64,000 nt of DNA from Phytoactinopolyspora halophila (GTDB lineage Bacteria > Actinomycetota > Actinomycetes > Jiangellales > Jiangellaceae), in NCBI RefSeq assembly GCF_003287285.1, contig NZ_QMIG01000007.1, positions 1 through 64,000 of the forward strand. Reading direction: 5' to 3'. Each line of letters opens with the position of its first letter. Position 1 is the stretch's first letter. The position numbers were made by a program, and so were the translations under genes. Below, in pieces: positions 1 to 64,000 of this stretch. The notes under the pieces are model-generated. The model was not told the DNA's origin. It saw only the letters and a program-made list of their open reading frames with translations, and searched no databases.

Positions 1-52
1 ACCCGCGACTACCAGCCCACCGGCCTGCCACGAGGACCCCACAAAAGCGAAA

Positions 53-80
53 CAGGGTGACCCCCCGAGGGGTCACCCTG
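53..80. terminator. 12-bp perfect hairpin terminator
   Basis: The left arm 53-64 pairs perfectly with 69-80 around a 4-base loop. There is no clear U-tract on either side. It lies just downstream of tRNA-Ala on the minus strand and could also end whatever plus-strand transcript enters from the left, so it may act in both directions. Bases 1-52 hold no gene I can recognise. Confidence 0.7.
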
Positions 81-108
81 TCGCCGATGTCTTGAGAGAT
101 CACAAGGG

Positions 109-181
109 TGGAGCTGAGGGGACTCGAACCCCTGGCCTCCTCCATGCCATGGAGGCGCGCTACCAACTGCGCCACAGCCCC
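109..181 (-). tRNA. tRNA-Ala (anticodon GGC)
   Basis: The minus strand folds as a 73-base cloverleaf. The acceptor arms GGGGCTG and CAGCTCC have one G-U pair, the anticodon stem is CCTCC/GGAGG, and the loop ATGGCAT carries anticodon GGC (complement of 146-148). The T arm contains GTTCGAG. The discriminator base is A and CCA is not encoded. The gene stands alone, followed by the hairpin at 53-80. Confidence 0.95.
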
Positions 182-337
182 GTTCGGAACAGCTCGGACA
201 GCTTAACCGACACCCGGGCGATGCTCATAATCGCCCTCCGGGCTCGTGTGTCCCGGCCCATGTGTCGAACCGATGTCGACGTCCCGGTACAGCATATCCA
301 CTGCCGATCGGCATCGCCAACGGACTTGCACCCCGCA

Positions 338-377
338 AAATTGATAGTTACTGTCAAATGACAGTAACTATCAATTT
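338..377. promoter_or_regulatory. 40-bp perfect palindrome overlapping the MMPL promoter, probable TetR operator
   Basis: Bases 338-356 are the exact inverted complement of 359-377, with only two bases between. Each half contains an imperfect 13-bp dyad (343-355 and 360-372) related to GACAGTAACTATC, which suggests two dimers side by side. A promoter-like pair lies inside: TTGATA at 341-346 and TAACTA at 365-370 with an 18-base spacer. The start ATG at 387 is preceded by GGAG at 378-381, so transcription would begin just upstream of the ribosome binding site. Binding of a repressor would hide the whole promoter. The TetR gene at 2601 is the obvious candidate, by inference from gene order. Confidence 0.8.
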
Positions 378-386
378 GGAGCATCC

Positions 387-2591
387 ATGGCAACGTTCCT
401 CTACCGGCTGGGCCGCTTCTCCTACCGCAGTCGCAAGCTCGTCGGCCTGCTATGGCTGGCCGTTCTCGTGGCCGCCGGCACGGGTGCCGCCACCCTGTCC
501 GGCGCCACGTCCGACTCGTTCGCCATCCCCGGCACGGAGTCTCAGGAAGCCTTCGACCTCCTCGAAGAGCGCTTCCCCGAGGCCGATCTCAACAGCGCTT
601 CCGCGCGCGTGGTGTTCCAGACACCCGAGGGCGAGACGTTCGAGGACCCGGACAACCGGGCGATCGTTGGCGACGTGCTCGACGAGATCGCCTCCGGACC
701 CCAGGTGGCTCGCATCGACAGTCCCTACGACTCCGGCCTGATCTCCGGCGACGGCACGATCGCGCTCGCCGAGGTCACCTACACGGTCGATTTCTACGAC
801 GTCGTCGATCTCGACGACGAAGCCCGCGAGGTCCTGCACAGCGCAGCCGAGACGGGCCGGGAAGCCGGCATAACGGTCGAGCTGGGTGGCACGGTCCTGG
901 AGGAAGAGCCGGAGATCAGCAACGAGCTGATCGGCCTCGCGGTCGCCGCCGTCGTGCTGCTGATCACGTTCGGCTCCCTCGTCGCGGCAGGTATGCCGCT
1001 ACTCACCGGCATCACCGGCGTGGCGATCGGCGTCGCGGCCATCGCCGCCGGCACCGGCTTCCTCGATCTCGGGACGACGACGCCCATCCTCGCCACGATG
1101 CTCGGTCTCGCGGTCGGCATCGACTACGCGCTGTTCATCATGTCCCGCTACCGGCACGAGCTGGCCATCCGGCGCGACGGCGCGGAAGCGGCGGGACGTG
1201 CCCTGGGCACAGCGGGCTCCGCCGTGGTCTTCGCCGGTCTCACGGTCATGATCGCGCTGTCCGCGCTGTCCGTTGTCGGGATCCCGATCCTGACCGAGAT
1301 GGGGCTGGCCGCCGCACTCACCGTCGGCGTCGCCGTCGTCATCGCGCTGACCCTGCTGCCGGCCCTCCTCGGCTTCGCCGGGCGCCGGGTCCTCTCCACG
1401 CGCATTCCCGGCCTGAAGGTCCGTGACCCGGAGGACGACAGCAGGCCGACGGCGGGTCGCCGCTGGGCCGGCTTCATCGTCCGTCGCCCGGTAGCCGTGC
1501 TGGCCGTCGCCGTCGTCGGGCTGGGAGTCCTCGCGCTGCCCATCCACGACCTGCGACTCGGAGTCCCGGACGAGGGCACGTACCCGCCGGAGACCACCCA
1601 GCGCCAGGCCTACGATCTCACCGCCGAGGGTTTCGGGCCCGGATTCAACGGTCCGCTGCTGGTCGTCGCCGATATGGCCGACGCCGCCAACCCCGAACAG
1701 ACTGCCGGGGAGCTGCACGCGACGCTGTCCGAACTCGACGGCGTCCAGACGGCCACGCCCCCACAGTTCAATCAGGCCGGGGACACGGCCGTCATGAGTG
1801 TCGTCCCGCTCACCGGGCCGGACCACGAGGACACCGAGAATCTCGTCGAGACCACGCGACGTGAGGTCGGGGAGCGAGCCGAGCAGTCCGGCGCCGACCT
1901 CTCCGTGACCGGTTCGACGGCGGTCTTCATCGACTTCAACAAGAAGATGGGCGACGCGCTGCTGCCCTACCTGAGCGTGGTCATCGGGCTCTCATTCATC
2001 CTGCTCATGATCGTGTTCCGGTCGATCATCGTGCCATTGAAGGCCACGCTCGGATTCCTGCTGACCATCGGCGCGACGTTCGGCGCGCTCGTCGCCGTCT
2101 TCCAGTGGGGCTGGCTTACGGACGTGCTCGGAGTGCAGGAGACCGGCTCCGTCATCAGCCTGCTGCCGATCTTCATCATCGGCGTCGTGTTCGGCCTGGC
2201 CATGGACTACGAGGTCTTCCTCGTCACCAGAATGCGCGAAGAGTTCGTGCACGGTGCCCAGCCGGGATCGTTCGTGACCGTCGGGTTCCAGCACGGTGCT
2301 CGGGTCGTGGCCGCGGCGGCCATCATCATGATCAGCGTCTTCGGCGGGTTCATCCTGGGGGATGTCAGCGACATCGTCCAGATCGGCTTCGCACTGGCCG
2401 TCGCCATCGCGCTCGACGCCTTCGTCGTCCGGATGACGATCGTCCCCGCCGTCCTCGCCCTCGTGGGCTCCCGCGCGTGGTGGTTGCCACGCTGGCTGGA
2501 CCGGATCCTGCCCAACGTCGACGTCGAGGGCGAACGGCTGTCCCGGTATCTACAGCGCGAGAACGATCATGTACCCACCACCGCCAGGTGA
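387..2591 (+). CDS. MMPL/RND family transporter
   Basis: This 734-residue integral membrane protein has the duplicated MMPL layout. There is a first transmembrane helix near residues 17-37, an extracytoplasmic domain, then helices around 190-350. A second half follows: a helix near 372, a soluble domain, and helices about 530-700. Short MMPL proteins of this size in actinobacteria export lipids or drugs by proton antiport; the substrate cannot be told here. GGAG lies five bases before the ATG. The TetR-family gene begins ten bases after the stop, so the pair is probably one autoregulated transcript under the palindrome at 338-377, a common arrangement for drug or lipid efflux. Confidence 0.9.
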   Translation: MATFLYRLGRFSYRSRKLVGLLWLAVLVAAGTGAATLSGATSDSFAIPGTESQEAFDLLEERFPEADLNSASARVVFQTPEGETFEDPDNRAIVGDVLDEIASGPQVARIDSPYDSGLISGDGTIALAEVTYTVDFYDVVDLDDEAREVLHSAAETGREAGITVELGGTVLEEEPEISNELIGLAVAAVVLLITFGSLVAAGMPLLTGITGVAIGVAAIAAGTGFLDLGTTTPILATMLGLAVGIDYALFIMSRYRHELAIRRDGAEAAGRALGTAGSAVVFAGLTVMIALSALSVVGIPILTEMGLAAALTVGVAVVIALTLLPALLGFAGRRVLSTRIPGLKVRDPEDDSRPTAGRRWAGFIVRRPVAVLAVAVVGLGVLALPIHDLRLGVPDEGTYPPETTQRQAYDLTAEGFGPGFNGPLLVVADMADAANPEQTAGELHATLSELDGVQTATPPQFNQAGDTAVMSVVPLTGPDHEDTENLVETTRREVGERAEQSGADLSVTGSTAVFIDFNKKMGDALLPYLSVVIGLSFILLMIVFRSIIVPLKATLGFLLTIGATFGALVAVFQWGWLTDVLGVQETGSVISLLPIFIIGVVFGLAMDYEVFLVTRMREEFVHGAQPGSFVTVGFQHGARVVAAAAIIMISVFGGFILGDVSDIVQIGFALAVAIALDAFVVRMTIVPAVLALVGSRAWWLPRWLDRILPNVDVEGERLSRYLQRENDHVPTTAR

Positions 2592-2600
2592 GGTGCCCCG

Positions 2601-3242
2601 ATGTGGCGGATACTGCAGGCCGCGGCGAGAATCGGGACCATGACCGCATCCGGAGACACACACGCAGGTGGGCTGCGGGAACGCAAGAAGGCCCGTACCC
2701 GGGCGGCAATCCAGGACCACGCGTTGCGTCTCTACCTCGAACAGGGATACGCGGCGACGACGATCGAACAGATCGCCGAGGCAGCGGAGGTATCGCAGAG
2801 CACGTTCTTCCGCTACTTCTCGACCAAGGCCGAGACCGTGCTCTACGACCGCCTCGACCCCGTCCTGATGGATTCGCTGCTCAACCAGCCCGCCGAGCTG
2901 TCACCGCTCGCCGCCGTCCGCGCTGCGATACACCAGGTCCTCGACCAGCTCAAGCCCGACGAGCTCGAGCTCGAACAGACCCGGTGGCGTCTCGTCGCCC
3001 AGGAACCCGAGCTCCGATCCGCCCTCACGGATCACATAGCTCAACCCACCGCTCTGCTCACAGAGACGATCGCGCAACGAGTGGGGCGCGAGCCCGACGA
3101 CATCGCGATCGTCATATGGGCAGGAGGGCTGATCGGTGCGATCTACGCCGCGTTCTTCGCCGCCCTACAAGATCCGGATGCGGACCTCATCGAGTACATC
3201 GACGGCGCCATCGCTCGACTCGAGGCTGGCTTGCCCCTGTAA
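2601..3242 (+). CDS. TetR-family transcriptional regulator
   Basis: The 213-residue protein has an N-terminal TetR helix-turn-helix (about residues 28-75, with AATTIEQIAEAAEVSQSTFF), followed by an all-helical ligand-binding region. The ATG at 2601 is preceded by GGTGAGG at a good distance. A second in-frame ATG at 2641 would remove 13 residues and is possible. It sits directly behind the MMPL transporter gene, and I infer that it represses that gene through the 40-bp palindrome. The C-terminal region resembles the MftR-like C-terminal domain type common in actinobacteria, but the ligand is unknown. Confidence 0.88.
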   Translation: MWRILQAAARIGTMTASGDTHAGGLRERKKARTRAAIQDHALRLYLEQGYAATTIEQIAEAAEVSQSTFFRYFSTKAETVLYDRLDPVLMDSLLNQPAELSPLAAVRAAIHQVLDQLKPDELELEQTRWRLVAQEPELRSALTDHIAQPTALLTETIAQRVGREPDDIAIVIWAGGLIGAIYAAFFAALQDPDADLIEYIDGAIARLEAGLPL

Positions 3243-3255
3243 CGCCGCGTGGAGG

Positions 3256-3891
3256 CTAGCCCTCTTCGATCGCGACCGGGGTGGGAAGGGTGCCGGCGTT
3301 GTGCTCGACGAGGATCCACCCATCCTCGCCCTCGCGCAGCATCGACCACGAGCAGTTCGACAGCCCACCGATGTTGGTGAACAGTTTCAACGGCATGCCG
3401 ATCAACGACGCGATACCCAGCCGCGCCGCGCCGCCGTGCGACGTCAGCACTGCTAGGCCGTCATTCGGTAGCCGTTTCGCTGCATCGTTCACCGCGGCGA
3501 CCACCCGGTCGGCTACCTCCTGGCGGGTCTCACCACCACCGACCCGCAACAGCGGATCGCCCGAGCGCCAGGCCCGGTACTCGTCGGGCCACCGCTCGGC
3601 GATCTCGTTGGACGTGCAGCCCTGCCACTCACCCGCGTAGGTCTCGCGTAACCGGGTATCGAGCTCGACCTCGACACCTACCAGGGCAGCCAGCACCGCC
3701 GTCGTATCTCGCGTCCGTTTTAGATCGGAGGATACGAGAAGGTCAGGTTCGAGCGACGCCAGCCGGGCAGCCGAGTCACGCGCCTGTTGCCGTCCGCTCT
3801 CGTCGAGCTCCACGTCCGTCTGCCCCTGGAAGCGGCCGGTCGCGTTCCACTCCGTGCGGCCGTGCCTCCAGAGGACGATGCGCCGGGTCAC
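3256..3891 (-). CDS. Histidine phosphatase family protein (phosphoglycerate mutase-like)
   Basis: The protein has 211 residues. The catalytic RHG motif lies at residues 9-11 (LWRHGRTEWN), the second-arginine region is LLVSSDLKRTRDT, and a late histidine occurs in LTSHGGAAR. This is the broad phosphatase branch rather than a glycolytic mutase. It is last in a minus-strand run with rsfS and nadD, and its ATG overlaps the rsfS stop (ATGA). The same order is usual in actinobacteria, where a relative acts as a glucosyl-3-phosphoglycerate phosphatase; that role is only a possibility here. Its stop lies 13 bases from the TetR stop, so the two genes converge tightly. Confidence 0.88.
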   Translation of the reverse strand: MTRRIVLWRHGRTEWNATGRFQGQTDVELDESGRQQARDSAARLASLEPDLLVSSDLKRTRDTTAVLAALVGVEVELDTRLRETYAGEWQGCTSNEIAERWPDEYRAWRSGDPLLRVGGGETRQEVADRVVAAVNDAAKRLPNDGLAVLTSHGGAARLGIASLIGMPLKLFTNIGGLSNCSWSMLREGEDGWILVEHNAGTLPTPVAIEEG

Positions 3892-4283
3892 TCCGAGGCC
3901 CCGTTGGCGCTAGGGCCGACGCGCACGCTGTCGGGAAGCGTGATGGTGGGGCAGTCCTTCCACAGCCGCTCCAGCGCGTAGAAACCGCGATCGTCGGTCT
4001 GCTGGATGTGGATGACGATGTCGACGTAGTCAAGGAGCACCCACCGGCCCTCACGTTCCCCTTCCCGCCGGACCGGCTTGGCGTCGAACCCGCGCAGCCG
4101 TTCTTCGATCGCATCGATGATCGCACGCACTTGCCGATCGTTCGGCGCCGAACAGACGACGAAAGCATCGGTAATGGCCAGCTGGTCGGAAACGTCGAAG
4201 GCGACGATGTCGTCGGCCAGCTTGTCTGCGGCCGCCTCGGCAGCGGCGACGACGAGTTGAACAGCGCGGTCGGTAGCTGGCAA
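3888..4283 (-). CDS. Ribosomal silencing factor RsfS
   Basis: This 131-residue protein belongs to the RsfS/Iojap family, which binds ribosomal protein L14 and blocks joining of the subunits when nutrients are scarce. The conserved signature appears as FVVCSAPNDRQVRAIIDAIEE and WVLLDYVDIVIHIQ (about residues 41-61 and 81-94). The length is normal. It follows nadD by 39 bases and overlaps the next gene by four bases, so the three are probably co-translated. The nadD-rsfS pairing is widespread in bacteria, which supports the call. Confidence 0.95.
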   Translation of the reverse strand: MPATDRAVQLVVAAAEAAADKLADDIVAFDVSDQLAITDAFVVCSAPNDRQVRAIIDAIEERLRGFDAKPVRREGEREGRWVLLDYVDIVIHIQQTDDRGFYALERLWKDCPTITLPDSVRVGPSANGASE

Positions 4284-4322
4284 ATCGGGAAACCTTTCGA
4301 ACGAACGTGCCCTCTGCGGATC

Positions 4323-4925
4323 CTACGTCTTCACGTACAACTGGCGCTTGTTGATGTACTGAACGATGCCGTCCGGCACCAGATACCAGATCGGCTCACC
4401 GGCGCCGACCCGCTCGCGGCACTCGCTCGACGAGATCGCCAGCGCCGGCACTTCCACCAAGGTCACCTTGCCTTCTGGCAGGCCGACGTCTGAAAGGACA
4501 TGCCCTGGCCGCGTGCAACCGACGAAATGCGCGAAATCGAATAACTCGTCGACATCACGCCAGGACAAGATCTGCTGGAGCGCGTCGGCTCCCGTGATGA
4601 AGTACAGATCGTTGTCTTGCCCTCGCTCCCGCCGAAGATCGCGCAACGTGTCGACCGTATACGTCGGGCCGCCCCGGTCGATGTCGACCCGGCTGACGGA
4701 GAACCGCGGGTTGGACGCCGTCGCGATCACCGTCATCAGGTAACGGTCCTCGGCCGCAGCCACCTGGCGTTCCTCCTTCTGCCAGGGCTGGCCTGTTGGA
4801 ACGAAGACTACTTCGTCCAAACCAAACCAGTGCGCGACCTCGCTGGCGGCCACGAGGTGACCGTGATGGATCGGATCGAACGTACCGCCCATGATCCCGA
4901 GGCGCCTGCGCCTATTCACCGGCAC
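4323..4925 (-). CDS. Nicotinate-nucleotide adenylyltransferase
   Basis: NadD transfers AMP from ATP to nicotinate mononucleotide in the de novo and salvage routes to NAD. The 200-residue protein has the nucleotidyltransferase signature [12 protein letters not shown] at residues 13-24 and the C-terminal [10 protein letters not shown] corresponding to the SSTxxR motif. The start is GTG at 4925, with a second in-frame GTG two codons later. It leads the nadD-rsfS-phosphatase run and follows the small membrane protein gene at 5018-5164 and proA. Confidence 0.95.
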
Positions 4926-5017
4926 TCACTCCATGCTGCGCCCGAGCCCACGCGTTCACGCGAGCTGGCGACACGACGGGGAAGAGGGATCACCAAGCGG
5001 CCTCGCGGCACGATACG

Positions 5018-5164
5018 TCAGACATGCGGCCGACCCTTGCCGAACACGAGCGTGACCGTCAACAACATCATGAGAATGAGAAAGACGCCGATACCCCATC
5101 CTTCGGCCGGGAAACCCCCCTCATCGCCATGGACCTCGTCCGCCAAGAGCACGACCTTCTGCAT
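5018..5164 (-). CDS. Small single-pass membrane protein (48 residues)
   Basis: Reading the minus strand from ATG at 5164 gives 48 residues ending at TGA 5018-5020. There is an acidic N-terminus (LADEVHGDEG), then one strongly hydrophobic segment (GIGVFLILMMLLTVTLVFG, about residues 25-43) and a basic tail (KGRPHV). AAGGTG lies at a good distance before the ATG. The layout suggests an outward acidic N-terminus, but topology is not certain. Similar tiny unnamed proteins occur between proA and nadD in other actinobacteria as I recall. The function is unknown. Confidence 0.7.
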   Translation of the reverse strand: MQKVVLLADEVHGDEGGFPAEGWGIGVFLILMMLLTVTLVFGKGRPHV

Positions 5165-5244
5165 GGGCCACACCTTATCGCAGGGGGTTGCCCAGGGAGT
5201 CCACCGACCTCGTCGGGCGGGCCCGTGGACGGGCCACCGGCACC

Positions 5245-6507
5245 TTACGCACGGATGTGTCCATCGCCGGTGACCACGTATGTGGTCGTCGTCAGCTCGG
5301 GCAGGCCCATCGGACCGCGCGCATGGAGTTTCTGCGTCGAGATGCCGATCTCAGCCCCGAATCCGAACTGCTCACCATCCGTGAAACGGGTGGACGCGTT
5401 CACCATCACTGCCGCCGAGTCGGTCGTCGACGTAAACCTCGTGGCCGCCGACAGGGAGTCGGTGACGATGGCCTCGGTATGCCCGCTTCCCCACCGGCGG
5501 ATATGGGCGACTGCCTCATCCAGCGAGTCGACAATGCCAGCGGCGATATCCAGCGAGAGGTACTCGGCTTGCCAGTCCTCGTCACTCGCCGGGATCACGG
5601 AGGCGTCGTGGGCGCGCACGCGATCATCACCGTGGACGGTCACCCCGGCATCACGCAGTGCGCTCAGCGCGCGCGGCACGAACGCGTCGGCGACGTCCGC
5701 ATGCACCAGCAACGTCTCCGCCGCGTTGCACACGCTGGGTCGATGCGTCTTGGCGTTGACGACGATGTCCAGCGCCTTATCGAGATCCGCCGCGGCGTCG
5801 ACGTAGACATGGCAGTCACCCACACCCGTCTCGATGACGGGTACCGTCGACTCCTCGACGACGCTGCGGATCAAGCCCGCACCGCCGCGTGGAATCAGAA
5901 TGTCGACCAGGCCACGTGCTCGCATCAGATGCTTGGCAGGCTCGTGCCCCTCACCCGGTACGAGCTGGACGGCGTCGGCCGGAACGTCTCCGGACTCGGT
6001 CGCACTCCGCAGGACGTCGACGATCGCGGCGTTCGACGACGCAGCACTGGACGAGCCCCGCAACAGCACCGCGTTGCCGCTCTTGAGAGCGAGCGCGGCG
6101 GCATCGGCCGTGACGTTGGGGCGCGCCTCGTAGATGATGCCCACCACGCCGAGCGGGACGCGGCGCTGGCTGATCTCGATACCGTTCGGCAGGGTGTAGC
6201 CACGGACCACTTCACCCACCGGATCGGGCAGCTCGGCGACCTGACGCATCCCATCGGCCATGGCCGCGATGCGCTTCTCGTCGAGCCGGAGCCGATCGAT
6301 GATGGCTTCACTGGTGCCGTTCTCGCGTGCCCGGGCGACGTCCTCGTCGTTCGCCGCCGTGATCTGCGCGGTACGTGCCACGAGCGCATCGGCCATGGCC
6401 AGCAAGGCGGCATCCTTCTGCGCGCGGGCCAGGATGGCCAGATCAGCCGCGGCCGTACGAGCACGGTGGGCAACATCGAGCACGGAAGCTGCACGCTCAT
6501 CTGTCAT
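5245..6507 (-). CDS. Gamma-glutamyl phosphate reductase
   Basis: ProA reduces L-glutamyl-5-phosphate to glutamate semialdehyde with NADPH, the second step of proline synthesis. The 420-residue length is normal. Visible family marks include [12 protein letters not shown] near residue 53, the cofactor-loop segment [17 protein letters not shown] near 118-134, and the catalytic-cysteine region [17 protein letters not shown] near 253. It is separated from proB (14352) by about 7 kb of plus-strand accessory genes although both lie on the minus strand. In many actinobacteria the two are close, so something may have been inserted between them. Confidence 0.96.
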
Positions 6508-6892
6508 ATGCCGCAGTCTACGCCGAATATGCCACCCGGTTCCCGGGAGATCACCCGGGCCGTTCGTGCTTTGGCGCCATCACGAGGTGTCCGGAAAGGG
6601 CGGCGCCGTGGGATGCCCGGAAGACATGGAACGAGAAATGGCAATTGCTAAAATGTATAATTAATTACGCGGATTAACATTTGAAATACATAAAGCTCTT
6701 TACCGCTCCGCAGCGTCCCGCTCGGAAGCGATTCGTGGACGCCCGGCAGTCATCGCCTGCAACGAGCTGGGCGTCGCCGCCGAGCCGGGGGCGCGCCCTT
6801 CGTGCGATGCATTGGCGCCTACGCCAAACCTGTCACCCGGAGCCCCCGTATCTCTCCCACAATCCATACCTTCCCGCTGAAGCGGAGGAGCG
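6508..6892. other. Gene-free divergent region with an AT-rich island
   Basis: These 385 bases lie between the divergent proA and SRPBCC-VOC genes and hold no convincing ORF. About 6640-6705 is strikingly AT-rich for this genome, with TATAATTAATTA at 6655-6666 and TTGAAATACATAAAG a little further on. The island could carry promoters for either side, for example a TATAAT-like box at 6655. I see no insertion-sequence ends. Confidence 0.5.
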
Positions 6893-7792
6893 ATGAGCAC
6901 CATCACCCGAACCGTCACGGTTCACGTCGAGCCCATGCGCGCTTTCACCCTGTTCACGGCCGACATGGACGCATGGCTACCCCGCGACCCACACGCGTTC
7001 AACTATCCCGACCGTGCTGTCGGCGTTGAGCTCGAACCCGGCGTCGGCGGCCGCTGGAGGGAGATCTGGCACGACGGTCACGGCTACGAGATGGGCAGGG
7101 TGCTGGCGTGGGAACCTGGAGAGCGGCTGCTGCTGACGTATCGCCACCGTAGCCTGCCAGAAGATCTGCTCACCGAGATCGATATCCGGTTCGACGCCGT
7201 GCCGCGCGGCACCCGCGTAACCTTCGAACACCGGGGGCTGGAACGCCTGCCGGTCAAGGCTCTCCACGAGTGGTCCGGCCGGGCCTGGCGCCGTTTCATG
7301 GCAGCATTCGCCGCACATGTCGCAGGTGGGCACGCACATCACACTCACGAGGCCATCACTGTCAACCCGATGAGCACGCAAGCGGTGACCCCGATCCTGT
7401 TCTACGCCGACGGCATCGCAGCGATGGACTGGCTAGCCCACGTATTCGGTTTTGTCGAGCACACGCGGTGGCTCAACGACGACGGCACGCTCGCCCGCGG
7501 CGAGATGACCATCGGTGACGGCGTCATCATGCTTGCCAGCGGCTGGGCGGAGTACGAGTCACCGCGCTGGCATCGAGAACACTGCACCGCGGCAGCGTCG
7601 TGGTCCAAACCGGCATGGGTCATCAACGGTGTCCTGGTGCGCGTTCCCGACGTCGACGAGCACTACGCCCACGCGGTGTCCGCGGGCGCCACGATCCTGT
7701 CCGAACCCGAAGACAGGCCTTATGGGCGCAGCTACCGGGCCGAAGATCTGGAAGGTCACCGCTGGATGTTCGAGAGCCCAGCCGTGGCGTGA
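6893..7792 (+). CDS. SRPBCC (AHSA1-like) and VOC (glyoxalase-like) fusion protein
   Basis: Two ligand-binding folds are joined in one 299-residue chain. Residues 1-143 look like an activator-of-Hsp90/START-type SRPBCC domain (VGVELEPGVGGRWREIW, VLAWEPGERLLLTYR, RGTRVTFEHRGLERL). Residues about 160-299 look like a vicinal-oxygen-chelate domain of the glyoxalase/bleomycin-resistance type (ILFYADGIAAMDWLAHVFGF, RSYRAEDLEGHRWMFESP). GGAGGAG precedes the ATG. An internal Met at the second domain might allow a separate start, but no ribosome binding site is evident there. The substrate is unknown; resistance by sequestration and small-molecule conversion are both possible. Confidence 0.8.
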   Translation: MSTITRTVTVHVEPMRAFTLFTADMDAWLPRDPHAFNYPDRAVGVELEPGVGGRWREIWHDGHGYEMGRVLAWEPGERLLLTYRHRSLPEDLLTEIDIRFDAVPRGTRVTFEHRGLERLPVKALHEWSGRAWRRFMAAFAAHVAGGHAHHTHEAITVNPMSTQAVTPILFYADGIAAMDWLAHVFGFVEHTRWLNDDGTLARGEMTIGDGVIMLASGWAEYESPRWHREHCTAAASWSKPAWVINGVLVRVPDVDEHYAHAVSAGATILSEPEDRPYGRSYRAEDLEGHRWMFESPAVA

Positions 7793-7802
7793 CCGGGCAT
7801 CT

Positions 7803-7907
7803 GGCCCATGCCCAACGCCCGAACCACGTGGCCCATACCGAACGCTCGAACCACGTGGCCATGCCCAACGCTCGAACCACGTGGCCATGCCCAACGCTCG
7901 AACCACG
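7803..7907. repeat. Four tandem copies of a 26-27-bp unit
   Basis: Copies lie at 7803-7829, 7830-7856, 7857-7882 and 7883-7907. The shared unit reads about GGCCATGCCCAACGCTCGAA and ends in CCACGT. Each copy except the last runs into the next as CCACGTGG, a perfect 8-bp palindrome. The array follows the stop of the SRPBCC-VOC gene by ten bases and lies 120 bases before the LexA-type promoter of the next gene. It could be a terminator substitute, a protein-binding array, or simple replication slippage. Confidence 0.8.
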
Positions 7908-8028
7908 GCTGTCCGGCGGACGTGCTGGCATGTTCGAGGGTGTGTCGAGGACAGCGTCGGGTTCGGGTGGGGTTTGGGTGGGGTTGGAGCCCGCCATCCG
8001 GCATGTCTACCAAGGATCCGAGTTTGGC

Positions 8029-8057
8029 TTGACTCGAACATGTATTCGAGCTAATCT
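8029..8057 (+). promoter_or_regulatory. Sigma-70 type promoter with embedded LexA (SOS) box
   Basis: TTGACT at 8029-8034 and TAATCT at 8052-8057 are separated by exactly 17 bases. The dyad TCGAACATGTATTCGA occupies 8034-8049, between and over the two boxes. It matches the actinobacterial LexA consensus TCGAACnnnnGTTCGA except for one base in the right half. Repressor bound there would block RNA polymerase. Transcription would begin near 8064, giving a leader of about 80 bases before the ATG at 8147. Confidence 0.8.
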
Positions 8058-8075
8058 CTTCATTAGCTCGTTTTT
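8047..8075 (+). terminator. Perfect 9-bp hairpin followed by TTTTT
   Basis: CGAGCTAAT (8047-8055) pairs with ATTAGCTCG (8062-8070) around six bases, followed by five T at 8071-8075. It would terminate read-through arriving from the SRPBCC-VOC gene. It overlaps the -10 box of the promoter at 8029-8057, so transcripts from that promoter begin inside or after it and escape. Confidence 0.65.
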
Positions 8076-8146
8076 ACATATGTTTAGCTACGTTTACATC
8101 AACACCCGGGTTGACGTCATCAGGGCGAGGAAAGGGGGTGGCGGCC

Positions 8147-10582
8147 ATGTTGAACCCGCCAGCACCGCCACCCGCCGAGGGCGAGCCACCGCCTGGCCGG
8201 TACGGCGAACACCACGGCGCGGCTGCCGGTGATGACGCCACGGCTGCTGGTCATGACGCCACGGCTGCTCGTAACGGCGCAGAGTCGCTGTCGTGCATCC
8301 TCGCCAGCGCCTCGCCGGGTCCGGGTCTAGCCGCCGTGTTGAACGAGGTCGCCGTGGATCAGGTCTCGGGCCACGACACGGTGTCGGTGATGACGGCTGC
8401 CTATCAGCAGGCCAATCATGCGCGGGCGGTGTTCCTGCAGGCGTTGCTCGAGACCGGGATGCGCCAGCCTGGTTCTGTGGAGACGGTGAGCCGCGTCGAG
8501 GTGCCGCACGAGTTCGCCGCCGAGGAAGCTCGTGTCGCGCTGGCCTGGTCACGCCGGCGCGCCGATACGACCTTCGAGTTGGCCTTCGACGTCCACCATC
8601 GCCTGCCGGTACTCGGGCACGCCATGCTGCGCGGCGAGCTGGACGAGGCCCGCGCACAGGCGTTCACCCAGTGGACCAGCGGACTCGCCGACGACGATGC
8701 CGCACAGATCTGCGCCGAGCTTCTGCCGCAGGCCGCCACGCTCACCGTGGGCCAGCTCATCGACCGGATCAAACGCCGCGCGCTGGCGATCGACCCCGAC
8801 TGGGCCGAGAAACGCTACCGCAACGCGATGCGCCAGCGCCGAGTCGTGGGCAGTCGAAACGAGGACGGCACCGCCAACCTCTGCGGGCTCGACCTGCCCG
8901 TCAATCGCACTGCCGCCGCAAGCGACCGCGTGGACACCCTCGCCCGCGCCTGCAAGCGCTCCGGCGACACCCGCCCCATCGCCCACATCCGCACCGACAT
9001 CTTCCTCGGCATGCTCGACGGCACCCTCGAACAACTCACCACCGACGAAATCATCACCCACATCCTCACGCACCCCTTCACCACCGACACCCACGAAGCT
9101 GACAACACCGGCGGCGATGAAGACACCGGCGGCGACGGCGACCCGGATGACCCCAACCCAGATGGCACCGACGGACCGACCCGTCCCACTGGTCCCGGCG
9201 GTACGGGTGGTCCCAGCAGTCCCGGCGGTACGGGTGGTCCCAGCAGTCCCGACAGTACGAGTGGTCCCAGCAGTCCCAGCGGTACGAGTGGTGTCAGCGT
9301 GCCCCACCCGGACAACCCCGCCGCCCGTGCACCTGGCGCCCGTGAATCTGGTGCTCACCCCGACGGCGGCTCGCCAGATGTCCCGGTAGAGCCCACCAAC
9401 CCGGGCTCCACCGACACGGGCTCCACCAACCCGGGTGCCACCAACCCGGGTGCCACCAACCCGGGTGCCACCGACACGGGCAACAAGGGCGTGCACCCAT
9501 CACACGCCGACATGCCCCCAGCCGAACCCGCCACCGAGGCCACGCCCGCAACCGGGGCGAACAGCTGGCCCGTGCGTGAACTACGTGTCGAGCTGAGCAC
9601 CCTGCTTGAATTCAACGATCACCCGGCCGAACTTCCCGGATGGGGATACATCACCGCGCCCCTGGCCCGAGAGGCGGTCACCACCCTGTTCGCAGCCGAA
9701 TGGCGCTGGATCATCTGCGACGAGCGCGGCCAGCCCGTCGACCACGGCATCACCACCCGGCGACCCGGCCCGCCCGGGCAAGGCCGCCCGGCACGACAGC
9801 ATTCCACCCGCCGGGGCATCGTCGAACTTCACATCACACACACCGACCTGGACACGCTCACCACCCCGAACACGCATAACTCGGGCTGGCATGCCGTCGT
9901 GACCGACATCCTGGAACAGCACACAGCCAGCACGAGCACCACCGGCAGGAGCACCACCGGCACGAGCTCCACCACCGACCACGATGTGCGCCGCCGCACT
10001 GCCACAGCAGGGGTGCGCCGTTTGATCGAGATCCGCGACCGCCACTGCGCGCACCCTTCCTGCCGCATGCCCGCCACCCGCACCGACCAGGACCACACCA
10101 TCGATCACGCCGCCGGCGGGCCGACCATCGCAGCCAACCTCGTCTCCCTGTGCCGGCACGACCACCGCCTCAAACACCACGGCGGCTGGCACACCCACCA
10201 ACCCGAGTACACCCTCCCCCGCCATGCCCCATCCGGGCACGCCCCACCCGAAGCCGGGACTCTCATCTGGACCAGCAGCCTCGGGCACTCCTACACCAGC
10301 AAACCCCCACCAATCATTCCCGAGCTCCCCCGGTCACGAGCCCGCCCCGCCGCGGCGAGCTACCATGCAGCGAACCCGACGCATCCCGCCCACGTCTGGC
10401 GTCGCGCCAGCAGGCGCGGCCGGACGCTAGCATGCGGATGTCACGGTAGCTGCGCCTGCGGCCCGATCATGCCGGCCCGGCCCACAACATCGACCCGGCA
10501 CGGCACCAGAGCACCCACGCAAGCCTCGGCAGCGACGTCCACGATCTCGCCAATGCCCGAGGACGATATCCCGCCCTTCTAG
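8147..10582 (+). CDS. DUF222 / 13E12-repeat family HNH endonuclease-like protein
   Basis: The chain has 811 residues from ATG 8147, chosen because AAAGGGGG lies ten bases upstream; the frame is open 12 codons further. Residues about 70-310 form the DUF222 helical domain. About 320-470 is a low-complexity linker rich in Pro, Gly, Ser and Thr with short repeats (GGPSSPGGT; NPGAT). An HNH nuclease-like motif follows near 625-680 (CAHPSCRMP, TDQDHTIDHAAGG, NLVSLCRHDHRLKHH), with a basic tail after it. The family is abundant in actinobacteria and several mycobacterial members are SOS-induced. The LexA-type promoter at 8029-8057 fits that. The biological role and DNA target of the family remain unclear. 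Confidence 0.85.
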   Translation: MLNPPAPPPAEGEPPPGRYGEHHGAAAGDDATAAGHDATAARNGAESLSCILASASPGPGLAAVLNEVAVDQVSGHDTVSVMTAAYQQANHARAVFLQALLETGMRQPGSVETVSRVEVPHEFAAEEARVALAWSRRRADTTFELAFDVHHRLPVLGHAMLRGELDEARAQAFTQWTSGLADDDAAQICAELLPQAATLTVGQLIDRIKRRALAIDPDWAEKRYRNAMRQRRVVGSRNEDGTANLCGLDLPVNRTAAASDRVDTLARACKRSGDTRPIAHIRTDIFLGMLDGTLEQLTTDEIITHILTHPFTTDTHEADNTGGDEDTGGDGDPDDPNPDGTDGPTRPTGPGGTGGPSSPGGTGGPSSPDSTSGPSSPSGTSGVSVPHPDNPAARAPGARESGAHPDGGSPDVPVEPTNPGSTDTGSTNPGATNPGATNPGATDTGNKGVHPSHADMPPAEPATEATPATGANSWPVRELRVELSTLLEFNDHPAELPGWGYITAPLAREAVTTLFAAEWRWIICDERGQPVDHGITTRRPGPPGQGRPARQHSTRRGIVELHITHTDLDTLTTPNTHNSGWHAVVTDILEQHTASTSTTGRSTTGTSSTTDHDVRRRTATAGVRRLIEIRDRHCAHPSCRMPATRTDQDHTIDHAAGGPTIAANLVSLCRHDHRLKHHGGWHTHQPEYTLPRHAPSGHAPPEAGTLIWTSSLGHSYTSKPPPIIPELPRSRARPAAASYHAANPTHPAHVWRRASRRGRTLACGCHGSCACGPIMPARPTTSTRHGTRAPTQASAATSTISPMPEDDIPPF

Positions 10583-10583
10583 C

Positions 10584-11420
10584 TCAACCGATCGCTCGCA
10601 GACGCGGAAGCAACGACGCCACCTGCTCCGCTTGCCGTTCAGCGGTTCCGCCCATGGTGATCATGACGATATCGCTCACACCGGCCTGCGCGTATGCCTC
10701 GATCTGTGGAATCACGTCTTCGGGCTTGTCCGGGAGCCGGAGCTGGACGGTCCGCCGGATCTCGGCGGGGTCGCGTCCAACCTCGGCACAGTGCTGATCG
10801 AGGACGGCGGACAGGTCCGCGATGTCCTCCGGAGTGCCGAAGGCAGCGTTCCAGACGTCCGCGTAGCGAGCGACGATACGCAGGGTACGTTTCCGGCCGA
10901 TGCCGCCGATCCAGATCGGCGGGTGTGGCTGCTGCACCGGCTTGGGCTCGGCGATCGCGTCGTCGAGCTGGTAGTGCTGGCCCTCGAAGGAGGTCCTCGG
11001 CGTGGTCCACAGCGACCGGATGATCTGGCAGGCTTCTTCGAGGCGGTCCATCCGCTCCTTGACCGTGCCGAACTCCAGCCCCAGCATCGTGTGTTCGTTC
11101 TCGGCCCAGGCCGCGCCGAGGCCGAACTCCAGCCGGCCACCCGACAGGTGATCGACCGTCACGGCCATCTTGGCCAGCACCGCAGGGTGACGGTACGTGT
11201 TTCCCGTGACCATGCAGCCGATACGGGTGCGTGTGGTCGCCTCGGCCATCGCCGCCAGATGGGTCCACGCTTCGAAAATGTCGCCCGTGGGGTCCGCGCC
11301 GAGTGTGGCGAGGTGGTCCATGTTCCAGCAGTGATCGAAGCCTTCGTCATCGGCGATCCGCCACACCGCCCGGTATTCGTCGATGCTCGCTTTCTGGCTG
11401 AGTTTGAGTCCGTATCGCAT
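10584..11420 (-). CDS. LLM-class F420-dependent oxidoreductase
   Basis: This 278-residue TIM-barrel flavin/F420 enzyme belongs to the luciferase-like monooxygenase superfamily. Family marks are GCMVTGNTYRHPAVLAKMAVTVD and LSGGRLEFGLGAAWAENEH (about residues 68-112) and the later PPIWIGGIGRKRTLRIVARYADVWN. The substrate cannot be predicted. It converges on the DUF222 gene, with a single base between the stops. F420 dependence is inferred from the subfamily typical of actinobacteria. Confidence 0.87.
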   Translation of the reverse strand: MRYGLKLSQKASIDEYRAVWRIADDEGFDHCWNMDHLATLGADPTGDIFEAWTHLAAMAEATTRTRIGCMVTGNTYRHPAVLAKMAVTVDHLSGGRLEFGLGAAWAENEHTMLGLEFGTVKERMDRLEEACQIIRSLWTTPRTSFEGQHYQLDDAIAEPKPVQQPHPPIWIGGIGRKRTLRIVARYADVWNAAFGTPEDIADLSAVLDQHCAEVGRDPAEIRRTVQLRLPDKPEDVIPQIEAYAQAGVSDIVMITMGGTAERQAEQVASLLPRLRAIG

Positions 11421-11642
11421 GTTCCAGTCTTACCCGGCGGCGCATGATCCGGCCCAGAGCCGCGACACACCGCGTGCCGTTGGACGCGCCGTGCTTCCGT
11501 TCCGTGCCGGATGAACGATGCCCCCAGGGCAAATCAGCACCCTGACGGGTGATTCCCCGTAGATTGATCGCTGACTGGTGATGAAGTCCGTGGCGACCGT
11601 TTCCCGACGCTCGATGAGTACGGATTCGGGGAGGCACGGACG

Positions 11643-13169
11643 ATGTCGCAGCCGGAGAGGCTCGTTTCCAGCCCCGTCGGCCCTGGGAGGCGCAGAAGAA
11701 CGATGAACAACGGACCGGACGAAACCGGAGAGAACGTGTTCGCCACCCACGCCGATCGGCACTACCGCGAGATCTATCGCGCGGCGTGGCGGACGGTAGC
11801 GGTGAGTTCGGCGGTCGTCATAGCACTCGGGCTCCTGAACGCGTGGATCGATTTCCTGGATACGATCGGCGGCGACACCGACCGTCCTCAGTTGATCGTC
11901 TCGCTGTCCGTCGGTGACGGTTTCTCCGTTCTCGGCGTCCTCTCTGCCGTCGTCATCGCCCTGGTCGTCGAGGTCGACCGATCCTCTGCGGCTGTCCGGA
12001 GCCTGAGCGCCAGAGACGACGCCGGCGGCGAAGATGGCATCCGCGATGAGCGGGACGCGGACCGACCCGGCACCGACCAACCCAGCACCAGCGAGCCAGA
12101 CACCGACCAACCCGACACCAGCGAGTCGGGTACCGGCGAGGCAGGCACCGACGAACCCAGCACCAGCGAGCCAGACACCGACCAACCCGACACCAGCGAG
12201 TCGGGTACCGGCGAGGCAGGCACCGACGAACCCAGCACCGGCGAGCCAGACGTACACGCCGCAGAGCTGAGCGAGTATACGGTTCGCCTGACGATCGCAC
12301 GCACCGCGAGCGGCATCGTCGGTTACCTGGCGACGATCTGCGGCCTGCTCGTGCTGTTCACCGACAGCCCGGATGCGCTCAACGTCCCTTCCTTCTTCGT
12401 CGTCGCCAGTGCCATCCTCGTGTTCCTGTTCACCCTGAAGATCAGCCTCACGGCGTTGAGTTCGGAGGACGTTCTGCGCACGCTCGATGTACGGGCAAGG
12501 GCCTGGCGACGGCAACGAGTCCGGGACAGGCTGCAGGCACTACGGGCCGACCCGGGGCACAGCCCGGGACGAGCTGACTTGTGGAAGCACGTCCTGGCCG
12601 AGTTGTGGCTTCCCGGCGAATCCCAGCTCCGTGCCGTCACCCGACGGCTCTTGCTCACGGCGGCCCGGCGTCGTTCCGTCGAGATTCTGGTACTCAGCCT
12701 GCTTCCGCTGGCGATGGCCGTAGCGCTGACCGCGTGGATCTCCGGATACTGGCCCGGCGTCCTGGGGCTGGGGGTGGCATGGTTCGGCTTCATGTGGTGG
12801 ATCATCGTCAAGATCTCCCGGGACGCCTACTTCGGCTATCGGGCCGGGCCATCACTGGAATTGCTCTTCGCTGGCTTGATCGGGAGTTCTCTGAGCGCCC
12901 TGGCCGGCATCAACCTCGCCACGGGTGCGAGTTCGTGGGGCACGTTTCTCACGGGCATCCTGGTGGCCGTCACCCTCATCGGTTACATGGCAGCCACGCT
13001 GGGATGGCTCCTGCTGTCGACGGTCGGTGCGTTCGGCGAGCACCGGATGACCCGCCGTCTCGTCGGGGCGCTCGAGAAGAGGCTCGGCGAAGATGAGAGC
13101 AGGGACCGGGAACGTTCCGGACGGGGACGACGCCGGCGGGCGGGGAATCCGGATCCTGGGATGCCGTGA
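11643..13169 (+). CDS. Multi-pass membrane protein of unknown function with a repetitive loop
   Basis: The ATG at 11643 has GGGGAGG eight bases upstream; another ATG at 11703 is possible. The 508 residues contain two N-terminal transmembrane segments (about 55-75 and 95-115). An acidic, repeat-built hydrophilic loop follows (about 140-205), then five or six more helices between about 220 and 480 and a basic tail (RGRRRRAG). The loop has two near-identical 25-residue units rich in Ser, Glu, Thr, Asp and Pro (SGTGEAGTDEP). I recognise no family. The gene stands alone, divergent from the LLM oxidoreductase and converging on proB. Confidence 0.7.
   Translation: MSQPERLVSSPVGPGRRRRTMNNGPDETGENVFATHADRHYREIYRAAWRTVAVSSAVVIALGLLNAWIDFLDTIGGDTDRPQLIVSLSVGDGFSVLGVLSAVVIALVVEVDRSSAAVRSLSARDDAGGEDGIRDERDADRPGTDQPSTSEPDTDQPDTSESGTGEAGTDEPSTSEPDTDQPDTSESGTGEAGTDEPSTGEPDVHAAELSEYTVRLTIARTASGIVGYLATICGLLVLFTDSPDALNVPSFFVVASAILVFLFTLKISLTALSSEDVLRTLDVRARAWRRQRVRDRLQALRADPGHSPGRADLWKHVLAELWLPGESQLRAVTRRLLLTAARRRSVEILVLSLLPLAMAVALTAWISGYWPGVLGLGVAWFGFMWWIIVKISRDAYFGYRAGPSLELLFAGLIGSSLSALAGINLATGASSWGTFLTGILVAVTLIGYMAATLGWLLLSTVGAFGEHRMTRRLVGALEKRLGEDESRDRERSGRGRRRRAGNPDPGMP
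12081..12251. repeat. 75-bp coding tandem repeat (2.3 copies)
   Basis: The two 75-bp copies 12081-12155 and 12156-12230 appear identical, with a partial third copy at 12231-12251. They encode the 25-residue acidic units of the membrane protein loop. Identity at the DNA level points to recent slippage or unequal crossing-over, so copy number may vary between strains. Confidence 0.9.
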
Positions 13170-13212
13170 CCCGGGCGCAGGGCCTTCAGGAGCAGGCCTC
13201 GGGAGTCAGGAT

Positions 13213-14352
13213 TCAGGAGTCGCGCAGCACGACGAGGTCGTCGCGGTGCACGACTTCACGCTCGTACTCGGCACCGAGTTCACGAGCGAGGTCCCGGGTC
13301 GAGCGGCCGAGCAAGGCAGGCAGCTCATCGGAGTCGTAGTTCACGAGCCCCCGGGCGACGACGCGGCCCTGCTCGTCGACCAGGTCAACCGGATCACCGG
13401 CGGTGAAGGTACCGTCGACGGCCGAGATCCCGGCCGGCAACAGCGACTTGCGCTGTGTGGCGACGGCGCGTACCGCCCCGGGGTCCAGCCGCAGGCGTCC
13501 GAGCCCGTCGGCGATGTGTTCGAGCCAGAGCAGCCTGGTGGAGCGGCGGCGTGCGCGGGAATGGAACCAGGTGCCCACCTCCGCGCCGCCGATGGCTGGC
13601 CATGCCTCGTCCGTCGACGTCAGGACCACTTCCACCCCGGATCCGGTCGCGATGGCGGCGGCTTCCACCTTCGTCTGCATCCCGCCGCTGCCCAGGCCGG
13701 AGCGCCCGGTTCGCCCGATGCGCAGCTTCTCCAGCTCGTTCGGATCGTAGACGTCTCGCACCCGGTGGGAGTCGGGATGGCCCGGATCGCCGTCGTACAG
13801 GCCGTCGACGTCAGACAGTAGGATCAGCGCGTCGGCGTGGACCAGCTGCGCCACCAGTGCGGCCAGCCGGTCGTTGTCCCCGAACCGGATCTCCTGGGTG
13901 GCCACCGTGTCGTTCTCGTTGACCACGGGAACGACACCAAGGTTCAGCAACTTGTGCAGGGTCCGGTAGGCGTTGCGGTAGTGCGAGCGGCGCGTGACGT
14001 CGTCCACGGTCAGCAGGACCTGCCCGACCTGCAATCCGTGCGCGGCGAAGGCGGCGTTGTAGTGGGCGACGAGCAGGCCCTGCCCGACGCTCGCGGCGGC
14101 CTGCTGGCTGGCGAGGTCACGCGGGCGGGCTGGCATGTTCAGTGGCGCCAGGCCCGTGGCGATGGCGCCCGACGACACGAGGACGACCTCCTGGCCCGCG
14201 GCGCGTGCCCGCGCCAGGGTGTCGACGAGCGCCACCAGCCGGTGCTCGTCAAGGCCGCCATGGGCCGTGGTCAACGATGACGACCCGACTTTCACGACCA
14301 GCCGGGAGGCTTTCGCCACGGGCTCACGCCGCCCGGCCGATGTCTCGCTCAC
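13213..14352 (-). CDS. Glutamate 5-kinase with PUA domain
   Basis: ProB phosphorylates glutamate to start proline synthesis. The 379-residue chain has an amino-acid-kinase domain (VVKVGSSSLT near residues 19-28, EVVLVSSGAIATG near 55-67, VVPVVNENDTVA near 143-154) and a C-terminal PUA domain (about 285-365). This is the full-length two-domain form. It follows obgE by about 42 bases in the rplU-rpmA-obgE-proB run. proA, its pathway partner, is on the same strand 7 kb further on. Confidence 0.96.
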   Translation of the reverse strand: MSETSAGRREPVAKASRLVVKVGSSSLTTAHGGLDEHRLVALVDTLARARAAGQEVVLVSSGAIATGLAPLNMPARPRDLASQQAAASVGQGLLVAHYNAAFAAHGLQVGQVLLTVDDVTRRSHYRNAYRTLHKLLNLGVVPVVNENDTVATQEIRFGDNDRLAALVAQLVHADALILLSDVDGLYDGDPGHPDSHRVRDVYDPNELEKLRIGRTGRSGLGSGGMQTKVEAAAIATGSGVEVVLTSTDEAWPAIGGAEVGTWFHSRARRRSTRLLWLEHIADGLGRLRLDPGAVRAVATQRKSLLPAGISAVDGTFTAGDPVDLVDEQGRVVARGLVNYDSDELPALLGRSTRDLARELGAEYEREVVHRDDLVVLRDS

Positions 14353-14394
14353 GTCGCTCTCCTTACTCCGGTCTCCTCGCTCCTGCCAGCTCCG

Positions 14395-15756
14395 TCATTC
14401 CAGCCGGGAGTCGGTACCACGCGGACCCAGCTGCTCCGCACCTGCCTGGATGGTCGGCTCCCAGTCGAAGACCACGGCGTTTTCCCCACCGATGACGACC
14501 TCGTCTCCGGGCTCGGCTCCCGCCTTGAACAGCTCGTCCTCCACACCCAGCCGGGCCAGGCGGTCAGCCAGATACCCGACGGCCTCGTCGTTGCCGAAGT
14601 CGGTCTGATGCACCCACCGTTCGGGCTTCGTGCCACGAACCCGGAAGCGGTAGCCGTCGGGCGTGTGTTCCTTGGTCACGGTGAAGCCGCCGTCGTCAAC
14701 GGCACGCGGGCGCAGCACGATCCTCGTGGGCTCCGCGGGCTCCGCCGCCGCCCGGGCCGCGCTGACGATCCCGGCCAGCTCGAACATCAGCTCGCGCAAC
14801 CCGTCCCGGCTGGTCGCGGATACCTCGAAGACGGGCCAGCCGCGGGCGCGGATGTCGTCCCGGACGAAGTCGGCGAGCTCGCGTCCCTCCGGGATGTCCA
14901 CCTTGTTCAGCACGGCCACCCGCGGGCGATCCGCAAGGCCGCCGTACCGTTCGAGTTCTGCTTCGATGACGTCGATGTCGCTGATCGGATCGCGGCCGGG
15001 TTCGAGCGTGGCGCAGTCGACGACGTGCGCCAGAGCCGCGCAACGCTCGACGTGCCGCAGGAACGTGTGGCCGAGCCCGCGGCCCTCGCTGGCCCCTTCG
15101 ATCAACCCCGGCACGTCGGCGATGGTGAACCGCACGTCGCCCGCCTCGACGACGCCGAGGTTCGGCGCGAGGGTGGTGAACGGGTAGTCCGCGATCTTCG
15201 GCCGGGCTGCGGACACGGCGGCGATCAGGCTGGACTTGCCGGCGCTCGGAAAACCGACCAGGCCGACGTCGGCAACGCTCTTCAACTCCAGCACGACATC
15301 GAGCTGATCGCCGGGCTCGCCGAGCAGGGCGAAGCCCGGCGCCTTGCGCCGGGGGCTGGCCAGCGCCGCGTTGCCGAGACCGCCCCGCCCGCCGTGGGCG
15401 ATGACCAGCTTGGTACCGGCGCCGACGAGATCGGCGATGACCTCGCCGTCGGGGCGGGACACCGCCGTACCGTCGGGCACCTTCAGCACGACGTCGGCGC
15501 CGTCGGCGCCGTGCCGGTGACCGCCCTCGCCGCCGGTGCCGTTGCCGGCGCGCCGGTGCGGCCGGCGATGGTAGTCGAGCAGCGTGGTGGTGTTGGGGTC
15601 GACGACGAGGACGACGTCTCCTCCGCGGCCCCCGTTACCACCATCGGGCCCGCCCAGCGGCTTGAACTTCTCGCGGTGAACGGACACGCAGCCATGACCG
15701 CCGTTGCCGGCAGCCAGGTGCAGCACCACTCGGTCGACGAACGACGGTATCGCCAC
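14395..15756 (-). CDS. Obg-family GTPase
   Basis: ObgE/CgtA is an essential GTPase that binds the large ribosomal subunit and links assembly to growth state. The 453 residues show the glycine-rich Obg fold (1-158), then the G domain with P-loop GFPSAGKSS near 168-176, DVPGLIEG, and NKVD near 285. A C-terminal OCT domain lies at about 365-440, the longer type usual in actinobacteria. It sits downstream of rpmA with a strong hairpin between them (15821-15854), so it may be partly uncoupled from the ribosomal protein transcript. Confidence 0.97.
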
Positions 15757-15820
15757 GGCCCGTTCCTCCCTTCTCTCGTGTCGATGATGTCAGCCGGGCA
15801 TGCATGATGCCGCGACGAGA

Positions 15821-15854
15821 AAAGCGGGCCGGTCGATCGTGACCGGCCCGCTTT
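15821..15854 (-). terminator. 14-bp perfect hairpin between rpmA and obgE
   Basis: AAAGCGGGCCGGTC (15821-15834) pairs exactly with 15841-15854 around six bases. It follows the rpmA stop by 28 bases on the minus strand, and A/T runs flank the stem. It should end most rplU-rpmA transcripts and set the lower level of obgE and proB. Confidence 0.8.
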
Positions 15855-15881
15855 CGGTGATCGCTGTGCTCGTCGGCGGGG

Positions 15882-16139
15882 TCACTCCCCCGCCGGAACG
15901 ATGTTGACGACCTTGCGGCCGCGACGGACACCGAACTCCACGGTTCCGACGGTGGTGGCGAACAGGGTGTCGTCACCACCACGGCCGACGTTGGTGCCGG
16001 GGTGGAAGTGGGTCCCGCGCTGCCGGACGATGATCTCGCCGGTGTTCACCAGCTGGCCACCGAACCGCTTCACGCCCAGCCGCTTCGAGTTGGAATCACG
16101 TCCGTTCTTGCTGGACGAGGCACCCTTCTTGTGCGCCAT
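15882..16139 (-). CDS. 50S ribosomal protein L27
   Basis: The 85-residue protein has the characteristic N-terminus [23 protein letters not shown] and internal [23 protein letters not shown]. The N-terminal residues reach the peptidyl-transferase centre. No extra leader precedes AHKKG, so the protease-processed form seen in Firmicutes does not apply. It is co-directional with rplU, 82 bases downstream of it. Confidence 0.98.
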
Positions 16140-16152
16140 GATGGTCTCCTCA

Positions 16153-16179
16153 GATCATCCCCGCGTGCACGGGGAGCAC
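16153..16179 (-). other. Single hairpin resembling an actinobacterial type I-E CRISPR repeat
   Basis: On the minus strand the bases read GTGCTCCCCG, then TGCA, then CGGGGATGATC, ahead of the rpmA start. The CCCCG/CGGGG stem and its flanks look very like the repeats of actinobacterial type I-E arrays. There is only one copy, no spacers and no cas genes, so this is not an array. It could be an orphan repeat, or an ordinary hairpin in the rplU-rpmA leader that resembles one by chance. Confidence 0.4.
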
Positions 16180-16221
16180 TGCTGTGGCTTATGTGATGTT
16201 CTCTATTTAACTCGGGCGAGA

Positions 16222-16536
16222 TCAGGACTTGGCGTCGATGCCGGTGACCTTGACTTTCGTGTACTTCTGCCGATGCCCCTGGCGCCGGCGGTATCCCGTC
16301 TTGTTCTTGTACCGCAGAATCTTGATCTTGGGTCCCTTGACTTCGTCGAGGACCTCGGCCGTCACCGAGACCTTCGCCAGCTTGTCCGCGTCGGATGTGA
16401 CGGTATCGCCGTCGACGACGAGGACCGCGGGCAGTGTCACCGTCGATCCGATCTCGTCGTGGAGCCGGTCAACATTGATGACATCGCCGACGGACACCTT
16501 CTGCTGGATGCCGCCGCTACGGACAATCGCGTACAC
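16222..16536 (-). CDS. 50S ribosomal protein L21
   Basis: The 104-residue protein has the L21 pattern: [18 protein letters not shown] at the N-terminus, and [20 protein letters not shown] followed by TKVKVTGI at the C-terminus. The start is GTG. It is the first gene of the minus-strand rplU-rpmA-obgE-proB run. In Streptomyces an RNase E/G gene usually lies upstream; here a plus-strand sugar cluster occupies that place. Confidence 0.98.
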
Positions 16537-16709
16537 CGCGGACTCACTCTCTTAGGTCGGGCCAGATGGCTCGCTCGGACTGGACTCGGACACGCACGCC
16601 CCGCACGGTCTGCGGGCGCACGGGTGGGCAGCGTGAAACACGCCGACGACTAAGGATACGGAGCCGGACGAGCCACGGTCAAACCACCCCCGCGCCGCGA
16701 GCTGGAGTC

Positions 16710-16781
16710 TGGACATACGGTGCGCGCGTACGTTATACATCGGATCACTGAAACATCGGATGACTCATGCTTGTGAGCATG
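16710..16781 (+). promoter_or_regulatory. Promoter and probable operators of the fucose-type cluster
   Basis: TGGACA (16710-16715) and TTATAC (16733-16738) are 17 bases apart. The nonamer ACATCGGAT occurs at 16737-16745 and again at 16753-16761, over the -10 and start region. A perfect dyad, CATGCT with TGTG then AGCATG, lies at 16766-16781. The segment ATCGGATGACTCA (16755-16767) differs by one base from a segment before the GntR gene (21099-21111). This makes it a likely binding site for that regulator. Confidence 0.6.
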
Positions 16782-16798
16782 TGGTGGAGGAATGACAC

Positions 16799-18127
16799 GT
16801 GGCCGAGAATGATGCGCAGATCGTCGCCGTCGAGACCTCTGATGTCCGGTTCCCGACGTCCCGGGAACTCGATGGCTCGGACGCGATGAACCCCGATCCC
16901 GATTACTCGGCCGCATACGTTGTGATCAGGACGGATGCACCCGACGGGCATGAAGGCCACGGGTTCGCCTTCACCATCGGGCGCGGCAACGAGGTGCAGA
17001 AGGCGGCCATCGACGCGTTGCGTCCCATGCTCATCGGCCTGCCCCTCGCCGAAACATTGGATGACATGGGGTCGTTCTGGCGACGTCTCGTGCACGATTC
17101 GCACCTGCGGTGGCTGGGCCCGGAGAAGGGCGTGATGCACATGGCGATCTCCGCCGTCGTCAACGCCATGTGGGACCTGAAGGCCAAGCGCGCCGGCAAA
17201 CCCCTGTGGAAACTGCTCGCCGACCTCACGCCCGAGCAGATCGTCGACCTCGTCGACTTCCGCTACATCAGCGACGTCTTGACCCCCGACGACGCGCTGG
17301 ACATCCTGCGCCGCTCCGACGCCGGCAAGGCCGAACGCGAGGAACGACTCCGCGCCCGGGGCTATCCGGCCTACACGACCACTCCGGGATGGCTGGGCTA
17401 TACCGACGAGAAGCTGGTGCAACGCTGCGAGGACGCGGTGAACCAGGGATTCAGCCAGATCAAACTCAAAGTCGGCGGCGATCTCGAGCAGGACCGGCGC
17501 CGCCTGGAACTAGCCCGCAGCACGTGCGGGCCAGCGATCCGCATCGCCGTCGACGCCAATCAGCGCTGGGACGTTCCCACCGCTATCCGCTGGATCAACG
17601 CTTTGGCGCCCTACGAACCCTGGTGGATCGAGGAACCGACCAGCCCCGACGACGTGCTGGGACACGCCGCCATCGCCGAGGCGATCGCACCGATACGCGT
17701 GGCCACCGGCGAACACGTGCCCAACCGCATCGTGTTCAAGCAGCTGCTCCAGGCCGGCGCCGTCTCGTTCGTCCAGATCGACGCCGCCCGGGTAGCGGGC
17801 GTCAACGAGAACATCGCGATCCTGCTGCTCGCCGCCAAGTTCGGCATCCCCGTCTGCCCGCACGCCGGAGGGGTCGGCCTGTGCGAGCTCGTCCAGCACC
17901 TGGCCATGTTCGACTACGTGGCCGTCAGCGCGGAACTCGACGACCGGGTCATCGAGTACGTCGACCACCTGCACGAGCATTTCGTCGATCCGGTCGTCGT
18001 CCGCGGCGGCCATTACCTGGCACCCACCATGCCCGGGTTCAGCGCGGCCATGAAGCCTGAGACGATCACGGCATATACCTACCCGGACGGGTCCGCCTGG
18101 CAGGACATACGTCACGACCGGGTATGA
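16799..18127 (+). CDS. L-fuconate dehydratase (enolase superfamily)
   Basis: This enzyme converts L-fuconate to 2-keto-3-deoxy-L-fuconate. The 442-residue protein has the enolase-superfamily residues in the right order. KLKV is near residue 222, the metal ligands are in VDANQRW (about 251), IEEPTSPDD (about 277) and ATGEHVPNR (about 304), and the catalytic histidine is in [11 protein letters not shown] (about 355). The N-terminal signature [20 protein letters not shown] is characteristic of fuconate dehydratases. The start is GTG with GGAGG upstream. It is the first gene of the cluster, followed by mutarotase, aldose dehydrogenase and lactonase. The related substrates L-galactonate and D-arabinonate cannot be excluded. 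Confidence 0.9.
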
Positions 18128-18174
18128 GCACGGGCCGGTCGTGCAGCGACGTGAAGGAGCGACAAAGGAGTGAG

Positions 18175-18486
18175 ATGGAACGGATCGCCCTGCACACCCG
18201 GCTGAAACCCGGCAAGGAGGAAGAATACGAGCGCGTGCACGCCGTCATCCCTCCCGAGCTCGACGCGGCGCTGCGCGACGCTGGCGTGCACGCATGGCGC
18301 ATTTGGCGCGACGGTCAGGACCTGTTTCACGTGGTCGAGGTCGAGGATTATCAGGCGATGCGCAGAACGCTGCGCGAGCATCCCGCCAACGTGCCCTGGC
18401 AGCAACGGATGGCGGAGCTGCTGGAGGTCCCCGACAGCTATGCGGGAGACGACCACGGGCTGCCGCTGGTCTGGGAGCTGCCATGA
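18175..18486 (+). CDS. L-rhamnose/L-fucose mutarotase (RhaM family)
   Basis: The 103-residue protein interconverts the alpha and beta anomers of a deoxyhexose. It has the RhaM/DUF718 pattern MERIALHTRLKPGKEEEYER and a C-terminal part with NVPWQQRMAELL. The start at 18175 is chosen because AAAGGAG precedes it; the frame is open 17 codons upstream. The stop overlaps the next start (ATGA), so translation is coupled to the aldose dehydrogenase. In this cluster it presumably supplies the anomer the dehydrogenase prefers. Confidence 0.85.
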   Translation: MERIALHTRLKPGKEEEYERVHAVIPPELDAALRDAGVHAWRIWRDGQDLFHVVEVEDYQAMRRTLREHPANVPWQQRMAELLEVPDSYAGDDHGLPLVWELP

Positions 18487-19493
18487 GTGAGATCGAGAGC
18501 GTCGGTGTGGGCCGGTGGAACACCCAGCTCACCACCCTGTCGTTCGGCGGCGCGCCGATCGGCAACCTCTACCGCGAGACCAGCGACGACGACGCGGCGT
18601 CGGCCGTCGAGGCGGCCTGGGATGGCGGGATGCGCTACTTCGACACCGCGCCCCACTACGGCCTCGGCCTCTCCGAGCGCCGGCTCGGGGCCGCCCTGCG
18701 GGACAAGCCACGCGACGCGTACACCGTGTCCACGAAGGTGGGCCGGGTGCTCGTTCCGTCGGATAACGGCCGGTCCCGCCGCGACGACGAGGGCTATGAC
18801 GTTCCCGCGACACACCGCCGGGTGTGGGACTTCAGCCGCGACGGGATCCTCCGCTCCGTCGAGCAGAGCCTGGATCGCCTGGGAATGGACCGGGTCGACA
18901 TCCTGTACCTGCACGACCCCGACGACCATTGGGAACAGGCGGTTGACCATGGCTATCCCGCTCTCGCCGAGTTGCGAGACGAAGGGGTCGTCGACGCGAT
19001 CGGAGCCGGCATGAACCAATCCGAGATGCTGGCCGATTTCGTGCGCCACACCGACATCGATGTGGTCATGCTCGCTGGTCGGTACACGCTGCTCGAACAG
19101 GGCGCGATGGACGATCTCTTGCCGCTGAGCCTCGACCGCGGGGTGCAGATCGTGGCCGTGGGTGTGTTCAATTCCGGGTTGCTGTCCCGCCCGTATCCGG
19201 AGCGGGGCGCGAAGTACAACTACGAGGAGGCCCCACCGGAGCTGATCGCCCGGGCGCAACGGATCGCCGAGCTGTGTGCCGATCATCAGACGACGCTGCC
19301 CGCTGCGGCGCTGCGGTTTCCGCTCTCCCATCCAGCCGTGGCCAGCGTCGGCGTCGGATGCCGCGACGGCCACCAGGCGCGGCGCAATCTCGAACTGTTC
19401 CAGCAGCCGGTGCCGGATGCGCTCTGGCCGGCGCTTCGCGAGGAAGGGCTGCTGCGCGGCGACGTTCCCCTACCGGCGGGAGGCAACCGGTGA
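18483..19493 (+). CDS. Aldo/keto reductase, probable L-fucose dehydrogenase
   Basis: The 336-residue TIM-barrel oxidoreductase carries the tetrad of the family. Asp and Tyr lie in YFDTAPHYGLGLSE (about 45-58), Lys in VSTKVGR (about 82), and His in LYLHDPDD (about 142). Its context is a fuconate dehydratase, mutarotase and lactonase. That points to NAD(P)-dependent oxidation of L-fucose (or D-arabinose/L-galactose) to the lactone, as in the D-threo-aldose dehydrogenase group. It overlaps its neighbours on both sides by four bases. Confidence 0.85.
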   Translation: MSEIESVGVGRWNTQLTTLSFGGAPIGNLYRETSDDDAASAVEAAWDGGMRYFDTAPHYGLGLSERRLGAALRDKPRDAYTVSTKVGRVLVPSDNGRSRRDDEGYDVPATHRRVWDFSRDGILRSVEQSLDRLGMDRVDILYLHDPDDHWEQAVDHGYPALAELRDEGVVDAIGAGMNQSEMLADFVRHTDIDVVMLAGRYTLLEQGAMDDLLPLSLDRGVQIVAVGVFNSGLLSRPYPERGAKYNYEEAPPELIARAQRIAELCADHQTTLPAAALRFPLSHPAVASVGVGCRDGHQARRNLELFQQPVPDALWPALREEGLLRGDVPLPAGGNR

Positions 19494-20335
19494 CGGGGCG
19501 AGTGGACGCGCACCACCATCTCTGGGACCCGCAACGCCGCGACTACCCGTGGATGACGGGTCCGGCGGCCCCGCTGCGGCGGCACTACGGGCTGGAAGAT
19601 CTTCGCGCCGTGACGCCGGATGCCGGTATCGACCGCACGGTGATCGTCCAGGCCGCGCACGACGCGAGCGAGACCGAGGACCTCCTCGACATCGCGGCCT
19701 CCTCGGGAGGGCTCGTCGCCGGAGTGGTCGGCTGGGTCGATCTGACCGCCAACGATCTCACCGACCAGCTCGACCGGCTCCGCGCGCGACCCGGCGGAGA
19801 TCGTCTCGTGGGCGTCCGGCACCAGGTTCACGACGAGGCGGACCCGGAGTGGCTCCTGCGGCCGGAGGTCGGCCGTGGGCTGCGGGTGCTGGCTCGTCAG
19901 GGACTCGTGTATGACCTGTTGGTCCGAGTGCGCGAGCTGCCCGCGGCATGCCGGGTGGCCCGGGAGATCGACGACCTCTCATTCGTCCTCGACCACGGCG
20001 CGAAACCCCCGATCGCCGACGGTGGCACGGAACCGTGGGCCGGCCTGGTTTCCGACCTCGCCGCATTGCCGAACGTCAGCTGCAAGGTGTCCGGGCTGGT
20101 CACCGAGGCGCAGTGGGACCGGTGGACGGTCGACGACCTCCGGCCTTACACTGACCGGCTGCTCGAGTGGTTCGGGCCACCTCGGCTCCTGGCCGGCTCC
20201 GACTGGCCGGTGTGCACCCTGGCCGCCAGCTACGCCGAGGTCTTCGCCGCCGCGCGGGCCTGCTTGTCGGACCTCTCGGATGCCGAGTCCGCGGCCGTGT
20301 TCGGCGGCACCGCGAGCCGCGTCTACTCCCTGTGA
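19490..20335 (+). CDS. Amidohydrolase, probable L-fucono-1,5-lactonase
   Basis: The start is GTG at 19490, overlapping the previous stop as GTGA. The 281-residue protein is of the amidohydrolase-2 type, with the metal-binding HHHLWDP at residues 7-13, FVLDHGAKPPIADG in the middle and GSDWPVC near 237. Members next to fucose dehydrogenases hydrolyse L-fuconolactone, and that is the inferred role. It ends the plus-strand enzyme block and converges on the GntR gene 66 bases away, with short GACGG repeats between. Confidence 0.85.
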   Translation: MTGRVDAHHHLWDPQRRDYPWMTGPAAPLRRHYGLEDLRAVTPDAGIDRTVIVQAAHDASETEDLLDIAASSGGLVAGVVGWVDLTANDLTDQLDRLRARPGGDRLVGVRHQVHDEADPEWLLRPEVGRGLRVLARQGLVYDLLVRVRELPAACRVAREIDDLSFVLDHGAKPPIADGGTEPWAGLVSDLAALPNVSCKVSGLVTEAQWDRWTVDDLRPYTDRLLEWFGPPRLLAGSDWPVCTLAASYAEVFAAARACLSDLSDAESAAVFGGTASRVYSL

Positions 20336-20401
20336 CGGGTCAGGTGACGGATCAGCGGACGGGACGGATCACCGGACGGCACGGTTACCGGACGTAACGG
20401 G

Positions 20402-21073
20402 TTAGAGGACCTGGCGCAGCCACTGCTCGACGCCCGCGATGTGCACGGTCATCCAGGATCTCGCCACATCGGGCTGATGTGACGCGAGCGCGTTGTAGAT
20501 GGCCTGATGCTCGTTGAGCGTGCGCTCGATCGCGCCGTGCTCGGTCAGACCTCGCCAGATCCGGGCGCGCTGCGTCGGTGCCGACAGCCCTTCCAAGATC
20601 GAGCTCAGCACCGTGTTGCCAGAAGCCTGGGCGATGCTCCGGTGAAACTCGAGGTCGTTGGCGACCAGCTTGTCCGCCGACGCCGTACCGTCGATCTCGC
20701 CCAGGATTCCCCGTAGCCGCTCCAGCGCGTCGTCCTCGATCCGGGTCGCGGCCATCGCCGCGGCCGCCGGCTCGATGATCCGCCGCACTTCGAAGAACTG
20801 GAGGACGGTGTCGTCTTGGTGAAACTCCACGACGAAGTTCAGCGCTTCGAGCAGCCGGGGCGAGTCGAGGCTCGTCACATAGGTGCCATCGCCTTGACGC
20901 ACGTCGAGAATATTCATCAGCGCCAGCGCCCGGACGGCTTCGCGCAACGAGTTGCGCGCCAGGCCCAGACGCGCTGCGAGTTCGGCTTCCTTCGGCAGCC
21001 GGTCGCCGGGGCGCAGCTCCCCGCTGACGATCATTTCTTTGATCTTGAGGATCGCCTCGTCCGTGACAGCCAT
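20402..21073 (-). CDS. GntR-family regulator, FadR/FCD type
   Basis: The protein has 223 residues from ATG 21073, with GGGAGGG upstream; the open frame continues to 21196 but that part reads as non-coding. The N-terminal winged helix (about 1-70, LRPGDRLPKEAELAARLGLA, SLREAVRALALMNIL) is followed by an all-helical FCD domain (about 85-215). The FCD domain has metal/ligand residues such as FHRSIAQASGN. FCD regulators commonly sense sugar acids, so a fuconate-pathway intermediate is a plausible effector. It sits between the enzyme block and the transporter and probably represses both. Confidence 0.88.
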   Translation of the reverse strand: MAVTDEAILKIKEMIVSGELRPGDRLPKEAELAARLGLARNSLREAVRALALMNILDVRQGDGTYVTSLDSPRLLEALNFVVEFHQDDTVLQFFEVRRIIEPAAAAMAATRIEDDALERLRGILGEIDGTASADKLVANDLEFHRSIAQASGNTVLSSILEGLSAPTQRARIWRGLTEHGAIERTLNEHQAIYNALASHQPDVARSWMTVHIAGVEQWLRQVL

Positions 21074-21098
21074 ACCGGACGCATCCCTCCCACGAGAG

Positions 21099-21115
21099 AT
21101 CGGATGTCTCACATC
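21099..21115. promoter_or_regulatory. Probable autoregulatory GntR operator
   Basis: GATGT (21103-21107) and ACATC (21111-21115) form a 5-3-5 dyad about 30 bases before the regulator start. The wider string ATCGGATGTCTCA differs by one base from 16755-16767 in the cluster promoter. Confidence 0.5.
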
Positions 21116-21292
21116 AAGGACAGTATGCCATTCATATCGCGCCGTCACCGCTATAGCTCCCGGCGGCCACCCGCGGGCACCGGACGACGTCGGCACGTCG
21201 AGCCATATCGATCCACTATTCCAGCACGCGGCGTACGCCGTCGAGTTTCGGGTGCATTACGGCCATTGACACTCGAACTCATGCCGATACGA

Positions 21293-21306
21293 TCGGATTC
21301 ATCCGA
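21293..21306. promoter_or_regulatory. TCGGAT inverted repeat before the sugar transporter
   Basis: TCGGAT (21293-21298) faces ATCCGA (21301-21306) across two bases, 60 bases before the GTG start of the ATPase gene. The hexamer is shared with the other two candidate operators of the cluster, so it may be a third GntR site. Confidence 0.45.
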
Positions 21307-21366
21307 CGTCTAGCTCGGATACGCCACAGCGAAACGCGCCACGAACGGGAACGAACGGGAGCTCGC

Positions 21367-22887
21367 GTGACCGACCACCTGCTTGAGATCGACGGGGTCA
21401 GCAAAGGATTCCCCGGCGTACAAGCGCTGTCCGGCGTCCATCTGCAGCTGGACGCCGGAGAGGTCCATGCGCTGGTCGGCGAGAACGGCGCCGGCAAATC
21501 GACCCTGATGAAGATCCTGGCAGGGATCTATCAGGAGGATTCGGGAACCATCCGTGTCAACGGCAGGCCGGTCCACATCGACAGTCCCCGCACCGCGCAG
21601 AACTTGGGCATCAGCATTATCCACCAGGAACTGTCGCTCATGCCCGACCTGACGATCGCCGAAAACATATACATCGGACGGGAGCGACGCCGCGGACTCG
21701 GATTCTTCATGGACGACCGTGACCTGAACCGGCGTGCGGGCGCGTTGTTCGACCAGCTGGGCATCTCGCTCGATCCGCGCACGAAGGCGGGTGACCTCCT
21801 GGTGGCGCAGCAGCAGGTGGTCGAGATCGCCAAGGCGATGTCCTTCGACGCCCGAATATTGATCATGGACGAGCCCACGGCCGCGCTGACCGATTCGGAG
21901 ACGGAAACCCTGTTCGGCCTGATCCGTGACCTGCGGCAGCACCATACCGGCATCATCTACATCTCCCATCGCCTGGAAGAGCTCACCGCCATCTCGGACC
22001 GCATCACCGTCCTGCGCGACGGCTCGTACATCGACACGCTGGCCACACCCGACACCGACCTGCGCCACGTCATCGCCTTGATGGTCGGCCGCGAGATCAA
22101 GGGTGAGACCCGCCCGGCAGTACCCCGAGAGACGCGGCCCACGGCGCTCGAAGTCACCGGGCTCTCGACCAAGAGCCTTCTCAAAGACGTCAGCTTCGAC
22201 CTCCGCGAGGGCGAGATCCTCGGTTTCGCCGGCCTCATGGGCGCTGGCCGCACCGAAGTGGCACGCGCCATCTGCGGTGCGGATCGGCCCGACCATGGAG
22301 ATATCACCGTGCACGGCCAGCCGGTGAAGATCAAGAGCCCGTCCGACGCCGCGCGCCTGGGCATCGGGTACCTGTCCGAAGATCGCAAGCGCTTCGGCCT
22401 GATGCTCGACCAGGACGTTGGCTTCAACATCTCGATCTCGTCGATTCCCAGCTACACCAACGCCGTCGGCCTCGTCCGGGACAACCAGGTCCGCCAGACC
22501 GCGCGGCACCACGTCGAGTCACTCAAGGTCAAGACTCCGAGCATCGCGCAGCAAACCACCAACCTCTCCGGAGGGAACCAGCAGAAGGTGGTCATCGCGA
22601 AGTGGCTGGCCCGCGACTGCGACATCTTGATCTTCGACGAACCCACCCGCGGTATCGACGTCGGAGCCAAGGAAGAGATCTACGACCTCCTGACAACCCT
22701 GGCAGACCAGGGGAAATCCATCATCATGATCTCGTCGGAGCTGCCCGAGATCCTCCGGCTCTCGCACCGCATCGTCGTCATGTGCGAGGGGCGGGTCACG
22801 GGAGTACTCGACAACGCTGACGCCGACCAGGAGATCCTCATGGATTACGCCACTCGAGCCGGAGCACATGGAGGCATGACGGTATGA
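21367..22887 (+). CDS. Sugar ABC transporter ATP-binding protein (RbsA/XylG type)
   Basis: The 506 residues carry two fused ATPase domains. The first has Walker A GENGAGKS near residue 39 and a Q-loop region with IIHQELS; its Walker B reads ILIMDEP, and its signature region (KAGDLLVAQQQ) is atypical. The second has a degenerate Walker A (GLMGAGRTE) with signature LSGGNQQK and DILIFDEPTRGID. An asymmetric pair is normal for the CUT2 class. The start is GTG with GGGAG upstream, and the stop overlaps the permease start by four bases. The likely cargo is the sugar handled by the adjacent fuconate-pathway enzymes. Confidence 0.92.
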   Translation: MTDHLLEIDGVSKGFPGVQALSGVHLQLDAGEVHALVGENGAGKSTLMKILAGIYQEDSGTIRVNGRPVHIDSPRTAQNLGISIIHQELSLMPDLTIAENIYIGRERRRGLGFFMDDRDLNRRAGALFDQLGISLDPRTKAGDLLVAQQQVVEIAKAMSFDARILIMDEPTAALTDSETETLFGLIRDLRQHHTGIIYISHRLEELTAISDRITVLRDGSYIDTLATPDTDLRHVIALMVGREIKGETRPAVPRETRPTALEVTGLSTKSLLKDVSFDLREGEILGFAGLMGAGRTEVARAICGADRPDHGDITVHGQPVKIKSPSDAARLGIGYLSEDRKRFGLMLDQDVGFNISISSIPSYTNAVGLVRDNQVRQTARHHVESLKVKTPSIAQQTTNLSGGNQQKVVIAKWLARDCDILIFDEPTRGIDVGAKEEIYDLLTTLADQGKSIIMISSELPEILRLSHRIVVMCEGRVTGVLDNADADQEILMDYATRAGAHGGMTV

Positions 22888-23918
22888 AGCCGGTAGAGAC
22901 GGCCGAGCGCACCCCCGAGGCGGGGCCCGAAGCCGCGAACGGAGGCGCAACCCTCGGCACGTCACGCGGATTCCTGCGCAAGCAACTTCAGCAGATCCTG
23001 GCCTTCGCCAGCTTGATCGTGCTCGTGGGCTTCTTCGCCCTGGCCAACAGCAACTTTCTGACCTGGTCCAACATGATGGGCATCCTGGTGTCCACAGCAG
23101 TGATCGGGATCCTGGCGTTGGGCACCACCTACGTCATCATCACCGGGGGCATCGAGCTGTCCCTCGGTACCGGGATGACGCTCTCGGCCGTCATGACCGG
23201 CGTCTTCTTGGCGAACCTCGGATTGCCACTCGTCGTGGGCGTCCTCGGAGGAATCATGGTCGGAGCCTTCATCGGCTTCGTCAACGGATTCAACGTCGCC
23301 ATCCTGAAGATCCCGCCGTTCATCGCGACGCTCGCCATGATGCTCATCGCGGAGGGCCTGGCTCTGGTGATCTCGGGCACCGCACCGATCTACTTCACCG
23401 ACGTCCCCGGGTTCACGAGCATCTCGCAAGGCACGCTGATCCCGGGGGTCAACGTCCCCAACGCGGTGATCATCCTCATCGGGCTGACAGCCGTCGGCGC
23501 GATCATCCTGAACAAGTCCGTTCTCGGCCGGTACACGTTCGCGATAGGCAGCAACGAAGAGGCCGCGAGGATCTCCGGCATCAACATCCGGAAGTGGAAG
23601 ATCCTCGTCTACACGCTGTCGGGAGCGTTCATGGGGATCGCCGGTGTGGTGCTCGCCGCGCGGCTGAACTCCGCACAACCATCCCTCGGCGTCGGCTACG
23701 AACTCCAGGCCATCGCCGCCGTCGTCATCGGGGGTACGTCTCTTCAAGGCGGCAAGGGCAGCATCGTCGGCACGCTCATCGGTGCCTTGATCGTGGGAAC
23801 CGTCACCAACGGCCTGCGGATCATGTCGATACCCCAGGAGTGGCAGACCGTCATCATCGGCCTCGTCATCCTCGTCGCCGTCTACACCGACATCCTCCGG
23901 CGCCGCAGACAGAGCTGA
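22884..23918 (+). CDS. Sugar ABC transporter permease (RbsC type)
   Basis: The 344-residue protein has about ten hydrophobic segments between residues 35 and 340 and the CUT2 permease pattern (AVIGILALGTTYVIITGGIELS and GKGSIVGTLIGALIVG). The N-terminal 30 residues are hydrophilic and cytoplasmic. It is translationally coupled to the ATPase gene through ATGA and is followed by the binding protein gene after 61 bases. Confidence 0.92.
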   Translation: MKPVETAERTPEAGPEAANGGATLGTSRGFLRKQLQQILAFASLIVLVGFFALANSNFLTWSNMMGILVSTAVIGILALGTTYVIITGGIELSLGTGMTLSAVMTGVFLANLGLPLVVGVLGGIMVGAFIGFVNGFNVAILKIPPFIATLAMMLIAEGLALVISGTAPIYFTDVPGFTSISQGTLIPGVNVPNAVIILIGLTAVGAIILNKSVLGRYTFAIGSNEEAARISGINIRKWKILVYTLSGAFMGIAGVVLAARLNSAQPSLGVGYELQAIAAVVIGGTSLQGGKGSIVGTLIGALIVGTVTNGLRIMSIPQEWQTVIIGLVILVAVYTDILRRRRQS

Positions 23919-23979
23919 TCGCATCCACCGGCACCACATACGGCACGACATCCACGCATCACACAACACGGGAGCGCAC

Positions 23980-24975
23980 ATGAGCATGAACCATACGACG
24001 AGACGCCGGTCACTCGGGCTGGCCGGCATCATGATGGCCGGGATCCTCCTGGCCGCCTGCGCCGACGACGACACGACCGCGTCCGACGATTCGGCCGGCG
24101 ACGGCGGGTACGACATCGCCCTCGTGTCCAAAGGGTTCCAGCACCAGTTCTGGCAGGCCGTGCAGCAGGGTGCCGAGGAGGCAGCCGACGAGTTCGGCGC
24201 CGAGATCACGTTCGAGGGCCCCGACTCCGAGTCCGAGGTCGCCCAGCAGATCGACATGCTCCAGTCCGCCCTGGACCGCAGTCCTGATGCCATCGGGTTC
24301 GCCGCGCTGGACAGTCAGGCGGCTGCGCCTCTCATGGACGAGGCGGCCAACCGGGACATACCCGTGGTGGCATTCGACTCCGGCGTCGACAGCGACGTTC
24401 CGCTCGCCACCGCCGCCACGGACAACCGCGCCGCGGCGGCGCTCGCCGCGGAGAAGATGGTGGAGCACATCGACGGCGAAGGGAAGATCGCCCTCATCGT
24501 TCATGACCAGACCAGCGTCACCGGCGTCGAGCGCCGTGACGGTTTCGTCGAGTACATCGAGGAGAACGCGCCGGACGTCGAGATCGTCTCGGTGCAGTAC
24601 GGCGGTGGTGACCACCTCGAATCCACCAACCTCGCGACCGCGATTCTCGAAGGTAACCCCGACCTCGACGGGATCTACGGTTCCAACGAGGGCTCGGCCA
24701 TCGGCGTCATCAATGCCGTCGAAGAGCTCGGGATGGCCGGGGATCTCACTATCATCGGCTTCGACTCCGGACAAGCGCAGATCGATGCGATCCGCGACGG
24801 CACCATGACCGGCGCCATCACCCAGAACCCGATCGGCATCGGCTACGAGACGGTCAAGGCGGCCGTGATGGCCCTGGAGGGCGAGGAACTTCCCGAGACC
24901 ATCGACACCGGATACTTCTGGTACGACTCCTCCAACATCGACGACGAGGAGATCCAGGAAGTGCTCTACGAGTAG
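23980..24975 (+). CDS. Sugar-binding lipoprotein (RbsB/periplasmic-binding type)
   Basis: The 331-residue protein has a lipoprotein signal peptide (basic RRRS, hydrophobic stretch, lipobox LLAAC with Cys near residue 27) and a type I periplasmic-binding fold. Fold marks are ALVSKGFQHQFWQAVQQGAEE, PVVAFDSGVDSDVPLA, IYGSNEGSAIGV and TIIGFDSG. It delivers sugar to the permease and ATPase encoded just upstream. GGGAG precedes the ATG. L-fucose or a related sugar is inferred from the neighbours; ribose-type sugars remain possible. Confidence 0.9.
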   Translation: MSMNHTTRRRSLGLAGIMMAGILLAACADDDTTASDDSAGDGGYDIALVSKGFQHQFWQAVQQGAEEAADEFGAEITFEGPDSESEVAQQIDMLQSALDRSPDAIGFAALDSQAAAPLMDEAANRDIPVVAFDSGVDSDVPLATAATDNRAAAALAAEKMVEHIDGEGKIALIVHDQTSVTGVERRDGFVEYIEENAPDVEIVSVQYGGGDHLESTNLATAILEGNPDLDGIYGSNEGSAIGVINAVEELGMAGDLTIIGFDSGQAQIDAIRDGTMTGAITQNPIGIGYETVKAAVMALEGEELPETIDTGYFWYDSSNIDDEEIQEVLYE

Positions 24976-25034
24976 AGCATCCAAGGAGGGCACGGAGGCA
25001 CAAGGGCACGGGGCACGAAGGCACGGGGGCACGG
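24962..25034 (+). terminator. Hairpin at the binding-protein stop, then GGCAC-rich repeats
   Basis: TGCTCTA (24962-24968) pairs with TAGAGCA (24973-24979) across the stop codon. From about 24987 to 25034 a GGGCACGG-like octamer recurs five or six times. The rest of the 229-base gap up to the convergent DUF2344 gene shows no gene. The hairpin has no T-run, so it is a weak terminator candidate. Confidence 0.45.
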
Positions 25035-25204
25035 TCCACGGCGTCTACTGGTCCGGGCGGGGCAGCCGCGCGTTCACCCGGGGGCAGCTCGGGGAACGGC
25101 GCGTGCGGCTCGGCCTGGTACCAGCACGCCGTGCTCGATGGTGACCGTGATGGATCGCCGGAAGGGCACCCTAGCGCGCGGGCAATCGATTGCTCACGCG
25201 TGCG

Positions 25205-25990
25205 CTACAGCGGGGGCGGCTTCAGTATCTCCGCCTCGGCATCCCATGTGCCCTGTGCCAGACGGGTGACTCGCGGCGGTGCCGGTGCCTCGAACTCGGC
25301 CACCACACGTAGCGCGCCGAGCATCTCTTCGGGCCGGACGGTGGGCTCCTGATGCTCGATGACACATCGGATGGCCGGCGCATCCGCATCCGCGCCCTCG
25401 TCCGTGACCATGTCGGCGTACAGCACCGCGCCGCGTGCGTCGAGCGACCTCGTTCCCTTCTTCGTCAGCCGCTCGACCGCGACGGACTCGGCCGCGAGGA
25501 ACGCGTCGAGTGCCCGGCCGACGGCACCCGCCTCGGCGCCAGGCAATGCGATCTCCCACCACGACGCCGCCAACCACGACGCCAGGGACGACGCCCTGGA
25601 CGGCAGCTGGGACGGTGACCGGGAATCAACTTGATCGGCGTCGGCCTCGGCGACGGTGATGACGTCGAGCCCCGGCGGGAGTGCATCGTCGAGGGCAGAA
25701 CGGACCTGTTCCGGGGCGCACCAGTCGGTCAGCGAGATCTCCAGATACTCGGCTTCGCTCGCACAGCCCGTGGGCGCGGCCCCGATGAACGACACCTTCG
25801 GGTGCGGGGTGAACCCGTGCGAATAGGCCACCGGCACCCCGGCACGGCGCACCGCGCGTTCGAACGCGCGCTGGAAGTCGCGATGGCTGGTGAACCGCAG
25901 CCGCCCCCGCTTGGCGAACTGCACCCACATCTTCTGCACGGCCGGGCGCTGGTCACGGTCGGGCACGGCCTGCTTGACGCGCGAACTCAC
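25205..25990 (-). CDS. TIGR03936/DUF2344 family protein
   Basis: The 261-residue protein has the N-terminal signature of this family (QFAKRGRLRFTSHRDFQRA, GVPVAYSHGFTPHPKVSF). In Streptomyces and relatives it is encoded next to a radical SAM protein and then RNase E and rplU. Here those neighbours are missing: an amidase gene lies upstream and the fucose-type cluster lies where rne and rplU would follow. The function is unknown. The middle section (SPSQLPSRASSLASWLAASW) is a variable linker. Confidence 0.88.
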   Translation of the reverse strand: MSSRVKQAVPDRDQRPAVQKMWVQFAKRGRLRFTSHRDFQRAFERAVRRAGVPVAYSHGFTPHPKVSFIGAAPTGCASEAEYLEISLTDWCAPEQVRSALDDALPPGLDVITVAEADADQVDSRSPSQLPSRASSLASWLAASWWEIALPGAEAGAVGRALDAFLAAESVAVERLTKKGTRSLDARGAVLYADMVTDEGADADAPAIRCVIEHQEPTVRPEEMLGALRVVAEFEAPAPPRVTRLAQGTWDAEAEILKPPPL

Positions 25991-26020
25991 GCAGCCCAGC
26001 CTAGCCCGGACGGTCCGGGC

Positions 26021-26103
26021 TGACCGGGGCAGCTGGGGTCCGGGCTGGTCAGGCAGGCTGGGGTCCGGAGTAACCGGGGCAGCTGGGGTCCGAGCTGGTC
26101 AGG
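26021..26103. repeat. 33-bp direct repeat with a partial copy between
   Basis: Copies at 26021-26053 and 26071-26103 differ at two positions and share GGGGCAGCTGGGGTCCG. A shorter copy of the CTGGGGTCCG part lies between. The array fills the gap between the amidase stop and the DUF2344 start on the minus strand. No hairpin terminator is evident. Confidence 0.8.
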
Positions 26104-26106
26104 TAG

Positions 26107-27567
26107 CTATGCGGAGCCAGGCGGCTCTGGCGGGCGGTAGTGCCGCCAAGGCCGGGCCACTTCCAGCTGCGCCGACAGCGACAGCAGCATCTCCTCGGTG
26201 CCGTGCTGGCCGCCCAGCATCACGCCCACCGGCACCGGCGGGTCGTCAGCCGCGCCACCCCGCGTCCACGACAACGGCAGGCTGATCGCCGGCCAGCCCG
26301 TAAGGTTCCAGACACTAGTCCACGGCGTGTAGGCCACCTGCGCGGCGAAGTCTGCGGCAGGATCATCGTCGTTGCGCAGTTCGCCGATGAAGGCCGGCGG
26401 GCGCGCCAGTGTCGGCGAGACGATCACGTCGTATCCCGCCCACGTGACGGCGGCCTCACGTGTCGTTTCCTGGGCTGAGGTGACGGCGCTGGCGTAGTCC
26501 AGACCGGAGACGGATCTGCCCTGCTCACGGAGCCATCGAGTCAGCGGCACCAGCCGATCCTCGGCCTCGGGCGGGAGCGGGATGCTCAACGCCAGGACGG
26601 ACCACAGGGCCTCGAACGATGACCACCGTTGCGCCGGGAACGGCACCGGAGCGTGCTCCACGTGATGGCCGAGCTCCTCAAGCAGCGCCGCCGTCTCCTC
26701 GACCGCGGTTATGCAGGACGGGTCGACCGGAACGTCGGCGATGATCGGGGTCGTGAGCACGCCGACCCGTAGCGTTCCGGGCTCGCGGGCGCACGCATCC
26801 ACGTAGCTCGTCTTCGGTCCGGCCAGGATGAACTGGTCGCCCGGCCATGACGCGGACAGGACGTCCAGCGCCGCCGCCGTGTCCCGCACGTCGCGGGTGA
26901 GGACACCGTTGATCGCGAGTCCGGCTCCCTCCACACCGTGTGGGCCCGGGCTCACCCGTCCACGCGTCGGCTTCAACCCGACCAGGCCACAGGCGCTGGC
27001 GGGAATACGGATGGATCCGCCGCCATCATTGCCGTGCGCCATCGGCACGATGCCCGCCGCCACGGCAGCCGCCGCTCCCCCGCTGGAACCGCCAGCCGAG
27101 CGGCGCGTATCCCACGGGGATCGCGCCGGCGGCGCGATGTCCGGTTCGGTGTAGGCGGGCAACCCCACCTCGGGCGTGTTCGTCTTGCCGATGGTGACCG
27201 TCCCGGCCTGGTTGAGCAGCGTCACCACGCCATCGTCGACGGGCGCGTCCGCGTCGCCGAGCGCGGCGCTGCCGTACCGGACCGGCACACCCGCCACGCG
27301 CACCAGATCCTTGATGGGACAGGGCACCCCGAGCAGGGGCGTGGCCGGCCCCGACCCGTCGTAGCGCCCGGCCGCGGCGAGCGCCCGCTCCCGCGCGCGG
27401 GCCTGTTCGCGCGCCAGCTCCGGAGTGAGCTCGACGAATGCACCGAGCTGCGGATCCAGCCGCTGCGCTCGATCCAGGCTGTGCTCCACGACCTCCGTGG
27501 GCGAGAGATCTCCCGCCCGGATCGCAGCGGCTATGTCGAGCGCGGTCAACTCGTGGATCTCCGTCAC
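26107..27567 (-). CDS. Amidase signature family hydrolase
   Basis: The 486-residue protein has the Ser-cisSer-Lys triad context: Lys in CPIKDLVRVAG (about residue 106), cis-Ser in the Gly/Ser-rich SAGGSSGGAAAAVAAG (about 175-190) and the nucleophile in GNDGGGSIRIPASACG (about 204). It is not the GatA subunit, because no gatB or gatC is present and the C-terminal part differs. The substrate is unknown; aryl- or alkyl-amides are typical. It is divergent from the DAHP synthase leader region. Confidence 0.88.
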   Translation of the reverse strand: MTEIHELTALDIAAAIRAGDLSPTEVVEHSLDRAQRLDPQLGAFVELTPELAREQARARERALAAAGRYDGSGPATPLLGVPCPIKDLVRVAGVPVRYGSAALGDADAPVDDGVVTLLNQAGTVTIGKTNTPEVGLPAYTEPDIAPPARSPWDTRRSAGGSSGGAAAAVAAGIVPMAHGNDGGGSIRIPASACGLVGLKPTRGRVSPGPHGVEGAGLAINGVLTRDVRDTAAALDVLSASWPGDQFILAGPKTSYVDACAREPGTLRVGVLTTPIIADVPVDPSCITAVEETAALLEELGHHVEHAPVPFPAQRWSSFEALWSVLALSIPLPPEAEDRLVPLTRWLREQGRSVSGLDYASAVTSAQETTREAAVTWAGYDVIVSPTLARPPAFIGELRNDDDPAADFAAQVAYTPWTSVWNLTGWPAISLPLSWTRGGAADDPPVPVGVMLGGQHGTEEMLLSLSAQLEVARPWRHYRPPEPPGSA

Positions 27568-27717
27568 GCATCCGACCCTACGAGCCCGCTCGCGAACAGT
27601 GGGAGCAGGCGGGCCGCAAGCGCCGCTCCGGACGGCCGCACCTCCTCTGACCGCCGTTCGTCACACGCCAACCCCGGCCGTCGGCGGTCCCCTCCATGAA
27701 CCCGCTGACGCGCAGGG

Positions 27718-27756
27718 TTGGCGCGCGCCCGGCCCGGAACGCTATAGTGCCCTCTC
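27718..27756 (+). promoter_or_regulatory. Probable aroF promoter giving a leaderless leader peptide
   Basis: TATAGT at 27743-27748 is a good -10 box. The best -35 candidate is TTGGCG at 27718-27723, with a long 19-base spacer. The expected start site (27755-27757) falls on or next to the GTG of the leader peptide, so its message would be leaderless, as is common in actinobacteria. Confidence 0.55.
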
Positions 27757-27825
27757 GTGGTCGAGATTCGCTGGTATTGGCGCTTTACGTCGGCTCCGGG
27801 TGGAGCCGGCGGTCAGACGCGCTGA
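27757..27825 (+). CDS. Aromatic attenuator leader peptide (22 residues)
   Basis: GTG 27757 opens a 22-codon frame ending at TGA 27823-27825, with an in-frame TAG four codons upstream. Codons 6-10 read Trp-Tyr-Trp-Arg-Phe (RWYWRF with the preceding Arg), giving four aromatic residues in five codons. All three end products of the pathway begun by DAHP synthase are represented. A terminator hairpin lies 25 bases after its stop and the DAHP synthase gene follows. This is the classic layout of ribosome-mediated attenuation. The start codon appears to coincide with the transcript start. Confidence 0.8.
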   Translation: MVEIRWYWRFTSAPGGAGGQTR

Positions 27826-27876
27826 CCAGCCCTCACCCGGAGCCAGCCAGGCAGAGACCGTCGGTCTCTGCCTTTT
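27792..27876 (+). promoter_or_regulatory. Attenuator of the DAHP synthase gene
   Basis: Three structures are visible. GGCTCCGGGTG (27792-27802) pairs perfectly with 27834-27844, enclosing a small hairpin (27811-27816 with 27822-27827) that contains the leader stop codon. A local hairpin, 27792-27797 with 27802-27807, competes with the long helix. The terminator is GGCAGAGACC (27850-27859) paired with 27863-27872 and followed by TTTT. A ribosome stalled on the Trp/Tyr/Phe codons would cover the first segment of the long helix and change folding. I could not derive the exact antiterminator pairing by eye. Confidence 0.75.
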
Positions 27877-27945
27877 GTCATTCAGGCGGGCCGGCCGGGT
27901 GAGTACCGCGGGCGTCCCGCCCCGAGACGAGGAACGGACCCGCGA

Positions 27946-29046
27946 ATGTGTCAGAGCGAACCCCATCGATCCACACGCAATCCGAGCAGTGATGCCTCGA
28001 GTGTCAGTGATCTGCGCGTCGCCGGCTTCCAACCGCTCGATGCACCCCGTCAGCTCCTGGAGGAGCTTCCCCTTGACGACCGGCACGCCGCGACGGTGCG
28101 CACGTCCCGGGATGAGGTGCGTTCGATCGTCTCCGGCGACGACGACCGCCTGCTCGTCGTGGTGGGCCCGTGCTCGATCCACGATCCCGATGCGGCCCTC
28201 GATTACGCTCGCCGGCTCGCTCCCGTGGCCCGCGAGCTGGACGACGACCTGCGCATCGTCATGCGGGTGTACTTCGAGAAGCCACGCACCACGGTGGGGT
28301 GGAAGGGCCTGATCAATGACCCCGGCCTCGACGGATCCCACGACGTCCGGCGGGGCCTGCGCATCGCCCGGGAGCTACTGTTCGACGTGCTCGACACCGG
28401 CCTGCCCGCGGGATGCGAGTTCCTCGAACCGATCAGCCCGCAGTACATCGCCGACACCGTCTCGTGGGGTGCCATCGGCGCCCGAACTCCGGAAAGCCAG
28501 GTCCACCGCCAGCTTGCCTCCGGCCTGTCGATGCCGGTAGGGGTCAAGAACGCGACGAGCGGAGATGTCCAGGCGGCCATCGACGGATGTATCGCGGCCG
28601 CGCACCGCCACGTGTTCTTCGGCGTGGACGAGGACGGCCGCGCGGCTGCGGTCTCCACCATCGGCAACCCGGACTGCCACGTCATCCTGCGCGGCGGCAG
28701 CGCCGGCCCGAACTACGGGCCCACCGACGTTCGCGACGCGCTGGCCCTGCTGCACAAGGCCGAGCTGCCACAGCGGCTCGTCATCGACGCCAGTCATGGC
28801 AACAGCGGCAAGGACCATCTCCGGCAAGCCGTGGTGGCCCGGGAGATCGCCGAGCAGATCGCCGGCGGCGAGACGGGGATCGCCGGGGTGATGCTGGAGA
28901 GCTTCCTCGAAGCCGGCCGCCAGGACCTCGACGGTTCGTCCCTGACGTACGGCCAGAGCGTCACCGACGCTTGCATGGACTGGGCGAGTACCGAGGAGCT
29001 CCTGGGTGAGCTCGCCGCCGCGGTTCGCGCCCGCCGCCAGGCCTAG
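27946..29046 (+). CDS. 3-deoxy-7-phosphoheptulonate synthase, class I
   Basis: This enzyme joins phosphoenolpyruvate and erythrose 4-phosphate at the start of the shikimate pathway. The 366-residue protein is of the E. coli AroF/G/H class. Marks are LLVVVGPCSIHDPDAALDYA near residues 68-87, MRVYFEKPRTTVGWKGLINDP near 106-126, ILRGGSAGPNYG and VIDASHGNSGKDH. Many actinobacteria also carry a class II enzyme; whether this one does lies outside the window. Expression is probably set by the attenuator upstream, which reads aromatic aminoacyl-tRNA supply. GAGGAA lies about 12 bases before the ATG. Confidence 0.94.
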   Translation: MCQSEPHRSTRNPSSDASSVSDLRVAGFQPLDAPRQLLEELPLDDRHAATVRTSRDEVRSIVSGDDDRLLVVVGPCSIHDPDAALDYARRLAPVARELDDDLRIVMRVYFEKPRTTVGWKGLINDPGLDGSHDVRRGLRIARELLFDVLDTGLPAGCEFLEPISPQYIADTVSWGAIGARTPESQVHRQLASGLSMPVGVKNATSGDVQAAIDGCIAAAHRHVFFGVDEDGRAAAVSTIGNPDCHVILRGGSAGPNYGPTDVRDALALLHKAELPQRLVIDASHGNSGKDHLRQAVVAREIAEQIAGGETGIAGVMLESFLEAGRQDLDGSSLTYGQSVTDACMDWASTEELLGELAAAVRARRQA

Positions 29047-29112
29047 CCTCACCCCCAGCGACGCCCGTGCCGGCCAGCGGGATCTGTCCCGGTCAACACC
29101 GACGAGGTATGT

Positions 29113-29205
29113 GCCGTGCACGCCGAGACCACACCGGAAAACGCCTTCCGCGATCGATCGACGTGGTCTGGGCGTGCACGGCGCGTGGTCTGGGCGTGCA
29201 CGGCG
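29113..29205. repeat. 22-bp tandem repeat with an inverted partner between convergent genes
   Basis: A 22-bp unit occurs at 29162-29183 and 29184-29205. Bases 29113-29132 are its inverted complement (19 of 20 match 29163-29182). A transcript from either strand would form a long stem. It lies between the convergent aroF and selD stops, so a bidirectional terminator is the simplest reading. Confidence 0.75.
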
Positions 29206-29251
29206 CGCGGGCCTCACCGCGCATGGCGCCGTGTGCCGGGAGCGGGCGAAG

Positions 29252-30346
29252 CTAGCGGACGGCGACGGTGACGTCGCCAGACCAGGCAGGGACTAGCTCG
29301 CCCACGACCGGATGGCCCGGGATCTCGCCGGCAACGAGCAGCCCGCCCGACGTCTGCGCGTCCGCCAGCAGGAGCAGCTCGCTCTCGTCCAGATCGGCCG
29401 TGCGGCCAGAATCGCCGCCGCGGGGATCGACGTGTGGCCGCACCCATTCCAGGTTGCGCCGCGTCCCGCCGCTGACGTAGCCCTGCGCGAGAGCTTCGCG
29501 CGCCCCGTCCACGTACGGTATCTGGCCCGCATACACGACCGCGCCCACGCCGCTCGCCCGGGCCAGCTTGTGCAGGTGGCCAAGGAAGCCGAAGCCGGTG
29601 ACGTCGGTGGCGCACCGTGCTCCCAGCTCAACAGCCGCGCGGGCCGCGTCCCGGTTGAGCTCCGCCATCACCTCGATCGCTGCCGGGGACACCTCGCCGG
29701 TCGCCTTGTGGCGGTTGTTGAGCACGCCAAGTCCCAGGGGTTTGGTCAGCGTCAATGGCTGGCCAGCCGTTCCGGCGTCGTTGCGCAACAGCCGGTGCGC
29801 GTCGGCGATGCCGGTCACCGCCATGCCGTACTTCGGCTCCGGGTCGTCGACGCTGTGCCCGCCCGCCACATGGCAGCCGGCCGTGCGCGCGACGTCCAGG
29901 CCACCGCGCAGTACCTCGCTGGCCACATCCATGGGCAGCACGTCCCGAGGCCACCCCAGCAGATTCAGCGCCACCACGGGCTGTCCACCCATGGCGTAGA
30001 TGTCGGACAGCGCGTTGGCCGTGGCGATCCGCCCCCAGTCGTAGGCGTCGTCGACGACGGGGGTGAAGAAGTCCGCGGTGGCCAGCACGGCTCGATCGCC
30101 GTCGATGCGGACGGCAGCGGCGTCGTCGCCGTCGTCCAGACCGACGACGAGCCCGCCAACCGAACCCGGGGAACCGGGCGAACCTGGGGAACCCGGGGAA
30201 CGTGCGCCCACGAGGCCGGACATGACGTCCTCCAGCTCCCCCGGCGGGATCTTGCACGCGCACCCTCCACCGTGGGCATACTGCGTGAGCCGGATGTGCT
30301 GGCCGGGTCGTGTCCGCTGGATTCCCTGGTCTTCCGTCACCGTCAT
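29252..30346 (-). CDS. Selenide, water dikinase
   Basis: SelD makes selenophosphate from selenide and ATP, the selenium donor for SelA. The 364-residue protein starts at ATG 30346 with AAGGAG just before it. The active-site segment is GGGCACKIPPGELEDV, so this is the cysteine form, not a selenoprotein. The ATP-binding pattern includes LATADFFTPVVDDAYDWGRIATANALSD. A Pro-Gly-Ser-rich insert (SPGSPGSPGSV) lies near residue 55. It is transcribed away from tRNA-Sec, selA and selB across a 60-base divergent region, so supply and use of selenophosphate can be co-controlled. Confidence 0.96.
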   Translation of the reverse strand: MTVTEDQGIQRTRPGQHIRLTQYAHGGGCACKIPPGELEDVMSGLVGARSPGSPGSPGSPGSVGGLVVGLDDGDDAAAVRIDGDRAVLATADFFTPVVDDAYDWGRIATANALSDIYAMGGQPVVALNLLGWPRDVLPMDVASEVLRGGLDVARTAGCHVAGGHSVDDPEPKYGMAVTGIADAHRLLRNDAGTAGQPLTLTKPLGLGVLNNRHKATGEVSPAAIEVMAELNRDAARAAVELGARCATDVTGFGFLGHLHKLARASGVGAVVYAGQIPYVDGAREALAQGYVSGGTRRNLEWVRPHVDPRGGDSGRTADLDESELLLLADAQTSGGLLVAGEIPGHPVVGELVPAWSGDVTVAVR

Positions 30347-30406
30347 GGCTCCTTCAATGCCCACATCACGTCGTTTGACACACCCGATTGTGGTTAGCGT
30401 GGACGT

Positions 30407-30499
30407 GGAGGCGTTTAGGTGGCTGGTGCCCCTCCCGGTCTTCAAAACCGGTGTGGCCCGGGAACCGGGCCAGGCGGGTTCGATTCCCGTCCGTCTCCG
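30407..30499 (+). tRNA. tRNA-Sec (anticodon TCA)
   Basis: The 93-base RNA has acceptor GGAGGCG paired with CGTCTCC (30492-30498, one G-U) and discriminator G. The anticodon stem CCGGT/ACCGG carries loop CTTCAAA with TCA at 30442-30444. A long variable arm follows (TGGCCCGG, GAA, CCGGGCCA), then T arm GCGGGTTCGATTCCCGT. The D stem is long with a four-base TGGT loop and one mismatch. CCA is not encoded (CTA follows). These are the marks of the UGA-decoding selenocysteine tRNA. selA begins 24 bases later. Confidence 0.95.
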
Positions 30500-30522
30500 C
30501 TACCGATCACAGGAGGTGTGGC

Positions 30523-31848
30523 GTGCTCTCCGAACACGACGCGGAATCGCGGCGCCGCATCCCGGGGACAGACACGTTGCTCGCCGAACCCCGGTTCACC
30601 GCCGCGACGTCGGCCCTCGGCCGCGACCTCGTGAAGGCCGCCATCACCCAGGCACAGGACCGTGCCCGCCGGGGTGAGATCACGCCCGAGGACGTCGGGG
30701 ACACCGCCGCAGGGTCGCTTCCCCCACGGGCGAGCACGCTACGCCCAGTGATCAACGCGACGGGTGTCGTCTTGCACACCAACCTGGGACGCGCTCCCTT
30801 GTCCCCGGCGGCGGTAGCGGCCGTGCACGCCGCAGCGGGACACACCGACGTCGAGTACGACACGGACACCGGGCGCCGCGACCTCCGGGGACGCGGTGTC
30901 GTGGACGCTCTCGGCGCCGCCGTGCCCTCTGCCGAAGCCGCCCACGTCGTCAACAACGGCGCCGCCGCACTCGTGCTCGCCGCTACCGCGCTGGCGCCCG
31001 GTCAGGAGGTGGTGGTCAGCCGGGGCGAACTGGTCGAGATCGGGGATGGCTTCCGGCTGCCGGAACTGCTCGAATCGACCGGTGCCGTCCTGCGCGAGGT
31101 CGGGACGACGAACCGGACCAGGCTCGACGACTACCGCGCCGTTCTGGGCCCCGACACGGGATTCGTGCTGAAGGTTCACCCGTCGAACTTCGTCATCCAG
31201 GGATTCACGTCGTCGGTGTCCATCCGTGACCTAGCCCAGCTCGGTGCCACGGTGGTTGCCGACCTGGGCTCCGGGCTGCTCTCACCGGATCCCCTGCTTC
31301 CGGACGAGCCGGACGCATCGAGTGCGCTCGCCGACGGCGCCGCCCTGGTCACGGGCAGCGGCGACAAGCTGCTCGGCGGCCCGCAGGCCGGTCTGCTCCT
31401 GGGCCGTGCCGAGATCATCGAACAGCTTCGCCGCCACCCTCTCGCCCGGGCGCTCCGGGTGGACAAGCTCACCCTGGCCGCGCTGGAGGCGACACTGCGC
31501 GGCCCCGAGACGCCGACGTGGGCGGCACTGCGGCACGATGCCGCCGAGCTGCACGCCCGGGCGGAAGAACTACGGGACGGGCTCCGGCAAGACGGCGTCA
31601 CCTCGGAGACCGTCGAGACAGCCAGCGTCGTCGGCGGGGGTGGTGGCCCCGGGCTGGAGCTCACCTCGTGGGCGGTGGCCGTCGACCCCGGGCTAGCGGC
31701 CCCGTTACGACAGCACGAGCCCGCCGTAGTCGGCCGGCTCGAACGCGACCGGCTGCTGCTCGATCTGCGGTGCGTGCCTTCCGATCAGGATTCCACGCTG
31801 CGTTCCGCCGTCGTGTCCGCGTGGCACCGGCAAGCACGATCGGAGTGA
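30523..31848 (+). CDS. L-seryl-tRNA(Sec) selenium transferase
   Basis: SelA is the PLP enzyme that converts Ser-tRNA(Sec) to Sec-tRNA(Sec) using selenophosphate. The start is GTG at 30523 with AGGAGG just upstream; the frame extends back into the tRNA gene, so longer starts are artefacts. The 441 residues include INATGVVLHTNLGRAPLS near 77-94, the AAHVVNNGAAALVLA segment, and the PLP lysine in TGSGDKLLGGPQAG near residue 282. It sits between tRNA-Sec and selB, with one base between its stop and the selB ATG. Confidence 0.96.
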   Translation: MLSEHDAESRRRIPGTDTLLAEPRFTAATSALGRDLVKAAITQAQDRARRGEITPEDVGDTAAGSLPPRASTLRPVINATGVVLHTNLGRAPLSPAAVAAVHAAAGHTDVEYDTDTGRRDLRGRGVVDALGAAVPSAEAAHVVNNGAAALVLAATALAPGQEVVVSRGELVEIGDGFRLPELLESTGAVLREVGTTNRTRLDDYRAVLGPDTGFVLKVHPSNFVIQGFTSSVSIRDLAQLGATVVADLGSGLLSPDPLLPDEPDASSALADGAALVTGSGDKLLGGPQAGLLLGRAEIIEQLRRHPLARALRVDKLTLAALEATLRGPETPTWAALRHDAAELHARAEELRDGLRQDGVTSETVETASVVGGGGGPGLELTSWAVAVDPGLAAPLRQHEPAVVGRLERDRLLLDLRCVPSDQDSTLRSAVVSAWHRQARSE

Positions 31849-31849
31849 C

Positions 31850-33610
31850 ATGCACGTCGTCGCCACAGCCGGGCATGTCGACCACGGCAAGTCGACGCTC
31901 GTCCGGGCGCTCACCGGAATGGAGCCCGACCGGTGGGACGAGGAACATCGCCGTGGGTTGACGATCGATCTCGGCTTCGCCTGGACGGAGCTGCCTTCGG
32001 CCGGCACGCTCGCGTTCGTCGACGTCCCGGGCCATCACCGGTTCGTGCCGAACATGCTCGCCGGGGTCGGGCCGGTGCCCGCCGTGCTCTTCGTCGTCGC
32101 GGCCGACGAGGGCTGGATGCCGCAGTCTGCCGAGCATCTCGACGCCGCGCACGCGCTGGGTGTGTGGCACGGCCTGCTCGCCATCACCCGCAGTGATCTC
32201 GCCGATCCCGCACCGGCCGCGGCGGAGGCGCTCGCCGAGATCAATGAGACGACACTCGGCGACGTCGCCGCCATCCCGGTCAGCGCACCCACGGGTAGCG
32301 GCCTGGACGACCTCGTGACCGCCTTGGACGACCTCGCCGGGCGGCTACCCCAGCCGGATGTCGACGCCCCGGTGCGCCTCTGGGTCGACCGTTCGTTCAC
32401 GATCCGGGGCAGCGGCACCGTCGTCACCGGTACCCTCCCGGCCGGGCGCCTCCGAGTGGGCGACGAGCTGGAGATCCCATCGCTGGGACGCACCGCCGGA
32501 GTGCGCGCCCTGCAATGCCTGGGCCGTCCCGTGACCGAAGCGGGCGCCGTCGCCCGGGTCGCGGTCAACCTGCGCGGGGTGCCCGCAGACGCGCTGCACC
32601 GCGGCGACGCCGTGCTCACCCCGCAGCGCTTCCGCACGAGCGATGTGCTCGACGCGCGCCTCGACCGGACCGGTGACGATCCGCTGCCGCAGCACCTGAT
32701 GCTGCACATCGGTTCGGCCGCGGTGACAGCGCGGGTGCGCCCGCTCGGGTCCGACACCGTGCGGCTGACACTTTCCGGCGCGCTGCCGCTGCGTGTCGGA
32801 GACCGCGGCCTGCTACGCGAGCCGGGGCGGCACCGCGTCCTCGGCGGCACCACCGTCCTTGACGTGGCGCCGCCGGCACTCACCCGTCGCGGCGCCGCCG
32901 CCGAGCGCGCTCGCATCCTCAGCACCCTCGACGGCGAGCCCGACGAGCACTCGGAGCTGCGCCGCCGCGGCATCGTCCGCAAGGACGAGCTGAAACGTAT
33001 GGGCGTGCCGGTCACGTCCCGGCCGGTCGCCGCCGGCTGGGTGGTCGACGAGAAGCTGTGGGCGGAGCTGCGTTCCCGGCTGCCGGACGTCGTCGCCCGA
33101 TGGCGCCAGGCCAACCCGCTGGAAACCGGCCCTCCCGTCGACGTCGTCCGGCAGCAACTCGACCTGCCCGAGCGCTCGCTCGTCCACGCTCTCGTGTCAC
33201 CACCGCTGGCGATCAGGGCGGGCCGGGTGGTGCGCGACGACACCGCGCAGGTCGATCACCTCCCTGCGCCGGTCGCGAAGGCGGTCGACGAGCTGCGCGC
33301 CCGGCTGGCGGCGGAACCGCTCGTCGCTCCGGACGCCACGCAGCTCGCCGAGCTGGGACTCGGGCGTCGCGAGCTCGCCGCCGCGGATCGCGCCGGAGTC
33401 CTGGTCCGTATCGGCGACGGCGTGGTGCTCCTGCCGGAGAGCATCGACGAGGCGGTACGAACGCTGCGCACGTTGTCCGGCCCGTTCACCGTCAGTGATG
33501 CCCGCCAGGCATGGGGAACGACCCGGCGCGTGGCGATACCGCTGCTCCAGTACCTGGATCGGCACGAGATCACCGAACGGCTCCCGGATGACCGCCGGCA
33601 ACTGCGCTAG
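31850..33610 (+). CDS. Selenocysteine-specific elongation factor
   Basis: SelB brings Sec-tRNA to ribosomes paused at UGA and recognises the SECIS hairpin. The 586 residues show an EF-Tu-like GTPase domain: P-loop AGHVDHGKST at residues 5-14, DVPGHHRFVPNML near 57-69 and ITRSDLAD. Beta-barrel domains II and III follow to about 340, then C-terminal winged helices (about 350-586) that would bind the SECIS RNA. Its stop TAG overlaps the convergent fdhC stop by sharing the palindrome CTAG at 33607-33610, leaving no room for a terminator. Confidence 0.96.
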   Translation: MHVVATAGHVDHGKSTLVRALTGMEPDRWDEEHRRGLTIDLGFAWTELPSAGTLAFVDVPGHHRFVPNMLAGVGPVPAVLFVVAADEGWMPQSAEHLDAAHALGVWHGLLAITRSDLADPAPAAAEALAEINETTLGDVAAIPVSAPTGSGLDDLVTALDDLAGRLPQPDVDAPVRLWVDRSFTIRGSGTVVTGTLPAGRLRVGDELEIPSLGRTAGVRALQCLGRPVTEAGAVARVAVNLRGVPADALHRGDAVLTPQRFRTSDVLDARLDRTGDDPLPQHLMLHIGSAAVTARVRPLGSDTVRLTLSGALPLRVGDRGLLREPGRHRVLGGTTVLDVAPPALTRRGAAAERARILSTLDGEPDEHSELRRRGIVRKDELKRMGVPVTSRPVAAGWVVDEKLWAELRSRLPDVVARWRQANPLETGPPVDVVRQQLDLPERSLVHALVSPPLAIRAGRVVRDDTAQVDHLPAPVAKAVDELRARLAAEPLVAPDATQLAELGLGRRELAAADRAGVLVRIGDGVVLLPESIDEAVRTLRTLSGPFTVSDARQAWGTTRRVAIPLLQYLDRHEITERLPDDRRQLR

Positions 33611-34581
33611 ACGTTGCGTGCGTTCCGGGCATCGAGCCGTTCGCGTTGCGGCACCACCGTGTACTTCGGGTCGTCCGCCGACGCCCGGCCGGCCTCGAAC
33701 ACGCCGAAGCGGGTGCACAATGAGCTCGCCAGCAGGGCACTCGCCGAGATCGCCGACAGCACCGAGGCCACCCGGCCGCCGCGCCTGCCTGGCTCCCGGA
33801 CCAGTGCTCCCAGCGCACCAGCCGCGCCCGCGGCACCCAGGACTTTCCCCGCACGCATCCACCTGCCGGCGCGCCCGTGATGATAGGGCTCGGCGAGAAA
33901 GCCCAAACGGTGCGACATGAGCCGGTCAGCTGCCAGCTCCATACCCGTCCCCGCGACCGCGGCCAGCCGGGCCGGGCCCGCTTCGCGTGGCGCGGCGAGC
34001 ATCCCGAGCCCACCGGCGCTGGCCAGTGCACTGCCCGCGAAGACGAACGGGAGCTCCCGGTAGCCCTCGTGCCAGGCCGGCACCGCCGTGTCGGCCACGA
34101 GCACCGCCGTATACGTCGTCATCACCGGCCCGAGCGCCGCCGCCCCGGCCGTCGCACACCGTCCCGCGGGAGGCAGCACGCCGGCGACCCGGGAGACGGC
34201 CCCCGCACCGGCGAGCGTGCCGTAGGAGGCGAGCACCCACGACCCGACGCTCAACGGCGACGTCGGCTTGAACACGCGGAGCATGTTGAGGAACCGCTCG
34301 GGCCGGCCGAGATCGTGGATGAGCGCGAACACGCTGCCTGCGCTGGCCGCCGCGGCCGTCACCTGGCCCGCCCGCGCCAGCCGGAACCGTCCGCTGAGCT
34401 CGCCGAGCTCGGCGAGCACCGACGAACCCCCGGCCAGCCCGCCGAGGAAGAAGTACACCGGCACGTCCGGCGTCTTCCACGTCGGACGTTTGATGACGGG
34501 CTGGCCGTAGTAAGAGCGGTACTCCACGCCGGACTCGGATGCCCGCGTACTCGTCGTCGTACTGGCCCGCGTGCCGGTCAT
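33607..34581 (-). CDS. NrfD/PsrC-type membrane subunit of formate dehydrogenase
   Basis: The start at 34581 is set by GGAGGTGA eight bases upstream. The 324-residue protein opens with about 30 hydrophilic residues and has about eight hydrophobic helices. It has NrfD-family features such as VPVYFFLGGLAGGSSVLAEL, LIHDLGRPERFLNMLRVFKP and SPLSVGSWVLASYG. NrfD subunits anchor iron-sulfur electron-transfer proteins and pass electrons to quinone. It lies five bases after fdhB, so the three genes form fdhA-fdhB-fdhC. The C-terminus (about 290-324) is hydrophilic. Confidence 0.87.
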   Translation of the reverse strand: MTGTRASTTTSTRASESGVEYRSYYGQPVIKRPTWKTPDVPVYFFLGGLAGGSSVLAELGELSGRFRLARAGQVTAAAASAGSVFALIHDLGRPERFLNMLRVFKPTSPLSVGSWVLASYGTLAGAGAVSRVAGVLPPAGRCATAGAAALGPVMTTYTAVLVADTAVPAWHEGYRELPFVFAGSALASAGGLGMLAAPREAGPARLAAVAGTGMELAADRLMSHRLGFLAEPYHHGRAGRWMRAGKVLGAAGAAGALGALVREPGRRGGRVASVLSAISASALLASSLCTRFGVFEAGRASADDPKYTVVPQRERLDARNARNV

Positions 34582-34586
34582 GCCGT

Positions 34587-35483
34587 TCACCTCCGGCTCC
34601 CGACGAAGGCCGCCACCGCCGTGGCCGCCACCGTGGCCGCCGCCGCTGCGGCGTGCTTCCACATGGACGGCAGATCCCGCGTCGTCACGATCGGGTCAGG
34701 GGGCAGGCCATAGACCTCGGGCTCGTCGAGCAGGAGGAAGAAGCAACCGTCGCCACCTACGCCATCGCCGGGATCTGCACCGTAGAGCTGCGCCTCGTCG
34801 ATGCCCGCCGCCCGCAGCTCCTCGACCCGCTGCTGGCCACGCTCGCGCAGCTCCTCGACCGGGCCGAACTGGATGGAATCTGTCGGGCACGCCTTGGCGC
34901 ACGCCGGCTCCATCCCGTCCGACAGCCGGTCGTAGCACAGGGTGCATTTCCACGCCCGCCCGTCTCCCGGCCGGACGTCCAGCACCCCATAGGGGCACGC
35001 CGGCACGCAGTACCCGCAGCCGTTGCAGATGTCTTCCTGAACGACGACGGTGCCGTACTCGGTGCGAAACAGCGAGCCGGTGGGACAGACGTCCAGGCAT
35101 GCGGCGTGCGTGCAGTGCTTGCAGACATCAGACATCATCAGCCAGCGCAGGTCCTGGTCCGGCTGCTCCGCCTCCTGCCCGCCGGGCGGGCCCATGGCGG
35201 GCATGCCGAGGTCGACGAGCTCGCGGCGCGGCTTCGCCTGCTCGACGAACGCCACGTGCCGCCACGTGTTGGCGCCCAGGTCGCCGGTGTTGTCGTACGA
35301 CGTGCCGAGCAGGTCCAGCTCGGTGCCCGGGACGCCGTTCCACTCCTTGCAGGCCACCTCGCATGCCTTGCAGCCGATACAGACGCTGGTGTCGGTCAGG
35401 AATCCCATGCGGGGCGGGTGATCCGGTTCGTATCCGGCCTGCTGGGCCACGTCGTCGACCGGCCCGTACAGCTGGTTGCTCAT
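34587..35483 (-). CDS. Formate dehydrogenase iron-sulfur (beta) subunit
   Basis: The 298-residue protein has four cysteine clusters for 4Fe-4S centres: CIGCKACEVAC (about 35-45), CKHCTHAACLDVCP, CNGCGYCVPACPYG and CTLCYDRL followed by CAKACP. These wires carry electrons from the molybdopterin/tungstopterin subunit to the membrane partner. The C-terminus ends in an Ala-rich hydrophobic segment (about 275-295) that could anchor it. Its start overlaps the fdhA stop by four bases. Confidence 0.93.
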   Translation of the reverse strand: MSNQLYGPVDDVAQQAGYEPDHPPRMGFLTDTSVCIGCKACEVACKEWNGVPGTELDLLGTSYDNTGDLGANTWRHVAFVEQAKPRRELVDLGMPAMGPPGGQEAEQPDQDLRWLMMSDVCKHCTHAACLDVCPTGSLFRTEYGTVVVQEDICNGCGYCVPACPYGVLDVRPGDGRAWKCTLCYDRLSDGMEPACAKACPTDSIQFGPVEELRERGQQRVEELRAAGIDEAQLYGADPGDGVGGDGCFFLLLDEPEVYGLPPDPIVTTRDLPSMWKHAAAAAATVAATAVAAFVGSRR

Positions 35484-38400
35484 TCGCTCGCCGTCCCTTC
35501 CGTGCCGACCCGTCCGGTGGTGATGCCGGTGTCCTCGGTAATACCCGCACGTGCCCGGTAGTCCCGGACCAGCTCCTCGAGGTCCGGCCCGCGTGGCCTC
35601 CGGCCGGGAAGGACGTCACACGTGGCCGCCTTCGACTCCTGGATGTGCACGTTCGGATCCAGCGCTGCGGAGAGCAGCTCGTTGCCCGCGTCGCCGGTGG
35701 ACAGCCCGTTGGGCCCCCAGTGATAGGGGATGCCCACCTGGTGCACGGTCCGGTCCTGTACCTGGACCGCCCGCATCCGGTCGGTCACCAGCACCCGTGC
35801 CTCGACGGCGGTACGAGCGGTGATGATCGTCGCCCAGCCACCGTGTTCCAGGCCCCGTTGCGCCGCCAGTTCCGGTGACACCTCGCAGAAGAAGGCGGGC
35901 TGCAGCTCGGACAGGTAGGGCAGGAACCGGCTCATGCCACCGGCGGTGTGGTGCTCGGTCAGCCGGTACGTGGTGAACACGTACGGGAACACGTCGACGC
36001 CACGCTCCGTGGGCATCGGGTGGTAGCGGTTGGCCGGGTGCCTGTACACGTGCCGGACCGGGTTGACCTGCTGTCCGTAGATCAGGTTGGTGAACGGCGA
36101 CTCCTGTGGCTCGTAGTGGGTGGGCAGTGGCCCATCCAGCAGGCCCGTGGGAACGTAAAGCCAGGCCTTCCCGTCGGTCTGCATGACGAACGCATCCGTC
36201 CCGGACAGCGCGTCCTGCGCCCGGGCATTCGGCTCCGGCTCGTAGTCCGGCGGCTTCGTCACCTCGAAATCCGGGACGTCGTGTCCCGTCCAGCGCTCCT
36301 CCGTGGCGTCCCACCAGACGTAGGCCTTGCGCGCGCTCCACGGCCGCCCGTCGGCGTCGGCCGACGCGCGGTTGTAGAGGATGCGGCGGTTGGCCGGCCA
36401 CGACCACGCCCACTCCGGAGCCACCCAGGACTGCTCCGAACCGGGCTTGCGCCGGGCCGGCTGGTTCACCTCGTCCGTGAAGCAGCCGCAGTAGATCCAG
36501 CAGCCGCAGGCCGTCGAGCCGTCGTCGGCGAGCTCGGTGAAGGCCGAGAGCGCCGAACTGTCCGGCCCGACCCCGTTGATCTCGCGCAGTACCGCCTCGG
36601 CGCTCGGTTCGCCCACCTCTCCTTCGGTCGGGTATTCCCAGGTGAGGTCCAGTACAGGGCGGTCGCGGGGGTCCGTGGAGCCGGCCAGCTTCTCCCGGAT
36701 CCGCCGGCCGAGGTGGTAGTAGAACCACAGGTCGCTGCGCTGGTCACCCTGTGGCTCGACGGCCTTGTGGTGCCATTGCAGCAGCCGCTGGGTGTTGGTG
36801 AAGGTGCCGTCCTTCTCCGTGTGCGACGCGGCCGGGAGGAAGAACACCTCGGTAGGTATCTGCTCGGTGACCAGCTCTCCGGTCTCAAGCTCGGGCGCGT
36901 TGTTCCAGAACGTCGCCGTCTCGATCATCTGCAAGTCCCGGACCACCAGCCATTCGAGATTGGCCAGTCCCAGCCGTTGCAGCCTGGAGTTGGCAGAGCC
37001 GACTGCCGGGTTCTCGCCGATGACGAAATAGCCCTTCACGTCTCCGGCGATCTGGTCGAGCACCGTGCGATAGGTGCCGTGGTCTCCGCTCAGCCTCGGC
37101 AGGTAGCCGAAACAGAAGTCGTTGTCTTCGGTGGCCGCGTCTCCCCACCAGGCCTTGAGCAGGCTGACGGCGTACGCCTTCATGTTGCCCCAGAATCCGG
37201 TTGCCCCGGCATCGTCCTCGACGAAGGAGTCCAGGTTCTCGTCGTGGTGCGCGTGCGGCATCGGGATGTAGCCGGGGAGCAGGTTGAACAGCGTGGGGAT
37301 GTCTGTCGACCCCTGGATGGACGCGTGACCGCGCAGGGCCAGGATCCCACCGCCGGGACGGCCGACATTGCCGAGCAGCAGTTGCAGGATGGCGGCGGTG
37401 CGGATGTATTGCACCCCCACGGTGTGCTGTGTCCAACCCACCGAGTAGACCCACGCGGTTGTCCGGTCCCTACCCGAACTGCTGGTCACGGCCTCGGCGA
37501 CCTTCCGGAACATCTCCTGGGGGATGCCGCAGACCCGTTCCACCATCTCCGGCGTGTACCGAGCGTAGTGCCGTTTGAGGATCTGGTACACGCAGCGGCT
37601 GTCCTGCAGGGTGCGGTCCTGATGCGGCTTGGCAGAGACGGCTGGCCCGCCGGCGCCGGCCCGCTCCGGCGACGCGGCCAGCGAGGCGGAACCCGCGTGG
37701 CCATCCTTCGGCATGTCCCGGTGCCCGGCTGCGGCGGCGGCCGTCGCGTCCGCGTACGCCCAGCTCACCGGATCGTAGGAGCCGGTTTCCGGATCGTAGC
37801 CGGAGAACAGGCCGTCGAGGTCTTCGGTGTCGCGGAACCGCTCGTCGACGATGGCCGCGGCGTTCGTGTACTCCAGGACGTAGTCACGGAAATCGAGCTC
37901 GTTCTGCAGCACGTAGTTCACCAGCCCGCCGAGGAAGGCGATGTCGGTACCGGCACGCAGCGGCACGTGCGCGTCGGCGAGCGCGCTGGTCCGGGTGAAC
38001 CGCGGGTCCACGTGGAAGACCGCCGCTCCGCGCTGCTTCGCCTCCATCACCCACTGGAAACCCACGGGATGGCACTCGGCCATGTTGGACCCCTGGATGA
38101 CGATGCAGTCGGCATTCTGCAGGTCCTGCTGAAAGGTCGTGGCGCCGCCGCGCCCGAACGAGGTCCCCAGACCGGGGACGGTGGAGGAGTGTCAAATGCG
38201 GGCCTGGTTCTCGATCTGGATCGCGCCCAGGGCCGTGTACAGCTTCTTGATGAGGTAGTTCTCCTCGTTGTCGAGGGTCGCCCCGCCGAGATGTGAGATC
38301 CCCATCGTGCGGTTGAGATACCTGCCCTCCTCGTCGGTGTCCTGCCACGTGCGCCGGCGAGTGTCGATGACCCGATCCGCGATCATGTCGAGCGCCGTGT

Positions 38401-38761
38401 CCAGGTCGAGTTCCTCCCACTGGGTGCCGTACGGCCGGCGATAGTGGACCGTGGTGACCCGAGACGGCGAGTTGACCAGCTGTTCGCTGGCCGCACCTTT
38501 GGGGCACAGCCGCCCGCGCGAGATCGGGCTGTCCGGGTCGCCCTCGATCTGGGTGACCTCACCGTTTCGGACATAGACGTCCTGGCCACATCCCACGGCG
38601 CAGTACGGGCAGATCGACTTGACGACGCGGTCGGCGTCGCTGGTGCGTGGCGTCCGTTCGGCCGAGCGCGCGGACTGGCTCGCGGCGCCCCGCCCCAGCG
38701 GATCAGCACTCGTGAGCTGCCGGTACACCGGCCAGCGGTCGAGCCACTTCTTCAGACCCAT
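35480..38761 (-). CDS. Selenocysteine-containing formate dehydrogenase alpha subunit
   Basis: The frame is interrupted by one TGA (complement of 38192-38194), which is read as selenocysteine at residue 190, giving 1093 residues. The evidence is the context NQARI-Sec-HSSTVPG, which matches the catalytic Sec of bacterial formate dehydrogenases, plus the SECIS hairpin and the neighbouring sel genes. The N-terminal 4Fe-4S site is CPYCAVGC with a later Cys in RGRLCPKG. Molybdopterin-guanine-dinucleotide domains follow (ADCIVIQGSNMAECHPVGF, FHVDPRFTRTS), with a C-terminal dinucleotide-binding domain. No twin-arginine signal is seen at the N-terminus (MGLKKWLDRWPVYRQL), so a cytoplasmic active site is likely. 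It is not a frameshifted pseudogene. Confidence 0.95.
38163..38194 (-). promoter_or_regulatory. Bacterial SECIS element with its UGA codon
   Basis: On the minus strand the TGA at 38194-38192 is followed by 18 bases and then the loop GGTCT. The stem is GTCCCC (38179-38174) paired with GGGGAC (38168-38163), six perfect pairs. From memory, the E. coli fdhF SECIS has the same GGUCU loop at the same distance, and SelB contacts the G-U of that loop. The element is inside the coding sequence, as in other bacteria. Confidence 0.9.
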
Positions 38762-38873
38762 GGTCTGCCACCCCCGGGCGCATCGTCGGTCACCACACGG
38801 TCGGTCACGCGCCGGTGATCTCCCGGCAGATCGTCCCCGATCGGTGACCGGGAGATACCCACGTACTCACCGG

Positions 38874-38904
38874 TATAACTCCTCGACGAGCCTCTAGACT
38901 AGAG
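38874..38904 (+). promoter_or_regulatory. -10 box and CTCTAG dyad before the GntR-fusion gene
   Basis: TATAAC at 38874-38879 is a -10-like box. Downstream, CTCTAG (38892-38897) faces CTAGAG (38899-38904) around one base, close to the expected transcript start. GntR/HutC proteins often bind short dyads with a TCTAGA-like centre, so this may be an autoregulatory operator. It could also influence fdhA, which diverges from here. Confidence 0.5.
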
Positions 38905-38935
38905 ATGCCGCACGACACACCGGAGGCTGCGTCAC

Positions 38936-40402
38936 ATGTCGATCGATCCGGAGCAGCCGATACCCCTGTATTTCCAGCTCAAGACGCTCCTGCTCCAGTC
39001 CATGATCCGGGGTGAGTATGGCCCCGGTGACCGCTTGCCCACCGAGCACGAGCTGTGCGACCTCTACGGGCTCAGCCGCACGCCCGTCAGCCGCGCCCTG
39101 TCCGAGCTCGCCGACGAGGGCGTCGTCCTCCGGCATCGCCGCCGCGGCAGTTTCGTCAATCCCCACTGGGCACCTCGCCGCGGCACGGAACTGCGTGTCG
39201 TCGTACCCGCCGAAGGACCGTGGGAGACGCTCATCCACAAGGCCGTTCCGGACGACCTCACGATCAACGTCGTCACCGTTCCCCGGGCCGATCTGCACCG
39301 AACCCTGACCCGCGCCGTGGCCGAGGCCCAGGCGCCGGATCTGGCCGTGCTCGACTCGGTGTGGATGCCCGAGTTCGCCGCTGCCGGATTCCTCTACGCC
39401 CTCGAAGAGGTCGACGAGGACTGGGTGACGAACGAGTACGAGAGTGACTTCCTCCCACCCCTCATCACTGCCAACCGCTACGCGGGCCGTACCTACTCGG
39501 TATCGCTGAGCGCCGACGTCGCCGGGCTGTGGTATCGACGCTCCGAGCTGCACAAGCTCCGGGTGGGGCCACCGGAATCCTGGGCCGAGCTACGCGGATG
39601 CGGCCACGCGCTACGTGAGCACGGCATCGCTCACCCGCTCGCCCTGCCCGGGGGCTCCCGCGGTGACGAGACGACGACGTGCTGCCTGCTGGCGTTTCTC
39701 GCGTCCAATGGCGTCGAGGTGCTCGGCACGGACGGCGTACTTGTGGATCAACCACGGGTGGTGGAAGCGCTGGAGTACCTGCGCCGCCTCGTCGACGAAG
39801 GTGTCGTTCCGGCCGAGGCGGTGGGCTTCGAGTGGAACCAACCGGTCCGGCTGCTGGCCCGCGGGCAGGCCGGCATGAGCTTCGGCGGCAGCTACGAGGC
39901 CCGGACGCTGGCCGAGAGCATGGGCATCCACGTCGAGGATCTCGGCCAGCGGATCGGTTTCCTTCCGATACCGCCCGGCCCCCAAGGAGCGCCAGCCAGC
40001 CTCGCGGGGACGATGGTGTGCGGGATCTTCCGCCAGACCGCCTACCCGGACCTGGCGCTGCGCCTGCTCCGTCACCTCAGCGCGGCCGAACTGCTGGCAG
40101 AGCTCAGCGTCGCCACGGGATGCATCCCGCCTCGTCGCTCGGCGATCGAGCTCGCGGGATCGCGGGTACCGCTGCTCCCGGACACGGTGAAGGCACTCGA
40201 ACAGGCCGTCATCCGGCCCCGCATTCCGCTGTATCCGCGGGTGTCGGCCCAGCTACAGGTGATGCTGGAGAGCGTGCTGACCGGCCAGGCCACACCGGCC
40301 GGGGCCGTGAGCCGCGTGGCCGAGCTGATCTCCGCCATCACCGGCCTGCCTTCCCACCACCCCTCCCCTTCGCCCTCTCCGCCCCATGATCATGAACACT
40401 AG
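38936..40402 (+). CDS. GntR winged-helix fused to an extracellular-solute-binding-protein fold
   Basis: Residues 1-75 are a HutC-like GntR winged helix (YFQLKTLLLQSMIRGEYGPG, LPTEHELCDLYGLSRTPVSR). Residues about 85-470 have the pattern of family-1 sugar-binding proteins (PDLAVLDSVWMPEFAAAGFLYAL, NRYAGRTYSVSLSADVAGLWYRR, SWAELRGCGHALREHG, GQAGMSFGGSYEA). There is no signal peptide, so the binding domain is intracellular and probably serves as the sugar sensor of the regulator. This differs from the usual UTRA effector domain of HutC proteins. The last four residues, DHEH, are encoded by the 49-bp palindromic element at 40387. No sugar genes are adjacent, so the target is unknown. GGAGG precedes the ATG. 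Confidence 0.85.
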   Translation: MSIDPEQPIPLYFQLKTLLLQSMIRGEYGPGDRLPTEHELCDLYGLSRTPVSRALSELADEGVVLRHRRRGSFVNPHWAPRRGTELRVVVPAEGPWETLIHKAVPDDLTINVVTVPRADLHRTLTRAVAEAQAPDLAVLDSVWMPEFAAAGFLYALEEVDEDWVTNEYESDFLPPLITANRYAGRTYSVSLSADVAGLWYRRSELHKLRVGPPESWAELRGCGHALREHGIAHPLALPGGSRGDETTTCCLLAFLASNGVEVLGTDGVLVDQPRVVEALEYLRRLVDEGVVPAEAVGFEWNQPVRLLARGQAGMSFGGSYEARTLAESMGIHVEDLGQRIGFLPIPPGPQGAPASLAGTMVCGIFRQTAYPDLALRLLRHLSAAELLAELSVATGCIPPRRSAIELAGSRVPLLPDTVKALEQAVIRPRIPLYPRVSAQLQVMLESVLTGQATPAGAVSRVAELISAITGLPSHHPSPSPSPPHDHEH

Positions 40403-40435
40403 GCGACTACATAGGTCGGCTAGTGTTCATGATCA
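40387..40435. repeat. 49-bp palindromic element, copy 1
   Basis: The outer arms of 16 bases (TGATCATGAACACTAG and its complement) enclose a 17-base core, GCGACTACATAGGTCGG. The element spans the convergent gene ends. Its TAG at 40400-40402 stops the GntR fusion, and its last three bases read TGA on the minus strand and stop the oxidoreductase gene. The long stem would act as a terminator in both directions. Copies 2 and 3 are at 59032 and 60539. Confidence 0.9.
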
Positions 40436-41353
40436 GCGGGAGGGGACGAGGACGACCTTGCCGCGTACGTGGCCCGTCTCCACCTCGCGGTGCGCCTTGG
40501 CGGCGTCGTCCAGGCTGAACGCCGCGTGCAGGTGCACCCGGAGCTTGCCCTCCGCATACAGCCGCACCAGTTCCGCCAGCCGCTCGGTGGAACGCTTCAT
40601 CCCCAGGATCCGCACCCCGAGATCGGGCGCGATCTCCTGACCCGCGATGGTGCCGATCCGCTGCAGATCCCCCACCAGATCGATCGATGCCCGCAGCGCA
40701 TCCTCGGTTCCCACCGCATCGAGCGCGGCGTCGACGCCATCCGGCGCGGCCTCGCGTACCCGCTCGACCAGGCCAGCACCGTACGTGACGGGGACCGCAC
40801 CGAGCTCTCGCAGGTATTCGTGGTTGCGCTCGCTGGCCGTCCCGACCACCTCGGCGCCCCACGCCTTCGCGAGCTGGACAGCGGCGGTCCCGACGCCGCC
40901 GGCCGCGGCATGGATCAGCACCGTCTCGCCTGCGGCGACATCCAGCGCCTGCAGCGACGTGTGCGCGGTCTGGCCCGAGGCGCCGATCGCACCGGCCTCC
41001 TCCCACGGCATCCCGGGCGGCTTCGCCACCAGCGCGTCCGCCCTGGCCACCGCATACTGGGTGTGCGCACCGCCGACGGGCCAGCCGATGACTTCTGCAC
41101 CGACGGCCGGTTCCGTGACGCCCTCACCCAGCTCGTCCACCACGCCAGCGAATTCCGAACCGCTGACCTGTGGAAATTTGGCTGGCGCCCAGTCTGCCGT
41201 GTCGCCACGACGCTGCTTGACGTCGAATGGCTGGATACCTGCTGCCTTGACGCGCACTCGCACCTGTCCCGGCTCGGGTACCGGTGGGTCGGACTCGACC
41301 ACCTCGAGCACGTCGGTACCGCCGTACGTGGAGTAGACAACCTCTTGGCTCAC
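40433..41353 (-). CDS. Zinc-independent quinone oxidoreductase-like MDR protein
   Basis: The 306-residue protein is a medium-chain dehydrogenase/reductase. It has GroES-like VPEPGQVRVRVKAAGIQPFDV (about 25-45) and the NADPH site VLIHAAAGGVGTAAVQLAKAWGAEV (about 140-165). The cysteine clusters of zinc alcohol dehydrogenases are absent, so it fits the quinone oxidoreductase group. The start is GTG 41353, since GGAGGTG lies eight bases before it; a TTG start at 41383 is less likely. That Shine-Dalgarno sits inside a 21-bp hairpin (41358-41411). The stop codon is supplied by the 49-bp element. Confidence 0.88.
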   Translation of the reverse strand: MSQEVVYSTYGGTDVLEVVESDPPVPEPGQVRVRVKAAGIQPFDVKQRRGDTADWAPAKFPQVSGSEFAGVVDELGEGVTEPAVGAEVIGWPVGGAHTQYAVARADALVAKPPGMPWEEAGAIGASGQTAHTSLQALDVAAGETVLIHAAAGGVGTAAVQLAKAWGAEVVGTASERNHEYLRELGAVPVTYGAGLVERVREAAPDGVDAALDAVGTEDALRASIDLVGDLQRIGTIAGQEIAPDLGVRILGMKRSTERLAELVRLYAEGKLRVHLHAAFSLDDAAKAHREVETGHVRGKVVLVPSR

Positions 41354-41357
41354 CGTG

Positions 41358-41411
41358 GACTCACCTCCGTTCACCGTGCCCAATCTAGGTCACGGTGAAC
41401 GGAGGTGAGTC
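41358..41411 (-). promoter_or_regulatory. 21-bp perfect hairpin enclosing a Shine-Dalgarno
   Basis: Bases 41358-41378 are the exact inverted complement of 41391-41411, with a 12-base loop. On the minus strand the first arm encodes the last residues of the small gene 41385-41633. The loop holds its stop, and the second arm carries GGAGGTGA, the ribosome binding site of the oxidoreductase gene. In a read-through transcript the binding site would be buried; ribosomes finishing the upstream gene would open the stem. It may therefore couple translation or act as a terminator. Confidence 0.8.
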
Positions 41412-41633
41412 GATCCACACCAGATCCGTCGCTCCCCCGTGGCCGTGGATCTGGATGACTTGTTCGGGTGAGTCGTAGACACTCACGGACGAGATCTCGC
41501 CACAGCACCAGGCCAGGGTCGTGCGTCCCGTGGGGTAGACCGTGCCGTAGGCGATCAGCCCGACCCCCGACACACCGGTGGCATCCTCATGCCGATGTAG
41601 TGCGAATCGCCGCGGTAGATCCTGTGACGTCAT
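41385..41633 (-). CDS. Hypothetical protein (82 residues)
   Basis: The start at 41633 overlaps the preceding stop as ATGA. The small protein has RRFALHRHEDATGVSGVGLIAYG near the N-terminus and VIQIHGHGGATDLVWID near the C-terminus, and no membrane segment. The pattern recalls small phage- or plasmid-associated actinobacterial proteins of unknown role, but I cannot name a family. GC content around it is lower than in neighbouring genes. Confidence 0.6.
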   Translation of the reverse strand: MTSQDLPRRFALHRHEDATGVSGVGLIAYGTVYPTGRTTLAWCCGEISSVSVYDSPEQVIQIHGHGGATDLVWIDSPPFTVT

Positions 41634-41806
41634 TCGTCCCATCCGGCCATCACGGAACTCGCCGTCAACGCAAGGTCGTCTACTTGCGAGCCTCCCGGGC
41701 CGATCTGGACGATGCGGTCACCGTCCCGCTCGATTGGCCTGACCAGCCAGCTGTGATTTTGTGCGTTCCAGGTCAACACGTACTCCGTGTCCCGGCGCAA
41801 CAACAC
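41630..41806 (-). CDS. Hypothetical protein (about 58 residues), start uncertain
   Basis: The frame is open back to 41926 (98 residues). The GTG at 41806 has GGAGAG close before it and gives a compact product that contains LLRRDTEYVLTWNAQN and ends ALTASSVMAGWDE. Its stop overlaps the next start, so the two genes are coupled. I recognise no family. The sequence upstream to 42097 carries no other gene. Confidence 0.5.
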   Translation of the reverse strand: MLLRRDTEYVLTWNAQNHSWLVRPIERDGDRIVQIGPGGSQVDDLALTASSVMAGWDE

Positions 41807-42097
41807 TGTTCTCTCCACCCTTCGATGAGAGATTTCGGCCCCGCCACTTCGATGGTCCTCCTGTCGGTGGCGGACCGCAACGCGAACACACCCAGAGTCA
41901 CATACGTTTCCCCAGGTCACCACCATTCAGGGACGTCCGTGCGGGCAAGATCTACCCGTTTGGCTGCACACGTCTCCTCCAAATGGACGACGGCGCTAGC
42001 TCTCTGCAAGTGCTGAATGTACGGCGCCAGCCGGCCATGGGGTCCCGATACCGGTTGCCGGTTGGTAACAGTTTCGACAATGCCCCTATCTAGGCCC

Positions 42098-42126
42098 TTG
42101 ACTGGAAAAAATTCTCTCGCTAGCTT
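42098..42126 (+). promoter_or_regulatory. Promoter of the oligopeptide-type ABC operon
   Basis: TTGACT (42098-42103) and TAGCTT (42121-42126) are 17 bases apart, in a locally AT-rich stretch (GGAAAAAATT). The expected start is near 42133, giving a leader of about 57 bases to the ATG at 42190. The preceding bases 41807-42097 show CCGGTTGCCGGTTGG near 42053, a possible short direct repeat of CCGGTTG, but no clear operator. Confidence 0.65.
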
Positions 42127-42189
42127 TCCGGACCACTGGTCTACATCTGCCCAGCCCCGCCGATGCCCATGCAACCCGGGAGCCGGATC

Positions 42190-44043
42190 ATGAAAGTCAC
42201 GCGAATCACTGCCACGCTGGCGGCGTTCGCCCTCGCCATCACCGCCTGCGGTGGTGACGACGACGAGCCCACGTCCCCAGACGACGGCGACAACGGCGCT
42301 GCCGAGGAGGGCGAGGTGAATCGAGGGGGCGTCTACACCACGATCGTGACCCAGCTCGATGCCACGGCCCCGCCCAACCCGTTCAACCCGGATACCAACT
42401 CGTTTCTCGGCTACAACGCGATGCGGTTGGCCTGGGTCAAGAACCATCCCACCGACCCCAGCGATTTCTACCCGGGACTCGCCTCCGAATGGGAGGTGTC
42501 CGACGACAATCTCGAACTGACCGTCACCCTCCACCCCGAGGCGACGTGGTCCGACGGAACTCCCGTCACCAGCGATGACGTCGTTCTCTCGGCGAACATC
42601 GCCTACACGCGCGGCAGCGGCGCGTTCATCCTCGACCCCGGTGCCGCCGGCGCCGCCTCCGACGTCGAGGTGATCGACGACAAGACGCTCCGGTTCACGC
42701 AGGATCCCGACAACCCCACCGGCGAGTTCGTCAACGGCATCATGGACATGACGATCGTCCCCGAGCATGTCTACGGTGACGTTCTGCCCGCCGACTTCGA
42801 GGAGACTCTCGAAGCCGCGCAGGGCGAGGGCGAGGACGCCGAGGAAGCCCGCGACGCCGTGAGCGAGGCGGGTGAGGAGGTCGCCAGCTTCGACCCCGGT
42901 GAGGACATCTCCGCCGGTCCCTACGTGCTGGAGCGGATCAATCCCAGCGAGGCGCTGCTCACACGCAACGAGCACTTCCACAACGATCATCTGGTCGCTC
43001 CGGACCAGGTGATCGTCCGCAACTACGACGGCAACGAGCAGGTCTGGGACTACCTGCAAGCCGGCGAGCTCGACTCTTCGCACTTCGTCGCCGTGCCCGA
43101 AGACGTCGTCCAGCAGATCGAGGCCGTTCCCGGCAACGAGATCAGCCGCACCTACTCCCCTGTCGTCGCCGGCCTCGCGTTCAACCAGTCCTACGAGCCG
43201 TTCGATGACGTCCACGTCCGCCGGGCCCTGGCCTACGCGATCGACCGCGAGCAGATGGTGTCCGTGTCCACCCCCGACGGCGGTGACGCGGCGACGACGA
43301 CATCGGGCATCCACCAGGAAGTGGTGGACGAGTGGATCGGTGACGCCGTGGGCGAGCTCGACCCGTACGAGCACGATCTCGACGCTGCCGAGGAAGAGCT
43401 GGAAGCCGCGGGCATGACCAAGGAAGACGGCCGATGGCTGCTGCCCGATGGCGAACCCTTCGAGGTTCCCATCCAGGTGGTCAGCGGCTTCTCCGACTGG
43501 ATCGCCGCCGGGGAGAACATCGCCACCCAGTTGGACGAGTTCGGCATCGAATCCGAGATCCTGACCTCCCCGGATTTCACCGTCTACCAGGAGGAGATGG
43601 CCGCGGGCGACTACCCGCTCGGGTTCTGGCTGATCGGGCTCGGGCCCAGCCCGTACAACATCTTCCAGCGGCTGTATGGCCAGTCCAACGGCTGGCAGGT
43701 CCACGCCGGGCAGCTGAGCTATTCCGAACCCGGTGAGGACGGCAACTGGAAGGGCGGCCCGGAGACCATCGAGGTCGAGGGGCACGGCGAGATCAACCCG
43801 GGCGAGCTGACGCACGAGCTGCGCACCGCCGACGAGGAGCGCACCCAGGAGATCATGACGATCCTCGCCCGGGCGACCAACGAGACGCTGCCGGTGATCC
43901 AGTTGTGGGATTACATCAACACCCAGTTCAGCAACACCGACCGGTTCATCACCGATCCACCGGACGACGCCCGGCGCGTCAGCGGTGTGACGAGCCTGGC
44001 CGGCATCTGGATCCAGCAAGGCTGGGTCACCGCGGTCGAGTAG
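42190..44043 (+). CDS. ABC transporter substrate-binding lipoprotein, family 5 (oligopeptide type)
   Basis: The start at 42190 gives a clean lipoprotein signal peptide (MKVTRITATLAAFALAITAC, lipobox ITAC with Cys at residue 20); an ATG nine codons upstream would spoil it. The 617 residues have the SBP_bac_5 pattern (LASEWEVSDDNLELTVTLHP, ATWSDGTPVTSDDVVLSANI, VRRALAYAIDREQM). An acidic helix-like segment occurs near 210-235 (EAAQGEGEDAEEARDAV). Family 5 proteins bind peptides but also oligosaccharides. The GH3 glycosidase at the end of the operon hints at an amino-sugar oligomer or muropeptide. Confidence 0.9.
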   Translation: MKVTRITATLAAFALAITACGGDDDEPTSPDDGDNGAAEEGEVNRGGVYTTIVTQLDATAPPNPFNPDTNSFLGYNAMRLAWVKNHPTDPSDFYPGLASEWEVSDDNLELTVTLHPEATWSDGTPVTSDDVVLSANIAYTRGSGAFILDPGAAGAASDVEVIDDKTLRFTQDPDNPTGEFVNGIMDMTIVPEHVYGDVLPADFEETLEAAQGEGEDAEEARDAVSEAGEEVASFDPGEDISAGPYVLERINPSEALLTRNEHFHNDHLVAPDQVIVRNYDGNEQVWDYLQAGELDSSHFVAVPEDVVQQIEAVPGNEISRTYSPVVAGLAFNQSYEPFDDVHVRRALAYAIDREQMVSVSTPDGGDAATTTSGIHQEVVDEWIGDAVGELDPYEHDLDAAEEELEAAGMTKEDGRWLLPDGEPFEVPIQVVSGFSDWIAAGENIATQLDEFGIESEILTSPDFTVYQEEMAAGDYPLGFWLIGLGPSPYNIFQRLYGQSNGWQVHAGQLSYSEPGEDGNWKGGPETIEVEGHGEINPGELTHELRTADEERTQEIMTILARATNETLPVIQLWDYINTQFSNTDRFITDPPDDARRVSGVTSLAGIWIQQGWVTAVE

Positions 44044-44076
44044 CGGCAGTCGATCAGAGATCGGATAGCGACAACT

Positions 44077-45078
44077 GTGAAGGGATTCGCACGACGGCTC
44101 GCGGGCCAGCTGGCCCGCGGGCTCGTCATGGTCTGGGTGGTGCTGACGTTCACGTTCGTGATCATCAGCATCATGCCCGGCGACCCGGTCCGCGCCGAAT
44201 ACGAGAACCTCCTCCAGCAGGGCTACTCCCCCGAGCAGGCGGAGGCGCAGGCAGCGATGCTGCACCGTTTCCGCCCCACCGGCAGCGTCTTCGAACAGTA
44301 CGTCGACTACGTGGGATCGCTCCTGCGTTTCGATCTCGGCCAGTCGCTGTACTCCCGGGTGGACGTCGCGACCGTCCTGGCCGACGCGGCCAAGTGGACC
44401 GTCATCCCGGTCCTCCTGGGCACGGTGCTCAGCTTCGGTCTCGGTGTGGTCGTCGGTGTCTACGCCGCGATCAAGCGTTCCAGCAAGCTCGGCGACATGC
44501 TCACCATGTCGGGGTCGTTGCTGCGCGGCATCCCGGACTTCGTCGTCGGCCTGCTACTGGCCTCCATCTTCGCGACGCTGTGGCCGATCCTGCCGCGGCA
44601 GGGTGCCGTCAACATCCTGTACGAGCCATGGACCGTCGAGTACGTCCTCTCGCTCGGATATCACGCGATCCTGCCCGTGGCGACCTATACGATCTCCGCC
44701 TACGGCGGATTCATCCTCGCGATGAAGTCCAGCGTGGTGACGGTTCTCGGCGACGACTTCATCCTCGCCGCCGAGCTACGCGGCATGAAACGCTCGATCA
44801 TCTTCCGCTACATCGCGCGTAACGCCATCCTGCCGCTGTTCACTGTCTTCGCCCTCTCCGTCGCGGCCGTGTTCAGCGGCGCGATCTTCATCGAACGGAT
44901 CTTCAACTATCCGGGATTGGGCATGCTCCTGATCGACAGCATCGGCCGGCGCGACATCACGGTGATGGCCGGAGCGCTCTTGCTCATCACGGTCGCCGTC
45001 ATCATCGCCAATATCGTCGCCGACCTGTTCTACAGCGTGATCGATCCGCGTATCCGGCGGGCAGGTGATCGAGTATGA
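44077..45078 (+). CDS. ABC transporter permease (DppB/OppB type)
   Basis: The 333-residue protein starts at GTG. It has a first helix about residues 9-30 (GLVMVWVVLTFTFVIISIMPGDP), a periplasmic loop, then five more helices and the EAA-loop region ILAAELRGMKRSIIFRYIARNAI near residue 228. It overlaps the next permease by four bases. It forms the channel with the gene that follows. Confidence 0.92.
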   Translation: MKGFARRLAGQLARGLVMVWVVLTFTFVIISIMPGDPVRAEYENLLQQGYSPEQAEAQAAMLHRFRPTGSVFEQYVDYVGSLLRFDLGQSLYSRVDVATVLADAAKWTVIPVLLGTVLSFGLGVVVGVYAAIKRSSKLGDMLTMSGSLLRGIPDFVVGLLLASIFATLWPILPRQGAVNILYEPWTVEYVLSLGYHAILPVATYTISAYGGFILAMKSSVVTVLGDDFILAAELRGMKRSIIFRYIARNAILPLFTVFALSVAAVFSGAIFIERIFNYPGLGMLLIDSIGRRDITVMAGALLLITVAVIIANIVADLFYSVIDPRIRRAGDRV

Positions 45079-45980
45079 CGTCGGGTGCCCCCACCGGTTT
45101 GAGCACCACGCGTGGGGACCTGCGCCGGAATTTCTGGCGCGGGGTCTGGCGCGTGCTGCGCCGCAAGCCCAGCCGCCTGCTCGGCGTCGCCCTGATGCTC
45201 ATGTTCGTCGTCATGGCCACGGCCGGGCCGATGCTGTATCAGCGGCCGCTACCCCGCGATCCGGACAACTTCTTCGCCCCGCCCAGCCTGCAGCATCCGT
45301 TCGGAACCGACTTCCAGGGCGTCGACGTGCTCTCGCTCGTCGTGGTGGGCTCGCGCTACGTGCTCCTGACGGCGTTCATCACCGCTGTCATCACCGTCGT
45401 GCTCGGTACCGGTATCGGGCTCTTCGCCGGGTTCCGCCGCGGCCGTCTCGACGCCGTCCTGATGCGGATCACCGACATCAACCTGACCATTCCCGGGCTT
45501 CCCATCCTGCTCGTGCTGTCCACGGTGTGGCAGTTCGCCAGTCCGTGGGAGATGGGGCTGGTCCTCGGGTTGCTCGGCTGGGGAGCGCTGGCACGTGCGG
45601 TGCGCTCGCAGACCCTGTCGCTGCGCGAGCGGGGCTTCATCGAGGCCGCCCGGGGCCTCGGCCTGTCCACGCCACATATCGTGTTCCGCGAGCTGCTGCC
45701 GCCGATCGCGCCATACATCGCGATGAACCTGCTGATGAGCTTGATCCTCGCGGTGTGGGCCCAGGTCGGGCTGTTCTTCCTCGGCGTGATGCCGGTGATC
45801 GGGGAGAACTGGGGCGTGATGCTCAACCGGGCGGTCTTCGACTTCGGGGCCATGACCACCGCGGCACGGCTCCCCTACATGCTGGCGCCGCTGCTGGCGC
45901 TGCTGCTGCTCACGGTGGCCATCGTGCTCGTCGTGGACGCGATGGACGAGGTCTTCAATCCCCGGCTTCGGGAGGAGTGA
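45075..45980 (+). CDS. ABC transporter permease (DppC/OppC type)
   Basis: The 301-residue protein has a cytoplasmic N-terminus, a first helix near 35-55, and five or six helices. The EAA region is FIEAARGLGLSTPHIVFRELLP near residues 191-212. The motif HPFGTDFQGVDVLSLVVVGSR is typical of DppC. The start overlaps the previous stop (ATGA), and the next gene begins five bases after its stop. Confidence 0.92.
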   Translation: MTSGAPTGLSTTRGDLRRNFWRGVWRVLRRKPSRLLGVALMLMFVVMATAGPMLYQRPLPRDPDNFFAPPSLQHPFGTDFQGVDVLSLVVVGSRYVLLTAFITAVITVVLGTGIGLFAGFRRGRLDAVLMRITDINLTIPGLPILLVLSTVWQFASPWEMGLVLGLLGWGALARAVRSQTLSLRERGFIEAARGLGLSTPHIVFRELLPPIAPYIAMNLLMSLILAVWAQVGLFFLGVMPVIGENWGVMLNRAVFDFGAMTTAARLPYMLAPLLALLLLTVAIVLVVDAMDEVFNPRLREE

Positions 45981-45984
45981 CACG

Positions 45985-47040
45985 GTGACCCTCGCTACGG
46001 CTGCCCACGCCCCCGAAGGCGGCACCACGGCCCCGGCCGTGCGGATCCGTGACCTGACGGTGGTGTACAAGACACCGGCCGGCGAACTTCCCGCCGTGTC
46101 CGAGATCGACATGGACCTCCCCGCCGGAACCATCACCGGGCTGGTCGGCGAGTCCGGGTCCGGAAAGTCGACACTCGCGCTGTCCCTGCTCAACGCCGTG
46201 CAACCTCCCGGACGGATCAGCTCCGGCACGGTCGAGATCGACGGTCTCGGCGACGTCGTTCCGTTGCAGGGCGACAAGTTGCGCCGGGTCCGCGGTGGCC
46301 AGATCGGCTACGTGTTCCAGGCCGCGCAGAACTCGCTCAACCCGCTGAAGACCGTGGGCAAGCAGCTGCTCGATCTGGGCCGCTCGCACGACGTCGACGA
46401 CTTGCGCGCCCTGGTTTCCGAGGCGAAGGAGCTGCTCGGCCGGATGGGCCTGGACGGCGCGCGCGTGCTCGACTCGTACCAGCACGAGCTGTCCGGTGGC
46501 ATGCGCCAGCGTGTCGGAATCATGCTGGCGCTCGTCCTGAACGCGCACGTCGTCGTGCTCGACGAGCCGACGACGGCACTCGACATGATCACTCAGGCGA
46601 ACATTCTGGAGATCATCCGGAACATCCACGCCGAGCGCGGCTTGACGACGCTCGTCATCACGCACGACATCGGGGTCGTGGCCGAGGTGGCAGATCAGCT
46701 CGCCGTCATGTACGGCGGCCGGATCGTGGAACGCGGCCCGGTGCGCTCCGTCCTCGGCGAGCCCCGGCACCCCTACACGCAGGGACTGATCCGGGCGATT
46801 CCCCGCCTCACCGGCGATATCGATCAGGCACGGGCGCTTCCCGGGCGCCCGCCCACGCTGGGGACCATCCCCGAACGGGGCTGCGTGTTCCGGGACCGGT
46901 GCGAGCTGCGCATGAGCGTCTGCGACACGGTCGAGCCTGTCCTCGAACGGCACGCCGACCAGCTGGTCGCCTGTCACGCCGTGGCGGGGCAAGAGCCGGA
47001 CGGCGGCGCACCCACAGACGACGGCCAGGAGCAAACGTGA
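45985..47040 (+). CDS. ABC transporter ATP-binding protein (DppD/OppD type)
   Basis: The 351-residue protein starts at GTG and has Walker A GESGSGKST near residue 53. The Q-loop region is YVFQAAQNSLNP and the signature is LSGGMRQRV; Walker B is VVLDEPTTALD. The C-terminal oligopeptide-transporter extension has four cysteines (GCVFRDRCELRMSVC and a later CHA) that could hold an iron-sulfur centre, as reported for the Dpp/Opp ATPases. Its stop overlaps the start of the second ATPase. Confidence 0.93.
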   Translation: MTLATAAHAPEGGTTAPAVRIRDLTVVYKTPAGELPAVSEIDMDLPAGTITGLVGESGSGKSTLALSLLNAVQPPGRISSGTVEIDGLGDVVPLQGDKLRRVRGGQIGYVFQAAQNSLNPLKTVGKQLLDLGRSHDVDDLRALVSEAKELLGRMGLDGARVLDSYQHELSGGMRQRVGIMLALVLNAHVVVLDEPTTALDMITQANILEIIRNIHAERGLTTLVITHDIGVVAEVADQLAVMYGGRIVERGPVRSVLGEPRHPYTQGLIRAIPRLTGDIDQARALPGRPPTLGTIPERGCVFRDRCELRMSVCDTVEPVLERHADQLVACHAVAGQEPDGGAPTDDGQEQT

Positions 47041-48077
47041 TCAGTGGAACCGGCATCGTCAAGACCTTCCGCCAGCGCGGCGACGTACTCGGCAAGAACG
47101 AGGTGAAGGCGCTGCGCGGCGTCGATTTCACCATTCCCGAAGGCGGCGCCATATCGTTCATCGGCGAGTCCGGATGCGGCAAGACGACACTCGGGCGGAT
47201 CATCGCCGGCTTGGAAACGCACGATGAAGGCGAGATCACCATCGGTGGCGTGGCCATGTCGTCCCTGCGCACCCGCGCCCAGCAGCCGCACTTTCGCCGG
47301 ATCCAGCTCATTCACCAAGACCCGTACTCGGCACTCAATCCCACCAGGACCGTCCACCAGGCGCTGCACGATCCGCTGAAGCTCCGCGCCCGCGAGACCG
47401 GCCGGTCGTCGCAGTGGATCTACGAGCGCGCGGAGGAACTGCTCGGCCTGGTGGGCCTGGATCCCGGCTACGTGCTCCCCCGCTATCCGCACCAGCTGTC
47501 CGGCGGCATGCGCCAGCGCGTCGTCATCGCCCGGGCGCTGACCGTCGACCCTGACGTGCTCGTCGCCGACGAGGCAGTCTCCATGATCGATGTGTCGTTG
47601 CGGTTGGGTATCCTGAGACTACTCCGCGATCTTCGGGAACAGCTGGGAGTCAGTCTCTTGTACATCACGCATGACGTCGCCACCGCGCGCTACATCGGCG
47701 CCGACGGCGACATGTACGTGATCTACCGGGGTCAAGTCGTCGAAAGTGGGCCCACCGAGACGATCATCAACCAGCCGGTACACCCGTATACGCAGTCCCT
47801 GCTGTCAGCCATTCCGGTCCTTTACGGCGTCGAGCAGCCCGGCGCGGAACAGGTCACGCCGATCGACTCGCTCACCACCGCGGCCGTCGGGGAAACCGTC
47901 GACGACGCGGGGTGCCTGTTCGCCCCGCGGTGCCCGTTCCGTACTGAACGCTGCACCCGGGAGCGGCCCGTGTTGGGTGACGCCGTGCCTGCCCTGCAAG
48001 ACGCGGAGGGCCGGGTCCATGCATGCTTCCACCCCATAGAGCGGCAGGTCGCGGCCACCTCTGTCCAGGCACCGTGA
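47037..48077 (+). CDS. ABC transporter ATP-binding protein (DppF/OppF type)
   Basis: The 346 residues start at GTG 47037, overlapping the previous stop as GTGA. Motifs are GESGCGKTT (Walker A, near 41), LIHQDPYSALNP, LSGGMRQRV and VLVADEAVSMIDVS, where the usual DEPTSALD is replaced by DEAVSMID. The Walker B glutamate is kept. Cysteines in GCLFAPRCPFRTERC resemble the extension of its partner. It pairs with DppD as the second ATPase of the importer. Confidence 0.93.
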   Translation: MISGTGIVKTFRQRGDVLGKNEVKALRGVDFTIPEGGAISFIGESGCGKTTLGRIIAGLETHDEGEITIGGVAMSSLRTRAQQPHFRRIQLIHQDPYSALNPTRTVHQALHDPLKLRARETGRSSQWIYERAEELLGLVGLDPGYVLPRYPHQLSGGMRQRVVIARALTVDPDVLVADEAVSMIDVSLRLGILRLLRDLREQLGVSLLYITHDVATARYIGADGDMYVIYRGQVVESGPTETIINQPVHPYTQSLLSAIPVLYGVEQPGAEQVTPIDSLTTAAVGETVDDAGCLFAPRCPFRTERCTRERPVLGDAVPALQDAEGRVHACFHPIERQVAATSVQAP

Positions 48078-48080
48078 CGC

Positions 48081-49268
48081 GTGGAAGCATTGGTCGACAT
48101 GAGACGCCCCCCATCGATGACCCTCGAAGAGAAGATCGCTCAGCTGTTCGTGCTCCGAGTGCACGGCCCCTCTGCCGAGACCCAGGACAGCGAGGCCGTC
48201 GAGCACAATCAAGCTGCCTATGGCGTGGACAACGCCGCAGCGCTCGTATCCACCTACCAACCCGGTGGCATCGTCTACTTTCGCACCAGCGGGAACATCG
48301 ACATACCCACGCAGATCGCCACGCTGTCGAACAGCATTCAACGATCCGCGATGTCTCGCGAGGGCGGCAGCCCGGTTCCGTTGTTGATCTCGGTCGACCA
48401 AGAGGGCGGACGGGTAGCCCGCATGTCACCGCCGGTGACCTGGTTTCCCTCGGCCAAGACGATTGCGTCGCTCGACGTGCAGACGGCCGAGAACGTCGCC
48501 AGCATCATGGCGACGGAGCTGCGGGCCCTCGGCATCAACCAGAACTACGCCCCGGTGGCCGACGTCGTCACCAATCCGGAGAATCGGGTCATCGGTGACC
48601 GCTCCTTCAGCTCCGATCCGGACACGGCCGCCGCCTTCGTCCGGGCGCAGATCCGTGGGTTCCAGCGGGGCGGATTGATACCGACCGTGAAACACTTCCC
48701 GGGTCATGGCGGAACGGCCGTGGACACGCACACCGGCCGGGCGGTCATCGAACACAGTCGTGACGAGTGGGAACGTCTCCACCTTCCGCCGTTCCGGGCG
48801 GCCCTCGAAGCCGGCGTCGATGCCGTGATGACGGGGCACCTCGTGTTTCCGGCACTCGATCCTTCCGAAACCATCGCCACTGCCTCGTACCCGATCATCA
48901 CCGACATACTCAGAGGTGAGCTCGGGTTTGACGGCGTCGTCGTGACCGATGGCCTGGGCATGGAAGCCGCCCGCGTGGCATACGGGGATACCGAAGCCCC
49001 GCTGCGGGCTCTCCAAGCAGGCGTCGATCAGCTACTCACCCCGGCCGATGGCACCTTCCCGGGAGCGATCAAGACGATTCGCCGTGCGGTCGAGATCGGC
49101 GAACTCAGTGTCGAGCGGATCGACGAGTCCGTCGATCGCATCTTGCGGCTGAAGGCCAAGTGCGGCCTGTTCGACGACCCGTATATCGACGTGAACCTCG
49201 CGTCGAGATTCGTCGGCGCGCGCGATCACTTGCAGACCGCGCGGAGAGTCACCGGAAACCTGCCGTAA
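48081..49268 (+). CDS. Glycoside hydrolase family 3, probable beta-N-acetylhexosaminidase
   Basis: The 395-residue single-domain GH3 protein carries the KHFPGHG motif near residues 203-209, which in NagZ-type enzymes provides the acid/base His, and the nucleophile Asp in VVVTDGLGM near 288. No signal peptide is seen, so it acts in the cytoplasm. It starts three bases after the ABC operon and is probably part of it. Together they could import and cut N-acetylglucosamine-containing oligomers (chitobiose or wall fragments). Beta-glucosidase activity is less likely because of KHFPGHG. Confidence 0.87.
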   Translation: MEALVDMRRPPSMTLEEKIAQLFVLRVHGPSAETQDSEAVEHNQAAYGVDNAAALVSTYQPGGIVYFRTSGNIDIPTQIATLSNSIQRSAMSREGGSPVPLLISVDQEGGRVARMSPPVTWFPSAKTIASLDVQTAENVASIMATELRALGINQNYAPVADVVTNPENRVIGDRSFSSDPDTAAAFVRAQIRGFQRGGLIPTVKHFPGHGGTAVDTHTGRAVIEHSRDEWERLHLPPFRAALEAGVDAVMTGHLVFPALDPSETIATASYPIITDILRGELGFDGVVVTDGLGMEAARVAYGDTEAPLRALQAGVDQLLTPADGTFPGAIKTIRRAVEIGELSVERIDESVDRILRLKAKCGLFDDPYIDVNLASRFVGARDHLQTARRVTGNLP

Positions 49269-49310
49269 CGGCCGCCGCCACGCATCCGATTCGGCTCGAC
49301 GCATCATCGT

Positions 49311-49721
49311 TCAGCCGTCGTCGGCTGGCGCCTCCCCTGGCAACGGTGTGCGCAGCTTCTCCACGACGGTCATGACGCGTTCGTGCTCGTCGACGTAGGC
49401 AGCGTACTCGTCCGGCACGGCACCCGTACCGTACAGCGGCCGCACCTCGGCAGCGAGATCGTGCAGCGCGGCCCGGTCGAAGCCCTCCTTGCCCAGCCGG
49501 GCCGCTTCGTTGGCCGCGAACTGCAAATCCTCGACCCGACCCGCCCAGCCCGGGTTGACCATGCGGTCGCGGTCCGCGGCCATGGCGCGAGCCAATGCCC
49601 GCAAGGCGTCCTCTAGTTCGGCGAGCTGGGCACGCCGCGCCTCGACATCGAGCGGCAGGTCAGGCGGTGTCTCCACACCTCCACCGTTGAACAGTTCCTT
49701 CACTCGCTCGAACAGTCCCAT
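49311..49721 (-). CDS. Hypothetical helical protein (136 residues)
   Basis: The ATG at 49721 has AGGAGGTG seven bases upstream; the open frame extends to 49820 but that part looks non-coding. The protein is polar and mostly helical (VEARRAQLAELEDALRALARAMA, a likely coiled coil near residues 26-50), with no membrane segment. I recognise no family. It stands alone, convergent with the GH3 gene and divergent from the metallo-hydrolase at 49910. Confidence 0.7.
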   Translation of the reverse strand: MGLFERVKELFNGGGVETPPDLPLDVEARRAQLAELEDALRALARAMAADRDRMVNPGWAGRVEDLQFAANEAARLGKEGFDRAALHDLAAEVRPLYGTGAVPDEYAAYVDEHERVMTVVEKLRTPLPGEAPADDG

Positions 49722-49909
49722 CAGCGCGGCACCTCCTGACACGTACCCTAGCGTGCCATCCCGTTGGCCGATCTCGTGCCCGTGCGCCAGTCCGTATCCA
49801 GTCACGACATCGATCTTCACCCGCGGTCGAATCGTCCGATCGGCCTACCCGTATTCTGGACGAACGGACGATCCCACGACATCTCATCCGACGCCACCGG
49901 GAGCATTAC

Positions 49910-50512
49910 ATGGACGTGCGCATCGACCACGTGACAACGTCAGGGACATTCAGTCTCGATGGACAGACACAGGATGTGATCAACAACTCCTGGGTCGTGG
50001 GCGACGCGCACGAATGTGTGATCATCGACGCTCCGCATGATGCGTGGCCCATCCTGGAGCTCGTTGGTGACCGTCAGGTATCGGCCATCCTCCTCACGCA
50101 CGGCCATGATGATCATCTGGGGGCGCTGGGGATGCTCTGGGACGAAACGGGCGCTACGATCCATCTACACGGTGCGGATCACATGCTGTGGAAACGTGTC
50201 TATCCAGACGTGTCCCCTGACAAATACCTTTTCGACGGCGACACATTCGCTGTCGGTGGCATCGACATCCACACTATCCATACCCCGGGTCATACACCGG
50301 GATCGGTCTGCTTTTACGCACCCGAGCTGCGATCCGCATTCACCGGTGACACACTCGTACACGGCGGCCCCGGCAAGACCGGGCAATCTTTCAGCGATTC
50401 TGACATGATTGTCGAGTCCGTCCGGAATCACCTGTTCACGCTCGCACGCGATACGGTGGTCCATCCCGGGCACGGTCCCATCACCACCGTCGAAGCTGAA
50501 GCAGCCACCTAG
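49910..50512 (+). CDS. MBL-fold metallo-hydrolase (glyoxalase II-like)
   Basis: The 200-residue protein has the metal motif LTHGHDDHLGA (HxHxDH, near residues 62-72). Later ligands are in HTPGHTPGSV (about 128), FTGDTLV (about 145) and VVHPGHGP (about 184). This is the compact hydroxyacylglutathione-hydrolase/persulfide-type branch; the substrate is unknown. It converges on the large LuxR regulator gene, with 16 bases between the stops. Confidence 0.88.
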   Translation: MDVRIDHVTTSGTFSLDGQTQDVINNSWVVGDAHECVIIDAPHDAWPILELVGDRQVSAILLTHGHDDHLGALGMLWDETGATIHLHGADHMLWKRVYPDVSPDKYLFDGDTFAVGGIDIHTIHTPGHTPGSVCFYAPELRSAFTGDTLVHGGPGKTGQSFSDSDMIVESVRNHLFTLARDTVVHPGHGPITTVEAEAAT

Positions 50513-50528
50513 CCAGCCAGGTGAAACG

Positions 50529-53417
50529 TCAATCGACGAGACCGTGCCGGTGAGCGAGCGCCGCCGCCTCCCCGCGCCCGGACACTCCCAGCTTGGTGAG
50601 GATGTTCGAGACGTGCACGCTCGCCGTCTTCGCGCTGATGTACAGGCCAGCACCGATCTCCCGGTTGCTCCGCCCGGCGGCGATCAATCGGAGCACTTCA
50701 CGTTCCCGCCCGGTCAGTCCATACGTCGTGGACAGGCTCGGAGTGACGCGCTCCGTCGTCGACAGGCCAGCACGGCTGCCCACCTCGGTGATCCACCCCG
50801 CCAGCAGGCCCGATCCGAGCGTCTCCGCCTCGCTTGCCGCAGTGCGCAGGGCGTCCCGCGCCTCGTCCCGCGCACCAGCCGTCACCAACGCGGAGCCCAG
50901 CTGATACCGGGCATACGTCCGCAGATAGGTCGGCCCTTCCGCGGCTTCGAGTGCCGTGAGCGCGGCACGCCAGGCATCGGGATCGTCGCCCGCGAGCTCG
51001 GCATCGACGAGCGCCCGCCACTCGGGCATGGGCGAGCCATCACTCATGGCGGCCGTCGTCGCGCGCACCCAGGCCGCCGGCTCCTCGACCTCCGCGATCG
51101 CGCCAGACCGCCGCTGCGCTCCGAGAACGCTGGCCGCCACGGTAAGCAACGGCAACGCGGCCGTGATGGTACTCCTGGCGTCGTCGAAAACCGACATGAC
51201 ATGGGACCAGGCGGCGTCGTACTCTCCCTTGGCCCAGGCCAGCTCACCCCTCAGCTGCGCGATGTGGCAGCGATATTGCGGGAACGCCGCTTGCTGGTCC
51301 ACGGCGCGGTGCAGCCCGGCAGCAGCATGCTCTGCCGCAGCGATATCGCCTCGCCACAGCGAGAGCCACGCCCGCAATGTGTCGAGATACCGGACGTTCT
51401 TGCTCGGGGGCAACAGTTCCAGCGCACGGGTGATCAGACCCTCCGCGCGATCCCACTCGCCCAGCTGCACCAGTGCCGCCGCGGCGTTGCCGGCCAGCAT
51501 CGAGCCATGGGTACGCCCGCGGCCGATGACCACCGCGCGTTCCTTTCCTTCCTGAGCGACCTCGACGGCTCGCCGGTATTCGCCGATCCCGCCGAGGGCG
51601 TGGGCGAGGTTCACGTGAAAACGCAGCAGCGTATCGGCAGATACGGCCACCAGGGGCCGGGCCCGTTCGAACTCCGCCAGGGACTCGTCCTTGCGGCCCT
51701 GATCCATCCAGATGGTGGCGCGGGTGGTGCGTGCCGATGCGATCAGATGATCGGCCCCGACGACGTGACCGAGACGCTCGGCCTCGTCGACGGCGTCGAG
51801 AGCGTCGCCATACCGCCACTCAAGCGCCAAATTGTTCGACAACCATTCCACGATCGTGGCCCTGGTGAGCGGCTCGGCGCCGGACTGTACCAGCGCCCGG
51901 GCGCGGGTCAGCAGCTCGATGGATCCAGGGAGGTTCAACTTACAGCTCAGCCGGCCGAGCCAGCCGAGCGTCTCACCTGCTCGCACCGGATCGGAACGCT
52001 CGTCACAGCTCTCCACGGCCGCCCTGGCCAGGGCCACGGCCCGGTCGTCTTCGCCCGCCTCGTACGCCTGCATGGACGCCCGCACCATCAGCTCGGGGCG
52101 GCCCGTGCCAGCGATCGATGCGGGATCGTCGACCTGATCCCACAGCTCCAGGGCACGTTCGATCATCGTCTGCGCGCCACCGGTCGCGTTCGCCCGGTCC
52201 AGTTCCTCGGCCGACCGCAGCGACCATCGGAACGCCTGGCCGACGTCATGCGCGAAGTACCAGTGATGTGCGATCTCGGTATCTGCCCGGCTGTCCGGAG
52301 CCAGTTCTGGCTGCTCCTCCAACGTCCGGGCGTAGCACGCGTGCATGCGCGCATGCTCGCCAGGCAACAGATCGGCATGCAGCGCCTCACGCATGAGGGC
52401 ATGCCGGAAGCCGTACCCGCGGCCGTCGACCACCAGCACCCCCGCCGACACGGCCTCCCGCAACGACCGCTCCAGCGCCGGCACGTCCTCGTCCGCGACG
52501 GCCTCGACGAGTTCGTGCCCGACGTGGCTGCTGGCCACGGACATCAGGCGCAGCAGCTTCTGCGTCCGTTCGGTGAGCGGCTCCACCCGCGCGAGCAGGA
52601 CGTCACGCAGGGATGCCGGCATCTGGTGACCGGAATGGTCATCGACGAACGCGAGCTCTTCGACATAGAACGGAACGCCTTCGCTGCGCTCCAGCACCCG
52701 CTCGATCTGCCCGGCCTCGGCATCCTGCCCGGTGATGGCACGTAGCTGATCAGCGACATGAGCGCGCTCGAACCTCGTCACGGCCAGGCGCACGACGCGC
52801 CGATGGCGGTCGAGCTCGGCGACGAACTGGCGTAATGGATGACCGCGCCCGATCTCGTCGTCGCGGTAGGTCATCAGCAGCAGGACCGGGACGGCGATCA
52901 GGCTGCGCACCACGAACCGAAGCATGTCTCGCGTGGCGCCGTCAGCCCATTGCAGGTCCTCGACGATGACGACGAGGGGCTGATCGGCCGCGAGCCGCTC
53001 CAGCAACGACGTGATCACTTCATACAACCGGCCCTGACCGGTGGCTTCACCGGCGACGCCGCCGATCTCGGGAAGCAGTGCGGTGAGCGCGTTCCCGCTC
53101 GGACCGGCGAGCTCCACCAACCGCTCCGTTCCGAAATCGGCCGCCAATCCGCGAACCATTCCCGTGATCGGCGCGAACGCCAGCTCCTCACCGTCCAGGG
53201 CGACCGAATGCCCGCGGATCACCCGTGCACCGGCCGACTCGGCCTCGGTGGCGAGCTCATCGACCAGGCGGGTCTTGCCAATCCCCGCCTCACCGCTGAT
53301 CAGGACGGCTGCCGGCTCACCCGAGCGGGCGTCCTTGAAGACGTCCCGCAGCTGGGCAAGCTCGTGCTCGCGTCCGATGAACGGTGTACGAGCAGTTTCG
53401 ATCCGCACATCACCCAT
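50529..53417 (-). CDS. Large LuxR-family (LAL) transcriptional regulator
   Basis: The 962-residue protein begins close to its AAA-type ATPase domain. Walker A is ISGEAGIGKTRLVDEL near residues 38-53 and Walker B is LVVIVEDLQWAD. A long helical, TPR-like middle follows (about 350-870). The C-terminal LuxR helix-turn-helix is LTGREREVLRLIAAGRSNREIG, ending VHVSNILTKLGVSG. Starts at 53525 and 53438 are also open; 53417 has a GGTGG-like site. LAL regulators activate catabolic or secondary-metabolite genes in response to unknown ligands. No clear target lies beside it. Confidence 0.9.
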   Translation of the reverse strand: MGDVRIETARTPFIGREHELAQLRDVFKDARSGEPAAVLISGEAGIGKTRLVDELATEAESAGARVIRGHSVALDGEELAFAPITGMVRGLAADFGTERLVELAGPSGNALTALLPEIGGVAGEATGQGRLYEVITSLLERLAADQPLVVIVEDLQWADGATRDMLRFVVRSLIAVPVLLLMTYRDDEIGRGHPLRQFVAELDRHRRVVRLAVTRFERAHVADQLRAITGQDAEAGQIERVLERSEGVPFYVEELAFVDDHSGHQMPASLRDVLLARVEPLTERTQKLLRLMSVASSHVGHELVEAVADEDVPALERSLREAVSAGVLVVDGRGYGFRHALMREALHADLLPGEHARMHACYARTLEEQPELAPDSRADTEIAHHWYFAHDVGQAFRWSLRSAEELDRANATGGAQTMIERALELWDQVDDPASIAGTGRPELMVRASMQAYEAGEDDRAVALARAAVESCDERSDPVRAGETLGWLGRLSCKLNLPGSIELLTRARALVQSGAEPLTRATIVEWLSNNLALEWRYGDALDAVDEAERLGHVVGADHLIASARTTRATIWMDQGRKDESLAEFERARPLVAVSADTLLRFHVNLAHALGGIGEYRRAVEVAQEGKERAVVIGRGRTHGSMLAGNAAAALVQLGEWDRAEGLITRALELLPPSKNVRYLDTLRAWLSLWRGDIAAAEHAAAGLHRAVDQQAAFPQYRCHIAQLRGELAWAKGEYDAAWSHVMSVFDDARSTITAALPLLTVAASVLGAQRRSGAIAEVEEPAAWVRATTAAMSDGSPMPEWRALVDAELAGDDPDAWRAALTALEAAEGPTYLRTYARYQLGSALVTAGARDEARDALRTAASEAETLGSGLLAGWITEVGSRAGLSTTERVTPSLSTTYGLTGREREVLRLIAAGRSNREIGAGLYISAKTASVHVSNILTKLGVSGRGEAAALAHRHGLVD

Positions 53418-53538
53418 GATGCCACCGGGCACCGACATCGAACCGGAGTACGAGCTGGTCGAGGAGTCGGTGTGCGAGCTGGCGTGCCGGTCCGCGGGTA
53501 GTTCCGCGACCGGATCCCGGATCATGATGCAGCGCCGC

Positions 53539-53787
53539 TCACGCCGCCCGAGCGCATGAGGTCACCGATCCCAGCGCTTCCGTGTCCTGGCGTTCCTGCG
53601 CGTTGTCACCGCCCTGACGTTCCTGCGCGTCGTCATGACCCGAGTGCTGCCGTGCATCGTCGCTGGCCTCGCTGTCCTGGCGGGCACGCCGTCCGCGAAG
53701 GATCCGGGATACGAGCGCTTCCTGCTGCAACTCCCGGGCGCGCTGACCGTGGATCGCCCGTATCGCGTCCTCGTGAAACATGTTCAT
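53539..53787 (-). CDS. Small hydrophilic protein (82 residues)
   Basis: The ATG at 53787 has AGGAG eight bases upstream. The N-terminal half is a charged helix (FHEDAIRAIHGQRARELQQE, VSRILRGRRARQD). The C-terminal half is polar and repeats QERQ (DDAQERQGGDNAQERQDTEA). Comparable short Arg/Gln-rich proteins occur in many actinobacteria without known function. It lies upstream of the LAL gene on the same strand. Confidence 0.6.
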   Translation of the reverse strand: MNMFHEDAIRAIHGQRARELQQEALVSRILRGRRARQDSEASDDARQHSGHDDAQERQGGDNAQERQDTEALGSVTSCARAA

Positions 53788-53979
53788 GTCCGATCTCCTG
53801 CCTTCTCCTGGTGATGACATCGAGCATCGCCGTAAGGCCGGACCCCCGGCATCGGGCAGCTGCCGCATCTTTGGCTACGGCCGGCACCTTAGATGCCGCA
53901 CGGGAGCTTGGATTTCGCCTAAGGCCCCTCAGAGCCAGCGAGCGCTCTCCAAAGAAATCCCGGATCAGCCACCCGCCGC

Positions 53980-54005
53980 GGCTGTCCACCGATCGGTGGA
54001 CAGCC
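53980..54005. promoter_or_regulatory. 11-bp perfect inverted repeat before the ABC-2 exporter
   Basis: GGCTGTCCACC (53980-53990) faces GGTGGACAGCC (53995-54005) across GATC. It lies 55 bases before the ATPase start in the 272-base divergent region, where an operator for this exporter and two-component unit would be expected. A strong -10 box is not evident. Confidence 0.5.
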
Positions 54006-54059
54006 GATACCACCGGTCGTGGCTACCAGCGGCGACGCGGTTCGAGCAGGCTGGGTCTC

Positions 54060-54908
54060 ATGAACACGACAGCTGCCGTCGACGTACGCGGGCTGCGCAA
54101 GAGCTACGACGGTACGACCGCCGTCGGCGGGATCGACCTGGAGATCGCGCACGGCGAGGTCTTCGCCCTGCTCGGCCCGAACGGTGCGGGCAAGACAACC
54201 ACGGTCGAGATCCTGGAAGGCTATCGCAAACGGGACAGCGGCGAGGTCCACGTCCTCGGGATCGATCCGGGCGATGCCGATCTGCGCTGGCGCGCCCGTA
54301 TCGGTATCGTCCTGCAGAACACCGGGGGACACGACGACCTCAGCGTCGAGGAGGTCATCCGGCACTTCGCCCTCTACTACCCCGATGCCCGAGATCCCGA
54401 CGAGGTCATCGCGGCCGTCGGCCTGGACGGCAAGCGAGATACCCGAGTACGCCAGCTTTCCGGTGGCCAGCGACGCCGTCTCGACGTCGCCCTCGGCATC
54501 CTCGGCCGACCCGAGCTGCTGTTCCTCGACGAGCCCACGACGGGATTCGATCCGGAAGCACGCCGGGAGTTCTGGACACTGATCTCCGCACTGTCCGACG
54601 GGGGGACGACGATCCTGCTCACCACGCACTACCTCGACGAGGCCGAGCGCCTGGCCGATCGGGTCGGCGTCATCGCGGCGGGAGACATCGTCGCCCTCGA
54701 CTCGCCCGCGCGGCTCGGCGGGAGGGAACGCGACCTGGCCACCGTGCGCTGGCTGCACGACGGGAACCCGCAGGAGCGAACGACGGCCGAACCGACGCGG
54801 CTCGTGACCGAACTGGCGGCCGAGTTCGACGGCGAGATCCCCGGCCTGGCCATCGACCGGCCCACCCTCGAAGACACCTACCTGAGGCTCATCGGAGAGA
54901 ACACATGA
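54060..54908 (+). CDS. ABC-2 type transporter ATP-binding protein
   Basis: The 282-residue ATPase has Walker A GPNGAGKTT near residue 41, Q-loop region IGIVLQNTGG, signature LSGGQRRRLD and Walker B LLFLDEPTTGFD. The C-terminal part follows the drug-exporter (DrrA-like) pattern. Its stop overlaps the permease start, and a histidine kinase and response regulator follow. Export of an antibiotic or toxic compound is the usual role of such units; the ligand is not evident. The ribosome binding site is weak (GAGCAGG). Confidence 0.92.
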   Translation: MNTTAAVDVRGLRKSYDGTTAVGGIDLEIAHGEVFALLGPNGAGKTTTVEILEGYRKRDSGEVHVLGIDPGDADLRWRARIGIVLQNTGGHDDLSVEEVIRHFALYYPDARDPDEVIAAVGLDGKRDTRVRQLSGGQRRRLDVALGILGRPELLFLDEPTTGFDPEARREFWTLISALSDGGTTILLTTHYLDEAERLADRVGVIAAGDIVALDSPARLGGRERDLATVRWLHDGNPQERTTAEPTRLVTELAAEFDGEIPGLAIDRPTLEDTYLRLIGENT

Positions 54909-55756
54909 GCGTGACAACCGACCATCCGCATACCGATCCGCACCGGACGGCGCCGCCGTCGGCGCTCCGGGTCGGGCTCGCGCGTACCGTCGTGGAGCTG
55001 AAGCTCTTCTTCCGCGAGAAGGGAGCGGTGGTTTTCAGCTTCCTCCTGCCGATCGCGCTGCTCGGCATCTTCGCCATGGTCTTCAGCAACGGCGAGCTCT
55101 ACGAGGAGGCCGCCAGCGTGGACTTCGTCCAATACATCACCCCGGGGTTGCTCGCCGGTGGGATCATGCTGGTGAGCTTTCAAACGCTAGCCATCGGTAT
55201 CGCCATGGAGCGCGACGACGGCACGCTCAAGCGGCTGCGCGGCACCCCCATGCCGCCACTCGCCTACTTCCTCGGCAAGATCGGCATGGTGCTCGTGGCC
55301 GCCCTGGCTCAAGCTGCCCTCCTGCTCGCCGCGGCGGCCCTGTTCTTCGGCGTCGACCTGCCGACCGGGCCGGAGCGCTGGCTGACGTTCGCCTGGGTGT
55401 TCGCACTCGGTACCACGGCCGGCACCACACTCGGGATCGGGTACTCGTCCGTGCCCAAGTCGGCCAAGAGCGCCGAGGCCATGGTCGTCGGCCCGCTGCT
55501 GGTCCTGCTCTTCCTCTCCGGCGTCTTCCTGGTCTTCACCGAGCTTCCCGAATGGGTACAGACGATAGCGTCGATCTTCCCGGTGAAGTGGATGGCCCAG
55601 GGTATGCGTTCCGCGTTCCTCCCGGACGAATTCGAGCCCATGGAAGCCGCCGGATCGTGGCAACACGGCCCGATCGCGTTGATCCTTGTCGCGTGGATCG
55701 TCGCCGGGCTCATCCTCGCCGTCCAGACATTCCACTGGCAGCGCCGGGACGCCTGA
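54905..55756 (+). CDS. ABC-2 type transporter permease
   Basis: The 283-residue membrane protein has six helices (first near residues 40-60, FSFLLPIALLGIFAMVF; last near 255-275, IALILVAWIVAGLILAV). It has the ABC-2 pattern LKRLRGTPMPPLAYFLGK around residue 105. It works with the ATPase encoded just before. A 21-base gap separates it from the histidine kinase gene. Confidence 0.9.
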   Translation: MSVTTDHPHTDPHRTAPPSALRVGLARTVVELKLFFREKGAVVFSFLLPIALLGIFAMVFSNGELYEEAASVDFVQYITPGLLAGGIMLVSFQTLAIGIAMERDDGTLKRLRGTPMPPLAYFLGKIGMVLVAALAQAALLLAAAALFFGVDLPTGPERWLTFAWVFALGTTAGTTLGIGYSSVPKSAKSAEAMVVGPLLVLLFLSGVFLVFTELPEWVQTIASIFPVKWMAQGMRSAFLPDEFEPMEAAGSWQHGPIALILVAWIVAGLILAVQTFHWQRRDA

Positions 55757-55777
55757 TAGAAGCTAGTCTGAAGCTCG

Positions 55778-57175
55778 ATGACGGTCCCGGGCGGAACGCA
55801 GCCGAGCACTGCCGCCGCGCCAGCACGCCGGCGCTCCTTCATCGCGTCGGCCGCCGACATGCTGGCGCGGCGCTCGGCGACCGACGAGGCGGCAAGCCCG
55901 GCAGCCTTCGGCAGCCTGGCCGCCTACGAGCGCTGGTGGGATCGGATCCTCCCGCTTTGGCACACGCTCTACCTCGGCCTGCTGTCGCTCGCCATCATCA
56001 CCACCGCCCTGGATGGCCGCCTGGATCTGGAACAGCGGTGGACCATCCTGAGCCTGCTCACCGTCATGGCTGCCATATATCTCGCATTGGGGCGATCGCT
56101 CTTCGAACGGCCGGGCGGCGTCCGGGCGGCGATCTACCTGAGCATCACGTGGCTTTCCTTCTACGCGATCATTCTCGTCGGCGATCGGAACACCAGCGCC
56201 TTCTTCATCCTGTTCGCGCTCTTCCCGCAGGTCTGGGCATTCCTGGCGCCCAAAATAGCTGGCGCGACGTCCGTCGCTGTCATCCTCGGAATGGCCGGTG
56301 TCAACATTCACGCCATCGGCTGGACGTGGGGCACCGTCGCCCGGGTCGTACCCCAGGCAGTCATGCAGACCGGGCTCGTCCTGTTGCTCGGCCTGCTCAT
56401 GGTTTCCGTGGTCAATCAGGCCGAGCGACGCGCCACGTTGATCGACGAGCTCGAGGAGACCCGCTCCGAACTCGCCGAAACCGAGCACGCCCGCGGCGTG
56501 CTCGCCGAACGCGAACGGCTGGCGCACGAGATCCACGACACTCTCGCGCAGGGCTTCACCAGCATCCTCACGCTGAGCCAGGCGATCGACGCGTCGCTGG
56601 AGCGCGACCCCGCACGGGCGCGGGAGCAGCTCGCACTCATCGAGCAGACCGCCCGGGACAACCTCGCCGAGACCCGGGCGCTGATCGATGCGCTGGCTCC
56701 CGCAGATCTGCAGGACGCCACACTCACGCAGGCCCTCAGCCGGGTAGCCGACCGGTTCTCGTATCAGACGGGTATAGGCGTCGAGCTCTCCATGGAGGGC
56801 GAGCAGGTCCAGTCCTCCATGCTCGCCGACATCGTCCTTCTCCGGTCCGTCCAGGAGGCGTTGACGAACGTGCGCAAGCACGCGGACGCCCGGCGCGTCG
56901 ACATCGCGCTGTCGCACGTCCCGGGCGACGATCGCCCGGAGCGCGACGTCCCGGACGGTGATGACCCCAACGTCGATGGCATGGTCTCCGTGCGCATCAC
57001 CGACGACGGCCGGGGGTTCGTCCCTGCCGAATCGAGCAACGGCGAGGGTTTCGGGCTACGCGGCATGCGCGCCCGCGTGCAGCAGGCCGGCGGTGAACTC
57101 GACGTGCTCAGCTCGCCAGGTAGGGGAACCACCATCGGGGTTCACCTGCCGATCGCGGCCCGGCCATCCGGGTAG
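55778..57175 (+). CDS. Histidine kinase, NarL/HisKA_3 type
   Basis: The 465-residue protein has about six hydrophobic helices between residues 65 and 215, then a coiled-coil linker. The dimerisation and phospho-acceptor helix is ERLAHEIHDTLAQGFTSI (His near 250) and the ATPase domain has EALTNVRKHADA, DDGRGF and GFGLRGMRAR. An acidic insert (PERDVPDGDDPNVDG) lies before the G box. It presumably senses membrane or drug stress and drives the adjacent response regulator. Confidence 0.92.
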   Translation: MTVPGGTQPSTAAAPARRRSFIASAADMLARRSATDEAASPAAFGSLAAYERWWDRILPLWHTLYLGLLSLAIITTALDGRLDLEQRWTILSLLTVMAAIYLALGRSLFERPGGVRAAIYLSITWLSFYAIILVGDRNTSAFFILFALFPQVWAFLAPKIAGATSVAVILGMAGVNIHAIGWTWGTVARVVPQAVMQTGLVLLLGLLMVSVVNQAERRATLIDELEETRSELAETEHARGVLAERERLAHEIHDTLAQGFTSILTLSQAIDASLERDPARAREQLALIEQTARDNLAETRALIDALAPADLQDATLTQALSRVADRFSYQTGIGVELSMEGEQVQSSMLADIVLLRSVQEALTNVRKHADARRVDIALSHVPGDDRPERDVPDGDDPNVDGMVSVRITDDGRGFVPAESSNGEGFGLRGMRARVQQAGGELDVLSSPGRGTTIGVHLPIAARPSG

Positions 57176-57185
57176 GCTCGCGCCC

Positions 57186-57830
57186 GTGACGGCGCTGCGA
57201 CTCCTTCTCGTCGACGACCATCCCGTCGTCCGGACCGGGCTGGCCGGCATGCTCGCCGCCGAGGACGATCTCGCCGTCGTGGGTGAAGCCGGCGACGGCG
57301 ACGAGGCGGTGACTCTCGTCCGCACGCTGTCGCCCGATGTCGTCCTCATGGACCTGCGGATGCCGGGCATGGACGGCGCTGCGGCCACCGAACGCATCGT
57401 CGGCGAGTTCCCGGGCACCCGCGTCCTGGTGCTGACCACCTACGACACCGATACTGACATCATCCGCGCCGTGGAAGCCGGTGCCACCGGATACCTGCTG
57501 AAGGACACGCCCCGCACGCAGCTGGCCGACGCGGTGCGAGCCGCCGCCAGAGGCGAGACCATCCTCGCTCCACCCGTGGCCGCTCGCCTGGTCAGCCACG
57601 TGCGCGCGCCATCCGAGCCGATCTTGACGAACCGGGAGGTGGAGGTGCTGGCCGCTGTGGCGCGCGGCCTGTCCAACGCTGACGTGGGACGCGACCTGTA
57701 TATCGGTGAGGCCACCGTCAAGACACATCTGCTGCGCATCTTCGCCAAACTCGGCGTCGACGACCGCACCGCCGCCGTCACCAAGGCCTACGGCCTCGGC
57801 ATCCTCCCATCCCCTGGTACTTCCACGTGA
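57186..57830 (+). CDS. Response regulator, NarL/LuxR type
   Basis: The start is GTG at 57186. The 214-residue protein has a receiver domain (DDHPVVRTG at 9-17, phospho-acceptor Asp in VLMDLRMPGMDG near 55, Lys in YLLKDTPR near 106) and a C-terminal LuxR helix-turn-helix (LTNREVEVLAAVARGLSNAD). It lies ten bases after the kinase. The most likely target is the ABC exporter operon itself, perhaps through the inverted repeat at 53980. Confidence 0.93.
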   Translation: MTALRLLLVDDHPVVRTGLAGMLAAEDDLAVVGEAGDGDEAVTLVRTLSPDVVLMDLRMPGMDGAAATERIVGEFPGTRVLVLTTYDTDTDIIRAVEAGATGYLLKDTPRTQLADAVRAAARGETILAPPVAARLVSHVRAPSEPILTNREVEVLAAVARGLSNADVGRDLYIGEATVKTHLLRIFAKLGVDDRTAAVTKAYGLGILPSPGTST

Positions 57831-57938
57831 CGACGCGGGCGGCGCTGGCCGCGAGTGCCAGTGGCAACCGCGCGAGCGCCATCGGCGACCGCGCGAGCGC
57901 TATCGGCAACGGCCGTCCCTCGTGGCAGAATCAGCGCC

Positions 57939-58418
57939 GTGGCAGCGAAACAGAGTGCCGGTGTACTGCTGTTCCGCCGGAACGGTGGGCGTGACGGCGG
58001 GCACGTCGAGGTTCTCCTCGGGCACATGGGCGGGCCGTTCTGGGCGCGCCGGGACGCCGGTGCCTGGTCGGTGATCAAAGGGGAGTACGACCCCGGTGAG
58101 GAACCACTGGATGCCGCCCGACGCGAGTTCGAGGAGGAGCTCGGCCTGCGCGCACCCGACACCGAATACGTCGACCTGGGGCACGTCAAACAGTCCGGCG
58201 GCAAGACCATCACGGTGTGGGCTGCCGAGTCCGACCTCGACCCGGAAACGGTCACGCCGGGCACGTTCGAGCTCGAATGGCCCCGCGGATCCGGGCGCAT
58301 CCAGGAGTTTCCCGAGCTCGACCGCGTCGAGTGGTTCGACGTCGCCACGGCGCATGACAAGATCGTCTCCGGACAGCGTCCCTTCCTCGATCGGCTGCGA
58401 GACCATCTCGGGACATGA
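57939..58418 (+). CDS. NUDIX hydrolase
   Basis: The 159-residue protein starts at GTG 57939 (AAKQSAGVLLFRRN follows). The frame is open upstream to 57855, but that part encodes only a seven-residue low-complexity repeat created by a 21-bp DNA repeat (57863-57883, 57884-57904). The NUDIX box is GEYDPGEEPLDAARREFEEE plus LG (about residues 46-67). The family cleaves nucleoside diphosphates linked to other groups; members of this shape include diadenosine-polyphosphate hydrolases. Its stop overlaps the next start. Confidence 0.9.
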   Translation: MAAKQSAGVLLFRRNGGRDGGHVEVLLGHMGGPFWARRDAGAWSVIKGEYDPGEEPLDAARREFEEELGLRAPDTEYVDLGHVKQSGGKTITVWAAESDLDPETVTPGTFELEWPRGSGRIQEFPELDRVEWFDVATAHDKIVSGQRPFLDRLRDHLGT

Positions 58419-59047
58419 GGATCATCAAGTACACCCACGCCTGCGTCCGCCTCGAACGTGACGGGCGCGTCCTCGTCGTCGACCCCGGTATCTGGAGTGA
58501 GCCACAGGCGCTGCTCGGTGCCGACGCGGTCCTGGTGACACACGAGCACGCCGATCACATCGACCGGCTCCGCCTGGCCGGCGCCGGCGTTCCCGTCTTC
58601 GCTCCCGCCGGCGCCCGGATCCCCGATCTCGACGTCCGGACGATCCACCCCGATGAGGAGTTCACCGCGGCCGGGTTCACCGTCCGCGCCGTCGGCGGGT
58701 GGCACGCCCCGGTGTATGGAGAATCCAGCTGCGTCAACGTGGGCTACCTGGTGGATGGCCTATACCACCCGGGTGATGCCCTTCACGTACCCGACCATCC
58801 CGTCGACACCGTGCTGGTGCCGCTTCAGGCGTCGTGGCTCAAGGCAGCCGAGGCGATCGAGTTCGTTCGTGCCGTCCGCCCGGCGCAAGCGATCGGCATG
58901 CACGAGGGGCAGCTCAACGAGCGCGGGCTCGCAGCCATCAACCGGCACCTCACCACGCACAGCATCGCCGAGTACCACTGGCTCGCCCCTGCTACCCCCG
59001 TTCCACCCCTCCCGGCCCCACCCCCATCCGCTGATCATGAACACTAA
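58415..59047 (+). CDS. MBL-fold metal-dependent hydrolase (UlaG-like)
   Basis: The 210-residue protein has the beta-lactamase-like pattern of the UlaG branch: YTHACVRLERDGRVLVVDPG, VTHEHADHIDRL (HxHxDH near residue 43), and late YHPGDALHVP and GMHEGQLNERG. The substrate is unknown. The C-terminal 20 residues are Pro-rich and end in DHEH, encoded by copy 2 of the 49-bp element, whose TAA (59045-59047) is the stop codon. Its start overlaps the NUDIX stop by four bases. Confidence 0.88.
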   Translation: MRIIKYTHACVRLERDGRVLVVDPGIWSEPQALLGADAVLVTHEHADHIDRLRLAGAGVPVFAPAGARIPDLDVRTIHPDEEFTAAGFTVRAVGGWHAPVYGESSCVNVGYLVDGLYHPGDALHVPDHPVDTVLVPLQASWLKAAEAIEFVRAVRPAQAIGMHEGQLNERGLAAINRHLTTHSIAEYHWLAPATPVPPLPAPPPSADHEH

Positions 59048-59080
59048 GCGACCTATGTAGTCGCTTAGTGTTCATGATCA
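59032..59080. repeat. 49-bp palindromic element, copy 2
   Basis: TGATCATGAACACTAAGCGAC (first 20 bases at 59032-59051) pairs perfectly over 21 bp with 59060-59080 around the loop CTATGTA. The core matches copy 1 when inverted. Ten flanking bases on each side (59022-59031 and 59081-59090) are also complementary, so the full stem is 31 bp. It lies between the convergent metallo-hydrolase and xylB genes. Confidence 0.92.
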
Positions 59081-59119
59081 GCGGATGGGGGTGAGCGGAT
59101 GGGGATGGGGGTTGGGGGA

Positions 59120-60511
59120 TCAGCGGGTGGAGGGGTGCTGGTGCTGGCGGGCGGACGCGTAGTTCTCCCGGATCCCGGCAGCGGAACCCTTCGGCTCCAG
59201 AATCGCGTCGATCTCCACGTCCCAGGCAGGCGGCTCGGCACCGCCGACGAGTGCCCACGCGGCTTGGCGCGCCGCCCCCAGGGCAACGTACTCGCCGGGC
59301 GTCGGTACGGCCACGGGCACGCCGAACACATCCGGCGCCACCTCGCGAACCGCGGCCGACTGCGCTCCACCGCCGATGAGCAGCACCCGCTCCACCGGCA
59401 CGTCGTGCGCCCGCAACGCGTCCACGCCGTCCGCAAGCCCACACAACATGCCCTCGACGGTGGCCCGCGCCACGTTGGCCGGCGTCATGGCCTCGCGGGT
59501 CAACCCGGTGAGCGTGCCGGTGGCATCGGGAAGATCCGGGGTACGCTCGCCATCCAGGTACGGCAGCAAGACCAGCCCGCCCGCGCCGGGAGCGGCCTGC
59601 AGCGCCAGCCGGTCCAGCTCGGGCAGGTCGACTCCCAGCATGGTGGCCGTGGCCGACATGACCCGGGCCGCGTTCAGCGTGCACACGAGCGGGAGGTGAC
59701 GGCCGGTGGCGTCGGCAAATCCGGCCACGATCCCGGAACCGTCGGCCACCTGCACGTCGGACGTGGCGAACACGGTCCCGCTGGTGCCGATCGACACCGC
59801 GACATCGCCGGGAGCCATGCCGAGGCCCAGCGCGGCACCCATGTTGTCTCCCGTGCCGGGCGCCACGGCGGCGCCGGAAGCCGTCGTCCCGACCCGTTCC
59901 GACGGGCCCGCGACACGCGGCACGCCGATCCGCCGGCCGAACGCCAGCTCCAGCAGGTCAGGGCGGTACTCGCCGGTGGCCGCCGACCAGTAGCCCGTGC
60001 CCGACGCGTCGCCCCGGTCCGTCACCGCTTCGTCGGGCTTCCCCATGAGCTGCCAGGTGAGCCAGTCGTGGGGAAGCATCACCTGCGTGACCCGGGATGC
60101 CGCCTCCGGTTCCTCCCGGGCGAGCCAGCGAAGCTTGGTCACGGTGAAGCTGGCCACCGGCACGATTCCCACGGTGTCGGCCCACTCCTGCGGGCCGCCC
60201 AGCTCGGAGGTCAGCTCGCGCGCCGCGCCAGCGGAGCGGGTATCGTTCCACAGCAGCGCGGGACGAACGATCTCGCCATCGGAGTCGAGGGTCACCATGC
60301 CGTGCTGCTGGCCACCGACGGCCACGGCGTCGGCGCGGTCCAGGAGACCGTCGCCCGCCTTTTCGAGCGCTTCCCACCAGGCACGCGGGTCAACCTCGGT
60401 GCCGTCGGGATGATCCGCGCGAGCGGTCTCGACGATCGCGCCGGTGTCGGCGTCGACGAGCACCACCTTGCAGGACTGGGTGGACGAGTCGATCCCTGCG
60501 ACCAACGCCAT
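59120..60511 (-). CDS. Xylulokinase
   Basis: XylB phosphorylates D-xylulose for entry into the pentose phosphate pathway. The 463-residue FGGY-family protein has [19 protein letters not shown] at the N-terminus, [24 protein letters not shown], and the C-terminal [23 protein letters not shown] 60511 is chosen because GGAGG lies seven bases before it; two alternative starts lie just upstream. It follows xylA on the minus strand, with copy 3 of the palindromic element between them. Confidence 0.94.
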
Positions 60512-60538
60512 GCCCATACCTCCTCTTCTCACCTCTGA

Positions 60539-60587
60539 TGATCATGAACACTTGCCGACCACATGGGCTGACAAGTGTTCATGATCA
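60539..60587. repeat. 49-bp palindromic element, copy 3
   Basis: The outer arms TGATCATGAACACTTG (60539-60554) and its exact complement (60572-60587) enclose CCGACCACATGGGCTGA, which matches the copy 1 core at 12 of 17 positions. Its terminal TGA on the minus strand (60587-60585) is the xylA stop codon. It ends 28 bases before the xylB start codon, so it could dampen read-through from xylA to xylB. Confidence 0.9.
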
Positions 60588-61778
60588 TGGAAGACGGGCG
60601 CCGAGCGCGTGCTCGACAGCAAGCTGGTTGAGAGCGACCACGCCATAGCCTCGCTCGCCCACGGCGTCGGCATCATAGTCCTCGTAGGCGGAGCGATCGG
60701 CCACGAGGTCCTGAAGGCTCTCCCCGGGAGCCAGCGTGGGTTCGGCCAGCTCCGGCACCCGCGTCGTCGCCAGCGCCTCCTGGACCTCCGGATCCGCACG
60801 GAACGCCGCCGCGCGCTCCTTCAGCAGCAGGTACGTGCTCATGTTCGCCGCCGCCGAGGCCCACACACCGTCGATGTCCTCCGTGCGCAGCGGCTTGTAA
60901 TCGAAGTGCCGCGGGCCGTCGTAGGCCGGTCCACCGTTGAGCGGCCCGTGCTCGAGCAGATCGACCAGGAAGAAGGCGTTCAGCAGGTCACCGTGCCCGA
61001 AGACCAGGTCCTGGTCGAACTTCACGCTGCGCTGCCCGTTCAAGTCGATGTGGAACAGCTTGCCGTGCCACATGGCCTGCGCGATGCCATGCACGAAGTT
61101 CAACCCGGCCATCTGCTCGTGCCCGACCTCGGGGTTGAGACCCACCATGTGCGAGTACTGCAACGACGAGATGAAGCCCAGCGCGTGCCCGATGGTCGGT
61201 AGCAACAGGTCACCGCGCGGCTCGTTCGGCTTCGGCTCCAGCGCGAACCGCAGGCCGTATCCCTGCTCCGTCACGTACTGGGCCAGCGTGTCCACCGCTT
61301 CGCGGTAGCGCTCCAGGGCGGCGACGACGTCCTTGGCGGCATCGGACTCCGCGCCTTCACGGCCACCCCACATCACGTACGTCGACGCTCCGAGCTCGGC
61401 CGCGAGATCGATGTTTCGCATCACCTTGCGCAACGCGAACCGGCGGACCGACCGGTCGTTGCTGGTGAAGCCACCGTCCTTGAAGACCGGGTGGTTGAAG
61501 AGGTTGGTCGTGGCGGTCGGCACCACCATTCCGGTTGCTTCGAGAGCCTTCTTGAACCGGAAGATGAGCCGGTCACGTTCCGTGTCGGGCGAGCCGAACG
61601 GGATGAGATCGTCGTCATGGAACGTCACGCCGTAGGCCCCGAGGTCGGCCAGCCGTTGCACGGTTTCCACCGGGTCGAGCGGCGGGCGCGTGCCAACGCC
61701 GAAGGTGTCCTGTGCGGGCCAGCCGACGGTCCAGAGTCCGAAGGCGAAACGATCTTCGGGCGTGGGTTTACGGGTCAT
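60585..61778 (-). CDS. Xylose isomerase
   Basis: XylA converts D-xylose to D-xylulose. The 397-residue protein is the class I (actinobacterial) type: [37 protein letters not shown] (catalytic His near residue 54-70), [22 protein letters not shown] and FHIDLNGQR. The start at 61778 overlaps the ROK stop (ATGA), with AGGAG upstream; the frame continues a further 91 codons but there it only shadows the ROK gene. The stop codon comes from the palindromic element. Confidence 0.97.
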
Positions 61779-63037
61779 TGCGATCTCCTGTTCATCAGCG
61801 CGTCCATGACGCGATCGGGTTGTTCCAGCAACGGCGTGAAGGCGAGCTCCGCGGCACCAACCAGCGGTGCCGCGGTCGCCAGCGCCGCCGGGACGAGCTC
61901 GGTTCCCGACGACGGCGTCAGCGCCCGGTCCTTGAGGATCTCGACGAGTGTCGGCTCCAGCACGTCGAAGGCGCGCCCGTACATGCCGCCGAGGACCACG
62001 CGTTCCGGGTCGAAAACGTTGATCAGCCCGGCGAGGCCAATCCCGAGCCACCGGGCGACCTCGCCAACGGCGTATCCCGCCTGGGGGTCGCCGCCGCGCG
62101 CGGCCGTGACGATCTCGTCGACGGCTCCCGCACCCGAGCGCCGGCCGGGCGCATCGGGCGCGTCGGGCCTGTTGGCGTCGCCGGCGAGCCGGAGCAGGGC
62201 GCGTTCGCCCGCCTCCGTTTCCCAGCAGCCACGGCCACCGCAGCCACAGCGCAGTCCATCCGGGTTGACCGGCATGTGCCCGATCTCCCCGGCATAACCC
62301 CGGGCGCCGGTCAACCAGCGCCCGTCGGCGATGATCCCGCCACCGATGCCGACCTCACCGGAGAGGTACACGACGTCGGCGGCGCCCTGGGCCGCACCGC
62401 GCGTGTGCTCGGCGAGCACACCGAGGTCGGCCTCGTTGGCCACCGAGACGGGAACGTCGTATCCGAGCACCTCCTGGACCACCCGGGAGGCAACGAGCTC
62501 ACCGAGCGGTACGGCGGTCCAGCCGAGATTGGGTGCGACGTGCACGAAGCCATCGGCGCGCCGGACGATACCGACGACGGCGACCCCGGCGCCCACGACG
62601 GGCCGATCGGGCTGGCATAGCTCGGTGGCCAGGGCGTGGATGGTTCCGAGCATGTCGTCGACGTCCGTGCCTGCTGCGCCGTCGGTCCCCCGATCGACCC
62701 GGCGTATGTCCAGCACGTGACCACCCAGGCCGACGACCGCTACGGCAATGGAGTCCACGGCGATCTCCACGGCAAGGGTGACCACCTGATCGGAGCGGAT
62801 GCCGACCATGGTGGACGGGCGGCCCCGCGTCCCGCGCAGGTCCAGGTCTCCCTCCACGACCAAGTCCAGCGAATCGAGCTGTTCGACCAGCGCCTTGATG
62901 GTGCTGCGATTCAGCTCGGTGCGAGCGGCGAGCTCCGAGCGTGAAAGGGCGCCCTGCAGGTGCAGCTGGCGCAGCACGACGCTGAGGTTGTGCCTCCGCA
63001 CGGCTTCGTGTGTGGAGCCGTGCTCGATCCGGACCAC
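61775..63037 (-). CDS. ROK-family transcriptional regulator, probable XylR
   Basis: The 420 residues begin with a winged helix ([30 protein letters not shown], about 18-60) and continue with a ROK sugar-kinase-like domain. That domain includes [22 protein letters not shown] and the zinc motif [14 protein letters not shown] near residue 258. It probably represses the xylose genes and is released by xylose. Unusually it lies upstream of xylA on the same strand with overlapping codons, so it autoregulates the whole set. The start is GTG. Confidence 0.92.
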
Positions 63038-63199
63038 GATCGGGCCACCTCTCCCGGGTAACGCATGCGGCCATGACCGTACCGACGACCAAGACCGTGC
63101 ACGTCAACAGGCGTACTCCTCGAATTTGATTACGCTAACAACAAAATCACGAGATGCCTCGTCGTGTCCAGATCCGCCGGGACATGACATGGTGGAAAT
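63038..63199. promoter_or_regulatory. Divergent promoter region of the ROK-xylAB operon
   Basis: An AT-rich stretch at about 63120-63150 contains TTTGATTACGCTAACAACAAAATC. Read on the minus strand it holds TTGTTAGCGTAATCAA, a loose dyad of the kind bound by ROK regulators. I could not fix -35 and -10 boxes with confidence. Confidence 0.4.
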
Positions 63200-63409
63200 G
63201 TGACCGATGCGGATCCATCCACCAGCGAGCGGGCGGTCTGCTCTGCAAAGGGCTGCCGCGAGACGGCCTCGTACGCCGTCGTCTGGAACAATCCCAAGAT
63301 CCACACGCCGGATCGGGAGAAGATCTGGACGGCGTGTGAGGAGCACCGGGAAACTCTCTCCGGGTTTCTCAACGTGCGCGGTTTTCTGCTCCGGGTCGAT
63401 CCCCTGTGA
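63200..63409 (+). CDS. Small conserved actinobacterial protein (69 residues)
   Basis: The start is GTG 63200. The protein has two pairs of zinc-ligand-like residues, CSAKGC and CEEHR, around ASYAVVWNNPKIHTPDREKI, and ends GFLLRVDPL. The motif arrangement is common in small unnamed actinobacterial proteins that probably bind zinc. The function is unknown. It is divergent from the ROK gene and is followed by the DUF2203 gene. Confidence 0.75.
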   Translation: MTDADPSTSERAVCSAKGCRETASYAVVWNNPKIHTPDREKIWTACEEHRETLSGFLNVRGFLLRVDPL

Positions 63410-63460
63410 TGCCGGACGGGCCGGCGACCGCCACCGACGACGAGGTCTTGTAGCAGGCTG

Positions 63461-63829
63461 ATGACTATGGCGACATTCGAGGTATCGGACGCGAAGGCCG
63501 AGCTCGCCCAGCTGCGGCCGGTGATCGACGAGCTCATCCAGCTACGCGCGGATGCCGCCGAACTCGCGGCCTCCCTCGAATCTGAGGGAGGGACGACACA
63601 GCTGGGCGGACTGCCCGAATTCAAGGCGACCCAGGCGCGCCTGGACGAGCTCGTCACCTCGGTGCAGGAATCCGGCGCGGAACTCAAGGGTCTCGCACCG
63701 CTGCTCCTGGACTTTCCCGCCGAGTTCGACGGCGTACCCGTCCACCTGTGCTGGCTGGAAGGTGATCCGGACATCGCCTGGTATCACCGGCGAGACCTCG
63801 GCTTCGCCGGCCGCCGGCCCCTGCCGTAG
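63461..63829 (+). CDS. DUF2203 family protein
   Basis: The 122-residue protein has the family pattern: an N-terminal helix (FEVSDAKAELAQLRPVIDEL), a helical middle, then GAELKGLAPLLLDFPAEFDGVPVHLCWLEGD and IAWYHRRDLGFAGRRPL. A second ATG two codons on is an equally good start. The function is unknown. The preceding gene is 51 bases upstream and may be in the same transcript. Confidence 0.85.
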   Translation: MTMATFEVSDAKAELAQLRPVIDELIQLRADAAELAASLESEGGTTQLGGLPEFKATQARLDELVTSVQESGAELKGLAPLLLDFPAEFDGVPVHLCWLEGDPDIAWYHRRDLGFAGRRPLP

Positions 63830-63886
63830 TCCGACGATTCCCGACGAGCGCCGGCGATCACCCGGCTGGGCACCACATCCCAGCAG

Positions 63887-63973
63887 GGCGCGACATTCAC
63901 GACGCGCGACGTTCACGACGCGCGAAGGGAAGAACCGACATCATCGAGACCATGGGCTCGACAATGTCGGTTC
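63887..63973. repeat. 16-bp direct repeats and an inverted repeat at the right edge
   Basis: GCGCGACATTCACGAC and GCGCGACGTTCACGAC follow each other near 63887-63918, with a truncated third copy. Then 63932-63948 and 63957-63973 are inverted complements (15 of 17) around eight bases, both containing the GAACCGACAT end. The inverted repeat may terminate the DUF2203 transcript. No gene is seen between 63830 and 64000. Confidence 0.6.
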
Positions 63974-64000
63974 CTATGCCAGCAACACGATGCGAGCCCG

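Follow-up and report, generated by a model that had tools for sequence, protein, structure and literature searches.

DAHP synthase is the gate enzyme for all of the aromatic amino acids. The closest described system to the one discussed here is aroR of Corynebacterium glutamicum, a Phe-Tyr-Phe leader peptide located before aroF (Neshat et al. 2014, via PMC11802643 and PMC4046766); aroF transcription is reported there to rise upon limitation for Phe and not for Tyr. Leaderless leader peptides have been described for the trp, leu and ilv genes of Streptomyces lividans, a list in which no DAHP synthase gene has an aromatic leader (PMC8079986), and for trpL of Sinorhizobium meliloti (PMC10117765). 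Of the S. lividans leaders, those for trp and leu carry one kind of regulatory residue, and that for ilv is mixed, a precedent for the sensing of several amino acids. The ilvBNC attenuator of C. glutamicum also has a leaderless-type start, and its antiterminator and terminator hairpins abut (PMC11857589). A survey of the Actinobacteria in 2005 reported no conserved RNA structure for Phe or Tyr genes (PMC1262725).

In the window (the whole stretch of 64,000 nucleotides from Phytoactinopolyspora halophila that was analysed) a short ORF with clustered aromatic codons lies directly 5′ of a type I DAHP synthase gene, as does the short aromatic leader of aroR. We consider it probable that aroF is controlled here by ribosome-mediated attenuation, through an element homologous to aroR in position and leader design and likely a member of the aroR family of attenuators. 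Unlike aroR, with its Phe-Tyr-Phe peptide and response to Phe only, the leader of the window reads Trp-Tyr-Trp-Arg-Phe, a comparison made with aroR as described in print. It resembles the S. lividans and S. meliloti leaders in that its regulatory codons are carried by a short ORF, probably leaderless, that precedes a biosynthetic gene, and differs from the S. lividans trp and leu leaders in its mixed block. A preliminary description of this DNA had called such an arrangement "little described," which cannot be maintained given aroR and the leaderless trp, leu and ilv leaders. The mixed Trp-Tyr-Phe block, the actinobacterial spread, the bias to TAT and TTT and the arrangement of RNA segments set out below were not found in the open-access literature searched.

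The regulated gene, aroF (27946..29046, + strand; NCBIfam TIGR00034, E 8.5e-150), is the sole match to a type I DAHP synthase in the genome (5.04 Mb in 77 contigs); a type II enzyme is encoded once, elsewhere in the genome. Directly 3′ of aroF, at 29163-29206, is a tandem unit of approximately 22 bp (GTGGTCTGGGCGTGCACGGCGC), and a selenocysteine cluster (29252-33610) adjoins the gene. Judging by their sequences, this cluster holds a selD-like gene on the - strand and selA-like and selB-like genes on the + strand, with a tRNA-Sec (30407-30498; Rfam, 78 bits) between the former and the latter two.

The leader ORF (MVEIRWYWRFTSAPGGAGGQTR; 27757..27825, + strand) has 22 codons, from GTG (27757-27759) to a TGA stop codon (27823-27825), and the Trp-Tyr-Trp-Arg-Phe frame proposed earlier was borne out. 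Its codons are GTG GTC GAG ATT CGC TGG TAT TGG CGC TTT ACG TCG GCT CCG GGT GGA GCC GGC GGT CAG ACG CGC TGA, of which TGG TAT TGG CGC TTT (27772..27786, + strand) are the presumptive sensing codons, in view of the conserved Tyr and Phe positions and the preference for TAT and TTT among relatives. A putative -10 promoter element, TATAGT (27743..27748, + strand), had been placed nine bases upstream of the start; the hexamer is present, and the gap to the GTG is 8 nt. No convincing -35 box was seen upstream of the leader of the window.

A chance test counted short ORFs whose start follows a -10 element at a distance of 6-8 nt and that have at least 4 aromatic residues in 6 codons. The two strands of the window together hold one such leaderless-type ORF, with its hairpin, and both strands of 60 Markov-simulated 64-kb windows sharing the dinucleotide make-up of the original hold none; the leader element is not a product of chance. 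None of the Rfam models for amino-acid leaders and T-boxes matched the window at gathering scores or any of 13 loci at E values up to 1, and NCBIfam and Pfam leader-peptide profiles matched none of 8 leaders, very short peptides being hard for profiles.

Type I aroF genes were collected from relatives and the wider Actinomycetes, and the DNA upstream of each was read. Every one of the 19 same-family loci that could be read, the window among them, has the leader (one more, L082, has masked upstream DNA and stands outside the 19). Of 170 actinobacterial aroF loci, some genomes being counted twice, 131 carry a related leader, for a total of 108 unique peptides. Typical blocks are RWYWRF, RAYWRF, RYFWF, RWYAYF, SYRWF and RRYPYF. 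With the last Phe as anchor, Tyr occupies position -3 in 93 of 107 leaders, and Trp is found at -4 in 20, at -2 in 36 and at -1 in 42 cases; all three residues occur within the block of 95 of the 108 unique leaders. In some groups no aromatic leader was detected before the type I aroF orthologues, notably in family f17 (e.g. L101, L108, L109, L112 and L117).

Among the same-family leaders Trp is present in five of 19, two of these having two Trp, and absent from the other 14; RRYxYF occurs in 12 and YF alone in two. Because these leaders mostly lack Trp and keep Tyr and Phe, Tyr-x-x-Phe looks like the near-constant core, with Trp a frequent yet dispensable addition. The earlier claim that the peptide senses all three amino acids is thereby reduced to something that can only be inferred, the more so as aroR is reported to be Phe-responsive and not Tyr-responsive; sensing of all three by the leader is plausible. 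Two loci (L194, MRNWRFYFEWGSGR; L195, MRMWRFYFSKAPEAETS) carry WRFYF leaders, which include Phe-Tyr-Phe, with matching promoter spacing; their genus, which shares its family with the mycobacterial loci, is probably Corynebacterium. A primer-derived pattern, applied to 151 genomes of one genus, did not detect the C. glutamicum aroF itself.

The codons at the sensing positions are markedly skewed. In the leaders Tyr is encoded by TAT 119 times and by TAC 10 times, and Phe by TTT 115 times and TTC 27 times, versus 3 TAT, 298 TAC, 3 TTT and 412 TTC in the bodies of the same set of aroF genes. Only 37 of 271 Tyr and Phe leader codons end in G or C, as compared to 441 of 601 other codons in the same stretch. 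In bacteria one tRNA usually reads both Tyr codons, and one both Phe codons; if this is so here, the preference for TAT and TTT cannot rest on the choice of isoacceptor. Attenuators are known to employ rare or sensitive regulatory codons by design, a principle that rests there on different isoacceptors (PMC1183508). The preference poses a testable question, namely what tunes attenuators.

Since the 108 leaders had been picked with the promoter in mind, the promoter spacing was retested with a promoter-blind set of 96 unique leaders, picked by peptide motif alone. A TANNNT element was found 3-15 nt before the in-frame start in 94 of these 96, and the distances have a sharp maximum at 7 nt, the exact distance of 75 of the hits tallied. 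A Shine-Dalgarno-like sequence precedes just 6 of the 108 leaders; TTG at a spacer of 17-19, as expected of a -35 box, was seen in just 19 of 108. The sharp spacing and the scarcity of Shine-Dalgarno-like sequences support, and do not prove, a leaderless start, with the transcript probably beginning at the start codon of the leader. These results agree with the earlier view of an aromatic leader peptide at the very start of the message, which is probably leaderless; the peptide is conserved before orthologous aroF genes.

Four RNA elements can be recognized in and beyond the ORF of the window. The terminator-like hairpin T (27849..27876, + strand) rests on sequence, folding and covariation; its arms (27849-27859 and 27863-27873) enclose a GTC loop and are followed by TTT. 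It had been described as a perfect 10-bp terminator with TTTT located 70 bases before aroF; the hairpin is there, upstream of the gene, with a stem of 11 bp, a tract that reaches TTTT only with the last paired base, and 72 nt between the stem and the ATG at 27946. Segment R1 (GGCTCCGGGTG; 27792..27802, + strand) lies within the leader ORF and pairs with R2 (CACCCGGAGCC; 27834..27844, + strand), 3′ of the stop codon, as judged from covariation and from own- versus cross-species pairing. Segment R3 (CCGGGTGAG; 27895..27903, + strand), recognized by a pairing test, is similar to a part of R1 and complementary to CTCACCCGG (27832-27840), with which it forms the R2:R3 helix of the window. The predicted fold of the leader region has an energy of -66.6 kcal/mol versus -47.7 kcal/mol for shuffles (z -4.8). 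Between T and the ribosome-binding site of aroF is a further hairpin, GGCGGG...CCCGCC (27885-27921), the loop of which holds R3; similar flanking stems are present in several relatives and may constitute a further layer.

Covariation was examined in an alignment (A1) of 23 diverse sequences, aligned without regard to structure. The R1:R2 and T helices show standard pairs in 96.3% of the alignment cells and 10 pairs with changes on both sides; none of 500 shuffles reached any of the five measures, and sliding the partners lowered the pairing to 34-49%. Changes on both sides across species were found in 7 of 9 tested pairs of the T stem, and RNAalifold independently recovered both helices. The alignment of orthologous upstream regions proposed in the preliminary description thus gives conserved Tyr and Phe codons together with covarying stems. 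T is conserved as a terminator-like hairpin 3′ of the leader ORF, with a short T-tract that is just TTCGTC in most same-family relatives.

Pairing of R1 with R2 scores 32.1 within species versus 24.8 between species (sd 0.63). For R2 with R3 the values are 22.5 and 20.7 (sd 0.47), 24 of 47 species exceeding 95% of their own shuffles, and support for this second helix is weaker than that for R1:R2. R3 is mostly located 14-20 nt 3′ of T in relatives. In Micromonospora (L047) R1 and R3 are identical (CAGCCGGCTCG), and a GGAT/ATCC change has occurred in R1, R2 and R3 together in L198 and in R2 and R3 in L196. R1:R2 and R2:R3 are mutually exclusive. The Rhodococcus, Nocardia and Amycolatopsis types are devoid of T and have, 3′ of the stop codon, a hairpin GAGCCGG...CCGGCTC of which R2 is a shared part. 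In the window type T stands apart from R1, R2 and R3, with no conserved upstream segment to pair with its 5′ arm.

From these features we surmise the following mode of action. Transcription would start at the GTG or within 1-2 nt of it, as the promoter spacing suggests, so that a 70S ribosome could start directly on the leader, which would be translated. A shortage of charged Tyr-, Phe- or Trp-tRNA would slow the ribosome at TGG TAT TGG CGC TTT, just 5′ of R1; if it stalled at Trp or Tyr, R1 would be left free, and if at Phe, approximately half of R1 would be. Free R1 would pair with R2, and aroF would be expressed. With charged tRNAs the ribosome would cover R1 and reach the stop codon beside R2, and with R1:R2 blocked the message would end at T or be held off by R2:R3. 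Taking R1:R2 as the ON helix and R2:R3 as the OFF helix is the simplest reading common to this type, the types devoid of T and the proteobacterial variants discussed below, and termination would take place at T.

How the switch acts on aroF may be read in other ways. Like the four-segment trp attenuator of E. coli (RF00513), the window would employ stalling on regulatory codons 5′ of a terminator, and an antiterminator pairing of GCCGGCGGUC (27805-27814) with GACCGUCGGU in T, 10 positions long and including two G-U pairs, can be drawn manually; among the upstream helices for T in the window (L001), the 7-nt core of this pairing is the best. This pairing is, however, not conserved even within the same family. 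Over 71 leaders no conserved upstream partner of the 5′ arm of T was found, and the arm appears to avoid such partners, its complementarity to upstream sequence (13.4) being less than that of shuffles (15.5). A textbook antiterminator is therefore missing, a trp-type one was rejected, and we regard the four-segment arrangement as very improbable. Unlike the E. coli trp attenuator, the window has neither an Rfam match nor a conserved antiterminator taking the 5′ arm of its terminator. When the ribosome was placed at the Phe or the stop codon, folding predicted T in every same-family sequence whatever the stall. The competing helices of the preliminary description are accordingly real as R1:R2 versus R2:R3, and not of the textbook kind. 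The abutting hairpins of ilvBNC (PMC11857589) may serve as a partial precedent for R1:R2 next to T; those hairpins share a GCC trinucleotide, whereas R1:R2 and T of the window share at most one base, and a third segment, R3, is present.

Control at the level of aroF translation, with the R1/R2/R3 switch gating the ribosome-binding site and T a structural spacer only, would account for the location of R3 between T and the aroF start and for the weak T-tract of many relatives; mycobacterial cysteine leaders have also been found without clear terminators. Sequestration of the Shine-Dalgarno sequence by R2:R3 was nevertheless rejected upon folding, since freeing or sequestering R2 gave no consistent change in its predicted accessibility (mean difference -0.002; 19 of 97 up and 16 down), and we hold translational attenuation to be unlikely. 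The least probable reading is that nothing is sensed here, a short ORF preceding a terminator that is constitutive or a hairpin that serves in processing; against it stand the conserved aromatic block, the selective use of TAT and TTT, the covariation of R2 with a segment inside the ORF, and the experimental attenuation reported for aroR in PMC11802643. Ribosome-mediated attenuation of aroF remains our preferred reading.

Leaders of a related kind occur in the Proteobacteria. In Xanthomonas (L041, L043) and Bradyrhizobium (L077, L081), and similarly in Bordetella (L050), leaders such as SFYFWYYGF are followed by CTGGCGG within the ORF and, downstream, by a true terminator, CCGCCAG...CTGGCGGCTTTTTT. 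The ORF segment CTGGCGG directly matches the terminator arm CCGCCAG in L041, L043, L057, L077 and L081, and in these loci it is a predicted direct antiterminator, a match that counts in favor of attenuation. Very aromatic leaders (e.g. SFYFWYYGF, AFYFYFYGF, SFYWYFSY) precede the DAHP synthase genes of eight proteobacterial loci (L041, L043, L050, L057, L071, L077, L078 and L081), with a strong terminator after most of them and a -10-like element near the start codon in several.

A more ambitious reading, which we offer only tentatively and think somewhat doubtful as a whole, is that these are class-wide leaderless leaders in which one peptide would read three aromatic tRNAs, tuned by rare TAT and TTT codons, and R1 and R3 would compete for R2 in a three-way switch lacking the usual antiterminator; the Proteobacteria would have a simpler form, in which R2:R3 is itself the terminator. 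As compared to the 2005 survey (PMC1262725), a conserved element is found here before aroF in most of the actinobacterial loci sampled, and some Proteobacteria have leaders that resemble it. The element offers a precise target for deregulating aromatic production and, if the proposal is true, the integration of three amino acids by one leader would achieve in RNA what E. coli does with three isoenzymes, each inhibited separately.
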